A stretch of DNA of 64,000 bases, from assembly GCF_017298635.1 (NCBI RefSeq), contig NZ_CP071182.1, positions 620,001 to 684,000 of the forward strand, read 5' to 3'. Shown piece by piece: positions 1 through 64,000 of the stretch; the first letter of the stretch is position 1; each line of letters starts with the position of its first letter. Below the pieces are notes generated by a model, which was not told the origin of the DNA, ran no database searches, and saw nothing but the letters and a program-made list of their open reading frames with translations. This DNA is from Paenalicyclobacillus mengziensis. Lineage in GTDB: Bacteria > Bacillota > Bacilli > Alicyclobacillales > Alicyclobacillaceae. The translations under genes were made by a program, and so were the position numbers.

Positions 1-1029
1 AGCGAGGATATTGCCCACATCGTTGCTGCGTGGACAGGAGTTCCAGTCAAGCAATTGCAACAGGAAGAGTCCGAGAAGTTGATGAATCTGGAATCCGTGC
101 TGCACAGTCGTGTCATTGGTCAGGAAGAGGCCGTGACCGCTGTCGCAAGGGCCATTCGCCGGGCTCGTGCGGGTTTGAAGGACCCCAAGCGCCCAATTGG
201 TTCTTTCATCTTCCTCGGCCCAACCGGTGTGGGTAAAACGGAGCTCGCGAGAGCGTTGGCAGAAGCGATGTTTGGTGACGAAGACTCGATGATTCGAATT
301 GATATGTCCGAGTACATGGAGCGTCACACAACTTCGCGGCTGGTTGGTTCACCTCCTGGATACGTTGGATACGACGAGGGAGGCCAGTTGACGGAAAAGG
401 TTCGTCGCAAACCGTACTCTGTGATCCTGCTCGATGAAGTCGAGAAGGCACATCCTGAGGTATTCAACATCTTGCTGCAGGTGCTTGATGACGGACGGCT
501 CACAGATGGCAAGGGACGCACAGTGGACTTCCGAAATACCGTTATCATCATGACGTCGAATGCGGGTGCAGAGATGATTCGAAAGGGCGGGTCACTCGGG
601 TTCAAGCCGGATACCGCATCCCAGTATGAAGACATGAAGACAAGGGTCATGGAAGAACTGCGCAAGCAATTTCGACCTGAATTCCTGAACCGGATTGATG
701 AGATGATTGTGTTCCATCCACTCGATGAGTCACAGATTGGCGAGATTGTCGATTTGATGATTAAGGAACTGCAACATCGGCTGCAGGAACAGGATATTCG
801 CTTTACACTGACGGATGCAGCGAAACAGTTCCTTGCCAAGGAAGGGTTCGATCCGCAGTACGGAGCACGCCCGCTCAAGAGGGCGATTCAGCGGCACATT
901 GAGGACAGCTTATCAGAGGCACTGCTCTCGGGCAGCGTAAAACGCGGTGATACGGTCGAGTTTGATGCTGGTGATAAAGGTTTGACCATCCGTCAGGCTA
1001 CAAGTAAGGCTGCCCTTGGCAGTCGGTAA
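1..1029 (+). CDS. clpC: ClpC ATPase, C-terminal part (truncated by window edge)
   Basis: The reading frame is open at the left edge, so only the last 342 codons are seen; the N-terminal domain and first AAA domain lie outside. Visible are the second AAA domain with a VIGQ box, Walker A GPTGVGKT at about codons 73-80, Walker [12 protein letters not shown], sensor-1 MTSNAG and the sensor-2 motif [10 protein letters not shown]. ClpC is a cytosolic HSP100 unfoldase that feeds substrates to ClpP. It normally ends the ctsR-mcsA-mcsB-clpC operon just before radA, as here, and a terminator follows. ClpC is preferred over ClpB or ClpE because of this context. Confidence 0.95.
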
Positions 1030-1044
1030 TTGCTCACACTGAGG

Positions 1045-1086
1045 CTGCCCCTATCGGCTTATGCGCTTTAGGGGCAGTCTTTTATC
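1045..1086 (+). terminator. Intrinsic terminator after clpC
   Basis: An 8-bp stem (ctgcccct at 1045-1052, aggggcag at 1070-1077) is followed by a T-rich tail. It sits 15 bases after the clpC stop and separates clpC from the radA promoter. Confidence 0.8.
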
Positions 1087-1127
1087 TGGTTTTCAATCGG
1101 AGCAGGTTTCACCCGGACCAAGTTCTG

Positions 1128-1155
1128 TTGACCGAAGCCCTGATTGGAGTATGAT
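1128..1155 (+). promoter_or_regulatory. Sigma-A type promoter for radA
   Basis: TTGACC at 1128-1133 and TATGAT at 1150-1155, 16 bases apart, between the clpC terminator and the radA start. Start of transcription is expected near 1162. Confidence 0.6.
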
Positions 1156-1187
1156 GGGAACACACTGAATGGGTGGGAGTGTGGGAA

Positions 1188-2558
1188 ATGCCGAAATCGG
1201 GAACCCGATTTGTCTGTCAGAGTTGCGGGTACGAGTCACCAAAATGGAACGGGCGCTGTCCGCAGTGTCAGGAGTGGAACAGCTTTGTCGAGGAGTGGGC
1301 GGGACCCCAGAAAGGGCCGCTAGCTGGTCCAAAGTCACTAGTTTCTACGGTGATGCAGGTGGCACTCCCGATTACTCAGATTCCATCGCAACAAGAACAG
1401 CGCATATCAACAGGAATTACAGAGTACAATCGGGTGTTGGGCGGTGGCGTCGTACCCGGGTCTCTGGTGTTGATCGGTGGTGACCCCGGAATTGGCAAAT
1501 CTACTCTACTCCTCCAATCGTCCTACGAACTTGCCCGGAGCGGGAATCGTGTACTTTACGTTTCTGGCGAAGAGTCTGCGACGCAGTTGAAACTCCGTGC
1601 TGAGCGGTTGCTTGCAACACATGAAAACCTGAATGTTCTTGCAGAGACGGACATGGATCACATCTTGACGGTCATCGAAGACAAAAAACCAGATTTTGTC
1701 ATCATCGACTCGATTCAGACCGTTTATCGCCCAACGATGTCTTCGGCACCTGGGTCCGTGTCTCAAGTTCGTGAGTGCACCGGTGTGCTTTTGCGCGTTG
1801 CCAAAACGCTGAATATCGCCACGTTCATCGTTGGGCACGTAACGAAAGAAGGGAATCTCGCCGGTCCGCGGATGCTTGAGCACATGGTTGATGCCGTACT
1901 ATACTTTGAAGGAGACCGACATCACTCGTACAGGATCCTACGCGCCGTGAAAAATCGCTTTGGATCCACGAATGAGATTGCCATCTTTGAAATGAATGAA
2001 GAGGGGTTGCAACAGGTTTCCAATCCTTCAGAAATGTTTCTGTCGGAACGGTCTGAATCTGCTGCTGGGTCCGCTGTTGTTGCCGCGGTAGAAGGCTCAC
2101 GGCCACTCCTCCTCGAAGTTCAGGCCCTCGTCGCTCCCACCAGCTTTGTGACACCGAGACGAATGACCACTGGGGCTGACGCCAACCGCGTGAGCTTGAT
2201 TTTAGCTGTACTCGAGAAGCGGTTGGGATTTCGACTCCAGACTTCAGACGCTTACGTGAATTTTGCAGGTGGAGTGCGTGTGGATGAACCTGCTGCTGAC
2301 CTTGGCATCGCGGTAGCCATTGCGTCAAGCTTGCGGGATGCGCCATTGTCTTCGCATGACGTGATGATTGGCGAAATTGGGTTAACCGGTGAGGTGCGCT
2401 CGGTCTCTAAACTTGAACAACGGATTAAGGAAGCAGATAAACTTGGATTCACCCGTTGCATCGTACCGCGGCACGGCTTGCGTGGACTGAAGTCTTCGGG
2501 AGCCATTGAAGTGGTTGGTGTTTCAACTCTGGCTGAGGCAATGGGCCTGGTTTTTTAG
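1188..2558 (+). CDS. radA: DNA repair protein RadA (Sms)
   Basis: 456 aa, the usual length. A zinc finger lies at the N-terminus (C10-C13 and C24-C27), followed by a RecA-like core with Walker [11 protein letters not shown] at about residues 97-106, the RadA motif KNRFG near residue 245, and a C-terminal Lon-protease-like domain. RadA is a DnaB-type branch-migration helicase for recombination intermediates. ATG at 1188 was chosen because GGGAG at 1175-1179 is well spaced; a GTG at 1173 is in frame but lies in that ribosome site. It is followed closely by disA, the standard Bacillus order, where RadA restrains DisA. Confidence 0.96.
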
Positions 2559-2603
2559 ACTTCCATGTTGGTTTCATGATTGTTCATAAATCGGGGTGGG
2601 TTG

Positions 2604-3683
2604 ATGCGCGAAGAAGCAGCACGGGAGGCAACAATGACCAAAATCCTCCGCATGGTGGCTCCTGGAACTGCGTTGCGGGAGGGAATTGAGAACATTCTGC
2701 GTGCAAAGACGGGTGGCCTCATTGTCGTGGGTGCATCTGAGGCTGTGTTAAAATTGGTCGATGGAGGATTTCCGATACAATGTGACTTAACACCGTCTCA
2801 CCTGTATGAATTGGCAAAAATGGACGGCGCTATTGTCATTAGTGACGACCTGAAAAAGGTTTTGCATGCTAATACTAATTTGAGTCCTGACCCGTCGATT
2901 CCTACCTCGGAAACCGGTACGAGACACCGTACTGCCGAGCGCGTGGCCAAGCAGACTGGTCAGTTGGTCATTTGCATTTCCCAGCGCCGCAATGTCATCA
3001 CGCTGTACCAAGGGAATTACAAATATGCACTCCGTGACATGGGTGTCATTCTTACGAAGGCAAATCAAGCCATTCAGACGGTTGAGAAATATAAGTCCGT
3101 TCTCGATCAGGCACTCACCAACCTGAGTGCACTGGAGTTTGAAGAGTTAGTGACGTTGCAAGAAGTTACGATGGTCTTACAACGCGTTGAAATGGTGCTC
3201 CGTATCAAGAATGAGATCAAACGCTATATTACAGAGCTTGGTACTGAGGGACGACTCATCAGCATGCAACTGGAAGAGCTGGTATCAAGGGTCGACGAAG
3301 AAGCATACCTTTTGGTCAAGGATTATGCACTACTTCGGCCCGATCAGACTCCGCATCAGGTCCTAACCGAGTTGCATGATTTGGCATCCGATGCACTGCT
3401 CGATGGGATGATTTTGGCGAAGGTACTTGGCTATCCGAATACAAGCAGCCTCGCAGACGAGCCCGTTTTGTCAAAGGGGTATCGGATTTTGAGTCGCATC
3501 ACCAGACTTCCGCAACCGGTGATTGAAAACCTTGTCGGACACTTTAAGGTGTTGTCGAAAATACTCGCGGCTTCCACAGATGCACTTGTAGAGGTTGAAG
3601 GGATTGGCACCGTTCGTGCTCGTGCCATTAAGGACGGGCTAAAGAGAATTCAAGAGCAGGTTTTTATTGACAGGCACATTTAG
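2604..3683 (+). CDS. disA: DNA integrity scanning diadenylate cyclase DisA
   Basis: 359 aa. The N-terminal DAC domain makes c-di-AMP from two ATP; its DGA (about residues 74-76) and RHR (about 107-109) motifs are intact, so the enzyme should be active. A helical spine and a C-terminal helix-hairpin-helix DNA-binding domain ([14 protein letters not shown]) follow; the octamer senses branched DNA. ATG 2604 follows GGGGTGGG at a good distance; another ATG at 2634 also has a GGGAGG site and would remove ten residues. It lies 45 bases after radA and is probably cotranscribed. A second cyclase, cdaA, lies at 55191. Confidence 0.96.
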
Positions 3684-3713
3684 GCTTGGGGGTAAGGACG
3701 AGGGGGACTACGC

Positions 3714-4445
3714 TTGTTTACAAAATCGATTCCAAGCTTACTGACCATTAGCAATTTGATTTTAGGGTTCATCGCGCTGATGCTTACTCTTGGCGGGCGA
3801 ACAGCGGATGCTGCATTACTTATCGTGATTGGAATGGTTCTTGACGGACTCGATGGACGAGTCGCTCGCTGGCTTCACGCTGAGAGTAACTTTGGCAAAG
3901 AACTGGACTCATTATCAGATATTGTTACCTTTGGTGCCGCGCCAGCATTTATTATGTACCAGTCGCTGCTGCAGTTCGAAGGATTTGTAGGTGTTCTGAT
4001 TGCGATATTGTTCCCAGTGGCTGGAGCACTGCGGTTAGCCCGATTTAATGTTCAAAAATCGTCGACAAAGTATTTTGTCGGCTTGCCCATCACTGCAGCT
4101 GGCGGCATTTTAGCGACAATGGCCTTGTACCAAAACTTGATTCAAGAGTCCGCGACGGTGCTTCCCATCGCGATGGTGGTGCTGGCGGTCCTGATGGTGA
4201 GCCGGGTTCGTTACCCGAATTTCAAAAAAGTTGCTTTTCCTAGGTCGGCGATTGTCATGGTGCCGTTACTTGCGGTAGTGGTGTATATTGTTTTTCGCTA
4301 TCAACACTCCGCCGTCAATCGCTTGATTTTTATACCGCTTGCTGTTTACGCACTGTATGGAGTTTGGCGGTTTATTCGCAAACGCAGAGGTCTCATCGAC
4401 GACGACGTGGAGTCTGACGTTGCCAACAGTGGCACAAAGTCCTAG
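3714..4445 (+). CDS. pssA: CDP-diacylglycerol--serine O-phosphatidyltransferase
   Basis: 243 aa integral membrane enzyme that condenses CDP-diacylglycerol with serine to phosphatidylserine, the precursor of phosphatidylethanolamine. The CDP-alcohol phosphotransferase motif is complete near residues 42-65 (DGxxAR, then G, D and D at the standard spacing). About six or seven hydrophobic segments follow, and the C-terminus is charged. TTG start at 3714 is supported by AGGGGG at 3701-3706. It sits 30 bases after disA, so probably in the same transcript; in Bacillus subtilis pssA is elsewhere and yacL follows disA directly. No psd gene is in the window. Confidence 0.9.
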   Translation: MFTKSIPSLLTISNLILGFIALMLTLGGRTADAALLIVIGMVLDGLDGRVARWLHAESNFGKELDSLSDIVTFGAAPAFIMYQSLLQFEGFVGVLIAILFPVAGALRLARFNVQKSSTKYFVGLPITAAGGILATMALYQNLIQESATVLPIAMVVLAVLMVSRVRYPNFKKVAFPRSAIVMVPLLAVVVYIVFRYQHSAVNRLIFIPLAVYALYGVWRFIRKRRGLIDDDVESDVANSGTKS

Positions 4446-4559
4446 TCGTTATCTTCAGCTGTCGCAAACCTTCCGAAATCAGTCTGAATCGTGCTTTGCG
4501 GACGAGTCTTGTGCTCGTATCGTGGGGCAGTCGTGACTTCGGACTTGTCCCTCTAATTT

Positions 4560-4588
4560 TTGACCTTACAGCGTTCCGATGTTACACT
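4560..4588 (+). promoter_or_regulatory. Sigma-A promoter for the yacL gene, in the 338-base gap after pssA
   Basis: TTGACC at 4560-4565 and TACACT at 4583-4588 with a 17-base spacer and an extended TG before the -10 box. This is the clearest signal in the gap 4446-4783. Transcription would start near 4595 and leave a leader of about 190 bases that is AT-rich in its middle. I see no terminator for pssA, no RNA gene and no credible coding frame in the gap. Confidence 0.5.
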
Positions 4589-4783
4589 TGACAAGAGGAC
4601 CCGAATGTCATCTTCAACACTTTTATCAAAATTGCACTCATTTTCAAGTATGCCAGTGTTATCATTATATCTTACTAATTTCATTCGGTTTTTCCCAACA
4701 ACCTTTGGGCCTCTTCGGTGGCAAAGTTCGGTGGCACCGGTTTGATGTCATCAGTTTTTGCCCATAATGTCGGTAGGAGGTGA

Positions 4784-5896
4784 ATGACTGTGGTTAAGCG
4801 CATGGTGCAGTTGTTTTTTGTTGTCATTGGTGTGATCCTTGGTTATGCATTTGCTCCGGACTTATTTGTTCACGTCTTTAGCTTGAACGTACCGCCATTT
4901 AATTTTAAGTGGTTCGGAGCAGTTCTTGGAGGTAGCGTGTTCCTTCTCGGAACTACGTGGCTGGTTAATTATCTGACAACCCTCATCAAATGGCTTGAAG
5001 AGCACATCCAAAAGATGTCTCTCGCTGATATTCTTGGCGGTACCATTGGCATGGTGATTGGCTTGCTGGTGGCGTATCTGTTGGAACCGGCGATTCACGT
5101 CATTCCGGTTGTTGGCATGGCCATTCAGTTTTTTGTGAGCTTACTGTTGGCATATTTGGGACTACGCATTGGTTTTACCAAGCGGGAAGACTTGGTGTCT
5201 CTCTTTTCCGGAAAGCTTGGCTCTAGGGACAAGGAAAAGGAGAAAGACAAAGATAAAGAGAAAGACAAGAAGTCTGGATTTCGTGTCGGTGAAGCGAAAC
5301 TTCTTGACACTAGTGTGATTATCGACGGCCGGATCGCTGACCTGGTGCAAACCGGTTTTCTTGACGGAGTCTTAGTTATTCCTGCATTTGTGCTTGAGGA
5401 GTTGCAGCACATCGCGGATTCATCGGACGTACTGAAGCGGAATCGCGGTCGCCGCGGTCTGGATGTTCTGAATCGTATCCAAAAGGAATCAAAGGTCAAG
5501 GTACAGGTACTTGAAATTGACTTCGATGACATTCAGGAAGTAGACAGCAAATTGGTTCGGTTGGCGAAGCAAGTTTCGGGCAAAGTCGTGACGAACGACT
5601 TCAACCTAAATAAGGTCTGTGAACTGCAGGGCGTTGCCGTCCTAAATATCAATGATCTCGCTAACGCACTCAAGCCGATTGTCTTGCCAGGCGAAGAGTT
5701 GTCTGTGCAGGTGATAAAGGATGGCAAGGAGTACAATCAGGGTGTTGCCTATCTCGATGATGGCACAATGATTGTCATTGAAGGCGGCAGGGAATACATC
5801 GGCGGCAAGCTGGATGTGCTTGTCACAAGTGTTCTGCAGACGTCTGCAGGTCGGATGATCTTTGCGAAACCGAAGTTGCTTGAACGCGCCCTTTAA
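4784..5896 (+). CDS. yacL: PIN/TRAM domain membrane protein (YacL family)
   Basis: 370 aa. Four hydrophobic helices occupy roughly residues 5-135; a highly charged Lys/Glu/Asp linker at about 146-163 joins them to a cytosolic PIN nuclease-like domain beginning at LLDTSVIIDGRI, with conserved acidic residues (DTS, EEL, TNDFN). A TRAM RNA-binding domain ends the protein. Members are conserved in Firmicutes between disA and ispD, but the substrate is not established. ATG 4784 follows a perfect AGGAGGTGA. The linker is unusually rich in KEKDKD-type repeats and probably flexible. Confidence 0.88.
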   Translation: MTVVKRMVQLFFVVIGVILGYAFAPDLFVHVFSLNVPPFNFKWFGAVLGGSVFLLGTTWLVNYLTTLIKWLEEHIQKMSLADILGGTIGMVIGLLVAYLLEPAIHVIPVVGMAIQFFVSLLLAYLGLRIGFTKREDLVSLFSGKLGSRDKEKEKDKDKEKDKKSGFRVGEAKLLDTSVIIDGRIADLVQTGFLDGVLVIPAFVLEELQHIADSSDVLKRNRGRRGLDVLNRIQKESKVKVQVLEIDFDDIQEVDSKLVRLAKQVSGKVVTNDFNLNKVCELQGVAVLNINDLANALKPIVLPGEELSVQVIKDGKEYNQGVAYLDDGTMIVIEGGREYIGGKLDVLVTSVLQTSAGRMIFAKPKLLERAL

Positions 5897-5971
5897 AGCG
5901 ACACCCATAGTGGAGCACGCTTTATCGGCGGAGGTTGTCCACTGAACTTGGTTACACTGACAAAGGCAGTA

Positions 5972-6000
5972 TTGCCGCATTGACGATGTTGAATTAGAAT
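5972..6000 (+). promoter_or_regulatory. Sigma-A promoter for ispD-ispF-gltX
   Basis: TTGCCG at 5972-5977 and TAGAAT at 5995-6000 with a 17-base spacer, in the 179-base gap after yacL. The start point near 6007 lies just before a perfect hairpin. Confidence 0.5.
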
Positions 6001-6013
6001 AAACGCGATACAC

Positions 6014-6040
6014 AGGGACCGGCAAATTATGCCGGTCCCT
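6014..6040 (+). other. Perfect 10-bp hairpin at the expected 5' end of the ispD mRNA
   Basis: The arms agggaccggc (6014-6023) and gccggtccct (6031-6040) enclose a 7-base loop. No T-run follows, so it is unlikely to be an intrinsic terminator. Its place right after the predicted start point fits a 5' stabilising stem or a regulatory leader. Confidence 0.6.
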
Positions 6041-6075
6041 TACGGTGAAGGCAGAAGAGCGGGGATGGAGCAGCC

Positions 6076-6771
6076 TTGGTATATGGAATTCTGCTGGCGG
6101 CAGGCAGCGGGTCGCGCTTTGGTCAAAAAAAACAGTATCTGAAACTGGCAGGAGTTCCTGTGTGGCGTCGAGCACTTGACGCGCTTTGGGAAGCGGGCGT
6201 TGAGCGTGTGTGGCTGGTCGTGCCCAAGGATGACTTGCAAGCGTTTGAAGAGTACACAGACTGGGGGCCAAGGTTAACGATTGTGGAAGGGGGTCCATCG
6301 CGATCGGAATCGGTACAAAGAGGGCTTCGGGCGATTGACGATTGCATACCTCCTCTGTTAGATCGTGATTGTATTTTGATTCACGACGCAGCCCGACCAT
6401 TTGTTCACCCCAGTGATGTGCGTAAGGTCTTCGAAGAAGCGAAACAGGCTGGCGGTGCCATATTGGCTGCGCCGTGTACGGATACGGTCAAACAAGTCAG
6501 CGATGGTCAAGCGGTGTTGCGTACAGTTCCCCGCACTGACCTTGTTCTTGCGCAGACACCGCAGGTTTTTTGGTGGCAGTGGGTACAAGCACACTATCTC
6601 CATGCGACAGTCGATGAACTGAAAAGAGCAACCGATGACGCGTCCATCATGGAACAGTTTGGGCGCACGGTAAAGGCAGTGCTTGGGGCTTATCCGAATA
6701 TGAAAGTAACGACTCAGGGAGACTTGGAATACGCCGAGTGGCTGGCGAGTCGGCGGTGGGGGACAGAGTAA
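6076..6771 (+). CDS. ispD: 2-C-methyl-D-erythritol 4-phosphate cytidylyltransferase
   Basis: 231 aa. It transfers CMP from CTP to methylerythritol phosphate, the third step of the MEP isoprenoid pathway, in the cytosol. The nucleotide-binding loop LLAAGSGSRFG lies at residues 5-15 and the substrate-binding segments HDAARPF and ATDDAS are present. TTG at 6076 is the only possible start: an in-frame stop lies at 6046 and no ATG or GTG follows it before the conserved N-terminus; a GGAG site lies five bases upstream. The stop abuts the ispF start, so the two pathway genes are translationally coupled. Confidence 0.95.
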   Translation: MVYGILLAAGSGSRFGQKKQYLKLAGVPVWRRALDALWEAGVERVWLVVPKDDLQAFEEYTDWGPRLTIVEGGPSRSESVQRGLRAIDDCIPPLLDRDCILIHDAARPFVHPSDVRKVFEEAKQAGGAILAAPCTDTVKQVSDGQAVLRTVPRTDLVLAQTPQVFWWQWVQAHYLHATVDELKRATDDASIMEQFGRTVKAVLGAYPNMKVTTQGDLEYAEWLASRRWGTE

Positions 6772-7263
6772 ATGCGGATTGGAATCGGATTTGATGTGCA
6801 CCGCTTGGTGACCGGGAGACGCTTGGTACTAGGCGGAGTCGAGATGGCTTCAGAAGTGGGACTGGAAGGGCACTCTGATGCGGATGTGATCCTTCATGCA
6901 GCGATGGATGCCGTGCTTGGGGCGCTTGCTCTTGGGGACATCGGTCACTTTTTCCCGAACACGGACCCGTTGTTTAAAGACGCAGACAGCGTGCTGTTGG
7001 CGGAAGAAGTCGCTCGTGTGATGAGCCAACAAGGTTATCGCATCGGGAATATGGATGTCATGGTAATGGCTGAAAAGCCCAAGTTGGCACCTTATGTTTC
7101 TGCCATGCGGGCACGCATGGCGGGTGTTTTCAATTGCCCGGTCGGGGACGTGGGTATTAAGGCGACGACCATGGAGGGCTTAGGGTTTGTGGGACGAGAA
7201 GAAGGAATCGCCGCACAAGCTGTTGTCCTTCTCGAAGAGACGGGGAAGGCGGGATTGAAGTGA
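6772..7263 (+). CDS. ispF: 2-C-methyl-D-erythritol 2,4-cyclodiphosphate synthase
   Basis: 163 aa, standard length. The zinc ligands D8, H10 and H42 are in place (FDVH; HSDADVILH), as is the signature TTMEGLGFVGR near residues 133-143. The trimeric enzyme cyclises the CDP-methylerythritol phosphate product with release of CMP. The ATG directly follows the ispD stop with no gap, and its own stop overlaps the gltX start by four bases, so ispD, ispF and gltX form one tightly coupled unit. IspE, the step between IspD and IspF, is not in this window. Confidence 0.97.
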   Translation: MRIGIGFDVHRLVTGRRLVLGGVEMASEVGLEGHSDADVILHAAMDAVLGALALGDIGHFFPNTDPLFKDADSVLLAEEVARVMSQQGYRIGNMDVMVMAEKPKLAPYVSAMRARMAGVFNCPVGDVGIKATTMEGLGFVGREEGIAAQAVVLLEETGKAGLK

Positions 7264-8705
7264 CGGTGAGAGTTCGTTATGCACCCAGCCCGACAGGGCA
7301 TTTACATATCGGTGGCGTGAGAACCGCCTTGTTCAATTATCTGTTTGCGAAACGTCACGGGGGTCGTTTTATCCTTCGTATTGAGGACACTGACCTGGAG
7401 CGGAATGTCACAGGTGCAGAACAGGAGATGCTATCAGGATTTCGCTGGCTGGGCTTCAACTGGGAGGAAGGACCCGATGTTGGTGGGGAATACGGCCCTT
7501 ATCGCTGTACAGAGCGCTTACCCATCTATCAGCAGTACTTGCAGCGTCTTGCGGATACTGGTGCGGCGTATCCATGTTACTGCACGCCAGAGGAACTCCA
7601 AGCAGACAAGGAACGCGGGGTTCCACACTATGTAGGCCGCTGTCGCCATTTGACCGATGTCGAGCGCCACGCTCGTGAACAGGAGGGGCGGGTGCCAAGC
7701 TGGCGCTTTGCAATCCCCGCGCATAGGACGATTCAGTTTCGGGACTTGGTGAGAGGTGACGTCTCCTTTCAGACTGACGACCTGGGTGACTTTGTGCTTA
7801 TGAAGTCAAACGGTATTCCGACTTATCAGTTTCAAGTCGTCGTCGATGACGCGCTGATGAAAATCTCACATGTGATTCGTGGGGAAGAGCATCTATCGAA
7901 TACACCCTGGCAGATTCTTGTTTACCAGGCGTTGGGATTTGACGTGCCTCAGTTTGCACACTTACCTCAGGTCTTGAACTCAGACCGTAAAAAGTTGAGT
8001 AAGCGGGACCCGAATGTACAGCCCGTACACGTGTATCGTGAAAAAGGTTATCTGCCACAAGCCATTGTCAACTTCCTTGCACTACTTGGTTGGTCGCCGG
8101 GTGGCGAGCAGGAGATTTTGTCCATGGCGGAGCTTGAAGAACGGTTTGATATGGATAAAATATCCAAAAGCGGAGCCGTATTTGACACGCAAAAGTTGGC
8201 GTGGATGGCTGGCGAGTACGTACGCAGGTTATCCGTCGAGTCTCTGACCGAAATGGTGGCTGAGCAACTGCGACAGAGGGCGGTTTCGCTTCCTTCGCAC
8301 GCAGACGAAAAATGGCTTCGAAGCGTTGTAGCTTTGTTTCAAGAAAAGATGACATGCGCAGAAGACTTTGTCGAACTCGCTGATGGGTTTTTCCACAAAG
8401 ATATTGAGTGGGAACCAGAAGCGCTCGATGTCCTTCGCGATGAGCATGCCCAAGCAGTCGTTCTGCGGTATATCGAATTCGCAAAGTCGGATGCAGAGTG
8501 GACCCCGGAGCAGAGCCGTGCACGATTCAAACAGGTTCAGACGGAACTTGGCGTCAAAGGCCGACAACTGTTTATGCCTGTCCGGGCCGCCGTTACGGGA
8601 GCGCTTCATGGACCTGATTTGCAACAGACGATAACTTATCTGTCCAAAGCGTGGGTTGTGTATCGGGCGGAGCACGTGCTGCTTCAGGTGACCCCCTTAC
8701 GTTGA
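7260..8705 (+). CDS. gltX: Glutamyl-tRNA synthetase
   Basis: 481 aa class I aminoacyl-tRNA synthetase. The HIGH-type signature is PSPTGHLHIGG near residue 10 and the KMSKS-type signature is KKLSKRD near residue 245. A Cys-rich insertion (CYCTPEEL ... GRC) resembles the zinc-binding loop of bacterial GluRS. In most Bacillota this enzyme is non-discriminating and also charges tRNA-Gln for later amidation; that is family knowledge, not shown here. The GTG start overlaps the ispF stop. Unlike Bacillus, no cysE follows. Confidence 0.96.
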   Translation: MTVRVRYAPSPTGHLHIGGVRTALFNYLFAKRHGGRFILRIEDTDLERNVTGAEQEMLSGFRWLGFNWEEGPDVGGEYGPYRCTERLPIYQQYLQRLADTGAAYPCYCTPEELQADKERGVPHYVGRCRHLTDVERHAREQEGRVPSWRFAIPAHRTIQFRDLVRGDVSFQTDDLGDFVLMKSNGIPTYQFQVVVDDALMKISHVIRGEEHLSNTPWQILVYQALGFDVPQFAHLPQVLNSDRKKLSKRDPNVQPVHVYREKGYLPQAIVNFLALLGWSPGGEQEILSMAELEERFDMDKISKSGAVFDTQKLAWMAGEYVRRLSVESLTEMVAEQLRQRAVSLPSHADEKWLRSVVALFQEKMTCAEDFVELADGFFHKDIEWEPEALDVLRDEHAQAVVLRYIEFAKSDAEWTPEQSRARFKQVQTELGVKGRQLFMPVRAAVTGALHGPDLQQTITYLSKAWVVYRAEHVLLQVTPLR

Positions 8706-8731
8706 CAAATGGGCCCTTAATGCCTCACAAT
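8702..8731 (+). promoter_or_regulatory. Promoter of the cysS T-box transcript
   Basis: TTGACA at 8702-8707, overlapping the gltX stop codon, and CACAAT at 8726-8731 with an 18-base spacer. The predicted start near 8738 is just upstream of T-box stem I. Confidence 0.55.
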
Positions 8732-8759
8732 GATGGCCAACAGGGTTGTTTGGGATTCT

Positions 8760-9034
8760 GCGACAACACAAAAGTGGCAATGAACAGGAAGAGTACATGT
8801 CTGGTTTGCCTTCAGAGAGAAGTCGTGTAACGCTGTGAGCGACTTTATGCGGTCAACATGGAAGTGCACCTGCTCGCCTCGGAAAGAAAGCATGCGTACG
8901 GGATGTATGCATTTGAGTAAAATCCGACGGGTCGTCCCGTTACAGACAGAGTTCAAGCGAGTGCACAGCTACGGCACTAAGCAGAGTGGAACCACGGTAC
9001 ACAGCCGTCTCTGAGAGAAGAGACGGCTGTTTTT
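8760..9034 (+). promoter_or_regulatory. T-box riboswitch, probably cysteine-specific, upstream of cysS
   Basis: This accounts for most of the 348-base gap between gltX and cysS. Visible parts are the stem I region with an AGAGAG element at 8814-8819, a likely TGC (Cys) specifier at 8865-8867, and the T-box bulge sequence AGAGTGGAACCACGG at 8983-8997. A 12-bp perfect terminator stem (9001-9012 with 9019-9030) and TTTT follow. Uncharged tRNA-Cys should stabilise the antiterminator and allow cysS transcription. The T-box core and terminator are clear; the specifier was placed by eye and agrees with the downstream gene. Confidence 0.88.
9001..9034 (+). terminator. Regulated terminator of the cysS T-box
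   Basis: Perfect 12-bp inverted repeat (acagccgtctct and agagacggctgt) with a 6-base loop and a TTTT tail, immediately after the T-box sequence and before the cysS ribosome site. Confidence 0.9.
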
Positions 9035-9053
9035 GATCAGGGAGGAACCGATA

Positions 9054-10490
9054 ATGACCATCCGCCTATATAACACGATGACTGGAAGCAAAGAGGTGCT
9101 CGAAACCATCGAGCCGAACAAGATTCGCTTCTATGCGTGCGGCCCAACTGTCTACAACCTGTTTCATGTAGGCAATGCGCGTATGTTTGTTGTTTTTGAT
9201 ACTGTGCGCCGTTATCTGGAATACCGAGGATACGAGGTTCGATTTGTTCAGAATTTCACGGACGTTGACGACCGCATTATTAACCGCGCCAACGAGCTTT
9301 CGGAAAACGTGCGAGATGTGGCCAACCGGTATATCGACGAGTACTTTAACGACGCAAAGGCGCTCGGGATACGCGAAGCGACTGTACACCCCAGAGCTAC
9401 AGAGTGCATCCCGGAAATTATCGAATTCATTGCTGATTTGATTCGCTTGGGCCACGCCTATGAGCGCGAAGGCGATGTCTACTTCGATACATCTTCCTTT
9501 GCGGAGTATGGAAAGCTGTCTCACCAATCACTGGATGAAATGCAGGCTGGTTTTCGCATTACCGTTCTCGAGCACAAGGATGACCCAACGGACTTCGCAT
9601 TATGGAAGTCTGCGAAACCAGGAGAAGAATACTGGGAAAGTCCGTGGGGACCTGGCAGGCCTGGATGGCACATCGAGTGCTCGGTCATGAACGCGAAATA
9701 CCTTGGTGAGGAAATTGACATTCATGCCGGTGGCAGGGACCTGGTGTTTCCGCACCACGAAAACGAGATCGCCCAGAGTGAATCCCGTTTTGGCCACACC
9801 TTTGCACGCTACTGGCTGCACAACGGTACGCTCAACATCAACGGAGAGAAGATGTCCAAGTCCCTCGGGAACTTCATCATGACGAGAGATTTACTCGAAA
9901 GGCGACGACCTGCTGCTGTTCGCTTTTTCTTGCTCAGTGCCCAGTATCGCCACCCGCTCAATTACACTGAAGATGCCATGGACCAAGCAGAGCAAAGCAT
10001 CACACGGATAGAACGTGCCCTACGGAACATTGAGCACCGTCGCGAGGTTTTATTGCAACAACCTCAGTATGCTCAGCCGGAAGATGTCGTTCGTGCAGAG
10101 GTACAATCAAAAGTAGACTCGGTGCGCCAGATGTTTACCGACGTAATGGATGACGACTTCAATACTGCGGACGGAATCGCAGCAATCTTTGAGGCAGTGC
10201 GTTTAGCGAACACTTATTTGGCAGAAGATGAGGTCAGAGCATCTGAACTCGTTGCCTGGGAACTGCTGATTCGGGAATTGCTTCTGGTCCTTGGCCTTGC
10301 GGTCGACGTCGACATTGATTCTGACACGGCATCCTCGGAAGACCAGGAAATTGAGTCCTTGGTGGCACTCCGAAACGAAGCGCGTAAGGCGCGCAACTTC
10401 GCGCGTGCAGATGAGATTCGGGATGAGCTTGCCCAGCGCGGGGTTGTGATTGAGGACACAGCGCAGGGAACGAGATGGTTTCGCGAATGA
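9054..10490 (+). CDS. cysS: Cysteinyl-tRNA synthetase
   Basis: 478 aa class Ia synthetase. C29 opens the zinc site (YACGPTVYN), the HIGH-type motif is FHVGN at residues 37-41, IECS and FPHHENE carry the remaining zinc ligands, and KMSKSLGN is the KMSKS loop. ATG 9054 is preceded by GGAGG at 9041-9045, just after the T-box terminator; an upstream in-frame TTG at 9033 lies inside the terminator tail and was rejected. Expression is probably controlled by tRNA-Cys charging. The 3' end overlaps mrnC, starting a cysS-mrnC-rlmB-rae1 run. Confidence 0.97.
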   Translation: MTIRLYNTMTGSKEVLETIEPNKIRFYACGPTVYNLFHVGNARMFVVFDTVRRYLEYRGYEVRFVQNFTDVDDRIINRANELSENVRDVANRYIDEYFNDAKALGIREATVHPRATECIPEIIEFIADLIRLGHAYEREGDVYFDTSSFAEYGKLSHQSLDEMQAGFRITVLEHKDDPTDFALWKSAKPGEEYWESPWGPGRPGWHIECSVMNAKYLGEEIDIHAGGRDLVFPHHENEIAQSESRFGHTFARYWLHNGTLNINGEKMSKSLGNFIMTRDLLERRRPAAVRFFLLSAQYRHPLNYTEDAMDQAEQSITRIERALRNIEHRREVLLQQPQYAQPEDVVRAEVQSKVDSVRQMFTDVMDDDFNTADGIAAIFEAVRLANTYLAEDEVRASELVAWELLIRELLLVLGLAVDVDIDSDTASSEDQEIESLVALRNEARKARNFARADEIRDELAQRGVVIEDTAQGTRWFRE

Positions 10491-10891
10491 ACGGCTGGAA
10501 CGTGTCAGAGCTATCACCCTTGGCGCTAGCTTATGTGGGTGATGCCGTGTGGGAAGTGTATGCACGAAATCACGTATTGAAACGAGGGATTCGACGCCCC
10601 AATGAACTGCACCGTGCTGCGACGAAGTACGTCTCCGCCGTTGCGCAGGCAAGGTTGGCTTCGGAATTGTGGGACTCCCTGACAGACGAGGAACGATTGA
10701 TTTTGCGCAGAGGAAGAAATGCAAAATCAGGGCATGTCCGCAAGAACGCGGATGTACTCGACTATCGACACAGTACCGGTTTTGAGGCTGTGATAGGATA
10801 CCTCTATGGTAGTGGCAATACAGAGCGTTTGGAACAAGTGTGTTGTCTCGCGCTTGAACGTGTGGACGACTGGAAAAAGGAGCAAAAGTGA
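10475..10891 (+). CDS. mrnC: Mini-ribonuclease III
   Basis: 138 aa, a compact RNase III catalytic domain without a dsRNA-binding domain. The motif YVGDAVWEVYARNH near residue 20 and the downstream acidic helix STGFEAVIGYLY hold the metal-binding residues. In Bacillus the dimer matures 23S rRNA ends using L3 as partner. The start is uncertain: ATG 10475 has a GGGA site, while ATG 10487 overlaps the cysS stop and would remove four residues. Position between cysS and rlmB matches Bacillus. Confidence 0.92.
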   Translation: MVSRMNGWNVSELSPLALAYVGDAVWEVYARNHVLKRGIRRPNELHRAATKYVSAVAQARLASELWDSLTDEERLILRRGRNAKSGHVRKNADVLDYRHSTGFEAVIGYLYGSGNTERLEQVCCLALERVDDWKKEQK

Positions 10892-11943
10892 TGGCAGAGC
10901 GGCGTAACGGATACGGGAAGCAAGGCAGTTTCAATCAACAAGACGGATTCAAAGGGCACAGTGCGGGTGGACGCCGAGGACGGGGGAGCAGCGCTCATCG
11001 GCGATCATCCGATGGCGATAGCAGAATTTCGCAAGCGTCCGTCGGCAGGAGGCGTAGCGAGGAAGGACAGGGCCAGTTTGGCACCAGGGGGCGTTCTTCC
11101 GTGCGTGCTCCGCGGGCAAGTGAACGTGGCATGGATGCGAAGGAGCGTCGCCCGCGGGTCGCAGAAAGACCACAAGGTACTGGCTTTGTGAAGGCGGATC
11201 AGACGGAGAGTGAGGTCAGCAGTGCGCTCATTGTAGGCCGGCATCCAGTGCTCGAGGCTCTAAAATCAGGGCGCTCCATGAATAAAATCCTGCTTGCGGA
11301 ATCTGCCGAGGGTGGTAGTCTGTCTGAGATCTCTGCCAAGGCCAAAGCCTCGGGGGTGGTGTTGCAGCGGGTGCCAAAGGCGCATCTGGACTCGATTGCA
11401 AAGACGACGCATCACCAGGGAATTGTTGCTTATGCTGCTGCACACGACTACGTAGAACTTGACGAGATTGTGAGTCGTGAAACTGGCAATCAGCCGTTAG
11501 TGGTCCTCTTGGATGAAGTGTCGGACCCATATAACCTGGGTGCGATTCTTCGTACTGCAGAAGCCACAGGTGCTCAGGGTGTGGTGATTCCAAAACGTCG
11601 GGCGGTTCCGCTCACCGAGACAGTTGGCAAAGCGGCTGCTGGCGCGATGGAATACGTACCAGTGGCGCGTGTAGCAAATCTAATTCAGGCAATGGAAACC
11701 CTGAAGGCCAAGGGTTACTGGCTTGTGGGGACAGATGTGGAAGCCCCTCAGTCGTACACCGAGGTTTCTTATCAAGGTCCGATTGCGATTGTCATTGGCG
11801 CCGAGGGAAAGGGTCTTAGCAGACTCGTGCGCGAGGGCTGTGATTATCTGGTTTCCCTCCCGATGCTGGGGCAACTACAGAGCTTGAACGCCTCGGTTGC
11901 CACTGGGGTGCTGTTGTATGAAGTCATCAGGCAGCGGAGGTAA
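10891..11943 (+). CDS. rlmB: 23S rRNA 2'-O-methyltransferase, RlmB type, with long disordered N-terminus
   Basis: 350 aa SpoU-family enzyme. The catalytic SPOUT domain shows all three motifs: SDPYNLGAILRTAEA, IVIGAEGKGLSR and LPMLGQLQSLNASVA, preceded by the L30e-like substrate domain (LIVGRHPVLEAL). Residues 1 to about 105 are an unusual extension very rich in Arg, Gly, Ser and Gln, probably disordered and RNA-binding; Bacillus homologues are about 100 residues shorter. The expected reaction is 2'-O-methylation of G2251 (E. coli numbering) in 23S rRNA. The ATG overlaps the mrnC stop; a GTG one codon upstream is possible. Confidence 0.9.
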   Translation: MAERRNGYGKQGSFNQQDGFKGHSAGGRRGRGSSAHRRSSDGDSRISQASVGRRRSEEGQGQFGTRGRSSVRAPRASERGMDAKERRPRVAERPQGTGFVKADQTESEVSSALIVGRHPVLEALKSGRSMNKILLAESAEGGSLSEISAKAKASGVVLQRVPKAHLDSIAKTTHHQGIVAYAAAHDYVELDEIVSRETGNQPLVVLLDEVSDPYNLGAILRTAEATGAQGVVIPKRRAVPLTETVGKAAAGAMEYVPVARVANLIQAMETLKAKGYWLVGTDVEAPQSYTEVSYQGPIAIVIGAEGKGLSRLVREGCDYLVSLPMLGQLQSLNASVATGVLLYEVIRQRR

Positions 11944-12466
11944 GGGAAAAAGAATTCGCAGGAAGTGTTTGATTGTCGATGGCTATAACATTCTTGGACG
12001 CATTTCGGAAACAACCCTGGGTGACTTGAAAAATCTCGAAGAAATGCGAGGTCGGCTCATCGATATGCTGGCGGAGTATCAGTCTTTCGCCGGTGAAACG
12101 GTCATTCTTGTCTTCGATGCACACCAGACGAGTGGCCCGGAACGAGATATCGTCCGTTCCGGTGTGCGCGTCATCTTTACATCCTACCAGGAAACTGCAG
12201 ATGACAGGATTGAGCGGTTGGTCTACGAACTGCGGGATACGACCCCTGAGATTACGGTAGCTACGTCAGATTACGCTGAGCAACAGGTTATCTTCGGCGG
12301 CGGTGCGTTGCGCATTTCCGCTGCCGGATTGCTGGAGCGGCTCCGAGATTCGAAGAAACGTATCCGCAGAACCGTTGCGGAACAAGGTGAACAGAGCGGA
12401 TCCCGTATTTCTGACAGAATTGGACAAGATATCGCGAAAATTCTCGAAAAATGGCGCCGACAATAA
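11918..12466 (+). CDS. rae1: NYN-domain ribosome-associated endonuclease Rae1 (YacP)
   Basis: 182 aa. It has an NYN/PIN-like fold with CLIVDGYNILG at the start, VILVFDAHQT in the middle and VATSDYAEQ later, giving the conserved acidic residues, and ends in the family-typical EKWRR. In Bacillus subtilis Rae1 enters the ribosomal A site and cleaves mRNA during translation. ATG 11918 (site GGGGTG at 11905-11910) overlaps rlmB by 26 bases. The N-terminal basic stretch before the domain is about a dozen residues longer than in B. subtilis. Confidence 0.88.
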   Translation: MKSSGSGGKGKRIRRKCLIVDGYNILGRISETTLGDLKNLEEMRGRLIDMLAEYQSFAGETVILVFDAHQTSGPERDIVRSGVRVIFTSYQETADDRIERLVYELRDTTPEITVATSDYAEQQVIFGGGALRISAAGLLERLRDSKKRIRRTVAEQGEQSGSRISDRIGQDIAKILEKWRRQ

Positions 12467-12476
12467 TTGGAACCCG

Positions 12477-12506
12477 TTGACCGCAAGAGATTACATAATG
12501 TATAAT
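12477..12506 (+). promoter_or_regulatory. Sigma-A promoter for sigH
   Basis: TTGACC at 12477-12482 and a perfect TATAAT at 12501-12506 with an 18-base spacer, 10 bases after the rae1 stop. The start point should be near 12513. Confidence 0.7.
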
Positions 12507-12544
12507 GTGCTCATTCTGGGCGGTCGATTCGGGGTGATCTGAGC

Positions 12545-13195
12545 TTGAACATGCAACTGAAAACCACTCCAGTCCGTACCTTGGACGACTGGGCTGATGA
12601 AGACCTGGTCGACGCGGTCCGTAATGGTGATGACGAGGCGTTAGAGTACTTAATTCATAAATACCGGAATTTCGTGCGTGCTAAAGCCCGTTCGTACTTT
12701 CTGATTGGTGCGGACCGTGAGGACATTATCCAGGAAGGCATGATTGGACTCTATAAGTCCATCCGCGATTTTCGCGAGGACAAGCTGACGTCCTTCAAGG
12801 CTTTTGCTGAGTTGTGTATTACACGACAAATTATTACCGCCATCAAAACCGCAACCCGCCAGAAACACATTCCTCTCAACTCCTATGTCTCATTGGACAA
12901 GCCCATCTATGATGAAGATTCCGATCGAACATTGCTTGATGTGATTTGCGCAGCCAGGGTTAGTGACCCTGAGGAACTGGTCATTCACCAAGAAGAGTTC
13001 GACGACATCGAGTTAAAGATGACTGAGTTGCTCAGTGACTTGGAACGCCAAGTCCTCATGCTGTACTTGGACGGTCGCTCGTATCAGGAGATAGCCGTCG
13101 ACCTTGACCGCCATGTTAAATCGATAGACAACGCCCTGCAGCGGGTCAAACGCAAACTGGAGAAATACCTGACTTTTCGTAATGTATGGGCTTGA
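12545..13195 (+). CDS. sigH: RNA polymerase sigma-H factor (stationary phase/sporulation)
   Basis: 216 aa, sigma-70 family, Sigma-H subfamily. Region 2 carries YRNFVRAKARSYF and DREDIIQEGMIGLYKSIRDF; region 4 has a helix-turn-helix with LSDLERQVLMLYLDGRSYQEIA. In Bacillus it directs early sporulation and competence genes. TTG 12545 is chosen because GGGGTGAT lies eight bases upstream; ATG 12551 is two codons later but poorly spaced. It has its own vegetative promoter. The location between rae1 and rpmG-secE-nusG is the canonical one. Confidence 0.95.
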   Translation: MNMQLKTTPVRTLDDWADEDLVDAVRNGDDEALEYLIHKYRNFVRAKARSYFLIGADREDIIQEGMIGLYKSIRDFREDKLTSFKAFAELCITRQIITAIKTATRQKHIPLNSYVSLDKPIYDEDSDRTLLDVICAARVSDPEELVIHQEEFDDIELKMTELLSDLERQVLMLYLDGRSYQEIAVDLDRHVKSIDNALQRVKRKLEKYLTFRNVWA

Positions 13196-13339
13196 GCGGT
13201 TCACACAACGCACATGTATAACACGACCCTTAAAGCGCCGATAATGGAAATGATGCCAATGCATGACTGCGTGGCTCACTGTGCACGCCGTTACCGTAAT
13301 TGGGACGAAATTACTTCTCTGTGTGCCGTTGAAGCCTAT

Positions 13340-13368
13340 ATTGACACTCGGTTGTTGCTGTGCTAACC
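13340..13368 (+). promoter_or_regulatory. Promoter for rpmG-secE-nusG
   Basis: Perfect TTGACA at 13340-13345, 17-base spacer, weaker TAACCT at 13363-13368. It lies in the 247-base gap after sigH, which otherwise shows no gene or clear terminator. Confidence 0.5.
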
Positions 13369-13442
13369 TATGTTAGTCTATGGGGGCTGTTTGACCCTCT
13401 TTATTTATGATTGTGTGTTTTTTTAAGGGGAGGTGCCCTGGC

Positions 13443-13592
13443 ATGCGCGTTGTCATCACATTGGCTTGCTCTGATTGCAAGCAACGAAACTATACCAGTG
13501 TGAAGAACAAGAAAAACGACCCAGACCGTATTGAGGTCAAGAAGTTTTGCCCGTACTGCAAAACGCATACGGCACATAGGGAGACCCGGTAA
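13443..13592 (+). CDS. rpmG: 50S ribosomal protein L33, zinc form
   Basis: 49 aa. Both CxxC pairs are present (CSDC and CPYC), so this is the zinc-binding C+ form of L33. It sits near the E site on the large subunit. ATG 13443 is preceded by AGGGGAGGTG; an upstream in-frame ATT (read as start) would add a poorly conserved leader and was rejected. Bacillus genomes often carry zinc-free paralogues elsewhere; none is visible here. It lies upstream of secE as in most Bacillota. Confidence 0.93.
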
Positions 13593-13622
13593 CGAGACTG
13601 GATATGAAGTGAGGGCGGTTTT

Positions 13623-13853
13623 ATGGCCAAGCCGAAACCGAATGACACTGTCGCGCGGCCTGAACGAAGGACGGGAGTTGTTCAGTTCTTTCGGGAAAGT
13701 TTTCGGGAGCTAAAACGGGTTCGTTGGCCGGATCGTCGCGAGGTCACGACCTACACCGCTGTTGCATTGTTGGTTTGTTTTGTGATGGGTGGTTTGGTGT
13801 GGGTATTTGATATTGGCGTTGCAAAAGTATTGTCATTGATTCATGTCATTTAA
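13623..13853 (+). CDS. secE: Preprotein translocase subunit SecE
   Basis: 76 aa. A short cytosolic amphipathic helix (FRESFRELKRVRWPDRREV) precedes one transmembrane helix at about residues 45-67. The WPDRREV motif is typical for SecE, which clamps SecY in the SecYEG channel. It lies 30 bases after rpmG and 42 bases before nusG. SecY itself is at 39657, inside the spc cluster. Confidence 0.94.
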   Translation: MAKPKPNDTVARPERRTGVVQFFRESFRELKRVRWPDRREVTTYTAVALLVCFVMGGLVWVFDIGVAKVLSLIHVI

Positions 13854-13895
13854 CGTTGTTTGGTTAGGGGGGTGCGGGGCAGACTGCCTGGAGTC

Positions 13896-14441
13896 ATGGA
13901 AAAGCTTGAAAAACAGTGGTTCGTGATTCACACGTACTCGGGGTATGAGAATAAGGTGAAGACGAACTTGGAGAGCCGAGTACAAACGATGGGTATGGAG
14001 GACAAGATTTTTCGCGTCCTTGTGCCGACGGAGGACGAGCTTGAGGTCAAGAACGGGAAGAAACGCGTTGTTCAACGCAAAGTATTTCCGGGCTACGTCT
14101 TGGTTGAGATGATTATGACCGATGACTCGTGGTATGTCGTCCGCAATACCCCTGGAGTGACTGGTTTTGTGGGGTCGCCTGGAGGTGGCTCGAAGCCGGT
14201 TCCTCTGCTCCCTGCGGAGGTTCGCTCGATTATGCGTCAAATGGGTGCTGATGAGGTTCAAGTCAAGGTGGACTTTACTGTCGGTGAAGTGGTTCGAGTT
14301 ATTGATGGGCCGTTCGCTGACATGGTGGGGAACGTCGAGGAAATTAGCGCTGACCAGCAGAAGCTGAAAGTGCTTGTGTCGATGTTTGGTCGTGAGACTC
14401 CGCTTGAAGTGGATTTTGGCCAGGTTGAGAAACTTTCATGA
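13896..14441 (+). CDS. nusG: Transcription elongation/termination factor NusG
   Basis: 181 aa. The NGN domain begins with [15 protein letters not shown] and includes the polymerase-contacting segment [11 protein letters not shown] and the [10 protein letters not shown] loop; a C-terminal KOW domain ([11 protein letters not shown]) can bind S10 or Rho. NusG couples polymerase to ribosomes and controls pausing. ATG 13896 gives the standard N-terminus; GTG 13872 and TTG 13860 in frame would add non-conserved residues although a GGGGGG stretch precedes them. Last gene of rpmG-secE-nusG. Confidence 0.95.
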
Positions 14442-14597
14442 GTTTGTCTGCCTGACAGGGACTATTTGTACGCAGAAAAGTGGCAGATAACGGGTTCCTT
14501 GATGGACCGTTTTCTGAGGCTCCTGCCGACGCGTTGCGTCTTGCAGTTGTCGATATACATCGCGCATACTGCTCGCGTGTGAGCGGTATTGCGCCAC

Positions 14598-14624
14598 GTG
14601 GGAGGGCATACGCCCGAATACCAC
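14598..14624 (+). promoter_or_regulatory. L1-binding-type mRNA leader element before rplK
   Basis: The segment starts GTGGGAGGG and ends CCGAATACCAC, forming GTGG/CCAC and GGGC/GCCC pairing around an asymmetric loop, as in L1 target sites on 23S rRNA and L11-operon mRNA. It lies 25 bases before the rplK start. An equivalent copy precedes rplA. The remainder of the 208-base nusG-rplK gap shows no gene. Confidence 0.65.
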
Positions 14625-14649
14625 ATTACAGGCAAGGGAGGTGGATTCG

Positions 14650-15078
14650 TTGCCGAAGAAGATTGTAAAGGTCGTTAAGCTGCAGATTGCTGCAGGCAAG
14701 GCAACACCAGCGCCCCCGGTTGGACCGGCTCTCGGTCAGGCGCAGGTTGGTAACATTATGGGATTTTGTAAAGAGTTTAATGCTCGGACGGCGGATCAGG
14801 TTGGCTTAATCATCCCGGTCGTACTGTACGTGTACGAAGACCGTTCCTATACGTTTGATCTCAAGACACCGCCCGCGGCTGTCTTGTTGAAGAAAGCAGC
14901 AGGAATCGAGTCGGGTTCATCTGAGCCGAACAAGAAAAAGGTTGCCGCAGTGAAACGCGCCAAAGTGCGTGAAATCGCTGAGAGCAAGATGGCTGACCTC
15001 AACGCGGCGTCAGTGGAAGCGGCCATGAGAATGGTCGAAGGAACTGCTCGTAGCATGGGTATTACGATTGAGGACTAG
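14650..15078 (+). CDS. rplK: 50S ribosomal protein L11
   Basis: 142 aa. The N-terminal domain with the proline-rich helix ([11 protein letters not shown]) and the rRNA-binding C-terminal domain ([27 protein letters not shown]) are complete. L11 forms the GTPase-associated stalk base and the thiostrepton site. TTG 14650 follows AAGGGAGGTG at 14634-14643; a GTG at 14641 lies within that site. The loop after LGQ reads AQVGNIMGF, one residue longer than the usual AGVNIMGF, a small oddity in a very conserved segment. Confidence 0.95.
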
Positions 15079-15100
15079 CTTCGTTTGAAGTTGGTTCTGA

Positions 15101-15127
15101 GTGGGAGGCTTTAAGCCGTATCACCAC
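15101..15127 (+). promoter_or_regulatory. Second L1-binding-type element, between rplK and rplA
   Basis: GTGGGAGGC at the start, AAGCC and ACCAC at the end, the same pairing plan as the element before rplK. It overlaps the approach to the rplA ribosome site, so binding of excess L1 could block rplA translation. Confidence 0.6.
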
Positions 15128-15142
15128 ACGGAGGTGTAAGAG

Positions 15143-15847
15143 TTGGCTCGACTAACAAAACGTCAGGCGGAAACAGCGAAGATTGTGGACCGCTCCAAGG
15201 ATTACGAGCCGTTAGAGGCTATGGAGACGTTGAAACAGGTCGCTTCTGCGAAGTTCGATGAGACAGTCGAAGTCGCAGTACGGCTTGGTGTTGACCCTCG
15301 AAAACAAGACCAGCAGATTCGCGGTGCGGTGGTACTTCCGCACGGTACAGGTAAAACTGCTCGTGTCTTGGTGTTTGCAAAGGGTGACAAGGCAAAGGAA
15401 GCGGAAGCTGCAGGCGCAGATTTCGTTGGTGATGACGAGTATATTACCCGCATTTCACAAGGCTGGCTGGATTTTGACGTTGTCGTCGCGACACCTGACA
15501 TGATGGGTGCAGTCGGTCGTCTTGGTCGCATTCTCGGTCCAAAAGGAATGATGCCGAACCCGAAGACGGGGACGGTAACCTTCGATGTGACTCGTGCGGT
15601 TTCTGAAATTAAGTCTGGTAAGATTGAGTATCGTCTGGATAAAGCAGGCATTGTTCACGCTCCAATTGGCAAGGTTTCATTTGCTGCAGATGAGTTGGCT
15701 GCTAACCTTGGAACACTGATTGACGCGCTTCGGAAAGCGAAGCCTGCTTCGGCAAAGGGTCAATACTTCCGAAGCACAACAGTCAGTTCGACGATGGGTC
15801 CTGGTCTCCATGTAAATGTTTTGCGACTTGGTGCTGTGGCAGAGTAA
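15143..15847 (+). CDS. rplA: 50S ribosomal protein L1
   Basis: 234 aa, standard length. The two-domain L1 signature is present ([37 protein letters not shown]). L1 forms the mobile stalk that moves E-site tRNA and in many bacteria represses its own operon by binding mRNA; the two leader-like elements here fit that. TTG 15143 is preceded by GGAGGTG at 15130-15136. The gap of 64 bases after rplK holds one of the elements. Confidence 0.97.
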
Positions 15848-15870
15848 TTTCTGGTAGCAATGTTTGGTGC

Positions 15871-15899
15871 TTGATTCTTGATGGATGCTCGTTTAGTAT
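15871..15899 (+). promoter_or_regulatory. Promoter for rplJ-rplL
   Basis: TTGATT at 15871-15876 and TAGTAT at 15894-15899 with a 17-base spacer, shortly after the rplA stop and upstream of the L10 leader. Predicted start near 15906. Confidence 0.5.
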
Positions 15900-15920
15900 C
15901 TATCATGATGGAATTACAGG

Positions 15921-16027
15921 ATGGACCGTAGACAGCAGGCCCTTCGGGTTAATGGGAAACCGCCTGCCGAGGTTCGCGACGGATGTTAAAGTCGCGTCTT
16001 CGTGTCTGCGGAGGCGCGACTTTTTTG
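15921..16027 (+). promoter_or_regulatory. Ribosomal protein L10 leader with terminator
   Basis: The stretch from 15931 on carries the L10-leader signature (an AGCAGGCCCTTCGGG hairpin, then AATGGGAAACCGCCTGC) of a kink-turn domain that binds the L10/L12 complex. It is followed by a GC-rich hairpin (gtcgcg at 15991-15996, cgcgac at 16015-16020) and TTTTTT, an intrinsic terminator. Excess L10-L12 should favour termination before rplJ. Confidence 0.85.
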
Positions 16028-16078
16028 ATGTCATGAGCGGATCCACCTGAACAATCATGGCGGGGGGTGTAGGAGACT

Positions 16079-16570
16079 ATGGTTGATGTTTCAACAAAAC
16101 AACAGTTTGTAGATGAGCTTGCTGGTCGTCTTTCACGCAGCAAGTCCACAATCGTGACCGACTACCGTGGACTCACTGTCGCTGAGGTCACAGAACTGCG
16201 CCGGTTGTTGCGCGAAGCTGGCGTAGAGTATGAGGTTATCAAAAACACGATGACGCGCCGCGCTGCTGCACAAGCGGAGTTGGAGGGCGTCGACGAGATG
16301 TTGACGGGCCCGAACGCAATTGCCTTTGGGTATGAGGATGTAGTGGTTCCGGCCAAGGTTTTGTTTAACTTTGCGAAGAGCCACAAGGCCTTGGAACTTA
16401 AGGGTGGCGTAGTCGAAGGTCGCGTTGTTTCGGCGAAAGACATTGAAAACCTTGCGACGTTGCCGTCGCGCGAAGGGTTACTTTCGATGCTGCTTAGTGT
16501 GTTGCAGGCTCCGATGCGCAATTTTGCATATGCGGTCAAGCAAGTCGCGGAACAACAAACTGCAGAATAA
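16079..16570 (+). CDS. rplJ: 50S ribosomal protein L10
   Basis: 163 aa. The N-terminal rRNA-binding domain shows [20 protein letters not shown] and KNTMTRRA; the C-terminal helix that holds L7/L12 dimers ends in [12 protein letters not shown]10 anchors the stalk to L11 and 23S rRNA. ATG 16079 follows GTAGGAG closely. Preceded by a recognisable L10 leader, so autogenous control at the level of termination is likely. Followed by rplL after 85 bases. Confidence 0.96.
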
Positions 16571-16655
16571 GGCTTCGGCTGCAGGCTAGGTCAATTGCTC
16601 AGCGATTCAGTACAAGTGAGCAATACTAAATATCACCCATCGGGAGGGATTTACA

Positions 16656-17030
16656 GTGAGTGAGAACATCACTGGGATTATTGAAACCATTAAGGGCATG
16701 TCCGTCCTTGAGCTGAACGAACTTGTTAAGGCGATTGAAGAGGAGTTTGGCGTAACAGCCGCGGCTCCGGTAGCCATGGTCGGCGGAGCTGCTGCGGGTG
16801 CCGAAGAAGCTGTTGAACAGACGGAATTTGACGTTGTGCTCACCGCTGCCGGTGCTTCAAAGATTGGTGTCATCAAGGTTGTGCGTGAAATCACCGGCCT
16901 TGGTCTCAAGGAAGCGAAGGATCTCGTCGACAACGCACCGAAACCTGTTAAGGAAAAGGTTGCAAAAGAAGAAGCTGAGTCCATTAAGGGTAAGCTCGAA
17001 GAGGCCGGTGCTTCTGTCGAAATCAAGTAA
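16656..17030 (+). CDS. rplL: 50S ribosomal protein L7/L12
   Basis: 124 aa. The N-terminal dimerisation helices ([15 protein letters not shown]), an Ala/Gly-rich hinge near residues 35-50 and the factor-binding C-terminal domain ([24 protein letters not shown]) are all present. It recruits translation GTPases such as the EF-G and EF-Tu encoded downstream. GTG 16656 follows CGGGAGGG. A hairpin lies just after the stop. Confidence 0.97.
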
Positions 17031-17043
17031 TTTTCGGTTTTGC

Positions 17044-17072
17044 GAGAGGCACGCTCATGATTGCGTGCCTCT
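17044..17072 (+). terminator. Hairpin after rplL, weak or partial terminator
   Basis: A perfect 9-bp stem (gaggcacgc at 17044-17052, gcgtgcctc at 17061-17069) is followed by only a broken T-stretch. It may attenuate between rplL and the downstream genes, as partial terminators do at this place in other bacteria. Confidence 0.5.
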
Positions 17073-17114
17073 TCGTGTCTAAGGAACTCCTTGCAACGAG
17101 CACCAGGAGGTCAA

Positions 17115-17726
17115 ATGAGCGAACATTACTATTCGGAGCGTCCAACGGCAAAGAGCGAGCCAAGGCTTTTTTTGTGTCGCGTTCGGGGCGTTGACCTAGA
17201 GCTGTTGTCTGACGCTGGTGTTTTCTCGAAGACGGGTCTCGACTTTGGGACGAGGCTCTTGATTGAGACGGTAGAATTGCCGGATGACGGATTCGTTGTC
17301 GATTTGGGGTGCGGGTATGGTGTCGTGGGGGCAGCTTTGGCGAGGGTCTACCCGTATACCCGCTGGTTGTTGCTCGATATCAATTCACGTGCAGTGGAAT
17401 TGGCAGTAGAAAATACGACAGCCCTAGGTGAACGTGTGCGCGTGGCTAGAAGTGACGGTTTGACAGCCCTCGGCAATGAACGGCCTGACGCTATTTTGTT
17501 GAATCCGCCCATCCGGGCGGGCAAGTCTGTGGTTTATAGAATGTTTGATGAGGCCTCGGTAAAGCTCGTTCCAGGCGGTGTATTGTGGGTTGTCATCCAC
17601 AAGAAGCACGGAGCCGACAGCGCACGTAACTTTCTTGACACTCGCTTTGCTAAAGTTGAGATGGTGGGGCGCAAGTCTGGATACCATGTGTTTCGATGCT
17701 TGACAGGTGCAGACCCGCAGAACTAG
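17115..17726 (+). CDS. Class I SAM methyltransferase, RsmC-like (YbxB family)
   Basis: 203 aa. The SAM-binding motif VVDLGCGYGVVGAALAR is at about residues 58-74 and the catalytic NPPIRAGK near 138-145 fits N2-guanine methyltransferases of the RsmC type acting on rRNA. The N-terminus YYSERPTAKS is typical of the YbxB group found between rplL and rpoB in Bacillota. ATG 17115 is preceded by AGGAGGTC. The exact target base has not been shown for this group, so only the reaction class is assigned. Confidence 0.85.
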   Translation: MSEHYYSERPTAKSEPRLFLCRVRGVDLELLSDAGVFSKTGLDFGTRLLIETVELPDDGFVVDLGCGYGVVGAALARVYPYTRWLLLDINSRAVELAVENTTALGERVRVARSDGLTALGNERPDAILLNPPIRAGKSVVYRMFDEASVKLVPGGVLWVVIHKKHGADSARNFLDTRFAKVEMVGRKSGYHVFRCLTGADPQN

Positions 17727-17787
17727 TCTGCTCAGAAGACTTGCTTACCTGAGTTAGGGTGGTTTTAAAAGTTTTTCATTTCAAAGA

Positions 17788-17816
17788 TTGACATCGTATT
17801 TTAGGTATGCTAAAGT
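17788..17816 (+). promoter_or_regulatory. Promoter for rpoB-rpoC
   Basis: Perfect TTGACA at 17788-17793, 17-base spacer with extended TG, and TAAAGT at 17811-17816. The start near 17823 gives a leader of about 155 bases that is AT-rich and without obvious structure. Confidence 0.7.
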
Positions 17817-17977
17817 AACTAAATGCAAAATCATCTGGAATGGACGGAGATGAATAAAATACCATCCATTTGGATATAGGTGAATATTACACTTATGTGA
17901 AAATGTGGTTCCGGCAACCTCATTTCTTTTTTGTTTGATCACATATGTACTTATAACCAGCGTGAGGGGTGACGCAT

Positions 17978-21508
<3,531 letters not shown>

Positions 21509-21534
21509 GGCGCTGATGAAAGGGAGGATGCTCC

Positions 21535-24500
21535 TTGTTGGATGTCAACAACTTTGAGTTTATGAAGATCGGACTGGCTTCGCCGGAAAAGATCCGCTCC
21601 TGGTCACATGGTGAAGTCAAGAAACCGGAGACCATCAACTACCGCACCCTCCGCCCTGAAAAGGATGGACTGTTCTGCGAACGGATCTTCGGACCAACGC
21701 GTGACTGGGAATGTCACTGCGGGAAATACAAGCGTGTCCGCTATAAGGGTGTCGTGTGTGACCGTTGCGGTGTCGAGGTTACGCGTTCCAAGGTTCGCCG
21801 TGAGCGCATGGGTCACATTGAACTTGCAGCTCCAGTCTCGCACATTTGGTACTTCAAGGGGATTCCGAGCCGCATGGGGCTCGTGCTCGACATGTCTCCT
21901 CGGGCCCTTGAAGAAGTCATCTATTTCGCTTCCTATGTCGTCACGGATCCGGGTGATACTCCGCTTGAGAAGAAGCAGCTTTTGAGCGAGAAGGAGTATC
22001 GTTCTTACCGGGAAAAGTACGGCTACGCCTTTGAAGCGGGTATGGGCGCAGAGTCGATTAAAAAGCTGTTGCTCGACATCAATCTTGACAAAGAAGTCGA
22101 CCAGTTGAAAGACGAATTGCGTACAGCTCAGGGACAGCGACGCAACCGCGTGATTAAACGTCTTGAAGTTTTGGAGGCGTTCCGGGCCTCTGGAAACGAG
22201 CCGAGTTGGATGATTCTCGAGGCGCTGCCTGTCATCCCGCCCGATCTGCGGCCAATGGTGCAACTCGATGGCGGACGCTTTGCGACGTCTGACCTGAATG
22301 ACCTGTACCGCCGCGTCATCAACCGCAACAATCGATTGAAGAGATTGCTCGACCTTGGTGCACCGGACATCATCGTCCAGAACGAAAAGCGTATGTTACA
22401 GGAAGCTGTCGATGCCCTGATTGACAATGGGCGCCGCGGTCGGCCCGTGACTGGACCTGGCAATCGACCGCTCAAGTCCCTGTCGCATATGCTCAAGGGA
22501 AAACAAGGGCGTTTTCGCCAGAATCTGCTTGGTAAGCGCGTCGACTATTCGGGCCGATCCGTTATTGTTGTGGGTCCGGAATTGAAGATCTACCAATGTG
22601 GCCTGCCAAAAGAAATGGCGCTCGAACTGTTCAAGCCGTTCGTCATGAAAGAGTTGGTGGCTCGGGGTCTGGCACACAATATTAAAAGTGCAAAACGCAA
22701 GGTTGAGCGGGTTTCTCCAGAAGTCTGGGATGTCGTCGAGGACGTCATCAAGGAACATCCGGTTCTTCTGAACCGAGCTCCGACACTGCACAGACTTGGT
22801 ATTCAGGCATTTGAGCCAATCCTTGTGGAAGGCCGCGCCATCAAATTACATCCGATGGTGTGCACCGCGTACAACGCTGACTTTGACGGTGACCAGATGG
22901 CTGTTCACGTTCCTTTGTCTGCAGAGGCACAAGCTGAAGCCCGGTTGCTGATGTTGGCTGCGCATAACATCTTGAACCCGAAAGATGGAAAGCCTGTTGT
23001 AACTCCAACGCAGGATATGGTTCTCGGACCATACTACTTGACCATTGAACGTCAGGACGCAAAAGGCGAAGGCCGTGTCTTCGCCGATCCGGATGAGGTT
23101 AATGTTGCGCTGCAACGCAGAGAAATTGAGGTTCACAGCCGCATCGTGATTCCTGCGAAGTCACTGAGCAAGAAGTCTTTCACGAAACAGCAAGAGCAGG
23201 CATTCCTGATTACGACACCAGGAAAACTTATCTTTAACGAGGTCTTTCCGGATGACTTCCCGTACTTGCACTCGGGAGCAAAGCAGAATCTTTATGAAGG
23301 ACCACCTGCAGAGACGTTCATTTTCGAAAAGGGCGTCAATCTGCGTGAACGGGTTTTGTCTCGGCCGACGCCGAAGCCCATCATCAAAAAGGACCTCGGG
23401 AACATACTGGCTGAGTGCTTTGACCGCTATGGCACGACGCAGACAGCGGAGATTTTGGACCGCGTAAAGAAACTCGGCTTCCACTACTCCTGTCAGGCTG
23501 GTATCACGATTTCCGTCGCTGATATCATCGTGCCGCAAGAGAAAGTGACCATTCTTGACGAGGCGGACAAGAAGGACCACAAGCTTGTGCAGCAGTACCG
23601 TCGTGGCTTGATTACTGAAGAAGAGAAGTACATGTCCTTCAGCCAGATTTGGAGTGAAGCCAAAGAGAAACTGTCGGAAACGCTGATGCAGAGCATGGAT
23701 GAATTGAACCCGATTTACATGATGGCAACGTCGGGTGCCCGCGGCAGTCAGTCGCAGATTACACAGCTCGCTGGGATGCGCGGGTTGATGGCGAACCCAT
23801 CAGGGCAAATCATTCAATTGCCAATCAAGTCGAACTTCCGCGAAGGTCTGACCGTGTTGGAATACTTTATTTCCACACATGGCGCCAGAAAGGGTCTTGC
23901 CGACACAGCTCTTCGTACAGCTGACTCTGGTTACTTGACTCGTCGTCTTGTTGACGTTGCACAGGACACCATCGTACGGGAAATCGACTGTGGCACCGAC
24001 AAGGGGCTGCGGGTCGTGGAGATTCGCGATGGCCGTGAGATCATCGAAGAACTCTACGATCGACTTGAGGGTCGCGTCGCTTTCCAGGATGTCTATCATC
24101 CTGAAACGGGTGAGAAACTGGTTGGTAAGAACGAGTTGATCGACGCTGTCACGGCAACAGCCATTGTAGAAGCAGGCATTAAAGAAGTCTACATCCGTTC
24201 GGTCTTGACCTGTCGAACACGTCACGGGGTTTGCGTGCACTGCTACGGGCGAAACCTCGCAACCGGAAAGATGGTCGAGATTGGCGAAGCGGTGGGTATC
24301 ATTGCCGCACAGTCTATCGGTGAGCCCGGCACACAGTTAACCATGCGTACATTCCATACGGGTGGCGTTGCTGGCGATGATATCACCCAAGGTTTGCCGC
24401 GTATTCAGGAACTGTTTGAGGCGCGTAACCCGAAAGGGCAAGCGGTTATCACGGAGTTTGACGGTGTCATTACGGATATCCGTGAGACGAAAGACAAGCG

Positions 24501-25167
24501 AGAGATTGAAGTTACGGGTGAGAGTGAGACCAAGGTGTACGCCATTCCTTATGGCTCGCGCATTCGTGTGTCTGTAAATCAAAAGATTGCTGCTGGTGAT
24601 GAATTGACGGAAGGGTCCGTCGATCCGAAAGAGATGCTTCGCGTCAAAGGTCTCGCTGGTGTGCAGAATTACCTGCTCCGCGAAGTGCAGCGCGTCTATC
24701 GACTTCAGGGTGTGGATATCAATGACAAGCACGTTGAGGTAATGGTGCGCCAGATGTTGCGCAAGGTGCGCATTCTCGATTCCGGAGATACTGACCTCCT
24801 GCCGGGGACATACGCAGACCTGTACGACTACGAAATGGCTAACCGCGAGGTGCTGTTGCGAGGCAAAGAACCGGCTGTGGCGAGACCTGCGCTTCTTGGT
24901 ATCACCAAGGCATCTCTCGAGACTGATTCGTTCTTGTCCGCTGCTTCCTTCCAGGAGACGACCAGGGTGTTGACCGAAGCAGCCATTAAAGGCAAAGTCG
25001 ACCAACTGCTCGGGCTCAAGGAAAATGTCATTATTGGCAAACTCATTCCGGCTGGCACGGGAATGTCAAGGTATCGGCACATCGAAGTGGTCAGTGACGA
25101 CGATCCGGTCGAAGAGTCAGATGACCAGAGTGAGTCATCGGCGGCTGAGGTATCAGTTTCCGAGTAG
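21535..25167 (+). CDS. rpoC: RNA polymerase beta-prime subunit
   Basis: 1210 aa. The N-terminal zinc site [19 protein letters not shown] begins near residue 62, the catalytic NADFDGDQ lies near residue 447, the trigger-loop region is [18 protein letters not shown], and the second zinc site [13 protein letters not shown] is present. This is the single-chain Bacillota form without the large E. coli insertion. TTG 21535 is spaced seven bases after GGAGG; a TTG one codon later is possible. It lies 26 bases after rpoB. The C-terminus is Glu/Ser-rich. Confidence 0.97.
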
Positions 25168-25208
25168 GCACTTTGAATGAATCCCAGAGTTGCATCAGCG
25201 GGCAAAGC

Positions 25209-25257
25209 CAAATGCGCTGTCAATCATCCGTGCGGATTTTAGTTGACAGCGCATTTG
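25209..25257 (+). other. 15-bp perfect inverted repeat overlapping the -35 box upstream of rplGB
   Basis: Arm 25209-25223 (caaatgcgctgtcaa) is the exact reverse complement of 25243-25257, and an inner hairpin (atccg/cggat) fills the loop. No T-run follows, so it is not an intrinsic terminator. The right arm contains the TTGACA -35 box of the next promoter, which suggests an operator or an mRNA 3' end structure for rpoC. Confidence 0.75.
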
Positions 25258-25272
25258 CTCCGGTGATAGAAT
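25243..25272 (+). promoter_or_regulatory. Strong promoter of the str operon (rplGB-rpsL-rpsG-fusA-tuf)
   Basis: TTGACA at 25243-25248, 18-base spacer, extended TG and TAGAAT at 25267-25272. Start is expected near 25279, 45 bases before the rplGB start codon. Confidence 0.7.
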
Positions 25273-25323
25273 CTCTGAGTGTGCCTTTGGGCATGGTTTT
25301 CGATCTTGGGGGAGGCTGCTGCG

Positions 25324-25572
25324 ATGTCACTCGATCGCATACGGCTCGCTAGGAAGCGCACCATTGGGACCAATCAAACTACGAAAGCTCTCCAGCAGGG
25401 ACAAGTGGAAGTCGTATATGTTGCAAAGGATGCCGAGCATCGGGTGACCGCCCCTATCGTGTCCTTGGCAAACCAGCGGGGTCTGAATGTCGTTTGGGTG
25501 GACACAATGAAGCAGCTTGGCAAGGCGTGCGGGATCGAAGTAGGGGCAGCTGCCGCCGCTGTCATCAAGTAG
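25324..25572 (+). CDS. rplGB: L7Ae/L30e-family ribosome-associated protein (YbxF)
   Basis: 82 aa. The L7Ae fold is apparent from TIGTNQTTKALQQGQVEVVYVAKDAEHRV and the conserved GKACGIEVGAAAAAV end. In Bacillus subtilis YbxF binds kink-turn RNA and associates with ribosomes. ATG 25324 follows GGGGGAGG at a good distance; the longer frame from 25279 begins in the expected 5' untranslated region. It is the first gene of the str operon, as in Bacillus. Confidence 0.9.
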   Translation: MSLDRIRLARKRTIGTNQTTKALQQGQVEVVYVAKDAEHRVTAPIVSLANQRGLNVVWVDTMKQLGKACGIEVGAAAAAVIK

Positions 25573-25781
25573 AAGCATGAAGGTCGCAGGGATAGCCCGC
25601 GGCGTTTTGTGTGTGAACTTGGGTTTTTGTTTGCCGCCGCGCGAACCACCAGGACGCGTGGACTTGAAGGCGAGTCGCCCACGGGCGAGGAGTTGTTTGA
25701 GATTCCTCATCGCATGGGCGTCCAAGTCGTTTCGTGAAAGTCGTTTGTGGGTTGTTTGGATTTGAAAGGAGGTGCGTTAGG

Positions 25782-26198
25782 ATGCCAACCATTAATCAAC
25801 TCGTACGCCAGGGTCGGAAGCCGGTCTTGAAGAAATCGACGGCACCAGCTCTGCAGAAGGGATATAACAGCTTTCGCAAAGAGGAGACCGATCTTCCGGC
25901 GCCTCAGAAGCGGGGCGTGTGTACCCGTGTCGGTACCATGACACCGAAGAAGCCGAACTCGGCGTTGCGGAAGTACGCGCGTGTGCGTCTGACGAATCAG
26001 ATTGAAGTCACGGCATACATCCCGGGTATCGGTCACAATCTTCAGGAACACTCTGTTGTTCTTGTTCGCGGTGGACGTGTCAAGGACCTTCCTGGTGTGC
26101 GTTACCACATCGTTCGTGGTGCGCTTGACACAGCAGGTGTGAAGGACCGTCAGCAGGCTCGCTCGAAGTATGGAGCGAAGCGACCGAAGAAGAAATAA
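25782..26198 (+). CDS. rpsL: 30S ribosomal protein S12
   Basis: 138 aa. Decoding-centre loops [11 protein letters not shown] and [14 protein letters not shown] are wild type at the lysines linked to streptomycin resistance. The short N-terminal extension is as in Bacillota. ATG 25782 follows AAAGGAGGTG. The 209-base gap after rplGB shows no gene; it might contain processing sites. Confidence 0.97.
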
Positions 26199-26265
26199 TT
26201 GTACCACGCTTTTAGACCTTGACCTGTCGACTGCGACGGTCGAACGGGTTCGAACAGTCTCTTGA

Positions 26266-26751
<486 letters not shown>

Positions 26752-26805
26752 TAGCGGGTGGTGCTTTGTACTTCTATGAATTGCTAACGGGAAGGAGGGT
26801 GTTCT

Positions 26806-28881
<2,076 letters not shown>

Positions 28882-28899
28882 GATAAGGAGTGATTTCTA

Positions 28900-30087
28900 A
28901 TGGCAAAGGCGAAATTTGATCGCTCGCTCCCGCACGTGAACGTCGGGACCATTGGCCACGTTGACCACGGTAAGACCACTTTGACAGCAGCTATTACGTC
29001 TGTGCAAGCGCAGAAAGGTAAGGCTCAGTTTTCGAAGTATGACGATATCGACAAGGCTCCGGAAGAGCGCGAGCGTGGAATTACAATTAACACCGCTCAC
29101 GTGGAGTACTCGACTGACCATCGTCACTACGCACACGTTGACTGCCCAGGACACGCTGACTATGTCAAGAACATGATCACCGGTGCAGCCCAGATGGACG
29201 GAGCGATTCTCGTTGTTTCCGCAGCTGACGGCCCGATGCCGCAAACTCGTGAGCACATCCTGCTCTCCCGTCAGGTTGGCGTTCCTTACCTGGTTGTGTT
29301 CCTTAACAAGTGTGACATGGTTGATGATGAAGAACTCCTCGAACTCGTCGAAATGGAAGTGCGTGAACTGCTCTCCGAGTACGAGTTTCCTGGAGATGAC
29401 ATTCCTGTAATTCGCGGTTCCGCTTTGAGGGCGCTCGAGGGCGATGCTGAGTATGTGAAGAAGATTGAGGAACTCCTTGACGCTGTGGACAGCTATATTC
29501 CAACTCCGGAACGCGACACCGATCGCCCGTTCTTGATGCCTGTGGAAGACGTGTTCACGATTACCGGCCGTGGAACGGTTGCTACCGGTCGTGTGGAACG
29601 CGGTACGCTGAAGGTTGGCGACGAAGTCGAAATCGTCGGTCTGCATGAAGAGAATCGCAAGTCGGTTGCGACCGGTATTGAGATGTTCCGCAAACTCCTC
29701 GACCAGGCGCAAGCTGGTGACAACATCGGTGCGCTTCTGCGTGGCGTGGAGCGTAAGGACATCGAGCGTGGCCAGGTTTTGGTCAAGCCCGGATCCATCA
29801 AGCCGCACACCGCGTTCAAGGCCGAAGTTTACGTCCTGACGAAGGAAGAAGGCGGACGTCACACTCCGTTCTTTAACGGTTATCGCCCACAGTTCTACTT
29901 CCGTACTACTGACGTAACCGGCGTTGTGAAGTTGCCAGACGGCACCGAGATGGTCATGCCTGGGGATAACATCACAATGGACGTTGAATTGATCGCACCA
30001 ATCGCACTTGAAGAAGGTACGCGTTTTGCTATCCGCGAAGGCGGCCGTACTGTCGGTGCTGGTGTTGTCAGCAGCATCGCAAAGTAA
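28900..30087 (+). CDS. tuf: Elongation factor Tu
   Basis: 395 aa. The GTPase motifs [18 protein letters not shown] and NKCDM are complete, the switch-I segment [15 protein letters not shown] is standard, and domains 2 and 3 follow with the kirromycin-site region unaltered as far as can be judged by eye. It delivers aminoacyl-tRNA to the A site. ATG 28900 follows AAGGAG by nine bases. It ends the str operon; a hairpin and a new promoter separate it from rpsJ. Confidence 0.98.
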
Positions 30088-30115
30088 TCTCGAAAAGTAT
30101 ATCGGGAGATGTTGG

Positions 30116-30150
30116 AGGCGGGGAGCTCGATGCTCCCTGCCTTCGTTTGG
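30116..30150 (+). terminator. Hairpin after tuf, probable terminator
   Basis: An 11-bp stem with one mismatch (aggcggggagc at 30116-30126, gctccctgcct at 30132-30142) is followed by a modest T-rich stretch (tcgttt). Confidence 0.55.
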
Positions 30151-30202
30151 TGCCGGATGACTGTTTCCTGTATCTACACATTTGTCGATTCTTGATTTAT
30201 TC

Positions 30203-30231
30203 TTGTGTTCTGGCCTCTGGTCTAGTATAAT
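30203..30231 (+). promoter_or_regulatory. Promoter and leader of the S10 operon, in the 313-base tuf-rpsJ gap
   Basis: TTGTGT at 30203-30208, 17-base spacer, perfect TATAAT at 30226-30231. The start near 30238 leaves a leader of about 160 bases with a hairpin gtgccc/gggcac at 30277-30299. It could host autogenous control by L4 as in other S10 operons, but I cannot match a known L4 leader by eye. The gap contains no coding frame. Confidence 0.65.
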
Positions 30232-30325
30232 TTCGAATGTTGGTCTCTGACAGCGATGAGGCAGAAGGTTGCCTATGTGCCCGTGGCCATATGGGGCACC
30301 ACTAGGGTTGTTTTCTGCGGAGTAG

Positions 30326-30709
<384 letters not shown>

Positions 30710-30783
30710 ATGACAGAGGGTGACCTCTGCTTGACTCGACTTATTCGAAATGTGTATGGAAAGGGCGCTAAGGAGGTGTGCGT

Positions 30784-31413
30784 ATGAAGGGCATTCTAGG
30801 GCGGAAACTGGGCATGACACAAGTCTTTTCCGAAGACGGAACTGTTATTCCGGTAACCGTGATTGAAGCTGGTCCGTGCATTGTCCTACAGAAGAAGGAA
30901 GTTGCGACGGACGGCTACGATGCTGTGCAAATTGGATTTGCTGATAAAAAGCCAAAACGGGCCACCAAGGCTGAACAAGGACACGCACAAAAGGCGAACA
31001 CAGCGGCGAAGAAGTATGTCCGTGAGCTGCGCGGCGTTGAGATGGGTGCGTATGAAGTTGGACAGCAACTGGGTCCGGACGTATTTGCTGAAGGTGAGAT
31101 TGTTGACGTGATTGGGACTTCAAAGGGCAAGGGCTACGCTGGTCCTATTAAGCGCCACAATCAATCTCGCGGTCCAATGGGCCATGGGTCAAAATACCAC
31201 CGTGGTGTTGGTTCGCTGGGGCCTATCGCTCCGAATCGTGTTTTCAAGGGTCAGACGATGGCTGGCCGTATGGGTGGAGAACGTGTGACTGTACAAAACC
31301 TGCAGGTTGTCCGAGTTGATTCCGAGAGAAACCTGTTGCTGGTTAAAGGCGCGATTCCAGGTCCGAAGAATTCTTTTGTTACCATCAGGCAGGCTGTTAA
31401 ATCTAGTCACTGA
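30784..31413 (+). CDS. rplC: 50S ribosomal protein L3
   Basis: 209 aa. It begins [15 protein letters not shown] and contains the L3 signature [15 protein letters not shown] with the loop reaching toward the peptidyl-transferase centre. L3 is also the cofactor of Mini-RNase III, encoded at 10475. ATG 30784 follows AAGGAGGTG; GTG 30778 lies in that site and was rejected. Confidence 0.97.
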
Positions 31414-31439
31414 TTACCGTCTAGAAAGGAGGATGCGGG

Positions 31440-32060
31440 ATGCCGAAAGTTGCAGTTTTCAATATGAACGGCGAACAAGTTGGAGACATCGAGCTGAGTG
31501 ACAAGCTGTTTTCTGCGCCTGTCCGTGCTGACTTGATGCATACTGTTGTGTTGAGTTATTTAGCGGGTAAGCGGCAGGGCACACATAAGGTCAAAAATCG
31601 TTCGGAAGTCAGCGGCGGCGGTCGTAAGCCCTGGCGTCAGAAGGGAACTGGCCGTGCACGTCAAGGAAGCACACGCGCTCCACAGTGGAAGGGAGGCGGC
31701 GTGGTTTTTGGTCCGACTCCAAGGACGTACACGCTCAAAGTCCCAAAGAAGGTTCGTCGCCAGGCCCTGTACAGTGCGCTTTCAAGCAAAGTGGACGAGG
31801 GTAAGATCATTGTGCTAGACCAGTTGAGTGTCTCGGAAGTTAAAACGAAACACATGGCTGCGTTGTTACGATCCTTGAATCTGAAACAGGCGCTTTTGGT
31901 TGATGCCACGCGTGAAGATAACGCGTATCTGTCTGCTCGGAACATACAGGGGTTGAAATATGTTGAGGCAAATGCACTCAATGTTTATGACTTAATTCAG
32001 CATGAGCATCTGGTTTTGACGAAGGATGCTGTTGCCAAGGTCGAGGAGGTGTTCGCGTAA
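31440..32060 (+). CDS. rplD: 50S ribosomal protein L4
   Basis: 206 aa. It has the L4 extended loop [19 protein letters not shown] that lines the exit tunnel, and the globular C-terminal part ([14 protein letters not shown]). L4 often represses its own operon. ATG 31440 follows AAAGGAGGATG. The stop overlaps the rplW start by one base. Confidence 0.97.
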
Positions 32061-32344
32061 TGGATCCGCGTGACCTCATTAAACGCCCGATTATCACAGA
32101 ACGTTCAACGGCTTTGATGGAAGAGGGCAAGTACGTCTTCGAAGTTGATCGCCGGGCAAACAAGACGGAAATCCGTCAAGCTGTCGAGAAGTTGTTTGGT
32201 GTTCAGGTGGAAAAGGTCCATACTCTACGCACGCCTGGTAAGAAGAAGCGCGTAGGGAAGTATGTTGGCTTCACCAGCGAACGGAAAAAGGCAATCGTGA
32301 AGTTGACTGCCGATTCTAAGCCGATAGAGATCTTTAATGGTTAA
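32060..32344 (+). CDS. rplW: 50S ribosomal protein L23
   Basis: 94 aa. It begins with [16 protein letters not shown] and has the loop [20 protein letters not shown]23 sits at the tunnel exit and docks trigger factor and SRP. ATG 32060 overlaps the rplD stop (TAATG), with GAGGTG at the end of rplD as ribosome site; the two are translationally coupled. Confidence 0.97.
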
Positions 32345-32382
32345 TTTTTGAGTTTGCATGAAGTGCGAAGGAGGTTGTGACG

Positions 32383-33213
32383 TTGGGCATTAAAAAGTAC
32401 CGCCCTACTTCTCCAGGACGTCGGTTTATGTCAGTCTCGACATTTGAAGAGATTACGACGGCGGAACCTGAGAAGTCGTTGCTGGCACCGCTGAAATCAC
32501 GTGCCGGTCGGAACCACCAGGGCAAGATTACTGTACGTCACCAAGGTGGAGGCCATAAGCGCCAATACCGCATTATCGACTTTAAACGCGACAAGGATGG
32601 GATTCCGGCTAAGGTTGCGACCATCGAGTACGACCCGAACCGTTCAGCTCGTATTGCGTTGCTTCATTACGTAGATGGTGAAAAGCGCTATATTGTGGCT
32701 CCGCACGGGCTGCAGGTTGGGCACATGGTTGTCTCTGGGACCGATGCAGACATTCGAGTCGGCAACGCGCTGCCGCTGGCAAACATTCCTGTCGGTACCG
32801 TGATTCATAACATTGAGCTGAAGCCGGGTAAGGGCGCGCAGTTGGCACGCGCTGCTGGAGCTTCTGCGCAGTTGATGGCGAAGGAAGGCCAGTACGCCAA
32901 CATTCGTCTTGGCTCCGGAGAGATGCGTTTGGTCCGTCTTGAATGTCGCGCCACGATTGGCCAGGTGGGTAACCTCGACCACGAGAACGTGAATATTGGT
33001 AAGGCTGGCCGATCCCGTTGGCTCGGCAAGCGCCCGACCGTGCGCGGTGTTGTCATGAACCCTGTGGACCATCCACATGGTGGTGGTGAAGGTAAGGCGC
33101 CGGTAGGCCGCAAGTCTCCGATGTCTCCTTGGGGCAAGCCCACCTTGGGTAAGAAGACTCGGAAGAAAAATCACCCGAGCGACAAGTATATTGTGCGGCG
33201 CCGCAAAAAGTAA
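32383..33213 (+). CDS. rplB: 50S ribosomal protein L2
   Basis: 276 aa. The signature near the C-terminus, [18 protein letters not shown], includes the conserved histidine close to the peptidyl-transferase centre. It begins [16 protein letters not shown] 32383 is eight bases from GAAGGAGG and gives the usual length; GTG 32377 is only two bases from that site. Confidence 0.97.
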
Positions 33214-33278
33214 GAGCGGCAGATTTCTATGGATACACCATCTCAGCACTGTTTAGCTGGGCGAGAGGAGGTTTCTCG

Positions 33279-33560
33279 ATGAGTCGTTCTTTGAAGAAAG
33301 GGCCGTTTTGTGACGACTACCTGCTCAAAAAGGTGGACGTGATGAACACTTCCGGTGAAAAGCGCGTCATTAAGACGTGGTCCAGGCGCTCGACCATATT
33401 CCCACAGTTCGTAGGACATACCTTTGGGGTTCATGATGGTCGGAAACATGTCCCGGTTTATGTCACTGAGGACATGGTAGGGCATAAACTCGGTGAATTT
33501 GCACCGACTCGAACCTACAAAGGGCACGCGGGTGACGAAAAGGGTTCACGTTCCCGCTAA
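33279..33560 (+). CDS. rpsS: 30S ribosomal protein S19
   Basis: 93 aa. It begins [19 protein letters not shown] and includes [20 protein letters not shown] and [16 protein letters not shown], the S19 signature. It pairs with S13 at the top of the 30S head. ATG 33279 follows GAGGAGG. It lies 65 bases after rplB. Confidence 0.97.
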
Positions 33561-33588
33561 CGCGGCACTGTGAAAGGAGGTCTATTAG

Positions 33589-33930
33589 ATGGAGGCAACT
33601 GAAACGCGCGCGAGAGTCAAGTACATTCGGATTGCACCGCGGAAGGTTCGTTTGGTTGTGGACCTCATTCGTGGCAAAAAGATTGGCGAAGCGCTTGCGA
33701 TATTAAAGCTGACGCCGCGTGGTGCGTCGCCGGTTGTGGAGAAGGTTCTGCGCTCTGCCATCGCGAATGCTGAAAATAACCACAACATGGATGTGGAACG
33801 ATTGTTCGTCAAGGAGATTTTTGTCGATCCAGGTCCGACTCTGAAACGGTTCCATCCCCGTGCGCAGGGCCGTGCTTACAGCATCATGAAGCGCACGAGT
33901 CATATTACCGTCGTTGTGGCGGAAAAGTAA
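33589..33930 (+). CDS. rplV: 50S ribosomal protein L22
   Basis: 113 aa. [17 protein letters not shown] at the start and the tunnel hairpin [25 protein letters not shown] at the end identify L22, whose loop forms part of the exit-tunnel constriction with L4. ATG 33589 follows AAAGGAGG at a nine-base distance. Ends 16 bases before rpsC. Confidence 0.97.
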
Positions 33931-33946
33931 GGAGGGATAGAAGCGA

Positions 33947-34612
33947 ATGGGACAAAAAGTAAATCCCGTTGGACTGCGGATCGGTATTATTCGCGATTGG
34001 GAATCCAGATGGTTTGCAAATAAGAAGGACTACCAGGACCTGTTGCATGAGGACTTGAAGATTCGAGATTTTGTGGCTCGACGCTTAAAGGATGCAGCCG
34101 TCTCGGAGATTGACATCGAACGTGCTGCAAACCGCATCAACGTTGTTATCCACACGGCTAAACCGGGCATGGTGATTGGAAAAGGTGGTTCTGAGGTGGA
34201 TAACCTTCGGAATCAGTTGAATGGCTTAACCGGCAAGCGTGTACACATTTCTATCTCTGAGGTAAAGAGTCCGGACCTGAGTGCGCGTTTGGTAGCAGAA
34301 AACATTGCGTCGCAGTTGGAACGACGGGTTTCATTTCGTCGTGCAATGAAACAAGCCATTCAGCGTACGATGCGTTCTGGTGGCAAAGGTATTCGCGTCC
34401 AAGTTTCTGGTCGCCTTGGTGGCGCTGAAATCGCCCGTACGGAGGGGTATTCCGAAGGGACTGTTCCACTTCATACCCTGCGTGCTGACATTGACTACGC
34501 GCTGGCTGAAGCGCACACGACTTACGGGCGCATCGGCGTCAAGGTTTGGATCTACCGTGGTGAAATCTTGCCGCAGAGGAATCGAAAGGGCGCTGAGGAA
34601 GGAGGCAATTAA
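33947..34612 (+). CDS. rpsC: 30S ribosomal protein S3
   Basis: 221 aa. It begins [20 protein letters not shown]; a KH domain with [11 protein letters not shown] follows, then the C-terminal domain with [23 protein letters not shown]3 forms the mRNA entry site with S4 and S5. ATG 33947 follows AAGGAGG at a ten-base distance. Rather acidic last residues (KGAEEGGN) contain the rplP ribosome site. Confidence 0.97.
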
Positions 34613-34614
34613 CC

Positions 34615-35049
34615 ATGTTGATGCCGAAACGTGTTAAGCACCGCAAAGAACACCGTGGACGTATGACGGGTGCTTCCAAGGGCGGCAACGAGGTGGCTTT
34701 TGGAGAATACGGTTTGCAAGCACTGGAACCTGCGTGGGTAACCAACAGGCAGATAGAGGCAGCGCGTATTGCAATGACGCGCTACATGCGCAGAGGCGGA
34801 AGGGTATGGATCAAGATCTTCCCGAGCAAGCCCGTCACACAGAAGCCGGCTGAAACCCGCATGGGTAGTGGTAAGGGTTCCCCGGAAAAGTGGGTTGCCG
34901 TGGTGAAGCCCGGTCGCATTTTGTTCGAAATTGCTGGAGTCAACGAAGAGACTGCGCGTGAAGCGATGCGTCTTGCCGCGCACAAGCTTCCGATTAAGAC
35001 GAAGTTTGTAGTTCGTGACGAAGTGGGTGGTGAAGCTGATGAAAGCTAA
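34615..35049 (+). CDS. rplP: 50S ribosomal protein L16
   Basis: 144 aa. It starts [16 protein letters not shown] and has ITNRQIEA-like ([21 protein letters not shown]) and [19 protein letters not shown] signatures. L16 organises the A-site tRNA elbow region. ATG 34615 is nine bases from GGAGG in the end of rpsC; the ATG at 34621 is less well placed. The 3' end overlaps rpmC by 11 bases. Confidence 0.96.
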
Positions 35050-35236
35050 TGAATTGCGCGGGCTTTCGAGCGAAGAGATCGAGAGCCGCATCGATCAACT
35101 CAAGGATGAGTTGTTCAACCTCCGTTTTCAGCTCGCCACTGGTCAGTTGGAGAACCCGATGAGGATTCGTCAGGTTCGCAAGGACATCGCTCGTGCGAAG
35201 ACCATTCTGAAGCAGCGTGAACTGGGTATCGGCTGA
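35039..35236 (+). CDS. rpmC: 50S ribosomal protein L29
   Basis: 65 aa, two antiparallel helices with the L29 signature [20 protein letters not shown] and [12 protein letters not shown]. It lies at the tunnel exit next to L23. ATG 35039 overlaps the rplP end and is preceded by GGGTGGTG within rplP, giving coupling. An in-frame longer reading from 35015 would start deeper in rplP and was rejected. Confidence 0.95.
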
Positions 35237-35255
35237 GATAAGGAGGGAGGTTGAC

Positions 35256-35519
35256 TTGGTGGAACGGAACTATCGTAAGGTCCGTGTTGGTAAGGTCGTC
35301 AGTGACAAGATGGATAAGACCATCGTCGTTGCTGTTGAAGAATATGTAAAGCACCGTATCTATGGGAAGACGATTCGCCGCACGGTGAAGTTTAAGGCCC
35401 ATGATGAGCAGAACGAAGCCAAGATTGGCGATACAGTACGCATCATGGAAACCCGTCCCCTGAGTAAAGACAAGCGTTGGCGTTTGGTCGAGATCATTGA
35501 GAAGGCAGTTGTGATCTAA
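35256..35519 (+). CDS. rpsQ: 30S ribosomal protein S17
   Basis: 87 aa OB-fold protein. [20 protein letters not shown] begins it, and [27 protein letters not shown] is the S17 signature. TTG 35256, or GTG 35259 one codon later, follows AGGAGGGAGG at 35241-35250. It binds the 16S 5' domain early in assembly. It lies 19 bases after rpmC. Confidence 0.96.
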
Positions 35520-35547
35520 TCGTTCCCGCTGGAAGGAGGCAGTCCGT

Positions 35548-35916
35548 ATGATTCAACCACAAACGCGGTTGGTTGTAGCCGACAACACGGGGGCGAAGGA
35601 AATCATGTGTTTCCGTGTGCTGGGCGGCTCCAATCGAAAGACAGCGAATGTCGGCGATGTTATCATCGCATCCGTTAAGAGCGCAACACCCGGTGGCGTT
35701 GTCAAGAAAGGTGACGTGGTCAAAGCCGTGGTTGTTCGGAGTCGGCGTGGGCTTCGGCGCAAAGACGGCTCGTACATTCGGTTTGATGAGAACGCAGCCG
35801 TAATTATCCGTGAAGACAAGAGTCCCCGCGGAACACGTATCTTTGGCCCCGTAGCACGTGAGTTACGCGAACGTGATTTCATGAAAATCATTTCCTTGGC
35901 GCCGGAAGTTTTGTGA
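35548..35916 (+). CDS. rplN: 50S ribosomal protein L14
   Basis: 122 aa. [21 protein letters not shown] and the downstream [21 protein letters not shown] are L14 signatures. L14 is at the subunit interface and is the docking site of RsfS. ATG 35548 follows GGAAGGAGG. Its stop lies 26 bases before the rplX start. Confidence 0.97.
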
Positions 35917-35942
35917 GCCAGGGAATCAAGGGGGTGCAAAGA

Positions 35943-36266
35943 TTGCCGAAGTTATCCGTTAAGAAGGGCGACAAAGTTGTTGTCATCGCCGGTAAAGACA
36001 AGACCAAGTCAGGCGTGGTTCTTGAGGTATATCCGAAAGATGAGCGTGTGCTTGTCCAAGGTGTCAATATCGTCAAACGCCATACGAAGCCAAACATGGC
36101 GAATCCTGAGGGTGGCATCATCGAAAAAGAAGCCCCCATCCACATTTCCAACGTGCAAGTCGCTGACCCCAAGACCGGGGAGGCAACTCGTGTCGGCCAT
36201 AAGCTGCTCGAAGATGGCACGAAGGTCCGGTATGCGAAGAAGTCTGGCGAAGTGATTGACGAGTAG
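35943..36266 (+). CDS. rplX: 50S ribosomal protein L24
   Basis: 107 aa KOW-domain protein: [25 protein letters not shown] and [11 protein letters not shown] are diagnostic. It is an early assembly protein near the tunnel exit. TTG 35943 follows GGGGGTG at suitable spacing; a longer frame from 35913 would overlap rplN and adds unconserved residues. Confidence 0.96.
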
Positions 36267-36288
36267 CCAGGTGAAGGGAGAATATGCT

Positions 36289-36828
36289 GTGGCCCGTTTA
36301 CAGGATAAATATCAAAGTCAAGTAGTGGGCGAGCTGATGAAACAGTTCAACTACACCACTGTCATGCAGGTCCCTAGACTTGAAAAGGTTGTCGTGAATC
36401 TCGGCCTTGGTGAAGCCGTACAGAACCCGAAGGCCATCGACGCCGCAGTGGGTGACGTCGTGGCAATTACAGGTCAAAAACCTGTTGTCACTCGTGCGAA
36501 GAAGTCCATTGCTCAGTTTCGCGTTCGTCAGGGGATGCCGATTGGAGTAAAAGTGACCCTCCGTGGTGAACGGATGTATCACTTTCTCGATAAGCTGATG
36601 AACATTGCACTGCCACGTGTTAGAGACTTTCGCGGGGTATCCCCGAAGGCGTTCGATGGTCGCGGTAACTACACTTTAGGTCTCCGTGAGCAGTTGATTT
36701 TTCCGGAGATTGAGTATGACCAAGTCGACAAGGTACGTGGTATGGAGGTTGTTGTCGTAACAACCGCTCAGTCCGACGAAGAAGCTCGTGCGTTGTTGAC
36801 AGGTCTTGGAATGCCATTTCGCAAGTAA
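36289..36828 (+). CDS. rplE: 50S ribosomal protein L5
   Basis: 179 aa. [20 protein letters not shown] and [21 protein letters not shown] are L5 signatures. L5 binds 5S rRNA with L18 and contacts the P-site tRNA. GTG 36289 follows AGGGAG by eight bases and restores the standard ARLQDKYQ start; an ATG at 36284 is out of frame. Confidence 0.96.
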
Positions 36829-36887
36829 AAGTATTCGAGGCCGTACCTCGTGAAACAATGAAGTACCCATAAGAGAGGAGCGATCAC

Positions 36888-37073
36888 GTGGCGAAGAAGT
36901 CGATGATTGCCAAGGCAGCGCGCAGGCCAAAGTTTAGTACCAGAGCGTACACTCGTTGTCGCATCTGCGGGCGCCCGCACTCGGTCTTGCGCAAGTTCGG
37001 GATCTGCCGTATCTGCTTCCGCAACTTGGCCTACAAAGGTCAATTGCCTGGTGTGAAAAAGGCGAGCTGGTAA
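36888..37073 (+). CDS. rpsN: 30S ribosomal protein S14, zinc form (type Z)
   Basis: 61 aa with two CxxC pairs (CRIC and CRIC, near residues 24-43), the short zinc-binding S14 typical of spc clusters in Bacillota. It begins [18 protein letters not shown] 36888 follows GAGAGGAG. A zinc-free long paralogue, often present elsewhere in Bacillus, is not in this window. Confidence 0.96.
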
Positions 37074-37101
37074 CAGGCACGCACGGAAGGAGGTTTTGTA
37101 A

Positions 37102-37500
37102 ATGACCATGACTGACCCGTTAGCAGACATGCTTACCCGGATTCGTAACGCCAACTTGGTAGGTCACGAGAAAGTAGAAATTCCGGGTTCCAATATTAAG
37201 AGGTCGATTGCGGAGATTTTGAAGCGAGAGGGCTTCATTCGCGATGCCGAATTTATTACGGATGAAAAACAGGGTGTAATCCGCCTGTTTCTGAAGTACG
37301 GTAAAGGGCAGGAACGCGTGATTACCGGCCTGAAGCGTATTAGTAAGCCTGGTATGCGCGTCTACGTGCCGAACGACGGTGTTCCGCGTGTACTCGGCGG
37401 ACTTGGCATCGCCATCATCTCCACATCGAAAGGTATCTTAACTGACAAGGAAGCTCGCCAGGCTGGCGTAGGCGGCGAGGTTCTCTGTTACGTTTGGTAA
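37102..37500 (+). CDS. rpsH: 30S ribosomal protein S8
   Basis: 132 aa. It begins [19 protein letters not shown] and ends with [21 protein letters not shown] and GGEVLCYVW, the S8 signature. S8 binds 16S helix 21 and in E. coli represses the spc operon. ATG 37102 follows GAAGGAGG; a second ATG two codons later is possible. Confidence 0.96.
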
Positions 37501-37531
37501 TGTGACGCAGAGATAGAACGGAGGTGGGAAG

Positions 37532-38071
37532 ATGTCCCGAATTGGTAAAAAGCCAGTCGTGATTCCGGCTGGGGTTGAACTTACTGTCGAAGGCTCGCAC
37601 GTGAAGGTCAAAGGACCGAAAGGTGCCCTGGAGCGCGAGTTTCATCCAGATATGAAGATTGTTGTGAACGGCACCGAGGTTTTGGTTGAACGCCCGTCTG
37701 ATGAGAAGGTTCATCGGAGCTTGCACGGAACGACCCGAAGCATCCTGGCCAACATGGTGGAGGGTGTAAGCAACGGGTTTGCGAAGAACCTTGACCTCGT
37801 TGGCGTCGGTTACCGCGCTGCGAAGTCGGGCGATAAAGTGACGCTTTCTCTTGGCTTTTCTCATCCGGTCGTGCTTGAAAATGAAGACGGGATTGACGTC
37901 GAGGTTCCCGCACCGACGAAGCTGATTATTCGCGGCATCGACAAAGAACTCGTGGGTGCTTATGCTGCCCGTGTACGCGCGATTCGGAAGCCTGAACCGT
38001 ATAAAGGCAAGGGCATTAAGTACGAAACGGAACGCATCCGCCGTAAAGTCGGTAAGACTGGTAAGAAGTAA
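37532..38071 (+). CDS. rplF: 50S ribosomal protein L6
   Basis: 179 aa, two related domains. [21 protein letters not shown] opens it and [26 protein letters not shown] closes it, the L6 signature. L6 supports the factor-binding site near the sarcin-ricin loop. ATG 37532 follows GGAGGTGG. It is 31 bases downstream of rpsH. Confidence 0.97.
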
Positions 38072-38101
38072 TCCGTTGACGGAGAAAGGGAGTGAATCGG
38101 C

Positions 38102-38470
38102 GTGATTACAAAGGAAGACCGCAATTTAGCTCGCAAGCGTCGGCATCTTCGCGTCCGTAACCGCATCGAGGGTACGGCAGCACGTCCGCGTTTGAACGTC
38201 TATCGTTCAAACAAACACATCTACGCGCAAGTCATCGATGATGTAACTGGGAGCACAGTCGCAAGTGCATCGACCGTGGACAAGGAAGTGTCTGCAGAGG
38301 TGCAAAACGGCGGTAACGTCGAAGCAGCACGTAAGGTTGGCGAACTTGTCGCAAAGCGAGCGATTGAGAAAGGCATTACTACGGTCGTGTTTGACCGCGG
38401 TGGCTACCTCTATCACGGCCGAGTGCAAGCACTGGCAGATGCAGCCAGGTCTGCAGGTCTGCAATTCTAA
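38102..38470 (+). CDS. rplR: 50S ribosomal protein L18
   Basis: 122 aa. Its segments [32 protein letters not shown] and [22 protein letters not shown] identify L18, the principal 5S rRNA binder. GTG 38102 follows AAAGGGAG. It lies 30 bases after rplF and 19 before rpsE. Confidence 0.97.
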
Positions 38471-38489
38471 TTGAGAGGAAGGTGTCTCT

Positions 38490-38987
38490 GTGCGCATTGA
38501 TCCGAATCAGCTCGAACTGACGGAACGCGTTGTTCATGTAAACCGCGTTGCCAAGGTTGTTAAGGGCGGTCGCAGGTTCTCGTTTTCCGCCCTCGTAGTA
38601 GTCGGCGATGGTAACGGGCATGTCGGTGCTGGGCTTGGTAAAGCTCAGGAAGTACCCGATGCCATTCGAAAGGGTATCGAAGATGCCAAGAAAAACTTGG
38701 TACGCGTGCCGATGAAACGCACCTCGATTCCGCACGAGTCTCTGGGTCACTTTGGTGCAGGTCAGGTGCTTATCAAGCCAGCTCCAGAAGGTTCCGGTGT
38801 TATCGCAGGAGGCCCGGTCCGCGCGGTCTTGGAATTGGCCGGAATTAAGGACATTGCCACCAAGTCACTTGGTTCGAATAATCCAATTAACATGGTTCAC
38901 GCGACATTGGATGCCCTGCGCCACTTGAAGCAGGCGGAAGAAGTAGCTCGCTTGCGCGGTAAGAGCGTCCAAGAGATTCTCGGTTAA
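38490..38987 (+). CDS. rpsE: 30S ribosomal protein S5
   Basis: 165 aa. The S5 double-strand RNA-binding motif appears as [20 protein letters not shown], and [18 protein letters not shown] follows in the C-terminal domain. S5 guards translational fidelity and the mRNA helicase site. GTG 38490 follows GAGGAAGGTG. No spectinomycin-type change is evident in the loop around residues 20-30. Confidence 0.97.
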
Positions 38988-38999
38988 GGAGGGTTACAG

Positions 39000-39191
39000 T
39001 TGGCGAACAAGCTTTCAATCACGTTGAAGCACAGCCCGATTGGCCGTCCTGAAAACCAGCGTAAGACAGTGGTTGCACTCGGGCTGCGTAAGTTGCAACA
39101 GACCGTCGTGCATGAAGATACCCCGGTTATCCGCGGCATGATTGAACGGGTAAAACACCTCGTTGAAGTTCAGCCCGTGGAAGCGAAGTAA
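39000..39191 (+). CDS. rpmD: 50S ribosomal protein L30
   Basis: 63 aa. [20 protein letters not shown] and the [11 protein letters not shown] segment are typical of the short bacterial L30. TTG 39000 follows AAGGAGGG. It lies only 12 bases after rpsE and 20 before rplO, the usual spc order. Confidence 0.96.
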
Positions 39192-39211
39192 GGATCAAAG
39201 GAGGTGCGAGA

Positions 39212-39655
39212 ATGCAGTTGCATGACTTGAAGTCAAATGAGGGTGCGAGGCACGGCAGAAAGCGTGTGGGACGCGGTACGAGTTCCGGGCACGGTAAGAC
39301 GTCTACCCGTGGTCACAAGGGCCAATGGGCAAGGTCCGGTGGCGGTGTAAGACCTGGGTTTGAAGGCGGCCAAACTCCACTCTTCAAGCGCTTGCCGAAG
39401 CGTGGGTTCACGAACGCTCGCTTTACCAAGCAATTTGCCATCGTCAATCTGGAGCAACTGAACGAACTCCCAGCCGGAACAGTGGTGACACCAGAGCTCT
39501 TGCTTGAGAGGCGGTTTGTTCGGGAACTCCTTGACGGCATCAAGGTGCTCGGAAAAGGCGACTTGAACGTAAAGTTGACGATCCAGGCTCATGCCTATTC
39601 GGCGACGGCGAAGGAGAAGATTGAGGCAGCAGGCGGAACTGCCGAGGTGATTTGA
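39212..39655 (+). CDS. rplO: 50S ribosomal protein L15
   Basis: 147 aa. A Gly/Arg/Lys-rich N-terminal extension ([19 protein letters not shown]) penetrates 23S rRNA, followed by [17 protein letters not shown] and a globular C-terminal domain. ATG 39212 follows AAAGGAGGTG. Its stop lies one base before the secY GTG, implying coupling. Confidence 0.97.
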
Positions 39656-39656
39656 C

Positions 39657-40940
39657 GTGTGGCAGGGAGTGCTCAACCTTTGGCGGCTGAAGCATCTGCG
39701 GAACCGAATCTTGTTTACGCTTATGGTCATTGCTGTGTACCGGATCGGCACGTACTTTCCGGTACCGGGGATGAATCAGAATGCACTGAACCAGTCGGGA
39801 CAGAATAACGCGCTTTTTAACCTGCTGAATATGTTTTCCGGTGGTGCCTTTTATCGGTTTTCCATCTTTGCAATGAGCGTCACACCGTATATCACCGCAT
39901 CTATCGTTGTACAACTGTTGCAGTCTGGAGTTGTCGCGCGGCTTGAGGAATGGCAAAAGGAAGGCGAGTCTGGTCGCCAGAAGCTAACCCAGCTGACGAG
40001 GTACCTCACGGTTGGGCTCGGACTGATTCAGGCAGCCGGTCTTACCTACACTTTCGACAGGGAAGGCCTTCTGCTTTTCCACGACTTTTGGAGTTACGCC
40101 GTTATCGTCATCGCACTGACAGCGGGAGACGTTTTATTGATGTGGTTTGGCGAAATGATTACGGAAAAAGGGGTCGGCAACGGGATTTCCGTAATCATCT
40201 TCGTGAGTATCATTTCGACGATGGGGCAATTGGGTCAAGAAGTATACAGTGCGTGGTTCTACGCACATCCGAATCAGTTGTTCCTAAACATCCTTAAAGT
40301 GCTTGTGCTGCTTGTCGGTATTGTTGCGATTTTCGCTTTGATTGTGTTCGTGCAACAGGCGGAACGCAAGATCCCGGTGCAATATGCGAAACGGGTTGTT
40401 GGTCGAACGGTGTATGCGGGTCAACAGACGCACATTCCGCTCAAGGTCAACGCTGCCGGAGTAATTCCTGTCATCTTCGCCGTATCGCTGCTGATTCTGC
40501 CATATACGGTAGCCAGTTATTTTTCGAAGCGGGCCTGGGCAGAAGCTGTCATGCGGTACCTGTATCCAAACTCGCTTTGGTATGTTGTGTTGGAAGTCTT
40601 GCTGATTATCGCATTTACCTTCTTCTATACACACATCCAAATCAATCCGGAACAATTGGCGGAGCAGTTGCAGAAACATGCAGGGTACATTCCTGGTGTA
40701 CGTCCTGGGCGTGATACAGAGGAGTACATCATTCGGGTTGTCAACCGCATCACTGTGTTTGGTTCGCTGTTCCTTGGCGTCATCTCGGTGTTGCCGTTCC
40801 TCTTGTTGCAGGGGGCAAACTTGAATTCAGTGTACTTTGGTGGCACATCGCTGCTCATCATCGTCGGCGTGGCACTGCAGACCATGCAACAAATGGAAGG
40901 CCAATTGCTGCAGCGCCACTATCGTGGATTCATCCGTTAA
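39657..40940 (+). CDS. secY: Preprotein translocase subunit SecY
   Basis: 427 aa with ten predicted membrane helices. The N-terminus WRLKHLRNRILFTLMVI, the plug region FNLLNMFSGGAFYRFSIFA and the cytosolic loop VQQAERKIPVQYAKR are standard for the protein-conducting channel. GTG 39657 follows the rplO stop by one base, with its ribosome site GAGGTG in rplO. Its partner SecE is at 13623; secG is not in the window. Confidence 0.97.
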   Translation: MWQGVLNLWRLKHLRNRILFTLMVIAVYRIGTYFPVPGMNQNALNQSGQNNALFNLLNMFSGGAFYRFSIFAMSVTPYITASIVVQLLQSGVVARLEEWQKEGESGRQKLTQLTRYLTVGLGLIQAAGLTYTFDREGLLLFHDFWSYAVIVIALTAGDVLLMWFGEMITEKGVGNGISVIIFVSIISTMGQLGQEVYSAWFYAHPNQLFLNILKVLVLLVGIVAIFALIVFVQQAERKIPVQYAKRVVGRTVYAGQQTHIPLKVNAAGVIPVIFAVSLLILPYTVASYFSKRAWAEAVMRYLYPNSLWYVVLEVLLIIAFTFFYTHIQINPEQLAEQLQKHAGYIPGVRPGRDTEEYIIRVVNRITVFGSLFLGVISVLPFLLLQGANLNSVYFGGTSLLIIVGVALQTMQQMEGQLLQRHYRGFIR

Positions 40941-40956
40941 AGTGGGGGGCATCAGA

Positions 40957-41607
40957 ATGCAGGTCGTCATGTTAGGCTTACCCGGCGCGGGTAAAGGCAC
41001 GCAGGCGGCGCGGATTTGCGAGGACTTTCACATCCCGCACATCTCAACAGGGGATATGTTTCGTGCCGCAATCGCAGAAAAGACCCCCCTGGGACAGGAA
41101 GTCAAGTTGTATCTGGACTCGGGTCGGCTGGTGCCGGATGAGTTAACGATTCGAGTGGTCGCAGACCGCCTGAACCAGCCAGACACGGAGAATGGCTTTC
41201 TGCTGGATGGGTTTCCCCGCACGCTGCCGCAAGCGACAGCACTCGAGACGTCTCTTGGGGAGCTTGGAAAGCCGCTCGATTATGCGCTTTACATCCACGT
41301 TCCTCAAGACATCTTGCTGGCGCGCTTAACCGGCCGTCGGATCTGTAAGGTTTGTGGCGCCACGTATCATGTGGTCTACCACCCTCCGCTTAAAGAGGGT
41401 GTGTGCGACAAGTGCGAGGGTCCGTTGTACCAGCGTTCGGATGACACGGAGGATGCAGTAAAGACAAGACTTGAGCAGTACGCGCAGACTGCACCGCTCG
41501 TTGAGTTTTACCGCGATCGAAACGTACTGTATCAGATTGACGGGCAGCAGGACATTGATGAAGTGTACCGTGATATTCGCACCGTTCTGCTCGCCACTTC
41601 GACTTGA
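40957..41607 (+). CDS. adk: Adenylate kinase, zinc-containing
   Basis: 216 aa. P-loop GLPGAGKGTQA at residues 7-17, NMP-binding region and long LID domain. Four LID cysteines (CKVC and CDKC) form the structural zinc site typical of Gram-positive enzymes. It interconverts ATP, AMP and ADP. ATG 40957 follows TGGGGGGC. In Bacillus, map follows adk; here a KOW protein comes directly after, so map is missing from this place. Confidence 0.97.
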   Translation: MQVVMLGLPGAGKGTQAARICEDFHIPHISTGDMFRAAIAEKTPLGQEVKLYLDSGRLVPDELTIRVVADRLNQPDTENGFLLDGFPRTLPQATALETSLGELGKPLDYALYIHVPQDILLARLTGRRICKVCGATYHVVYHPPLKEGVCDKCEGPLYQRSDDTEDAVKTRLEQYAQTAPLVEFYRDRNVLYQIDGQQDIDEVYRDIRTVLLATST

Positions 41608-41617
41608 GGTGTCTTCG

Positions 41618-41926
41618 ATGTCGAAGTTGCCGACATTGCCGGAGGTTGGGCGAGTGGTGGAAGTCACGCGAGGCAGAGACCGCAAAATGGTGGCGGTGGT
41701 CGTACGGCAAGAGGCAGATCGATTCGTCTATGTGGCAGATGGTTTTAAACGGACTGCACTGCGACCTAAGAAGAAAAATGTTCTCCATGTACGAAGCACA
41801 AGTCACTTTTCGCGCGCGGTGCTGAATGAAGTGTCACGGGGTGGAAGTTCAATAGATGTTTTGCTTCGTGACGCAGTGAACGCGTACAATGCCGGTCGTC
41901 GACAAACGGTGAATGACGACGCCTGA
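41618..41926 (+). CDS. KOW-domain RNA-binding protein (YbzG-like)
   Basis: 102 aa, basic. The first half, [19 protein letters not shown] through [16 protein letters not shown], matches the L14e/KOW-type small protein found between map and infA in Bacillota. Its role is unproven; the position suggests a link to ribosomes or initiation. ATG 41618 follows GAGGTG at the adk stop codon. The C-terminal half, after the KOW region, looks helical and is not recognised. Confidence 0.8.
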
Positions 41927-41942
41927 GAAGGGGTGGGACCGA

Positions 41943-42161
41943 GTGGCGAAAGACGATGTGATTGAGGTCGAGGGGAAAGTGATTGAACCGTTGCCGAACG
42001 CGATGTTTCGAGTTGAACTCGAAAATGGGCACAAGATTCTTGCGCATGTTTCAGGCAAGATTCGGATGCACTACATCAAGATTCTGCCCGGTGACCGCGT
42101 AACCGTAGAGTTGTCCCCTTATGACTTGAGTCGTGGTAGAATTACCTATCGGTACAAGTAA
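41943..42161 (+). CDS. infA: Translation initiation factor IF-1
   Basis: 72 aa OB-fold. [44 protein letters not shown] and the final [10 protein letters not shown] are the IF-1 signature. It blocks the A site during initiation. GTG 41943 follows AAGGGGTGGGA; a longer frame from 41913 would overlap the KOW gene. Confidence 0.97.
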
Positions 42162-42335
<174 letters not shown>

Positions 42336-42402
42336 TCCGAGCGCTGTTTCAGGGTGCCAAGGGAAGTCAAGGGTTTTGCCACGAATCAGCGCGGCTGCCC
42401 GA

Positions 42403-42432
42403 TTGTTCGGGACTGGTTCGTGTTCTTATATA
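42403..42432 (+). promoter_or_regulatory. Possible internal promoter before rpsM
   Basis: TTGTTC at 42403-42408 and TATATA at 42427-42432 with an 18-base spacer, in the 128-base rpmJ-rpsM gap. The -35 match is weak. Confidence 0.3.
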
Positions 42433-42463
42433 AAGCAGGAACTATGGAGGTGGATTCCCCAAC

Positions 42464-42832
42464 ATGGCTCGTATTGCAGGTGTTGACTTACCTCGCGACA
42501 AGCGAGTGGAAATTGGCCTGACCTACATTTTTGGTATCGGGCGCACAACAGCCAACAAAATTCTTCAGGCAACTGATATTAATCCAGACACGCGTATTCG
42601 CGATTTGACAGAAGACGAAGTCATTCGTCTCCGCGAGTATATTGACAAGACGCACAAGGTTGAAGGTGACCTTCGACGTGAAATCGCGCTGAATATCAAG
42701 CGCTTGATGGAAATCGGCAGCTATCGTGGAATGCGTCATCGCCGCGGTTTGCCTGTACGCGGTCAACGAACCAAGACCAACGCTCGTACACGGAAAGGTC
42801 CGCGTAGGACAGTGGCCGGCAAGAAGAAGTAA
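42464..42832 (+). CDS. rpsM: 30S ribosomal protein S13
   Basis: 122 aa. [21 protein letters not shown] and the C-terminal [21 protein letters not shown] are S13 signatures. It contacts the P-site tRNA and forms the intersubunit bridge in the 30S head. ATG 42464 follows GGAGGTGG at somewhat long spacing. Confidence 0.97.
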
Positions 42833-42886
42833 GTTTGGTTGGATTGTATCTTATGATGTTAGGGTTATGAAGGAGGAGTTTGACGC

Positions 42887-43294
42887 ATGGCGAGAACCCA
42901 GCGTAAAGGGGCGAACGTCACCCGTACACGCCGCCGCGATCGAAAGAACGTTGAAACCGGCGTTGCACATATCCGTTCGACGTTTAATAATACCATTGTC
43001 TCAATCACAGACATGGCTGGCAACGTGATCTCGTGGTCGTCCGCAGGAAATGTAGGCTTTAAAGGTTCCCGAAAGAGCACTCCGTTTGCAGCTCAGATGG
43101 CTGCGGAAGCTGCTGCTCGGACCGCAATGGAGCACGGTATGAAGTCACTTGAGGTGAGTGTCAAGGGCCCAGGCGCTGGTCGCGAAGCTGCCATCCGCTC
43201 ACTGCAAGCAGCTGGACTCGAAGTCAGCGGCATCCGTGACTTGACGCCGATTCCTCACAATGGTTGCCGTCCTCCAAAGCGTCGCCGCGTCTGA
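42887..43294 (+). CDS. rpsK: 30S ribosomal protein S11
   Basis: 135 aa. The segments [44 protein letters not shown] and the conserved end [12 protein letters not shown] identify S11. It lies on the platform near the E-site codon. ATG 42887 follows AAGGAGG. rpsK is followed by rpsD, the ancestral alpha-operon order. Confidence 0.97.
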
Positions 43295-43424
43295 GGAGAG
43301 AAATTGGCACGGTCTTTGATTTGAAGCTAGACATGCGCGTAGGAGTTAAATGACTTAGTCTCTGCCGCTTGTAGAGAGTATATTCGTCGGAAGTATAGAT
43401 TTTTCTGGAGGTGTCAACACTAGA

Positions 43425-44051
43425 ATGGCAAGATATACCGATTCTGTGTGCCGCCTTTGCCGTCGGGAAGGGGTCAAGCTCTACCTGAAAGGCGATCGGT
43501 GCTACAGTGAGAAGTGTTCCGTAGATAAGCGTCCATTTCCGCCTGGTCAACATGGCCAAGGGCGTCGTCGTAACTCTGAGTATGGACAGCAGTTGCGAGA
43601 GAAGCAGAAGGCTCGCCGGTATTACGGAGTGTTGGAGAAGCAGTTTGAAGCCTATTATGACGAAGCTACCCGTCGTCAGGGCGTAACGGGCGAAAACTTG
43701 TTGCAATTGCTCGAGAGTCGTCTTGACAACGTTGTATACCGTCTTGGCTTCGCGGCATCAAGGCCAGAAGCCCGTCAATTGGTGCGTCATGGACACTTCT
43801 TGGTCAATGGACGTCGTGTCGATATCCCGTCCTACATGACCAAGCCTGGGGACGTTATCAACGTACGTGAAAAGAGCCAGCAGATTGAACGCATTAAGGT
43901 ACTACTCGAGAATGCTGAGCAAAAGACGATTGGTCCGTGGCTCGAACTCGATTTGTCCAGCAAATCCGGGAAGATCGTTCGTCTCCCAGCGCGGGACGAG
44001 ATTGATACTCCGGTGGCAGAACAGATGATTATTGAGCATTACTCGCGCTAA
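43425..44051 (+). CDS. rpsD: 30S ribosomal protein S4, zinc form
   Basis: 208 aa. Four N-terminal cysteines (CRLC, then C and C within the first 33 residues) mark the C+ zinc form; the S4 RNA-binding domain [23 protein letters not shown] follows. In Bacillus subtilis rpsD is monocistronic elsewhere, while here it lies between rpsK and rpoA as in many Clostridia and E. coli. ATG 43425 follows TGGAGGTG. The 130-base gap before it could hold an S4-responsive leader, which I cannot verify. Confidence 0.96.
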
Positions 44052-44122
44052 TCGAAGCAGCAAGCAGCAGAGCCCGGCTGATATTTTGTTGGCGAGAGGT
44101 CCTGTAGCGAGGAGGGGTACGG

Positions 44123-45061
44123 ATGATCGAAATTGAGAAGCCGAAAATTGAGGCTGTTGAATCGTCAGAGCGGTATGGAAAATTCGTAGTCGAACCGCTG
44201 GAACGCGGATACGGTACGACGCTAGGAAACTCGCTCCGGCGAATTCTACTGTCCTCAATCCCTGGCGCAGCTGTTCGAACGGTGAAAATTGAAGGTGTGT
44301 TGCACGAGTTTTCAACGATTCCTGGTGTCGTAGAAGACACTACTGAATTGGTCTTAAACATCAAACGATTAGCACTGAAGATCCATTCAGATGAAGAGAA
44401 GACTCTGGTCATCGACGCCGAGGGCGCCGGACCCGTGACAGCTGCAGATATTCGGGCCGACTCTGACGTAGACATCATGAATCCGGATTTGCATCTTGCG
44501 ACGCTCAGTGATGGTGCCCATTTATATGCTGAATTAATCGCGGGACGTGGGCGCGGATACGTTTCGGCGGATCGCAATAAGATGGGAGAACAGGAGATTG
44601 GGGTCATTCCCATAGATTCTCTGTACTCGCCTGTCACGCGCGTGAACTTCCAGGTTGAAAACACTCGTGTTGGCCAAGTCACGGACTACGACAAACTTAC
44701 ACTTGAAGTCTGGACAGACGGCAGTGTAACGCCAGAGGAAGCTGTCAGTCTGGGAGCAAAAATCTTGACTGAGCATCTTCTGCTGTTTGTCGGTTTGAAC
44801 GAGCAGGGTAAAGACACGGATATTATGGTCGAAAAAGAAGATACCTCTTCTGACAAGACCTTGGAAATGCCAATTGAAGAACTTGACCTGTCGGTTCGCT
44901 CCTATAATTGCTTGAAACGCGCGGGAATCAACACCGTCGGCGAACTGTGTTCACGTACCGAAGAAGAGATGATGAAAGTGCGCAACCTTGGACGCAAGTC
45001 GTTGGAAGAAGTCGTGGAGAAACTCGGAGCCCTTGGACTTTCGCTTCGGGAAGACGAATAA
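44123..45061 (+). CDS. rpoA: RNA polymerase alpha subunit
   Basis: 312 aa. The N-terminal dimerisation domain includes [22 protein letters not shown]; a flexible linker leads to the C-terminal domain ([35 protein letters not shown]) that contacts UP elements and activators. ATG 44123 follows GAGGAGGGG. It is followed after 45 bases by rplQ. Confidence 0.97.
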
Positions 45062-45106
45062 CTCCAAGTTTAGACGGTCGTCTTTGTTGCACAGGAGGGG
45101 AATAAA

Positions 45107-45469
45107 TTGCCATACCGTAAACTCGGACGAACATCGAGTCAACGCAAGGCAGTGTTTCGGGACTTAGTCACCGACCTGTTTTTGTATGAGCGTATTCAGA
45201 CTACAGAAGCAAAGGCGAAAGAACTCCGCAAAATTGCCGACAAGATGATTACTTTGGCGAAGCGCGGTGATTTGCATGCTCGTCGTCAAGTGGCTGCGTA
45301 TGTGCGCAGAGAGCCAGTTGGTGAAGAAGCAACGCAGGATGTGGTTCAAAAGCTGTTTGCTGATATCGCACCGCGTTTTGCAGAGCGCCATGGCGGCTAT
45401 ACGCGATTGATTAAGGTGGGCCCACGTCGCGGGGATGCAGCACCGATGGTGCTCATTGAGCTTGTCTAA
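45107..45469 (+). CDS. rplQ: 50S ribosomal protein L17
   Basis: 120 aa. [21 protein letters not shown] and RGGYTR-type segments ([20 protein letters not shown]) are standard for L17. TTG 45107 follows GGAGGGG. In Bacillus the ecfA1-ecfA2-ecfT transporter genes follow; here truA begins after 91 bases, so they are absent from this locus. Confidence 0.97.
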
Positions 45470-45560
45470 AGCTTCAAACCCAAGTTCTTCGCGTGTCTTC
45501 AGACTCCAACTTCGACATGGAGCATGGGGTCTACGGGCATAGGGCAGTTCTTGTGTGGTG

Positions 45561-46322
45561 ATGGCTTTGCCAAAAATCAAACTCGTCATCGGGTATGACG
45601 GAACGGACTTCCACGGGTTTGCCAGGCAACCGGGTTTACGCACGATACAAGGCGTGCTTGAGGAGCACTTGGCGCGGATACACAACCACCCCGTGGAAGT
45701 TTTCGGTTCCGGCCGGACGGATGCGGGCGTGCATGCGCGTGCGCAGGTTGTCCATTTCGAGCGGGATGTTGGTCCACCAGCGGACAAGTACGTGTACCTG
45801 TTGCGCCGGAGTCTTCCACGAGACATCGTCCCCATCTTGGCCGAAGAAGTTCCTGATGACTTTCACGCTAGGTTTTCCGTCCGAACCAAGACTTATCGCT
45901 ATACCATCCAACGAGCGGCGATACCTGACGTTTTCTCGCATCGATACACGTGGCACGAACCTTTGTCAATGAATGTGCAACGAATGCAGGAGGCAGCCTA
46001 CGATCTTCTTGGCGAACATGATTTTACAAGCTTCTGTGCGAGTACAACGCATGTCGAAGACAAGGTTCGAACGCTCTTCGCTGTGGACGTTGCGCAACGC
46101 GGTACCTACCTCGATATCATTTGTTCGGGGAATGGGTTTTTACAGTACATGGTACGCATCATTGTAGGTACGTTGGTTGACTTGGGAGAAGGGCGGTTAG
46201 ACCGTCAAATCAGACAGATTTTAGCTGCCAGAGACCGTAGCTTAGCAGGTCGTACAGCACCAGCGAGAGGATTGTGTTTGTGGCAGGTGGACTATGAGGG
46301 GAACGAGGTCCACAACGGATAG
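45561..46322 (+). CDS. truA: tRNA pseudouridine(38-40) synthase TruA
   Basis: 253 aa. The catalytic aspartate lies in GSGRTDAGVHARAQVVHF near residues 49-66, and the KTYRYTI and FLQYMVRIIVGTLVDLG motifs are complete. It isomerises uridines in the tRNA anticodon stem-loop. ATG 45561 was chosen, though GTG 45555 and 45558 directly upstream fit the weak AGGG site somewhat better. Normally it precedes rplM-rpsI, as here. Confidence 0.95.
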   Translation: MALPKIKLVIGYDGTDFHGFARQPGLRTIQGVLEEHLARIHNHPVEVFGSGRTDAGVHARAQVVHFERDVGPPADKYVYLLRRSLPRDIVPILAEEVPDDFHARFSVRTKTYRYTIQRAAIPDVFSHRYTWHEPLSMNVQRMQEAAYDLLGEHDFTSFCASTTHVEDKVRTLFAVDVAQRGTYLDIICSGNGFLQYMVRIIVGTLVDLGEGRLDRQIRQILAARDRSLAGRTAPARGLCLWQVDYEGNEVHNG

Positions 46323-46471
46323 CAGAGCGGCGTGCTGGACAAGGATTCGTCGGAACAAAGCCGATGACTAGGAATCGTCGGGACGAAGTAGGAGACAACC
46401 TTGAGCCAGTGGATGCAGGTCGGGATTGCCGGTAAAAGATTGGCGTTTCGGAAGTGTTTCTTAAATAGAAC

Positions 46472-46500
46472 TTGATCGGCGAGTGTAAGTGTTATAGCAT
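46472..46500 (+). promoter_or_regulatory. Promoter for rplM-rpsI
   Basis: TTGATC at 46472-46477, 17-base spacer, TAGCAT at 46495-46500, in the 251-base gap after truA. A leader of about 65 bases follows; L13 leaders are known in Bacillota, but I could not confirm its fold by eye. Confidence 0.45.
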
Positions 46501-46573
46501 AAGGATTAGTGTTCTTCACCGCTGCCCCGTTACAACAGTGATGAAAACATGTAACAGTTCAGGAGGGACTCCC

Positions 46574-47014
46574 ATGCGGACGACGTACATGGCGAAACCG
46601 AACGCCGTGGAACGCAAGTGGTATGTTATTGACGTTGCCGGTCAGCGCGTGGGACGTGCGGCAACAATGATTGCTTCCATTCTGCGTGGCAAGCATAAAC
46701 CAGAGTTTACACCGCACGTTGACACCGGCGACTTTGTGATTGTTGTTAACGCGGACAAAGTAGTATTTACAGGAAATAAGCTTCACAATAAGCTCTATCG
46801 CCGCCACTCCGGCTACCCGGGTGGGCTCAAAGAAACTCGTGCTATCGATGTGCTCAACACGCATCCTGAGCGGATCATCTTCCAGGCCGTCAAGGGTATG
46901 CTTCCGCATAATTCGCTGGGTCGCCAACAACTGACAAAGTTAAAGGTGTACGCCGGTACAGACCATCCACATCAAGCACAGCAGCCGATTCCTTGGGAAT
47001 TAGCGAGCAACTAA
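46574..47014 (+). CDS. rplM: 50S ribosomal protein L13
   Basis: 146 aa. [40 protein letters not shown] and [21 protein letters not shown] are L13 signatures. It is an early assembly protein. ATG 46574 follows AGGAGGG by six bases; the in-frame region upstream from 46472 is promoter and leader, not coding. Confidence 0.97.
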
Positions 47015-47032
47015 CGGAGGAGGTTCATTGCC

Positions 47033-47425
47033 TTGGCACAAGTACAATATCTAGGCACTGGCCGTAGAAAGCATTCCGTTGCTCGTGTACGGTTGCTTCC
47101 GGGCGACGGCAAAATCACGATTAACCATCGTGAGTTGAACGATTACTTTGGGTTAGAGACCTTGCGTCTGATTGTGAAACAACCCCTGCTTTTGACTGAA
47201 ACCGCAGAGCGTTATGACGTTCATGTGAACGTATATGGCGGTGGCATTTCTGGACAGGCAGGCGCGATTCGCCATGGCGTAGCACGCGCGCTATTGAAAG
47301 TGGATCCTGCACTTCGGTCCCCTTTGAAGAAGGCTGGTTTTCTCACACGGGATGCACGCATGAAGGAACGTAAGAAGTACGGCTTGAAAGCTGCTCGTCG
47401 TGCACCGCAGTTTTCCAAGCGGTAA
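47033..47425 (+). CDS. rpsI: 30S ribosomal protein S9
   Basis: 130 aa. [21 protein letters not shown] starts it and [16 protein letters not shown] ends it; the C-terminal tail reaches the P-site tRNA anticodon. TTG 47033 follows GGAGGAGG at nine bases; a TTG at 47028 is out of frame. It is the last gene of the translation supercluster, closed by a strong terminator. Confidence 0.97.
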
Positions 47426-47504
47426 TGGTTCATGCCTTTGTGTGTCTGGAGGCAACCTTCGGACAATTGGTTCGCACGTGTTGCCACAATTGATTTACGA
47501 CCTT

Positions 47505-47533
47505 GAACGCTCCCGATGGGGCGTTCTTTTTTT
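47505..47533 (+). terminator. Strong terminator at the end of the ribosomal supercluster
   Basis: The stem gaacgc/gcgttc (47505-47510 and 47521-47526) extends through ccc/ggg with one bulged base and is followed by seven T residues. Confidence 0.9.
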
Positions 47534-47607
47534 GCGGATGAATGGAGTTGGGGAGTTCGCGCAAACTGTCCTGTAGCATTGTGCACAAAGAATGGGGGAA
47601 GTGTGAC

Positions 47608-48393
47608 GTGCATAGGATGTCAAGGAGAAGGCGAAAGCGAAAACCAACGATGCGTATGGGCTTTGCACTTTTATTGTCATTGATTCTGTTAGCAGGCGCA
47701 CACTTGGGACAGGCAAGTGCACAGACAGTCGGTGGCGAGCCTGGCTTGGTGGGAAAGACCATCGTCATCGACCCTGGACATGGAGCTCCAGACTCAGGTG
47801 CGCGGAGCAGTTCCGGCGTGATGGAAAAGGATATTACACTGGCCGTGTCATTGAAATTAGCCGAACTACTGAGCGAAGCCGGTGCGAACGTCATCCTGAC
47901 CCGAACGACAGACCTGGACCTGGCAAGTGACGGTGCGACGAAGTCCGGACGTCGCCAGTCCACCGATTTAAGGAACCGGGTCGCGATTGCCAGAACCCAT
48001 CACAGTGATGCGTTTGTGAGTATCCACTGTAACGCAGTGCCCAGTAGCAAATGGATGGGTGCACAAACGCTTTACCAGCAAGACAACCTGGACGGGGAAC
48101 AACTCGCGAAGATCATGCAAAAACGGTTTGGCGAATTGCTTTTGCCAACGGACCGGGAAGCAGCTGACACTTCAACACTGTATTTGTTAAAGCGCATTTC
48201 AGGACCTGCCGTGATTGCAGAGATTGGTTTTCTATCGAACCCAAAGGAAAGCGCGCATTTGGTCACATCAGCGTATCAACAGAAGATTGCGTTTGCTGTG
48301 TACCTTTCATTGTATGAATACTTCTCATCACTACACTCCGATGAGGGGTTGCCCGAATCGGCGATGTCGATGTTAATGCAGAAGGAGGGATAA
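47608..48393 (+). CDS. cwlD: Germination-specific N-acetylmuramoyl-L-alanine amidase CwlD
   Basis: 261 aa exported Amidase_3 enzyme. A basic N-terminus and hydrophobic signal segment (about residues 14-38) precede the catalytic domain, with zinc ligands in VIDPGHGAPDSGA, MEKDIT and FVSIHCNA, and the catalytic glutamate in VIAEIGFLSNP. CwlD removes the peptide from muramic acid so that muramic-delta-lactam can form in spore cortex, together with PdaA and GerD-linked germination. GTG 47608 has a GGGGGAAG site; ATG 47617 would be three codons shorter. The cwlD-salA-gerD order is as in Bacillus. Confidence 0.92.
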   Translation: MHRMSRRRRKRKPTMRMGFALLLSLILLAGAHLGQASAQTVGGEPGLVGKTIVIDPGHGAPDSGARSSSGVMEKDITLAVSLKLAELLSEAGANVILTRTTDLDLASDGATKSGRRQSTDLRNRVAIARTHHSDAFVSIHCNAVPSSKWMGAQTLYQQDNLDGEQLAKIMQKRFGELLLPTDREAADTSTLYLLKRISGPAVIAEIGFLSNPKESAHLVTSAYQQKIAFAVYLSLYEYFSSLHSDEGLPESAMSMLMQKEG

Positions 48394-48396
48394 CAC

Positions 48397-48975
48397 ATGC
48401 GTAGATTCCGGCCGCGTTCAACGAGACCCGGCCGGTTATGGCCGTGGCTTCTGATTTGGGCTGTCTTGGTTATTGTCTATCTCGTATGGATAGGGTCCCC
48501 GAAAATGAATACAAAGGGGGCGACTCTCACGCATGCAGTCACTCGCAGTACGGCTGAACTGTCGATTACGGTCATGACTTGGAGATGGCATGGTAAACCT
48601 GTCTACGCTCTGTCCAACCACGGTGTTGCGCTTTCTCACGTCAACGTATATAACTGGGCAGAAGACCAGTTGCCTGTTCTCTACGTGGGACGGCAGCTGC
48701 CTGCGGATTTCCTGACAAAAACACCCGTCGGTGGACCGTACCACGTGCCGCACTTAACAACCATGTGGTTCGTGTCGTCAGCACCGCCGCCAACCATCTT
48801 TACGGTGACCTGGGATGCGCAGGGGAAAGTTCGTTTTACGACCATCCGCGTGCGCGGCTCAAACCCACACCAAGTGAGCAATCCCACGCCTCCGGCACAA
48901 AATGCTGCTTCACAGACCGCTGTCATACGCCTACGTGGACATTCATGGAAGCTGTCTTTCATTGGCAACCTATAG
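48397..48975 (+). CDS. Unrecognised single-pass membrane protein between cwlD and salA
   Basis: 192 aa; I do not recognise a family. It has an Arg/Pro-rich cytosolic start (first 15 residues), one membrane helix at about residues 16-32 (PWLLIWAVLVIVYLVW) and an extracytoplasmic part of about 160 residues rich in Thr, Val and aromatic residues, with no cysteine and no repeat. A Pro/Ala/Asn-rich loop lies near residue 165. ATG 48397 follows AAGGAGGG and begins three bases after cwlD, so it is cotranscribed. A role in spore envelope or germination is a context inference only. Confidence 0.7.
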   Translation: MRRFRPRSTRPGRLWPWLLIWAVLVIVYLVWIGSPKMNTKGATLTHAVTRSTAELSITVMTWRWHGKPVYALSNHGVALSHVNVYNWAEDQLPVLYVGRQLPADFLTKTPVGGPYHVPHLTTMWFVSSAPPPTIFTVTWDAQGKVRFTTIRVRGSNPHQVSNPTPPAQNAASQTAVIRLRGHSWKLSFIGNL

Positions 48976-49037
48976 GCTTTGTTGTACACTGAGAGTGCTG
49001 TGGGGAAAGCATGAATTCAGCTAAGGAGGCGACCACC

Positions 49038-50108
49038 GTGGTCACAAAGGAACAGGTCCTGGACGCACTCCGGGATGTAGAGGACCCGGAAGTTCATAGA
49101 AGTATCGTTGAGCTCGAGATGGTAAAGGACATTACCATTGAAGGGTCCAGCGTGTCTGTAAAAGTTCTGTTGACCATCACCGGATGTCCGCTGCGGACAG
49201 TCATCGAGAAATCTGTATCTGACAAGTTACTCGAGCTCCCAGGTATCGAGAAAGCATACGTCGAAATTGGCACCATGAGCGATGAGGAACGAGCAAAGTT
49301 TGCTGGTAAGCTGCGCGGAAAGTCAGAAGCGCAGAGCACACCTGCCATTCTTCAACCCGACGCAGGCGTTGAATTCCTTGCTGTTGCATCCGGCAAGGGT
49401 GGCGTCGGCAAGTCGACCGTCACCGCAAACCTCGCAAAGGCACTGGCTAACGAAGGACTTCGCGTCGGTGTCATTGATGCCGATATTTACGGCTTTAGCA
49501 TTCCTGGTATTTTCGGAGTGAAAGATGCCAGACCGACCGTCATTGATGAACTCATCATCCCAATTGAAGTCGATAACGTCAAACTTATCTCCATGCACTT
49601 TTTCGTGCCCAACAACAATCCAGTTGTTTGGCGTGGTCCGATGCTCGGAAAAATGCTCCGGAACTTTTTTGCGGAAGTTCATTGGGGAGACGTCGATGTG
49701 GTGCTGCTCGACCTACCGCCAGGGACCGGCGACATCGCGATGGATGTGCACCAACTCCTGCCGAAGAGCAAAGAGCTGATTGTCACAACCCCGCAGGCAA
49801 ACGCGGCAGATGTGGCTGTCAGAGCTGGTATCATGGGGCTTAGAACCAATCATGAGATTGTCGGTGTCGTCGAAAACATGGCATATTTCCAATGCCCCGG
49901 TTGTGGCGAAAAAACATATCTCTTTGGCCGTGGCGGTGGTGAAGAAGTTGCGAACGCCCTCAAGGCCCCGCTCCTAGCAGAGGTGCCAATTGCAAGCATG
50001 GACGCTTTGGCGAGCGGAATCTTTGCCGTTGACTCTCCGCAAGGACAAGCATTCAAGGACTTGGCGAAGCGCATTATTCCTGCTCTGGGTTTGGCCGTAC
50101 GGGTGTAA
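49038..50108 (+). CDS. salA: Mrp/ApbC family ATPase (SalA position)
   Basis: 356 aa. An N-terminal MIP18/DUF59 domain (about residues 1-85) is followed by a ParA-like NTPase with deviant Walker A GKGGVGKST and Walker B VVLLDLPPGTGD. The C-terminal CPGC pair could hold the Fe-S cluster typical of Mrp/ApbC carriers. In Bacillus subtilis the gene at this locus, salA, also acts as an activator of protease expression. GTG 49038 was chosen for its AAGGAGG at 49023-49029; ATG 49011 would add nine residues. A strong terminator follows. Confidence 0.9.
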   Translation: MVTKEQVLDALRDVEDPEVHRSIVELEMVKDITIEGSSVSVKVLLTITGCPLRTVIEKSVSDKLLELPGIEKAYVEIGTMSDEERAKFAGKLRGKSEAQSTPAILQPDAGVEFLAVASGKGGVGKSTVTANLAKALANEGLRVGVIDADIYGFSIPGIFGVKDARPTVIDELIIPIEVDNVKLISMHFFVPNNNPVVWRGPMLGKMLRNFFAEVHWGDVDVVLLDLPPGTGDIAMDVHQLLPKSKELIVTTPQANAADVAVRAGIMGLRTNHEIVGVVENMAYFQCPGCGEKTYLFGRGGGEEVANALKAPLLAEVPIASMDALASGIFAVDSPQGQAFKDLAKRIIPALGLAVRV

Positions 50109-50157
50109 GTCAGTCATTCGTGCTCCCGAAGCGGGGGCTTTGCTTTGAAACAATATG

Positions 50158-50193
50158 AGCCGCTGCGTACTTGCAGCGGCTGTTTTTGTTTTT
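50158..50193 (+). terminator. Strong terminator between salA and gerD (convergent)
   Basis: Perfect 9-bp stem (agccgctgc at 50158-50166, gcagcggct at 50173-50181) with a GTTTTTGTTTTT tail on the + strand. It ends the cwlD-salA transcript; for gerD on the other strand the T-run is weak. Confidence 0.88.
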
Positions 50194-50200
50194 CCAGGGA

Positions 50201-50887
50201 TTATGAACCGCCGCCAGAACTTTGCCCACCGCTACTACCGCCACCGCCACCGCTGCTACCGGAGCCGGATTTCCCTTGGCCACCTTGCCCACCTTGTTGG
50301 CCGCCTGCAGATTGCATGGAATCAGCGACAGCTTGCTTCAGCGCATCTTGAAATTGCATCCGGAAGGCTGGAGTCTGCAGCGCATCCGTCATGACTTTCA
50401 TAATTTGTCCTCTAAATTCAGGGGTTTGCATCAAATCCTGCAACTGCTTGGTGAAGTCTGGCGACTTGAGCAAAACCAGCATGTCCTTCTGATATGTCGG
50501 ATCTTTCATTAATTGTTTTTGTTGTTGAATGAGTTCAGGTTCGATGGCCTTGGAGAGATCGGCGGCAAACTTAGGATCCTTTAGCTGTTGACTCAGCAGG
50601 GACTCATCCTTGCCGCTCGTCAGAGCCTTTTCCATGGCAGTTGTTACGTCTGTTTGAGATACCAGAAATTGTGTTTTTAACGATGGGTCCTTCAAAACCT
50701 CACTGATTGCGGTCTTTCCATCCGCTGAATGGAGAATGTCAAGTACCATTTGTTTTGTACTGGTGTAATCCGGCTGTGTGTTGGCGGCATCGGCGGCGGT
50801 ACTGCCTCCCCCACACCCTGCCAACAAACAGCAGCTCAAGATAACGCCGACCACTGTATGTCTCTGTTTCGTATGTCTCTGTTTCAC
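50201..50887 (-). CDS. gerD: Spore germination lipoprotein GerD
   Basis: 228 aa. A lipobox LLAGC near residue 25 follows a basic start with a duplicated KQRHT. The central helical region (about residues 45-190) is rich in Gln, Lys and Leu as expected for GerD, which clusters germinant receptors in the spore inner membrane. The C-terminus is a Gly/Ser/Gln-rich tail of about 35 residues. GTG at 50887 is preceded on its strand by GGAGGTGA. It is transcribed opposite to its neighbours, with its own possible sigma-G promoter. Confidence 0.9.
   Translation of the reverse strand: MKQRHTKQRHTVVGVILSCCLLAGCGGGSTAADAANTQPDYTSTKQMVLDILHSADGKTAISEVLKDPSLKTQFLVSQTDVTTAMEKALTSGKDESLLSQQLKDPKFAADLSKAIEPELIQQQKQLMKDPTYQKDMLVLLKSPDFTKQLQDLMQTPEFRGQIMKVMTDALQTPAFRMQFQDALKQAVADSMQSAGGQQGGQGGQGKSGSGSSGGGGGSSGGQSSGGGS
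50856..50885. repeat. 15-bp tandem duplication in the gerD signal region
   Basis: The unit gtatgtctctgtttc occurs twice without a gap (50856-50870 and 50871-50885). On the minus strand it encodes KQRHT twice at the start of the GerD signal peptide, a recent in-frame duplication. Confidence 0.95.
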
Positions 50888-50918
50888 CTTCAGTCACCTC
50901 CGCCTTGCCTGCATTTTG

Positions 50919-50948
50919 TATTGTTTGTCCACAAGAGGGCAGTTATGC
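50919..50948 (-). promoter_or_regulatory. Possible sigma-G type promoter of gerD
   Basis: On the minus strand GCATA (50948-50944) is followed by 18 bases and AACAATA (50925-50919). The -35 fits the forespore consensus, while the -10 matches only four of seven positions. gerD is sigma-G dependent in Bacillus. Confidence 0.35.
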
Positions 50949-51042
50949 GAAAGCCTGCAGGTGCCTTTAGTGACATGTCGAAGAATCAGGGTTTGTACCG
51001 TAAACTTTGCTGCGCTATCATGAAGCGGTAGGAGGAGAGCCA

Positions 51043-51756
51043 ATGCGTTTGAATCAGTTTATCTTCTTGATTGTCAGCACTGTTGTTTTGGGTGCTGTTG
51101 CAGGAATATTCACCAGCCTATTGGGGCTGTGGCTGCATGTTCCGTGGTTTGTTGGACTTATCTCCGGAGCCTTCTTGGCGACGACAAGTTTGATGGGATT
51201 TTGGGCATACCTGACGTTGAACTTCATTGCAGCAATGACTCTACCCCGACGTGTGTGGAGGTGGGCGCAGGCATTAATCCTTGTTCTCGTCCTCTATGAC
51301 ATGTTGTGGTGGCGCTATCATATTGATGCAGTACGACATCCAGCAAGTCACACGGCACTTGGCACATATTTGGTCCAAGGGTTGTGGCCACTCGCGGTCG
51401 CTGTCATTGCAGCCGTGTTTAAGAGACGAATGTCTGGCCGCGGCAGCTTCCTTCCGTCCGTGTTTTATCTTTACGTATTTACCATTGTCGATTGGTTGTT
51501 GGTCATCAAAGCGGAGTCGTCAGGGGCAATTGTCAACCAAACAGGGCTTGTCATGATGATTTGTAACGTGTACCTGTTGCTCATCTACGGGAAGCTCTTG
51601 TCAACGGAGGCTCGTCAAGCGGTGTGGGCGAAACAAGCCGAAGACAGGGTGCAGTACCGCGAACGTTTAAAATTAGCCAAGGCACAGGCCAAGACGGAAA
51701 GAAAACAACAACGCCGCGAAAAAAAGGCGCGGGTTCACGGAACCGACAATTCCTAA
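51043..51756 (+). CDS. kbaA: KinB-signalling pathway activation protein KbaA
   Basis: 237 aa with six predicted membrane helices over about residues 6-195, then a strongly basic cytosolic tail of about 40 residues (AKAQAKTERKQQRREKKAR). The family promotes KinB activity and thus entry to sporulation. Bacillus subtilis KbaA is about 40 residues shorter, lacking most of this tail. ATG 51043 follows GGAGGAG by six bases. Placement between gerD and pdaB is the usual one. Confidence 0.85.
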   Translation: MRLNQFIFLIVSTVVLGAVAGIFTSLLGLWLHVPWFVGLISGAFLATTSLMGFWAYLTLNFIAAMTLPRRVWRWAQALILVLVLYDMLWWRYHIDAVRHPASHTALGTYLVQGLWPLAVAVIAAVFKRRMSGRGSFLPSVFYLYVFTIVDWLLVIKAESSGAIVNQTGLVMMICNVYLLLIYGKLLSTEARQAVWAKQAEDRVQYRERLKLAKAQAKTERKQQRREKKARVHGTDNS

Positions 51757-51803
51757 AACTAACCGGATTCCTAAACCCGCGCCAAGTCGCGTCCTTGACA
51801 CCG

Positions 51804-52544
51804 TTATTGAACTTGTGTCTTCACCTTGGCTTGTGTCAGCAGTTCTGACACCGTGACAAACTGGTATCCTTTCGCTCGAAGTCCATCAATAATTTGCGGT
51901 AAGGCCTGTGTGATTTGTTTCGATGAATCGCTGGCGTGCATGAGAATGATGTCTCCTGGAACAGCCCGGTTCAGGACTCGGTTGGTAATTGCAGATACAC
52001 CCGGGTTCTTCCAGTCGAGTGAATCGGTATTCCATTGGATAACCGTGTAGCCCATACTGTTTAGGCACTGGATGACTCTTGTGTTAAAGTCGCCGTTCGG
52101 GGTGCGAATGAGTGTTGTCTTGACGTTTGTAACCTGTTTAATGGCCTTCTCAGACAACTGAACTTGCTGGCGAATCCAAGAATCTGGGTAGTTTGAGAAA
52201 TCCTTGTGCAAATTCCCGTGGTTCCCGATTTCAAACCCCATGTTCTTGATGTTTTTCGCGATTTCTGGATGGCGAACGGTCCACGGACCGCTCAGGAAAA
52301 ACGTGGCCTTTGTTACGTGCTTTTCCTTTAAAATTTTAAGTACAGGTTCAGGTGTCTTGTTTCCCCAAGAGATGTCAAACGTCAAGGCGACAAGCTTCTT
52401 GTCTGTGTCTACTTTGTAGACTGCATGCGGCTTTGCTTGTATTTCTTTGGCCTTGGCAGACAGCGGATTAAAGACGGCGGACAGCATGCCTGTGAAGACG
52501 GTTGCAATGAGTGTAAGCAGAAACAGTTTGCGTCTGGCACGCAT
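51804..52544 (-). CDS. pdaB: Polysaccharide deacetylase PdaB, sporulation type
   Basis: 246 aa. A signal/anchor segment (about residues 6-28) precedes a NodB-type domain with LTFDISWGN, IGNHGNLHKD and RTPNGDFN motifs. The second metal aspartate of the TFDD motif is replaced by Ile, as is typical for PdaB, so catalysis may be altered. PdaB is needed to keep spores stable after late sporulation. The start at 52544 is eight bases from GGAGG; an ATG two codons upstream at 52550 is too close to it. A good sigma-E promoter lies upstream. Confidence 0.9.
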   Translation of the reverse strand: MRARRKLFLLTLIATVFTGMLSAVFNPLSAKAKEIQAKPHAVYKVDTDKKLVALTFDISWGNKTPEPVLKILKEKHVTKATFFLSGPWTVRHPEIAKNIKNMGFEIGNHGNLHKDFSNYPDSWIRQQVQLSEKAIKQVTNVKTTLIRTPNGDFNTRVIQCLNSMGYTVIQWNTDSLDWKNPGVSAITNRVLNRAVPGDIILMHASDSSKQITQALPQIIDGLRAKGYQFVTVSELLTQAKVKTQVQ

Positions 52545-52578
52545 GTGCATGACCTCCAATTCGACAGGAATCAGGGAA

Positions 52579-52610
52579 AGTGTATGCCGAGCGTCCAAGA
52601 CCTATACAAT
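52579..52610. promoter_or_regulatory. Symmetric divergent sporulation promoters for pdaB (-) and spoIIM-like (+)
   Basis: Minus strand: GTATA (52607-52603), 16 bases, CATACACT (52586-52579), a perfect match to the sigma-E -10 consensus. Plus strand: GTATG (52582-52586), 16 bases, TATACAAT (52603-52610), seven of eight. Each gene's -10 element overlaps the other's -35 element, so the two polymerase sites coincide and should exclude each other. Confidence 0.55.
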
Positions 52611-52628
52611 ACCGTCAGGGGGACTGGA

Positions 52629-53279
52629 ATGAATACCTCGTGGGAAAACCGACAATGGTGGGTCTGGGGTCTATGCTGTCTGTTGCTCGTAGGTGGTTAT
52701 ACTGTCGGCGTGACCTGGCCTCAACGCTTTGCAAGCCTGTTGTCACCGGGTCTTGACCAACTCCGAAAGCTCGCTGTACAGACTGGCATATTTCATTCTG
52801 TGTTGCGGACCATCGCCGTCATTTTCGTTCACAACCTGTTTGCGGCAATTGTCGTCATGGTTGTGTCCGGCATCGTGACAGCGGGTATTTATCCTGCTTG
52901 GGCGATGTGGATGAACGGACTGACGATGGGATACGTCGTTGCAACCGAGTCCCATCAACTTGGCGTTCCTGCGTGGCGTATCTTTGTGTATGGCATGCTT
53001 CCGCACGGGTTGTTCGAACTGCCTGCGTTCCTCTGGTGCGGGGTGTTAGGGATTCACCTGGGTTACGTTGCAGTCAAGTCGCTGTGGTACACGTTGAAGA
53101 CTGGCGTTTTTCATGTGGAGCCGCGTCACCAAACTTCTGCTGATGCTTTTCTGCGTGAGTTCCGCCGCACCCTGAAGCTGCTTCCTTACCCTATCGGCCT
53201 GCTTCTCGTTGCGGCGACAATCGAAGGAAGCATTACGCCCCATCTGATTGTGAGCCACATTCCCCAGCTTCACGGGTGA
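52629..53279 (+). CDS. spoIIM: Stage II sporulation protein M-like membrane protein
   Basis: 216 aa, five predicted membrane helices. The SpoIIM/DUF95 core appears as FVHNLFAAIVVMVVSGIV, NGLTMGYVVA and GMLPHGLFELPAFLWCG, the last being the most diagnostic segment. SpoIIM acts with SpoIID and SpoIIP in septal peptidoglycan remodelling during engulfment; DUF95 proteins also occur outside sporulation. ATG 52629 follows GGGGG by six bases. The divergent sporulation-type promoter shared with pdaB supports a spore function. Confidence 0.82.
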   Translation: MNTSWENRQWWVWGLCCLLLVGGYTVGVTWPQRFASLLSPGLDQLRKLAVQTGIFHSVLRTIAVIFVHNLFAAIVVMVVSGIVTAGIYPAWAMWMNGLTMGYVVATESHQLGVPAWRIFVYGMLPHGLFELPAFLWCGVLGIHLGYVAVKSLWYTLKTGVFHVEPRHQTSADAFLREFRRTLKLLPYPIGLLLVAATIEGSITPHLIVSHIPQLHG

Positions 53280-53329
53280 GTCGCCATGGTCAGCTTGAGT
53301 CGCCATGGTAAGCTTGAGTCGCCATGGTA
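53278..53329. repeat. 19-bp tandem repeat, 2.7 copies, before rocF
   Basis: Units at 53278-53296, 53297-53315 and a partial one at 53316-53329 share gagtcgccatggt, with agctt ending the two full units. Copies one and two differ at a single base. Each contains the CCATGG palindrome. The array begins at the stop codon of the spoIIM-like gene. Confidence 0.95.
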
Positions 53330-53342
53330 TGAAATGAATGTT

Positions 53343-53364
53343 CCCGCAGGAGTTTTCCTGTGGG
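53343..53364 (+). other. Hairpin in the rocF upstream region
   Basis: cccgcagga (53343-53351) pairs with tcctgtggg (53356-53364) over nine pairs including one G-T, with a 4-base loop. No T-run follows. It lies 30 bases before the rocF start. Confidence 0.5.
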
Positions 53365-53394
53365 TCGATACATACCGGTAAAGGAGTGTTGAAG

Positions 53395-54291
53395 ATGACT
53401 GAAATTCGTATCATTGGAGCCCCATCTGACTTAGGACAGGGTCGACGTGGGGTTGACATGGGGCCGAGTGCAATCCGTTACGCAGGTATTTTGGAAAAAC
53501 TGACGAGACTGGGTTGCGAAGTCAAAGACCTTGGCAATATCGATGTTCCGATGCTTGAGATGCACACGGTTAAGAACGAAAAGCTGAAGTATCTTGACGA
53601 AGTCATCCGCGTGTCGGAGGCTTTGTACAGTTCAGTAAAGAAAGTCGTCGAAGATGGGCATGTGCCCATCATCCTCGGCGGTGACCATAGCATTTCCATT
53701 GGCAGCGTTGCCGGTGTGGCGTCAAAACACCGGAACGTTGGCGTCATCTGGTTTGATGCGCATGGGGATATGAATACTGAAGAAAGCACCCCATCCGGGA
53801 ATATACACGGCATGCCGCTAGCGGTTGCACTTGGGTACGGCCATAAGGACTTGCTCGACATCGGAGGATTTACGCCCAAGGTCAAACCGGAGAATGTCGT
53901 GTTGGTAGGCGCGAGGTCTGTTGACAGTGATGAAGTTCGACTCATTCGAGAGTCTGGTATCAAGGTTTACACGATGGCTGAAATCGACCGAGCAGGGATG
54001 GGAAGGGTCATGGAAGAGGCCATAGAGTTTGCAGGGAATGGGACCGATGGTATCCATCTCAGCCTCGATCTCGATGCGCTCGACCCAATGTTTGCCCCTG
54101 GCGTAGGCACACCGGTGAACGGCGGCGTCACCTACCGCGAGGGCCACTTAGCGATGGAACTCTTGGCCGCATCAAACCGGCTGGTGTCTGTCGATGTAGT
54201 TGAAGTCAACCCAATTCTCGACAACCGCAACCGAACCGCAGAGATGGCTGTTGAATTGGTTGAGTCCCTGTTTGGAAAGACGGTTGTCTAA
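53395..54291 (+). CDS. rocF: Arginase
   Basis: 298 aa. All manganese-binding motifs are present: GGDHSISIG near residue 98, DAHGDMNT near 122, and SLDLDALDP near 223. It hydrolyses arginine to ornithine and urea in the cytosol, feeding nitrogen catabolism or polyamine synthesis. ATG 53395 follows AAAGGAG by eight bases. No RocR or AhrC site was recognised upstream. An agmatinase is less likely because the arginase-typical EIDRAGMG and GTPVNGGVTYREGH segments are present. Confidence 0.93.
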   Translation: MTEIRIIGAPSDLGQGRRGVDMGPSAIRYAGILEKLTRLGCEVKDLGNIDVPMLEMHTVKNEKLKYLDEVIRVSEALYSSVKKVVEDGHVPIILGGDHSISIGSVAGVASKHRNVGVIWFDAHGDMNTEESTPSGNIHGMPLAVALGYGHKDLLDIGGFTPKVKPENVVLVGARSVDSDEVRLIRESGIKVYTMAEIDRAGMGRVMEEAIEFAGNGTDGIHLSLDLDALDPMFAPGVGTPVNGGVTYREGHLAMELLAASNRLVSVDVVEVNPILDNRNRTAEMAVELVESLFGKTVV

Positions 54292-54436
54292 CAAAACCAT
54301 GCACGTACTGACCTGAACTGCATTTCTCGTGTCACGCCCCGCGCTAAGACACAATAGGTTACTACTAACCGTCATCCGGTAACGAACTGCCAGATGCGGA
54401 AAGTGACCGATTGGTCCTGGCAAGGGGCTGACGATT

Positions 54437-55117
54437 TTGTTATACGTAGCGCTGGGTGACTCAGTGACCTACGGATACTCATCGACGAATCAGACGAAAT
54501 CATACGTACAGCGATTTGCTCGAGGCATCTCGAAACAGGAAAAAGTCAACGTATTTCTTCATGCAAGACCAGGGTGGACGTCAACGAAGTTGCTCAAGGT
54601 CACAAAGTCACTCCAACCGAGTTTGTTTGATGAGGCGAAACTCGTCACTTTAATGGTTGGCGGAAACGACCTCTTGCGTTCGTCTCCGTTTTTACTCAAC
54701 GGCAATCACGCGCATCTGATGAAGGTGGCGGACAGGTATTATCAGAACCTGCTCGAGATTGTTGACATGGTAAAGAGACCACAGAGCAAATTTATCATTG
54801 CAACCTTGTACAACCCGTTTCCCAACTCGATGCTGGCCGCAGAATACACCAAGCTCGTAAATGACTGTGTGCGCAGGGTAGCTCGCCGCTATCGGCTCCT
54901 GATTGCGGATGTAGGCGCCAAGTTTGAAGGCCGTGAAGACCGGTTTGTAGAAGGCTATCGTCGTGGTAACATTCGCGACTTTCGCATCGTCGGAAATCCC
55001 ATTCATCCGAATGATGCAGGTCACGGAGCAATTGCTCAGGTGTTTTTGTCAGTGTATCGACGGGCTGGCGTTAAGGACATGGCACGAGGAGGAAAATTGA
55101 GACGAGCAGAGAGGTAG
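54437..55117 (+). CDS. SGNH/GDSL-family hydrolase
   Basis: 226 aa. Block I is VALGDSVTYGYSS (nucleophile serine near residue 9), block III VGGNDLL and block V NPIHPNDAGH (catalytic Asp and His). It resembles the lipase/acylhydrolase group of Bacillota, and the substrate cannot be told. No signal peptide is seen. TTG 54437 follows AGGGG. It occupies the place where Bacillus carries sigW and rsiW, between rocF and cdaA. Confidence 0.85.
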   Translation: MLYVALGDSVTYGYSSTNQTKSYVQRFARGISKQEKVNVFLHARPGWTSTKLLKVTKSLQPSLFDEAKLVTLMVGGNDLLRSSPFLLNGNHAHLMKVADRYYQNLLEIVDMVKRPQSKFIIATLYNPFPNSMLAAEYTKLVNDCVRRVARRYRLLIADVGAKFEGREDRFVEGYRRGNIRDFRIVGNPIHPNDAGHGAIAQVFLSVYRRAGVKDMARGGKLRRAER

Positions 55118-55190
55118 ACTGGATTTGGACCCGAGAGGCAGGATGCCCACTTGACGAGGTATAATTTGTAGGGAACAATGGTTAAGAAGT

Positions 55191-56033
55191 TTGTCCGAAT
55201 CGGGTGACAGTGCCTTGGATGGGTGGCTTATCGCAATCGAGCGGTTCAACCTCTTGAACGCCATTGATATTATCATCGTGGCGTATCTTCTATATCGACT
55301 TCTCCTGCTTATCCGCGGCACACGAGCAGTGCAGCTTCTGCAGGGCATTATTTTCATTTTAATGGCAACAGCCCTGAGCAGTTTGCTGCATTTGACCACA
55401 GTGAACTGGCTCTTAAACAAGATCCTGACCCTGGGGTTTTTTGCCATACCGATTGTGTTCCAGCCAGAACTGCGCAGAGCGCTAGAGCAGGTTGGACGAG
55501 GAGGCTTCTTTTCACTCTCTTTTCGCAGTACAGCTCCGGAAGAGACACAGCAACTGATTGCCGAAATTGTAAAATCCACACAGGTGCTCTCGAAAGCGAA
55601 AATTGGTGCACTCATCGTCATCGAACGTGAGACGGGCCTCACGGAGTACATTGAGACGGGGACGCTCGTAGAGGGATTGGTGAGCTCTCAGCTTCTCATC
55701 AATACGTTCATTCCAAATACACCGCTCCATGACGGCGCAGTTGTCGTCCGCGGACGCCGGCTTGTGTCTGCCGGGTGCTTCTTGCCGCTTACAGAAAACC
55801 GCAACCTCGATAAAGAACTCGGTACAAGACACCGGGCAGCACTCGGTGTAACCGAGCAGTCGGATGCGGTCGCCGTGGTTGTCTCTGAGGAGACAGGCAA
55901 GATCTCGATTGCTGTAGATGGCGTTCTTACCCGGGATTTGAGCGAGAATGCCCTGTTTGAGCTGTTAACGACACTTCTCACGCCACGAAGAACGAGAAGG
56001 CTGCACCTGCTTGGACGAAAGGCGGAATCGTAG
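55191..56033 (+). CDS. cdaA: Membrane diadenylate cyclase CdaA
   Basis: 280 aa. Three membrane helices (about residues 22-95) precede the DAC domain, with NTPLHDGAVVV and LGTRHRAALG carrying the DGA and RHR catalytic motifs. It makes c-di-AMP for osmotic and cell-wall homeostasis and is regulated by CdaR and GlmM, encoded next. TTG 55191 was chosen as the first start after the last in-frame stop region, and its ribosome site is weak; TTG 55215 would give a more typical N-terminus. Its stop overlaps the cdaR start. Confidence 0.94.
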   Translation: MSESGDSALDGWLIAIERFNLLNAIDIIIVAYLLYRLLLLIRGTRAVQLLQGIIFILMATALSSLLHLTTVNWLLNKILTLGFFAIPIVFQPELRRALEQVGRGGFFSLSFRSTAPEETQQLIAEIVKSTQVLSKAKIGALIVIERETGLTEYIETGTLVEGLVSSQLLINTFIPNTPLHDGAVVVRGRRLVSAGCFLPLTENRNLDKELGTRHRAALGVTEQSDAVAVVVSEETGKISIAVDGVLTRDLSENALFELLTTLLTPRRTRRLHLLGRKAES

Positions 56034-57343
56034 TGGACAGATTTCTAAACAACAATCTGGTGCTGCGTATTGTCGCCGTTATTCTCGCTTGCATTCTCTG
56101 GTTTACAGTCAATGCGCCGCAGCCGGCATCTTCCTCCGGGCAGACTGCACTGACCGCGAAAGACTTCCCTTACGCGGTTCAGGTTAGCGTGGCATCGGAC
56201 ATGATGGTGACCTCCATCGACCATCCGACCGTTGTGATTGAAGTCAAAGGCGGCCTGGTTGATACCAACTCGCTTCCAAGCCAGATGATGGGTGTTCAAG
56301 TGGATGCAGATGCTCGCGGGCTTGGGCCGGGCAGACACACGCTTGTTCTCAAGGCTGTGAACATGCCCGCAGTCCAATACTCAATTATCCCGCAAACAAT
56401 ACAGGTTACCCTTGAAAAAAAGGTGACGGCCAGTAAGCCCGTTCGTATTCATGTCACCGGGACTCCTGCAACAGGTTACCAAATCGGGCAAGTTCAGCCT
56501 GACGTACAGACGGTTCAGGTAAGTGGCGTAAGCTCTGCCGTAGAGCGCGTTGTTGCAGTCGCGGCGAACATCTCTGTGCAGTCAGCCAAGAAGACGGTGT
56601 CACACACGCTCACCCTCGAGCCCATCGACCAATATGGGCGACCGGTGGCGGGGGTTGAGGTCGATCCGGTAAATGTGACCACGGTCGTTCGCATCGAACC
56701 GCCGCAGGTTGCCGTCAAGCTAACGCCAGAGGTGGTTGGTACACCAGCTCCTGGCTATGCCATCAGCGGACTCGCACTGACGCCGTCCTCCGTCAATGTC
56801 ACAGCACCTCCAGATGTGACGGCCAACCTGAACACAGTGAACCTGCCGGTGGACGTAAGCCGACTGAATACTACAAAGACGGTGTCCATCCCGATTGTGC
56901 CCCAGGCCGGATGGTCTCGGGTACAACCGAGCAAGGTTCAGGTTACGGTCAAGGTTGAGAAGAGTGAAGCGAGGACTTTCACAGGAGTGCCTGTGCAAGT
57001 AGTGAACGTACCACAGGGACTGTCTGTCAGTCTCGGCAGTACGCGTACGCTCGAGATTCGCGTCAGTGGCCCTGTGTCAATTGTTTCCCAGTTGCACACA
57101 GCAGACTTGGTCGCGTATATTGACGCGAGTAACCTGACAACGGCATCGACGTCTGCGCCTGTCACTGTGACGGTGCCCAATTGGGTCACCGTCACGCAAC
57201 TTTCCCAAAACAGGCTCCCCGTTTCAGTTTCACAAGTTGGCGCAAACAACACGACTGCGAATGCAACTGCAAACACGACTGCAAACGCGGCTGAAAATGC
57301 AGCAGGAGCCGTAAATCAGACGACAAGTAACCAGGCGCAATAA
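56033..57343 (+). CDS. cdaR: CdaA regulatory protein CdaR (YbbR domains)
   Basis: 436 aa. One N-terminal membrane anchor (about residues 8-25) is followed by four extracytoplasmic YbbR domains of about 80-90 residues each. CdaR controls CdaA through membrane contact. The last 35 residues are a low-complexity Asn/Thr/Ala tail with repeated NTTAN units that is not part of the fold. GTG 56033 overlaps the cdaA stop by one base, giving coupling. Confidence 0.92.
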   Translation: MDRFLNNNLVLRIVAVILACILWFTVNAPQPASSSGQTALTAKDFPYAVQVSVASDMMVTSIDHPTVVIEVKGGLVDTNSLPSQMMGVQVDADARGLGPGRHTLVLKAVNMPAVQYSIIPQTIQVTLEKKVTASKPVRIHVTGTPATGYQIGQVQPDVQTVQVSGVSSAVERVVAVAANISVQSAKKTVSHTLTLEPIDQYGRPVAGVEVDPVNVTTVVRIEPPQVAVKLTPEVVGTPAPGYAISGLALTPSSVNVTAPPDVTANLNTVNLPVDVSRLNTTKTVSIPIVPQAGWSRVQPSKVQVTVKVEKSEARTFTGVPVQVVNVPQGLSVSLGSTRTLEIRVSGPVSIVSQLHTADLVAYIDASNLTTASTSAPVTVTVPNWVTVTQLSQNRLPVSVSQVGANNTTANATANTTANAAENAAGAVNQTTSNQAQ

Positions 57344-57375
57344 GCCTGCTTCGACATTAGAGAGGAGCGAGGTCT

Positions 57376-58713
57376 TTGACTCGCATGTTTGGTACAGACG
57401 GTGTACGCGGTGTTGCAAATCGGGAACTGACGCCGGAACTGGCATTTCGCTTGGGTCGCGTGGGGGCGCATGTTTTGACGCAGGGCGTTTCCGGTGCCCG
57501 CATCGTCGTCGGTAAGGATACCCGAATTTCAAGCGACATGTTGGAAGCGGCACTCGTCAGCGGCATTCTTTCCGTGGGTGTTGATGTTCTGCAACTCGGG
57601 GTTATCAGTACCCCCGGGGTCGCCTACTTGACGCGGCACCTACGCGCTGACGCTGGAGTGATGATATCGGCTTCCCACAATCCTGTCGAAGACAACGGCA
57701 TCAAGTTTTTCGGCGGTGATGGGTTCAAATTGCTCGACGCTGTCGAGGATCAAATCGAAGCGCTGATGGACGAGAGCGAAACGCTGCCGCGCCCGGTTGG
57801 CGGGGCCGTTGGGCGTCTTTATCAAGAGCCAGCTCTCGAGATCTACCGGAAGTTTCTGATGAGTACGGTGAAACACCGTTTTGATGGACTGCACATTGTC
57901 CTCGACTGTGCAAACGGAGCAGCGTACAATATTGCTCCATCCGTGTTTGAACGGCTGGGGGCAAAAGTCACGCCGCTTTATATACAGCCGGACGGCACCA
58001 ACATCAATGTCGGGTGTGGCTCAACTCATCCGCATGTGGTACAAAGAGCAGTTTTGGAGCACCAGGCAGACCTTGGTCTGGCATTTGATGGAGATGCAGA
58101 CCGGGTCATCGCGGTCGACGGCACGGGTCAGGTGGTCGATGGCGACTACATTATGGCGATTTGTGCTGAAGCATTGCATCGTCGGGGTGAATTGATAAAC
58201 AATGCAGTGGCGGCAACGGTGATGAGCAATCTGGGATTTATGCAGGCGATGAAAGACCTTGGCATCCGTGTGCAGACAACGTCTGTCGGTGACCGCTATG
58301 TGATGGAAGCCATGCGCCAGGATGCCCTGGTTCTCGGCGGTGAGCAGTCTGGTCACATCATCTTTCTCAATCACACGACGACAGGGGACGGTGTGCTCAC
58401 TGCTTTGCAGTTGGTCGATATGATGGTTGATGCAAGCAAGCCTCTAGCTGAACTCCGGAAAATCATGACTAGGTACCCGCAAATCCTCGAAAACGTTCGT
58501 GTTACGGATAAAACCCTTTGGCGTGAAATAGATAGCATCAAACGGGCCCTCGAGGAGGGAAAGGCGAGCCTCGGTGACAGCGGCCGCTTGTTGGTTCGCG
58601 AATCTGGCACAGAGCCGATTGTGCGTGTGATGGCCGAGGGACCGAATGAACAGTTGCTGCAAGAGTGTGTACATCAGATTGCGCGTGTGATTCGACAAGA
58701 AATCGGCGTGTGA
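57376..58713 (+). CDS. glmM: Phosphoglucosamine mutase
   Basis: 445 aa. It begins FGTDGVRGVAN, the phosphoserine loop is MISASHNPVEDNG near residue 100, the metal loop is FDGDADRVI near residue 241, and the sugar-binding GGEQSGHII follows. It converts glucosamine-6-phosphate to glucosamine-1-phosphate for UDP-GlcNAc synthesis. TTG 57376 follows GAGAGGAGCGAGG. It is coded with cdaA-cdaR, and GlmM can bind and inhibit CdaA in Bacillota, tying wall synthesis to c-di-AMP. Confidence 0.96.
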   Translation: MTRMFGTDGVRGVANRELTPELAFRLGRVGAHVLTQGVSGARIVVGKDTRISSDMLEAALVSGILSVGVDVLQLGVISTPGVAYLTRHLRADAGVMISASHNPVEDNGIKFFGGDGFKLLDAVEDQIEALMDESETLPRPVGGAVGRLYQEPALEIYRKFLMSTVKHRFDGLHIVLDCANGAAYNIAPSVFERLGAKVTPLYIQPDGTNINVGCGSTHPHVVQRAVLEHQADLGLAFDGDADRVIAVDGTGQVVDGDYIMAICAEALHRRGELINNAVAATVMSNLGFMQAMKDLGIRVQTTSVGDRYVMEAMRQDALVLGGEQSGHIIFLNHTTTGDGVLTALQLVDMMVDASKPLAELRKIMTRYPQILENVRVTDKTLWREIDSIKRALEEGKASLGDSGRLLVRESGTEPIVRVMAEGPNEQLLQECVHQIARVIRQEIGV

Positions 58714-58734
58714 CACATGCCACAAACTCTTCGC

Positions 58735-58764
58735 GTGACAGGCAGTCGATGAATAGGTTATGAT
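58735..58764 (+). promoter_or_regulatory. Promoter for glmS
   Basis: GTGACA at 58735-58740, 18-base spacer, TATGAT at 58759-58764. The start near 58771 would give about 190 bases of leader before the ribozyme cleavage site. Confidence 0.5.
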
Positions 58765-58779
58765 AAGGTCTTGTTAAGT

Positions 58780-58802
58780 GCGACGGTCGCATCGACCGTC
58801 GC
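58780..58802 (+). other. Perfect 10-bp hairpin near the start of the glmS transcript
   Basis: gcgacggtcg (58780-58789) and cgaccgtcgc (58793-58802) around a 3-base loop, no T-run. It lies just after the predicted transcription start and before the ribozyme; it may protect the 5' fragment or end glmM transcripts. Confidence 0.55.
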
Positions 58803-58963
58803 AAATCGAGTGCGAAAGACGAACTACTTCTTGAAAGGGGGAATGTCGTAGAGACGGTAGTATTGTGGGGATGAAAGATGGCGACAAGACAAGACTACAA
58901 TTGATTGGCGTGAGAGACGCCCGTGTGACCTGGTGAATCTGATACACCAAAGTTGCATGAAAA

Positions 58964-59110
58964 GCGCCCGGGCTGAGGAGTGACGGAGAGATTTTCCTCA
59001 GTTGACGCGGTGGGGGTTGGCGAACCATTCGGCGGGTGCCCCCCGGTGTGAGGCCGCACCGAACACAGACCCTGAAATCTGATGGGTGACCGGCAGGACA
59101 AAGGGACTGT
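58964..59110 (+). ncRNA. glmS ribozyme (glucosamine-6-phosphate-activated self-cleaving riboswitch)
   Basis: The conserved core is visible: AGCGCC with cleavage expected between A58963 and G58964, a long P2-type hairpin (ctgagga/tcctcag), TTGACG, then GCGAA, GGCGGGTGCCCCCCGGT, ACCGA, TGGGTGAC and the ending GGACAAAGG. High glucosamine-6-phosphate should trigger cleavage and decay of the glmS mRNA. Together with the promoter and a hairpin it explains the 422-base glmM-glmS gap. Confidence 0.93.
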
Positions 59111-59135
59111 AGGCTCTGTAGGGGGATTTGTGCCC

Positions 59136-60986
59136 ATGTGCGGTATTGTCGGTTACATCGGTCCACGCCACGTCAAAGACGTGGTGATAGGCGGTTTGCG
59201 CAAATTGGAGTATCGCGGTTATGACTCAGCGGGGATTGCGACACTCAGTAATGGTCAGATCTCTGTTGTGAAAGCTGTCGGACGGTTGGGAAATCTGGAG
59301 GATAAACTTCTAACAGAAGCTGTCGAAGGGGAACTTGGAATTGGCCACACACGGTGGGCCACCCATGGCAGACCGTCGGATGAGAACGCACACCCGCATC
59401 AGGATTGTAGTGGAAAATTTGCGATTGTGCATAACGGGATCGTCGAAAACTACGTCCAAATTCGCGAGGAATTGCTGGCAAAGGGTCACCGTTTTCAATC
59501 AGAAACGGATACAGAAGTGATTGCTCACCTGATGGAAGAACTGTACAACGGAGACTTTGCCGGAACAGTGCTTGCAGTCACACAGCGCATCCGAGGGGCT
59601 TACGCTCTTGTCGTCATGGCCAAGGATGACCCGGATACCTTGATTGCAGTCCGCAAAGCCAGTCCCCTGATTGTGGGTCTTGGTGAGGGTGAGAATTTTA
59701 TTGCCTCTGACATACCGGCGATTCTCGAGTACACACGTGACGTGTACGTGCTTGACGATGGGGAGATGGCGATTGTTCGCAGGGACGGCATGACCTGTTA
59801 TCCGCTCGACGGGGCTACCACGGTCGCTGAACTGCACCCTGTCGAGAAAGAAGTCTTGCATGTCACTTGGGACGCCGTATCGGCTGAACGTGGCGGTTTC
59901 CAGCACTTTATGCAGAAAGAGATCCACGAACAGCCAAAGGCAATCCGAGATACCTTAACGGGACGCTTGGACGAGGACCTGCAGTCTGTTGCTCTCCCCG
60001 AATTGTCCTGGACAGACGAGTCCTTACAAGCCATTGACCGGATCCACATTGTCGCTTGTGGTACGTCTTGGCATGCCGGGCTGGTTGGAAAAGACGCGAT
60101 TGAGAAGATTGCCAAGATCCCGGTTGAGGTGGACGTCGCTTCCGAGTATCGGTATCGCGATCCGCTGGTCACACCGAACACACTCGTGATTGTCATCACG
60201 CAGTCTGGTGAGACCGCGGATACACTAGCCGCACTTCGAGACAGCAAGCAGAAGGGGCTTCGTGTCCTTGCCATCACGAACGTTGTTGGCAGTTCAGCGG
60301 CTAGAGAAGCCGACGACGTTTTGATTACCTGGGCCGGGCCAGAAATCGCAGTGGCTTCCACAAAGGCTTATACGACGCAACTTGTCACATTGTACTTACT
60401 GGCTGCTTATCTCGGGCAGGCGCGAGGGACACTCAGTTCCGATGCAAAGGCTGAAGTACTGGGGGCATTGGCTGGGCTTCCGACCGTGGCGGAACAAGTC
60501 CTCGACGCTGCCCCGCGGATTGAACGGTTTGCGAAGGATTATCAAGAAGCTCGTGATACCTTTTTCATTGGCCGGGGGCTGGATTATGCGGTCTCTCTTG
60601 AAGGTGCACTCAAGCTCAAGGAAATTTCGTACATTCATGCTGAGGCTTACGCGGCCGGTGAACTGAAACATGGTACGCTGGCACTGATTACAGACGGTGT
60701 ACCGGTGATTGCACTGGCAACACAGACACACCTCTATGAAAAGACACTCAGCAACATCAAGGAAGTGAAGGCTCGCGACGCGTTTGTACTTGGACTCACG
60801 TGGGCTGGAGATGAGGAACTGAAGAAGTCGGTGGATGAGGTCATCTACCTGCCACGGACCTCACCTGTGGTGGCCCCGATTGTTGCCGTCATACCACTTC
60901 AGTTGCTGGCGTACTACGCCGCTGTTGTTCGCGGCAATGACGTCGACAAACCCCGTAACCTCGCAAAGAGCGTCACGGTCGAATGA
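59136..60986 (+). CDS. glmS: Glutamine--fructose-6-phosphate aminotransferase (isomerising)
   Basis: 616 aa. The N-terminal glutaminase domain starts with the nucleophile Cys2 in MCGIVGYIG after Met removal; two SIS sugar-isomerase domains follow (CGTSWHAGLVGK, QSGETADT, FIGRGLDYAVSLEGALKLKE), and the C-terminus ends DKPRNLAKSVTVE. It makes glucosamine-6-phosphate, the first step toward UDP-GlcNAc. ATG 59136 follows GGGGGA and gives the exact family N-terminus; the in-frame ATG 59082 lies inside the ribozyme. GlmM upstream uses its product. Confidence 0.97.
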   Translation: MCGIVGYIGPRHVKDVVIGGLRKLEYRGYDSAGIATLSNGQISVVKAVGRLGNLEDKLLTEAVEGELGIGHTRWATHGRPSDENAHPHQDCSGKFAIVHNGIVENYVQIREELLAKGHRFQSETDTEVIAHLMEELYNGDFAGTVLAVTQRIRGAYALVVMAKDDPDTLIAVRKASPLIVGLGEGENFIASDIPAILEYTRDVYVLDDGEMAIVRRDGMTCYPLDGATTVAELHPVEKEVLHVTWDAVSAERGGFQHFMQKEIHEQPKAIRDTLTGRLDEDLQSVALPELSWTDESLQAIDRIHIVACGTSWHAGLVGKDAIEKIAKIPVEVDVASEYRYRDPLVTPNTLVIVITQSGETADTLAALRDSKQKGLRVLAITNVVGSSAAREADDVLITWAGPEIAVASTKAYTTQLVTLYLLAAYLGQARGTLSSDAKAEVLGALAGLPTVAEQVLDAAPRIERFAKDYQEARDTFFIGRGLDYAVSLEGALKLKEISYIHAEAYAAGELKHGTLALITDGVPVIALATQTHLYEKTLSNIKEVKARDAFVLGLTWAGDEELKKSVDEVIYLPRTSPVVAPIVAVIPLQLLAYYAAVVRGNDVDKPRNLAKSVTVE

Positions 60987-61010
60987 GCCAGGAAGTGCGG
61001 ACAGCCTATT

Positions 61011-61246
61011 ATCTTCGCAAAATGAATTTCTTCTCCAGTAAAATAAGTTCTACTCTGAGTAAAATAAGTTGGTTCCTACAGCACGGGTGGATTCGGGTTA
61101 AAAGCCTGAATTCGCCCGTGTTTTTTAATGCCTGAAAGCGATGGGCGGGGGAATCTCAGAGCCAAAATTTGAAGGGAGAAAGACGCGAAAAAGCCCGATA
61201 TATCAAGGATTCCTCGACCATTCCCGATCAGAAATGAGAAAAAATA
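61011..61246 (+). repeat. Dispersed intergenic element, copy 1
   Basis: It begins about 25 bases after glmS. Three A-rich boxes start at 61017, 61038 and 61059, exactly 21 bases apart (the last two share the 13-mer agtaaaataagtt). A long hairpin (61080-61122) with a T-run follows, then a purine-rich stretch with gggcgggggaa and cgaaaaagcccga that is shared with copy 2. No start-codon-initiated gene of note was found within it. Confidence 0.9.
61080..61127 (+). terminator. Terminator hairpin of element copy 1, probable glmS terminator
   Basis: About 19 consecutive pairs, including several G-U, with the loop taaaa, followed by TTTTTT at 61121-61126. It is the first good terminator after glmS. 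Confidence 0.8.
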
Positions 61247-61294
61247 CACGACAAAATCTGCTCTCCCTGAACCCTTCAAGCCTGCTCTTACCCT

Positions 61295-61320
61295 GTTCTT
61301 CCACGGAAGAACTTCTTTTT
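61295..61320 (+). terminator. Second terminator-like hairpin between element copies 1 and 2
   Basis: gttcttcc (61295-61302) and ggaagaac (61305-61312) form a tight stem, followed by ttcttttt. The surrounding 61247-61520 is purine-rich on the + strand and shows no gene. Confidence 0.6.
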
Positions 61321-61520
61321 ACGCAAAGTCGATGAATCTGGAAAAATCACGGAGAAAAACGGGTGAGGAAAGGCGTGATCTACGGTAGAACGAATTCGAC
61401 GGCAGAAGATGGAAGGATGTGAGGGTGAAGGCGTGAAAAGCCTTGTGGGGCGTGGGATTTGGCGGGGTTGAGGCGGGAGTGAGTGAGGGAAGAACCGATT
61501 TTTGCGGTCACACCTATGGA

Positions 61521-61789
61521 ATCTTCGCAAAACGCGGATCTACTCTCCGCAAAATAAGTTCTACTCTGAGGTAAATAAGTTGTTCCCTACAGCACGGGTG
61601 GATTCGGGTCAAAAGCCTGAATTCGCCCGTCTTTTGTGTTGTTGGGAAAAGGGATTGAGGGTGAAGGGTAAGACGAAAGAACGGGCGGGGGAAAAGACAG
61701 GGAGAAGTTTCAAGGAAACAAGACACGAAAAAGCCCGACAAATCAACGATTCCTGAACACAGCCCGAACAAAAATGAGAGAAGAAAAAG
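61521..61789 (+). repeat. Dispersed intergenic element, copy 2
   Basis: It aligns with copy 1 over its whole length. Boxes begin near 61527, 61549 and 61570 (spacing about 22 and 21). The hairpin is at 61594-61630 with a weaker tail (cttttgtg). An insertion of about 30 bases relative to copy 1 precedes the shared gggcgggggaa (61683) and cgaaaaagcccga (61725). A fragment gttgttgggaaaag from this copy recurs at about 61869-61882, before the GGDEF gene. Confidence 0.88.
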
Positions 61790-61987
61790 AGCGTCTTGGC
61801 TTCAAGAGTCCAATCACAAGCAGGATTTCGCGAGAACAGCAAAGAAATGATTAACGCAGTTACGGGAGTTGTTGGGAAAAGAATCTTATCTTTTGTTTTA
61901 CTCTGAGAGCCGATGATGTAAGGGGCAGGACACACTTCTACCTTGAGACGGCCTATCATCAATGAGGATTTTGTGAGGTGTGAGTCT

Positions 61988-63427
61988 GTGGAAACAAACG
62001 ACCTCAAGTCACTTCAACAAGAGGTAACTTCGCTCAGGGCAGAAGGAAAATACAAAGATACCATCGAGGCTTGCTACAATCTCCTACAACGCGGTATTGA
62101 ATTAAATGACCATAAATCCGTTTTGGTCGCTCATCTGAATAGTGCGGCATCTTACTACTGCATTGGAGATATCGAGGAGGCGTTCCGTTGTATTAGTGCC
62201 TACGATGAGGTTTGTAGAGTACATGGTGACGAGACGGATGACTTACACCGATACAACGTCCTATTTTTGCTTCACGAATACAACAAAGATTTTAGTAAAG
62301 CCAAGTCCACCCTTGAAACAACGATTTATCTTGGCACTAAGTTGCAAAAATATAACATCGTTAGTAACGCATATAGCAATTACAGCCATCTATGCCTCGC
62401 TGAGAATAATTACACAGAGGCTCTGAAAATGGGAAACCTGGGACTTGGTATGGCAAAATTGCATCGTCCGCCCAGTGCGATATTGGAACTCAGGGTGAAA
62501 TTGAATATCGCTCAAGCCTACATAGGACTTCGTGATTTTCATGCCTCAAGGCGGTTAATCGAAGAAATCGAACATGAGTCTGTTTTGGAATCGGATTCCT
62601 ATATAAGAGAACGGGTTCAATTCAACATGTTGAAGGGAAGCTGGCACTCAAACCAAGGATTGCATAGAGAAGGGTTGGAATCGTCAACGCGTGCCAGGGA
62701 TTTGGTTAAAAGTTATGATGATATTTATGTGCTGGAGGAGATCCAAAAAGAACGGTATCGATTATCAGAGCTTCTAGACGACATTCGGATTGGATACTTG
62801 GTTCAGAAGGAATACATATCTGTGCTTGAGGAAGTTCGGCAACGGGAGCTGGAGTTGACTGCTTTAAAGCTTGAAGTGAAACATAGCCTAACAGATTTGG
62901 AGAAGAAGGCAAATTCAGACCATTTGACGGGATTGCCAAATAGACATCACTTAGAATCAACTGCAAACGAATGGCTCAAAAAAGCGGCTGACAAATGCGA
63001 AAACCTGGTTTGTATCGTGATCGATGTGGATAATTTTAAACACATCAATGACAACTACGGGCACCTTGTTGGCGATGAAGTCATTCGGCAGGTAAGTGAG
63101 GCATGTTCAAGAGTATTACGAGGAGACGACATGGTTGGTCGTTACGGCGGGGATGAATTTGTCGCAATTTTAAGAGGAGCTTCTCTCGAGGCGGGCAAGA
63201 GGAAAGCGGAGCAAATGGCAGCCGCATTGCGAGCATTGAATATTCAATATGGCGAGATACAGATACCCATAACAGCAAGTATGGGTGTTTCAGACAATGC
63301 AGACGGTACACTTTTACGTTTCAATGAGTTGTTTCAATTTGCAGATGTAGAACTTTATAGAGCGAAGCAAAATGGAAGAAACCAGGTATCTGTCAGGGGG
63401 TTTGTGGACAAACAGCCACAAATGTAG
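61988..63427 (+). CDS. TPR-containing diguanylate cyclase (GGDEF domain)
   Basis: 479 aa, cytosolic, no membrane helix or signal. Residues 1 to about 285 are helical repeats of TPR type; a coiled coil (about 275-315, EEVRQRELELTALKLEVKHS) leads to a GGDEF domain opening with DHLTGLPNRHH. The active-site GGDEF at 387-391 is intact and an RGDD inhibitory-site motif lies five residues before its Arg-Tyr flank (378-381), so feedback-controlled c-di-GMP synthesis is expected. GTG 61988 follows GAGGTG by seven bases. The coding sequence is visibly more AT-rich than the left part of the window and is flanked by dispersed repeats, suggesting accessory origin. Confidence 0.88.
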   Translation: METNDLKSLQQEVTSLRAEGKYKDTIEACYNLLQRGIELNDHKSVLVAHLNSAASYYCIGDIEEAFRCISAYDEVCRVHGDETDDLHRYNVLFLLHEYNKDFSKAKSTLETTIYLGTKLQKYNIVSNAYSNYSHLCLAENNYTEALKMGNLGLGMAKLHRPPSAILELRVKLNIAQAYIGLRDFHASRRLIEEIEHESVLESDSYIRERVQFNMLKGSWHSNQGLHREGLESSTRARDLVKSYDDIYVLEEIQKERYRLSELLDDIRIGYLVQKEYISVLEEVRQRELELTALKLEVKHSLTDLEKKANSDHLTGLPNRHHLESTANEWLKKAADKCENLVCIVIDVDNFKHINDNYGHLVGDEVIRQVSEACSRVLRGDDMVGRYGGDEFVAILRGASLEAGKRKAEQMAAALRALNIQYGEIQIPITASMGVSDNADGTLLRFNELFQFADVELYRAKQNGRNQVSVRGFVDKQPQM

Positions 63428-63563
63428 CAATTTATATGGTTGCGTCATTTGAATCGTTTAAAATTAGAACCCACATGGGTTTGAGGCTGTCCGAAAGCGT
63501 CATCACAAGATTTGAATGTTTATTCCCTGTTCCCAGTATAACTACGATGTCAGGGGTGATTTG

Positions 63564-63641
63564 ATGAGCGAGTTATACGACGACATCGGTAAGACCTATG
63601 ATTCGACGCGCAAAGTCGATTTAGAGATAGTACATAGCTAA
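63564..63641 (+). pseudogene. Truncated start of a SAM methyltransferase-like gene
   Basis: 25 codons, MSELYDDIGKTYDSTRKVDL then EIVHS and a stop, preceded by GGGGTGAT as ribosome site. The YDxIGKTYDxTRKxD pattern is the typical first segment of small class I methyltransferases, normally about 200-250 residues long. The remainder is absent; the sequence runs into unrelated DNA and element copy 3 about 90 bases later. Function is lost unless this is a chance peptide. Confidence 0.55.
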
Positions 63642-63728
63642 ATTTTCATGATGGACCTGTTGCCGCCTACGAAGTTAAGATATGAAAGCTCTACATCCCT
63701 TACCCCATCACCCCGACTTCTATATATC

Positions 63729-63842
63729 GGAAAAATGGAGTTCTTCGCCAGCAAAATAAGTTCTACCCTGAGTAAAATAAGCTGGTTCCTACAGCGCGGG
63801 TGGGTTCGGGTCAAAAGCCTGAATTCGCCCGTGTTTTTTAGT
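63729..63842 (+). repeat. Dispersed intergenic element, copy 3 (short form)
   Basis: Boxes begin at 63730, 63751 and 63772, exactly 21 bases apart, followed by the hairpin at 63793-63833 and TTTTTT. Two A-to-G changes in the 5' arm relative to copy 1 convert A-U to G-U pairs, so the fold is kept. The downstream purine-rich part differs from copies 1 and 2. Confidence 0.88.
63793..63839 (+). terminator. Terminator hairpin of element copy 3
   Basis: About 18 pairs with several G-U, loop caaaa, tail gtgtttttta. It would end transcription coming from the GGDEF gene side. Confidence 0.7.
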
Positions 63843-63902
63843 GCGAGGGAAAGGGAGAAGCCGGGGTTAAGGGGAGAGGCAGATGGGAAAGAACTTGATT
63901 TT

Positions 63903-63998
63903 TCACTCAAACAGTTCTTTGGCCGACGTGACATGTTCAGCTCTAGCCGCACTTGGAAACGCGTCACGTCCGTCCTCCAGGTCCAATATACTGACTTG
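63903..63998 (-). CDS. Possible C-terminal end of a reverse-strand gene cut by the window edge
   Basis: On the minus strand a frame is open from the right edge for 31 codons and ends with GAG TGA; it reads VSILDLEDGRDAF, then PSAARAEHVTSAKELFE. Composition looks protein-like, but the piece is too short to assign. The gene would extend beyond 64000. No family was recognised. Confidence 0.3.
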   Translation of the reverse strand, partial: QVSILDLEDGRDAFPSAARAEHVTSAKELFE

Positions 63999-64000
63999 AG

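Follow-up and report, generated by a model that had tools for sequence, protein, structure and literature searches.

Repeats behind glmS in Paenalicyclobacillus mengziensis are probable scars of a Tn7 lineage that naturally transposes by replication and forms cointegrates

The transposon Tn7 inserts some 20 bp past the stop codon of glmS (PMC2918618). In the Escherichia coli genome examined, it begins 25 bp after that stop, and its right end consists of tandem 21–22-bp boxes and, between these and tnsA, a hairpin that folds at −18 kcal/mol. The TnsA protein of Tn7 cuts the 5′ ends of the element, and an uncut strand-transfer intermediate, once replicated, yields a cointegrate (PMC11406308). 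With a TnsA D90A mutant of the Vibrio cholerae CAST, the entire donor backbone is integrated between duplicated mini-transposons (PMC8188705). Surveys of Tn7-like elements take the presence of tnsA as a sign of cut-and-paste movement, and one of them infers replicative transposition from the absence of tnsA together with a resolvase (PMC8649781). By this rule a clade with a non-catalytic tnsA would be misread. The locus described here very probably records such a case, a naturally replicative, cointegrate-forming Tn7 lineage that uses attTn7 and has left its scars behind glmS.

The window, the whole stretch of 64,000 nucleotides that was analysed, contains three copies of a 122-nt repeat, at 61010–61131, 61521–61642 and 63723–63844. 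A preliminary description of this DNA had recognized a three-copy element with box arrays and a hairpin, and the element is real: the box TAAAATAAGTT, with at most one mismatch, occurs five times in the window against 0.47 expected, and all five lie within the repeat copies. The start of copy 3 moves from the earlier 63729 to 63723. The proposed 21-bp period holds for copy 1 (boxes at 61018, 61039 and 61060) and for copy 3 with its degenerate first box; in copy 2 the boxes at 61528, 61550 and 61571 are spaced by 22 and then 21 bp. In each copy the boxes are followed by a stable G+C-rich hairpin and a T run, as in an intrinsic terminator, with folding energies of −31.6, −28.6 and −30.7 kcal/mol and z values of −7.6, −5.6 and −6.6 for copies 1, 2 and 3. 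No base pair in the hairpin alignment shows changes on both sides, so that support for the hairpin comes from its folding energy and from one-sided compatible changes. The copies match no family in an Rfam scan. Similarity between copies 1 and 2 extends well beyond the hairpin, and copy 1 is accompanied, 290–480 bp downstream, by inverted boxes that had previously been missed.

The preliminary description knew of no named element with this layout. E. coli Tn7, however, shows boxes of the same spacing, the same kind of hairpin and nearly the same distance from glmS, which identifies the layout as a Tn7 right end, down to the AAAATA-type core of the boxes and the position of the hairpin close inside the terminus. 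Each copy is a right end of a Tn7-like element at attTn7 behind glmS. What survives of the earlier proposal of a protein- or mRNA-binding terminator element is its array-like boxes, its terminator-like hairpin and its recurrence in relatives; its status as an unnamed gene-end element does not. Copy 1 opens a complete mini-element, M1; of copies 2 and 3, which lie on either side of a GGDEF gene, only decayed remnants are left. The features are as follows.

58952–59120: glmS ribozyme (RF00234), directly upstream of glmS
59136–60986, + strand: glmS, from the open reading frame list, start set at MCGIVGY; its 3′ end, DKPRNLAKSVTVE and the stop, is the expected TnsD target (attTn7)
61005–61009, unstranded: CCTAT, 5-bp target-site duplication left of M1, from the sequence and the flank table
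61010–61512, + strand: M1, complete gene-less 503-bp Tn7-like mini-element with right end, hairpin, interior and left end
61018–61070, + strand: right-end box array of M1
61080–61122, + strand: terminator-like hairpin of M1, with a T run up to 61127
61304–61325, − strand: left-end box 1 of M1, TGCGTAAAAAGAAGTTCTTCCG, PWM score 12.8
61384–61406, − strand: left-end box 2 of M1, degenerate, CTGCCGTCGAATTCGTTCTACC, a self-match to the right-end box region
61487–61512, − strand: left-end box 3 and terminus of M1, TGTGACCGCAAAAATCGGTTCTTCCC, PWM score 9.6
61513–61517, unstranded: CCTAT, 5-bp target-site duplication right of M1, from the sequence
61520–61782, + strand: M2, decayed left-hand M copy with right end, hairpin (about 61593–61630) and partial interior
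61943–63427, + strand: GGDEF/TPR gene (Pfam PF00990, E 2e-40)
63699–63722, + strand: core/M right-junction remnant, CCCCATCACCCCGACTTCTA, aligned to the distal M copies of relatives
63723–63913, + strand: M3, right-hand M copy with an internal deletion; right end 63723–63850, hairpin 63793–63835, left end about 63853–63913

M1 starts 23 bp past the glmS stop with its right end proximal, has the terminal letters ACA, and is 84% identical over 475 alignment columns to a 501-bp repeat of the relative G021. Its right end has three boxes in direct orientation and its left end three spaced, inverted ones (one degenerate), with CCTAT on both sides of the unit, all as in a Tn7-like element. M2 has lost its left end; with M1 and one CCTAT discounted, it would start 25 bp from the glmS stop. 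M3 is preceded by the conserved core junction known from the distal copies of relatives. No matching target duplication was found for the M2–M3 pair, and no tns genes lie near the copies in the window, which are gene-less or decayed. The GGDEF/TPR gene between them is probably cargo of the decayed element; a similar GGDEF gene directly follows an M unit in the relative G036 (ORF 461696–463159).

The preliminary description had envisaged either many copies at the 3′ ends of genes or a local duplication unique to this spot. Neither matches what is found. The genome from which the window comes (G000, 5.29 Mb) has only these three copies, while 22 of the 61 genomes searched (this one and relatives from the same genus, family, order and class) contain the element, 21 of them besides its own, and they do so essentially at one site per genome, attTn7 behind glmS. 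The proximal copy lies 21–28 bp after the glmS stop in most relatives. By exact pattern scan the element is present in Alicyclobacillus sacchari, A. tengchongensis, A. fastidiosus, A. montanus, A. ferrooxydans, A. acidiphilus and A. hesperidum, as well as in Ferroacidibacillus organovorans and two metagenome bins. Insertions away from the glmS site occur in G021 and G013. In another genome (G044; L028, near 1458–1546), glmS is followed by the same hairpin with zero boxes, and this is a right end that has decayed or else a terminator captured from the host.

In relatives that carry tnsABCD, the order of the element is duplication, M, a core of 40–85 kb, M, duplication. The 73-kb element of G021 reads GCTAG–M–core–M–GCTAG, and its two Ms are identical over 501 bp. 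Its core carries the genes tnsABCD, with a tyrosine recombinase gene next to tnsA, and also a ParM-type, actin-like gene; the core of G036 has the same gene set, and the recombinase adjoins tnsA in G001 as well. The Pfam assignments in relatives are PF08721/PF08722 (TnsA), PF09299 (TnsB), PF05621, TniB/AAA (TnsC), and PF15978 with PF06527 (TnsD with TniQ), and a full TnsD is encoded between the M copies together with tnsABC. Perfect 5-bp duplications flank the G021 element (GCTAG), the G036 element (CCAAG) and a solo M of Ferroacidibacillus (CAAAC), which joins M1 of the window as a solo copy so flanked; duplications read across contigs are ACATA in G001 and TTTTA in G013. M pairs matched by a duplication are identical, at 501/501, 502/502, 273/273 and 133/133 nt. 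By comparison, Ms average 80.5% identity between genomes, and unmatched Ms within one genome are 85–94% identical. On the simplest interpretation, both members of a matched pair were made at insertion. A. fastidiosus likewise has identical Ms (501/501) located 85 kb apart around tnsA at 494584, with no matching 5-bp duplication.

Several details of these elements deserve mention in their own right. The identical M pairs of A. fastidiosus (L093:4406/L089:2221) and G194 (817262/867297) have unmatched outer 5-mers, as if a neighbouring deletion or rearrangement had followed insertion. The inner flanks of M, facing the core, form an inverted repeat, with ..CTA before M and TAG.. after it, while the outer flanks have no dyad. 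This CTA–M–TAG dyad is conserved in four families, namely the M family, its sister family, G194 and G107 (L057/L060, L062, L103, G194 817262–867297 and G107 3868119–3909163). The conserved sequence CCCTGYTTCTA before the far copies was considered as the left end of the big element, but it is box-less and belongs to the core, where this adjoins the right-hand M. A reading of the far copies as ends of older, pushed-along insertions was superseded by the M–core–M structure once the duplications were read. The G021 element seems to interrupt another Tn7-like element behind glmS, with the tnsA-like gene of the latter on one side and its tnsB-like gene on the other (2064575–2065231 and 1988928–1991159 of G021:C1; tnsB identified by Pfam, tnsA by eye). 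Cargo includes CAP12-TIR and AbiJ defence-type domains in G021 (L057:6717–10753) and brxC-like DNA of the BREX type in G194 (L175:14982–17615).

The large elements of relatives have TnsA through TnsD, as Tn7 does, and their TnsB retains the DDE residues Asp273, Asp361 and Glu396 (aligned with PDB 7PIK). They depart from a cut-and-paste Tn7 in the catalytic residues of TnsA. Aligned with Tn7 TnsA (PDB 1F1Z/1T0F; catalytic Glu63, Asp114 and Lys132), the TnsAs of G021 and G036 keep Glu63 and Lys132 and have Thr in place of Asp114. Every M-family TnsA has Thr at this position, and tnsA is a full open reading frame. Sister-group TnsAs have Thr, Ser or Asn there, several with an additional Gln at Glu63, whereas Asp114 is intact in 20 other TnsAs from Bacilli. 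In a tree built after removal of the catalytic columns, the dead TnsAs form one clan with a support of 0.993, so that the defect looks like one old, retained loss and not like scattered decay.

A prediction was fixed before further regions were fetched: in distant families, elements with a dead TnsA were expected to end in long direct repeats, and elements with an intact one to lack them. Three additional dead-TnsA elements, in G297, G194 and G107, have direct repeats of 499, 608 and 463 bp, respectively, which are 100% identical, span tnsB, and are separated by 63, 49 and 41 kb. The repeats are flanked by the 5-bp duplications CATCC in G297 and ACACA in G107; the G194 pair has no matching duplication. 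No direct repeat spans tnsB in the intact-TnsA elements of G199, G102, G231, G158 and G207 or in the two of G017, the G102 and G207 regions ending at contig boundaries. Loss of Asp114 and terminal repeats are thus correlated, with repeats in 6/6 dead elements (G021, G036, A. fastidiosus, G297, G194 and G107) versus 0/7 intact ones; the Fisher p of 0.0006 is a guide only, because the first three dead cases prompted the idea and the lineages are related. The prediction held in these three distant Bacilli and in every intact control. Of two further dead-TnsA loci, G069, whose tnsB has a stop, lacks a terminal repeat within the part that was read (60 of 92 kb), and the 13-kb contig of G087 is too short to show one. 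No tyrosine recombinase was found in the elements of G297, G194 and G107, and its candidacy as a general resolvase was dropped.

These features suggest a route by which the structures would arise. The transposing unit would be M itself, a gene-less mini-transposon of 0.3–0.6 kb made of right end, terminator and left end, and the larger, plausibly plasmid-like circle bearing it would encode tnsABCD as well. The boxes are probably TnsB-type sites, and the hairpin just inside the end probably terminates glmS transcription and shields the element. Since TnsA is catalytically dead, nicking of M by TnsB would be limited to the 3′ ends; with TnsC and TnsD directing M to glmS, strand transfer and replication would follow. 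The product would be a cointegrate, in which the whole circle lies in the chromosome between two identical, directly repeated Ms and a 5-bp duplication, and the identical Ms with matching duplications in relatives have this structure. Later recombination between the Ms would delete the core and leave a solo M. The predicted junction of the circle is CCTGYTTCTA–M–TAGTACAGG. Repeated rounds would stack scars behind glmS, each new insertion landing between glmS and the older M. M1 is probably the younger scar in the window, because M2 sits 25 bp from the stop when M1 and CCTAT are discounted, and M2–GGDEF–M3 would be an older integrated copy that has decayed and lost its tns genes.

Composite transposons, in which two IS copies surround cargo, are common, and M could conceivably be a MITE-like unit moved in trans by cut-and-paste Tns proteins, with M–core–M a composite that by chance moves as one unit. 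The solo Ms with perfect duplications in the window and in Ferroacidibacillus would suit such an origin, as would the element families with intact TnsA in the same order. It is nonetheless very unlikely, given that the flanks of a composite would diverge whereas the Ms that share a duplication are identical and only unmatched ones differ. Moreover, the cognate TnsA is catalytically dead, M–core–M is common to several dead families and absent from the intact ones examined, and the conservation of the CTA–M–TAG inner junctions across genomes means that the M pair is not a chance flanking. The recombinase gene adjoining tnsA in three genomes brings up a different route, a Campbell-type event in which a one-M circle joins a resident solo M by homologous or tyrosine-recombinase crossover. 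Arrays of solo Ms provide targets for it, and excision, too, is likely to proceed by M × M crossover. Integration through diverged Ms, however, would give unlike copies, and unmatched Ms of the same genome differ by 6–15%; the G021 duplication lies inside another Tn7-like operon, not an M array; and the recombinase was not found in three dead families. This route to integration is very unlikely. Least credible, and in our judgement extremely improbable, are immobile sequences, either the native glmS terminator duplicated locally in tandem or a gene-end regulatory platform that binds DNA or mRNA, even though the hairpin is a strong terminator candidate, stands alone and box-less after glmS in G044, and has own-genome copies only at the glmS locus. 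Against it stand the target duplications, the terminal sequences and the inverted left-end boxes, as well as tns genes between the copies of relatives and the off-glmS insertions in G021 and G013.

The replicative, cointegrate-forming lineage that we favour resembles E. coli Tn7 in its place some 25 bp behind glmS, its orientation, the trio of spaced inverted boxes at the opposite end, its 5-bp duplication and, in relatives, TnsABCD. It differs in the missing catalytic Asp114, in tns genes positioned outside M and close to the far end, and in the long identical direct repeats at both ends. With type V-K CAST and Tn5053/Tn402 it appears to share strand transfer by TnsB with the 5′ ends left uncut, cointegrates as products and, in the M family, a site-specific recombinase. 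Unlike these systems, it keeps a full-length TnsA, dead as it is, homes to glmS by TnsD, has an integrated form that persists as cointegrate and mobile ends that enclose zero genes, and lacks a recognized recombinase in three dead families. The closest experimental parallel is V. cholerae CAST TnsA D90A, in which loss of the catalytic Asp also places the donor backbone between duplicated mini-transposons; that is a laboratory mutant, whereas the M-family loss is natural, old and clade-wide. MITEs and solo LTRs are comparable as short gene-less leftovers with target duplications, whose longer parent elements have direct repeats at their termini, but the ends here are Tn7-type box arrays, and the repeats would come from replicative strand transfer, with no reverse transcription.

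Taken one step further, and with rather less assurance, the evidence leans toward a monophyletic, Bacilli-wide Tn7-like branch that has abandoned cut-and-paste, has kept a dead TnsA as a partner and whose replicative, gene-less mini-element integrates an entire circular replicon site-specifically. If so, this would be a site-specific integrating plasmid or island with Tn7 as its integrase and M as its attachment site, bearing LTR-like identical repeats when integrated and leaving solo-M scars on excision. Such a branch would offer natural stable cointegrates and a possible non-catalytic role for TnsA, and it would account for the odd repeat stacks behind glmS in Alicyclobacillaceae. Since each terminus holds a complete right end and left end, element ends are easily misplaced; identical terminal direct repeats around tnsB may serve as a marker for finding more. 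The open-access literature searched has no description of natural dead-TnsA Tn7 elements, and the novelty of the lineage is therefore provisional.

Searches of PLSDB with the right end, M and stretches of two cores returned short or single-gene matches and no free plasmid form; a staphylococcal plasmid with tnsABCDE was matched via TnsB. No replication gene was recognized in the cores, some of which have the ParM-type actin-like gene. Elsewhere in the genome of the window, at about 1111000–1268400 of G000:C1 (L100–L108), two related large Tn7-like elements lie in tandem. Their TnsA has neither Glu63 nor Asp114 and belongs to the sister clade of the M family. They carry 310-bp box–hairpin–box units at 1168534, 1168842 and 1252873, which, being only about 90% identical, are older repeats. 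The window also has a T-box leader (8771–9015) and an L10 leader (15908–16035).
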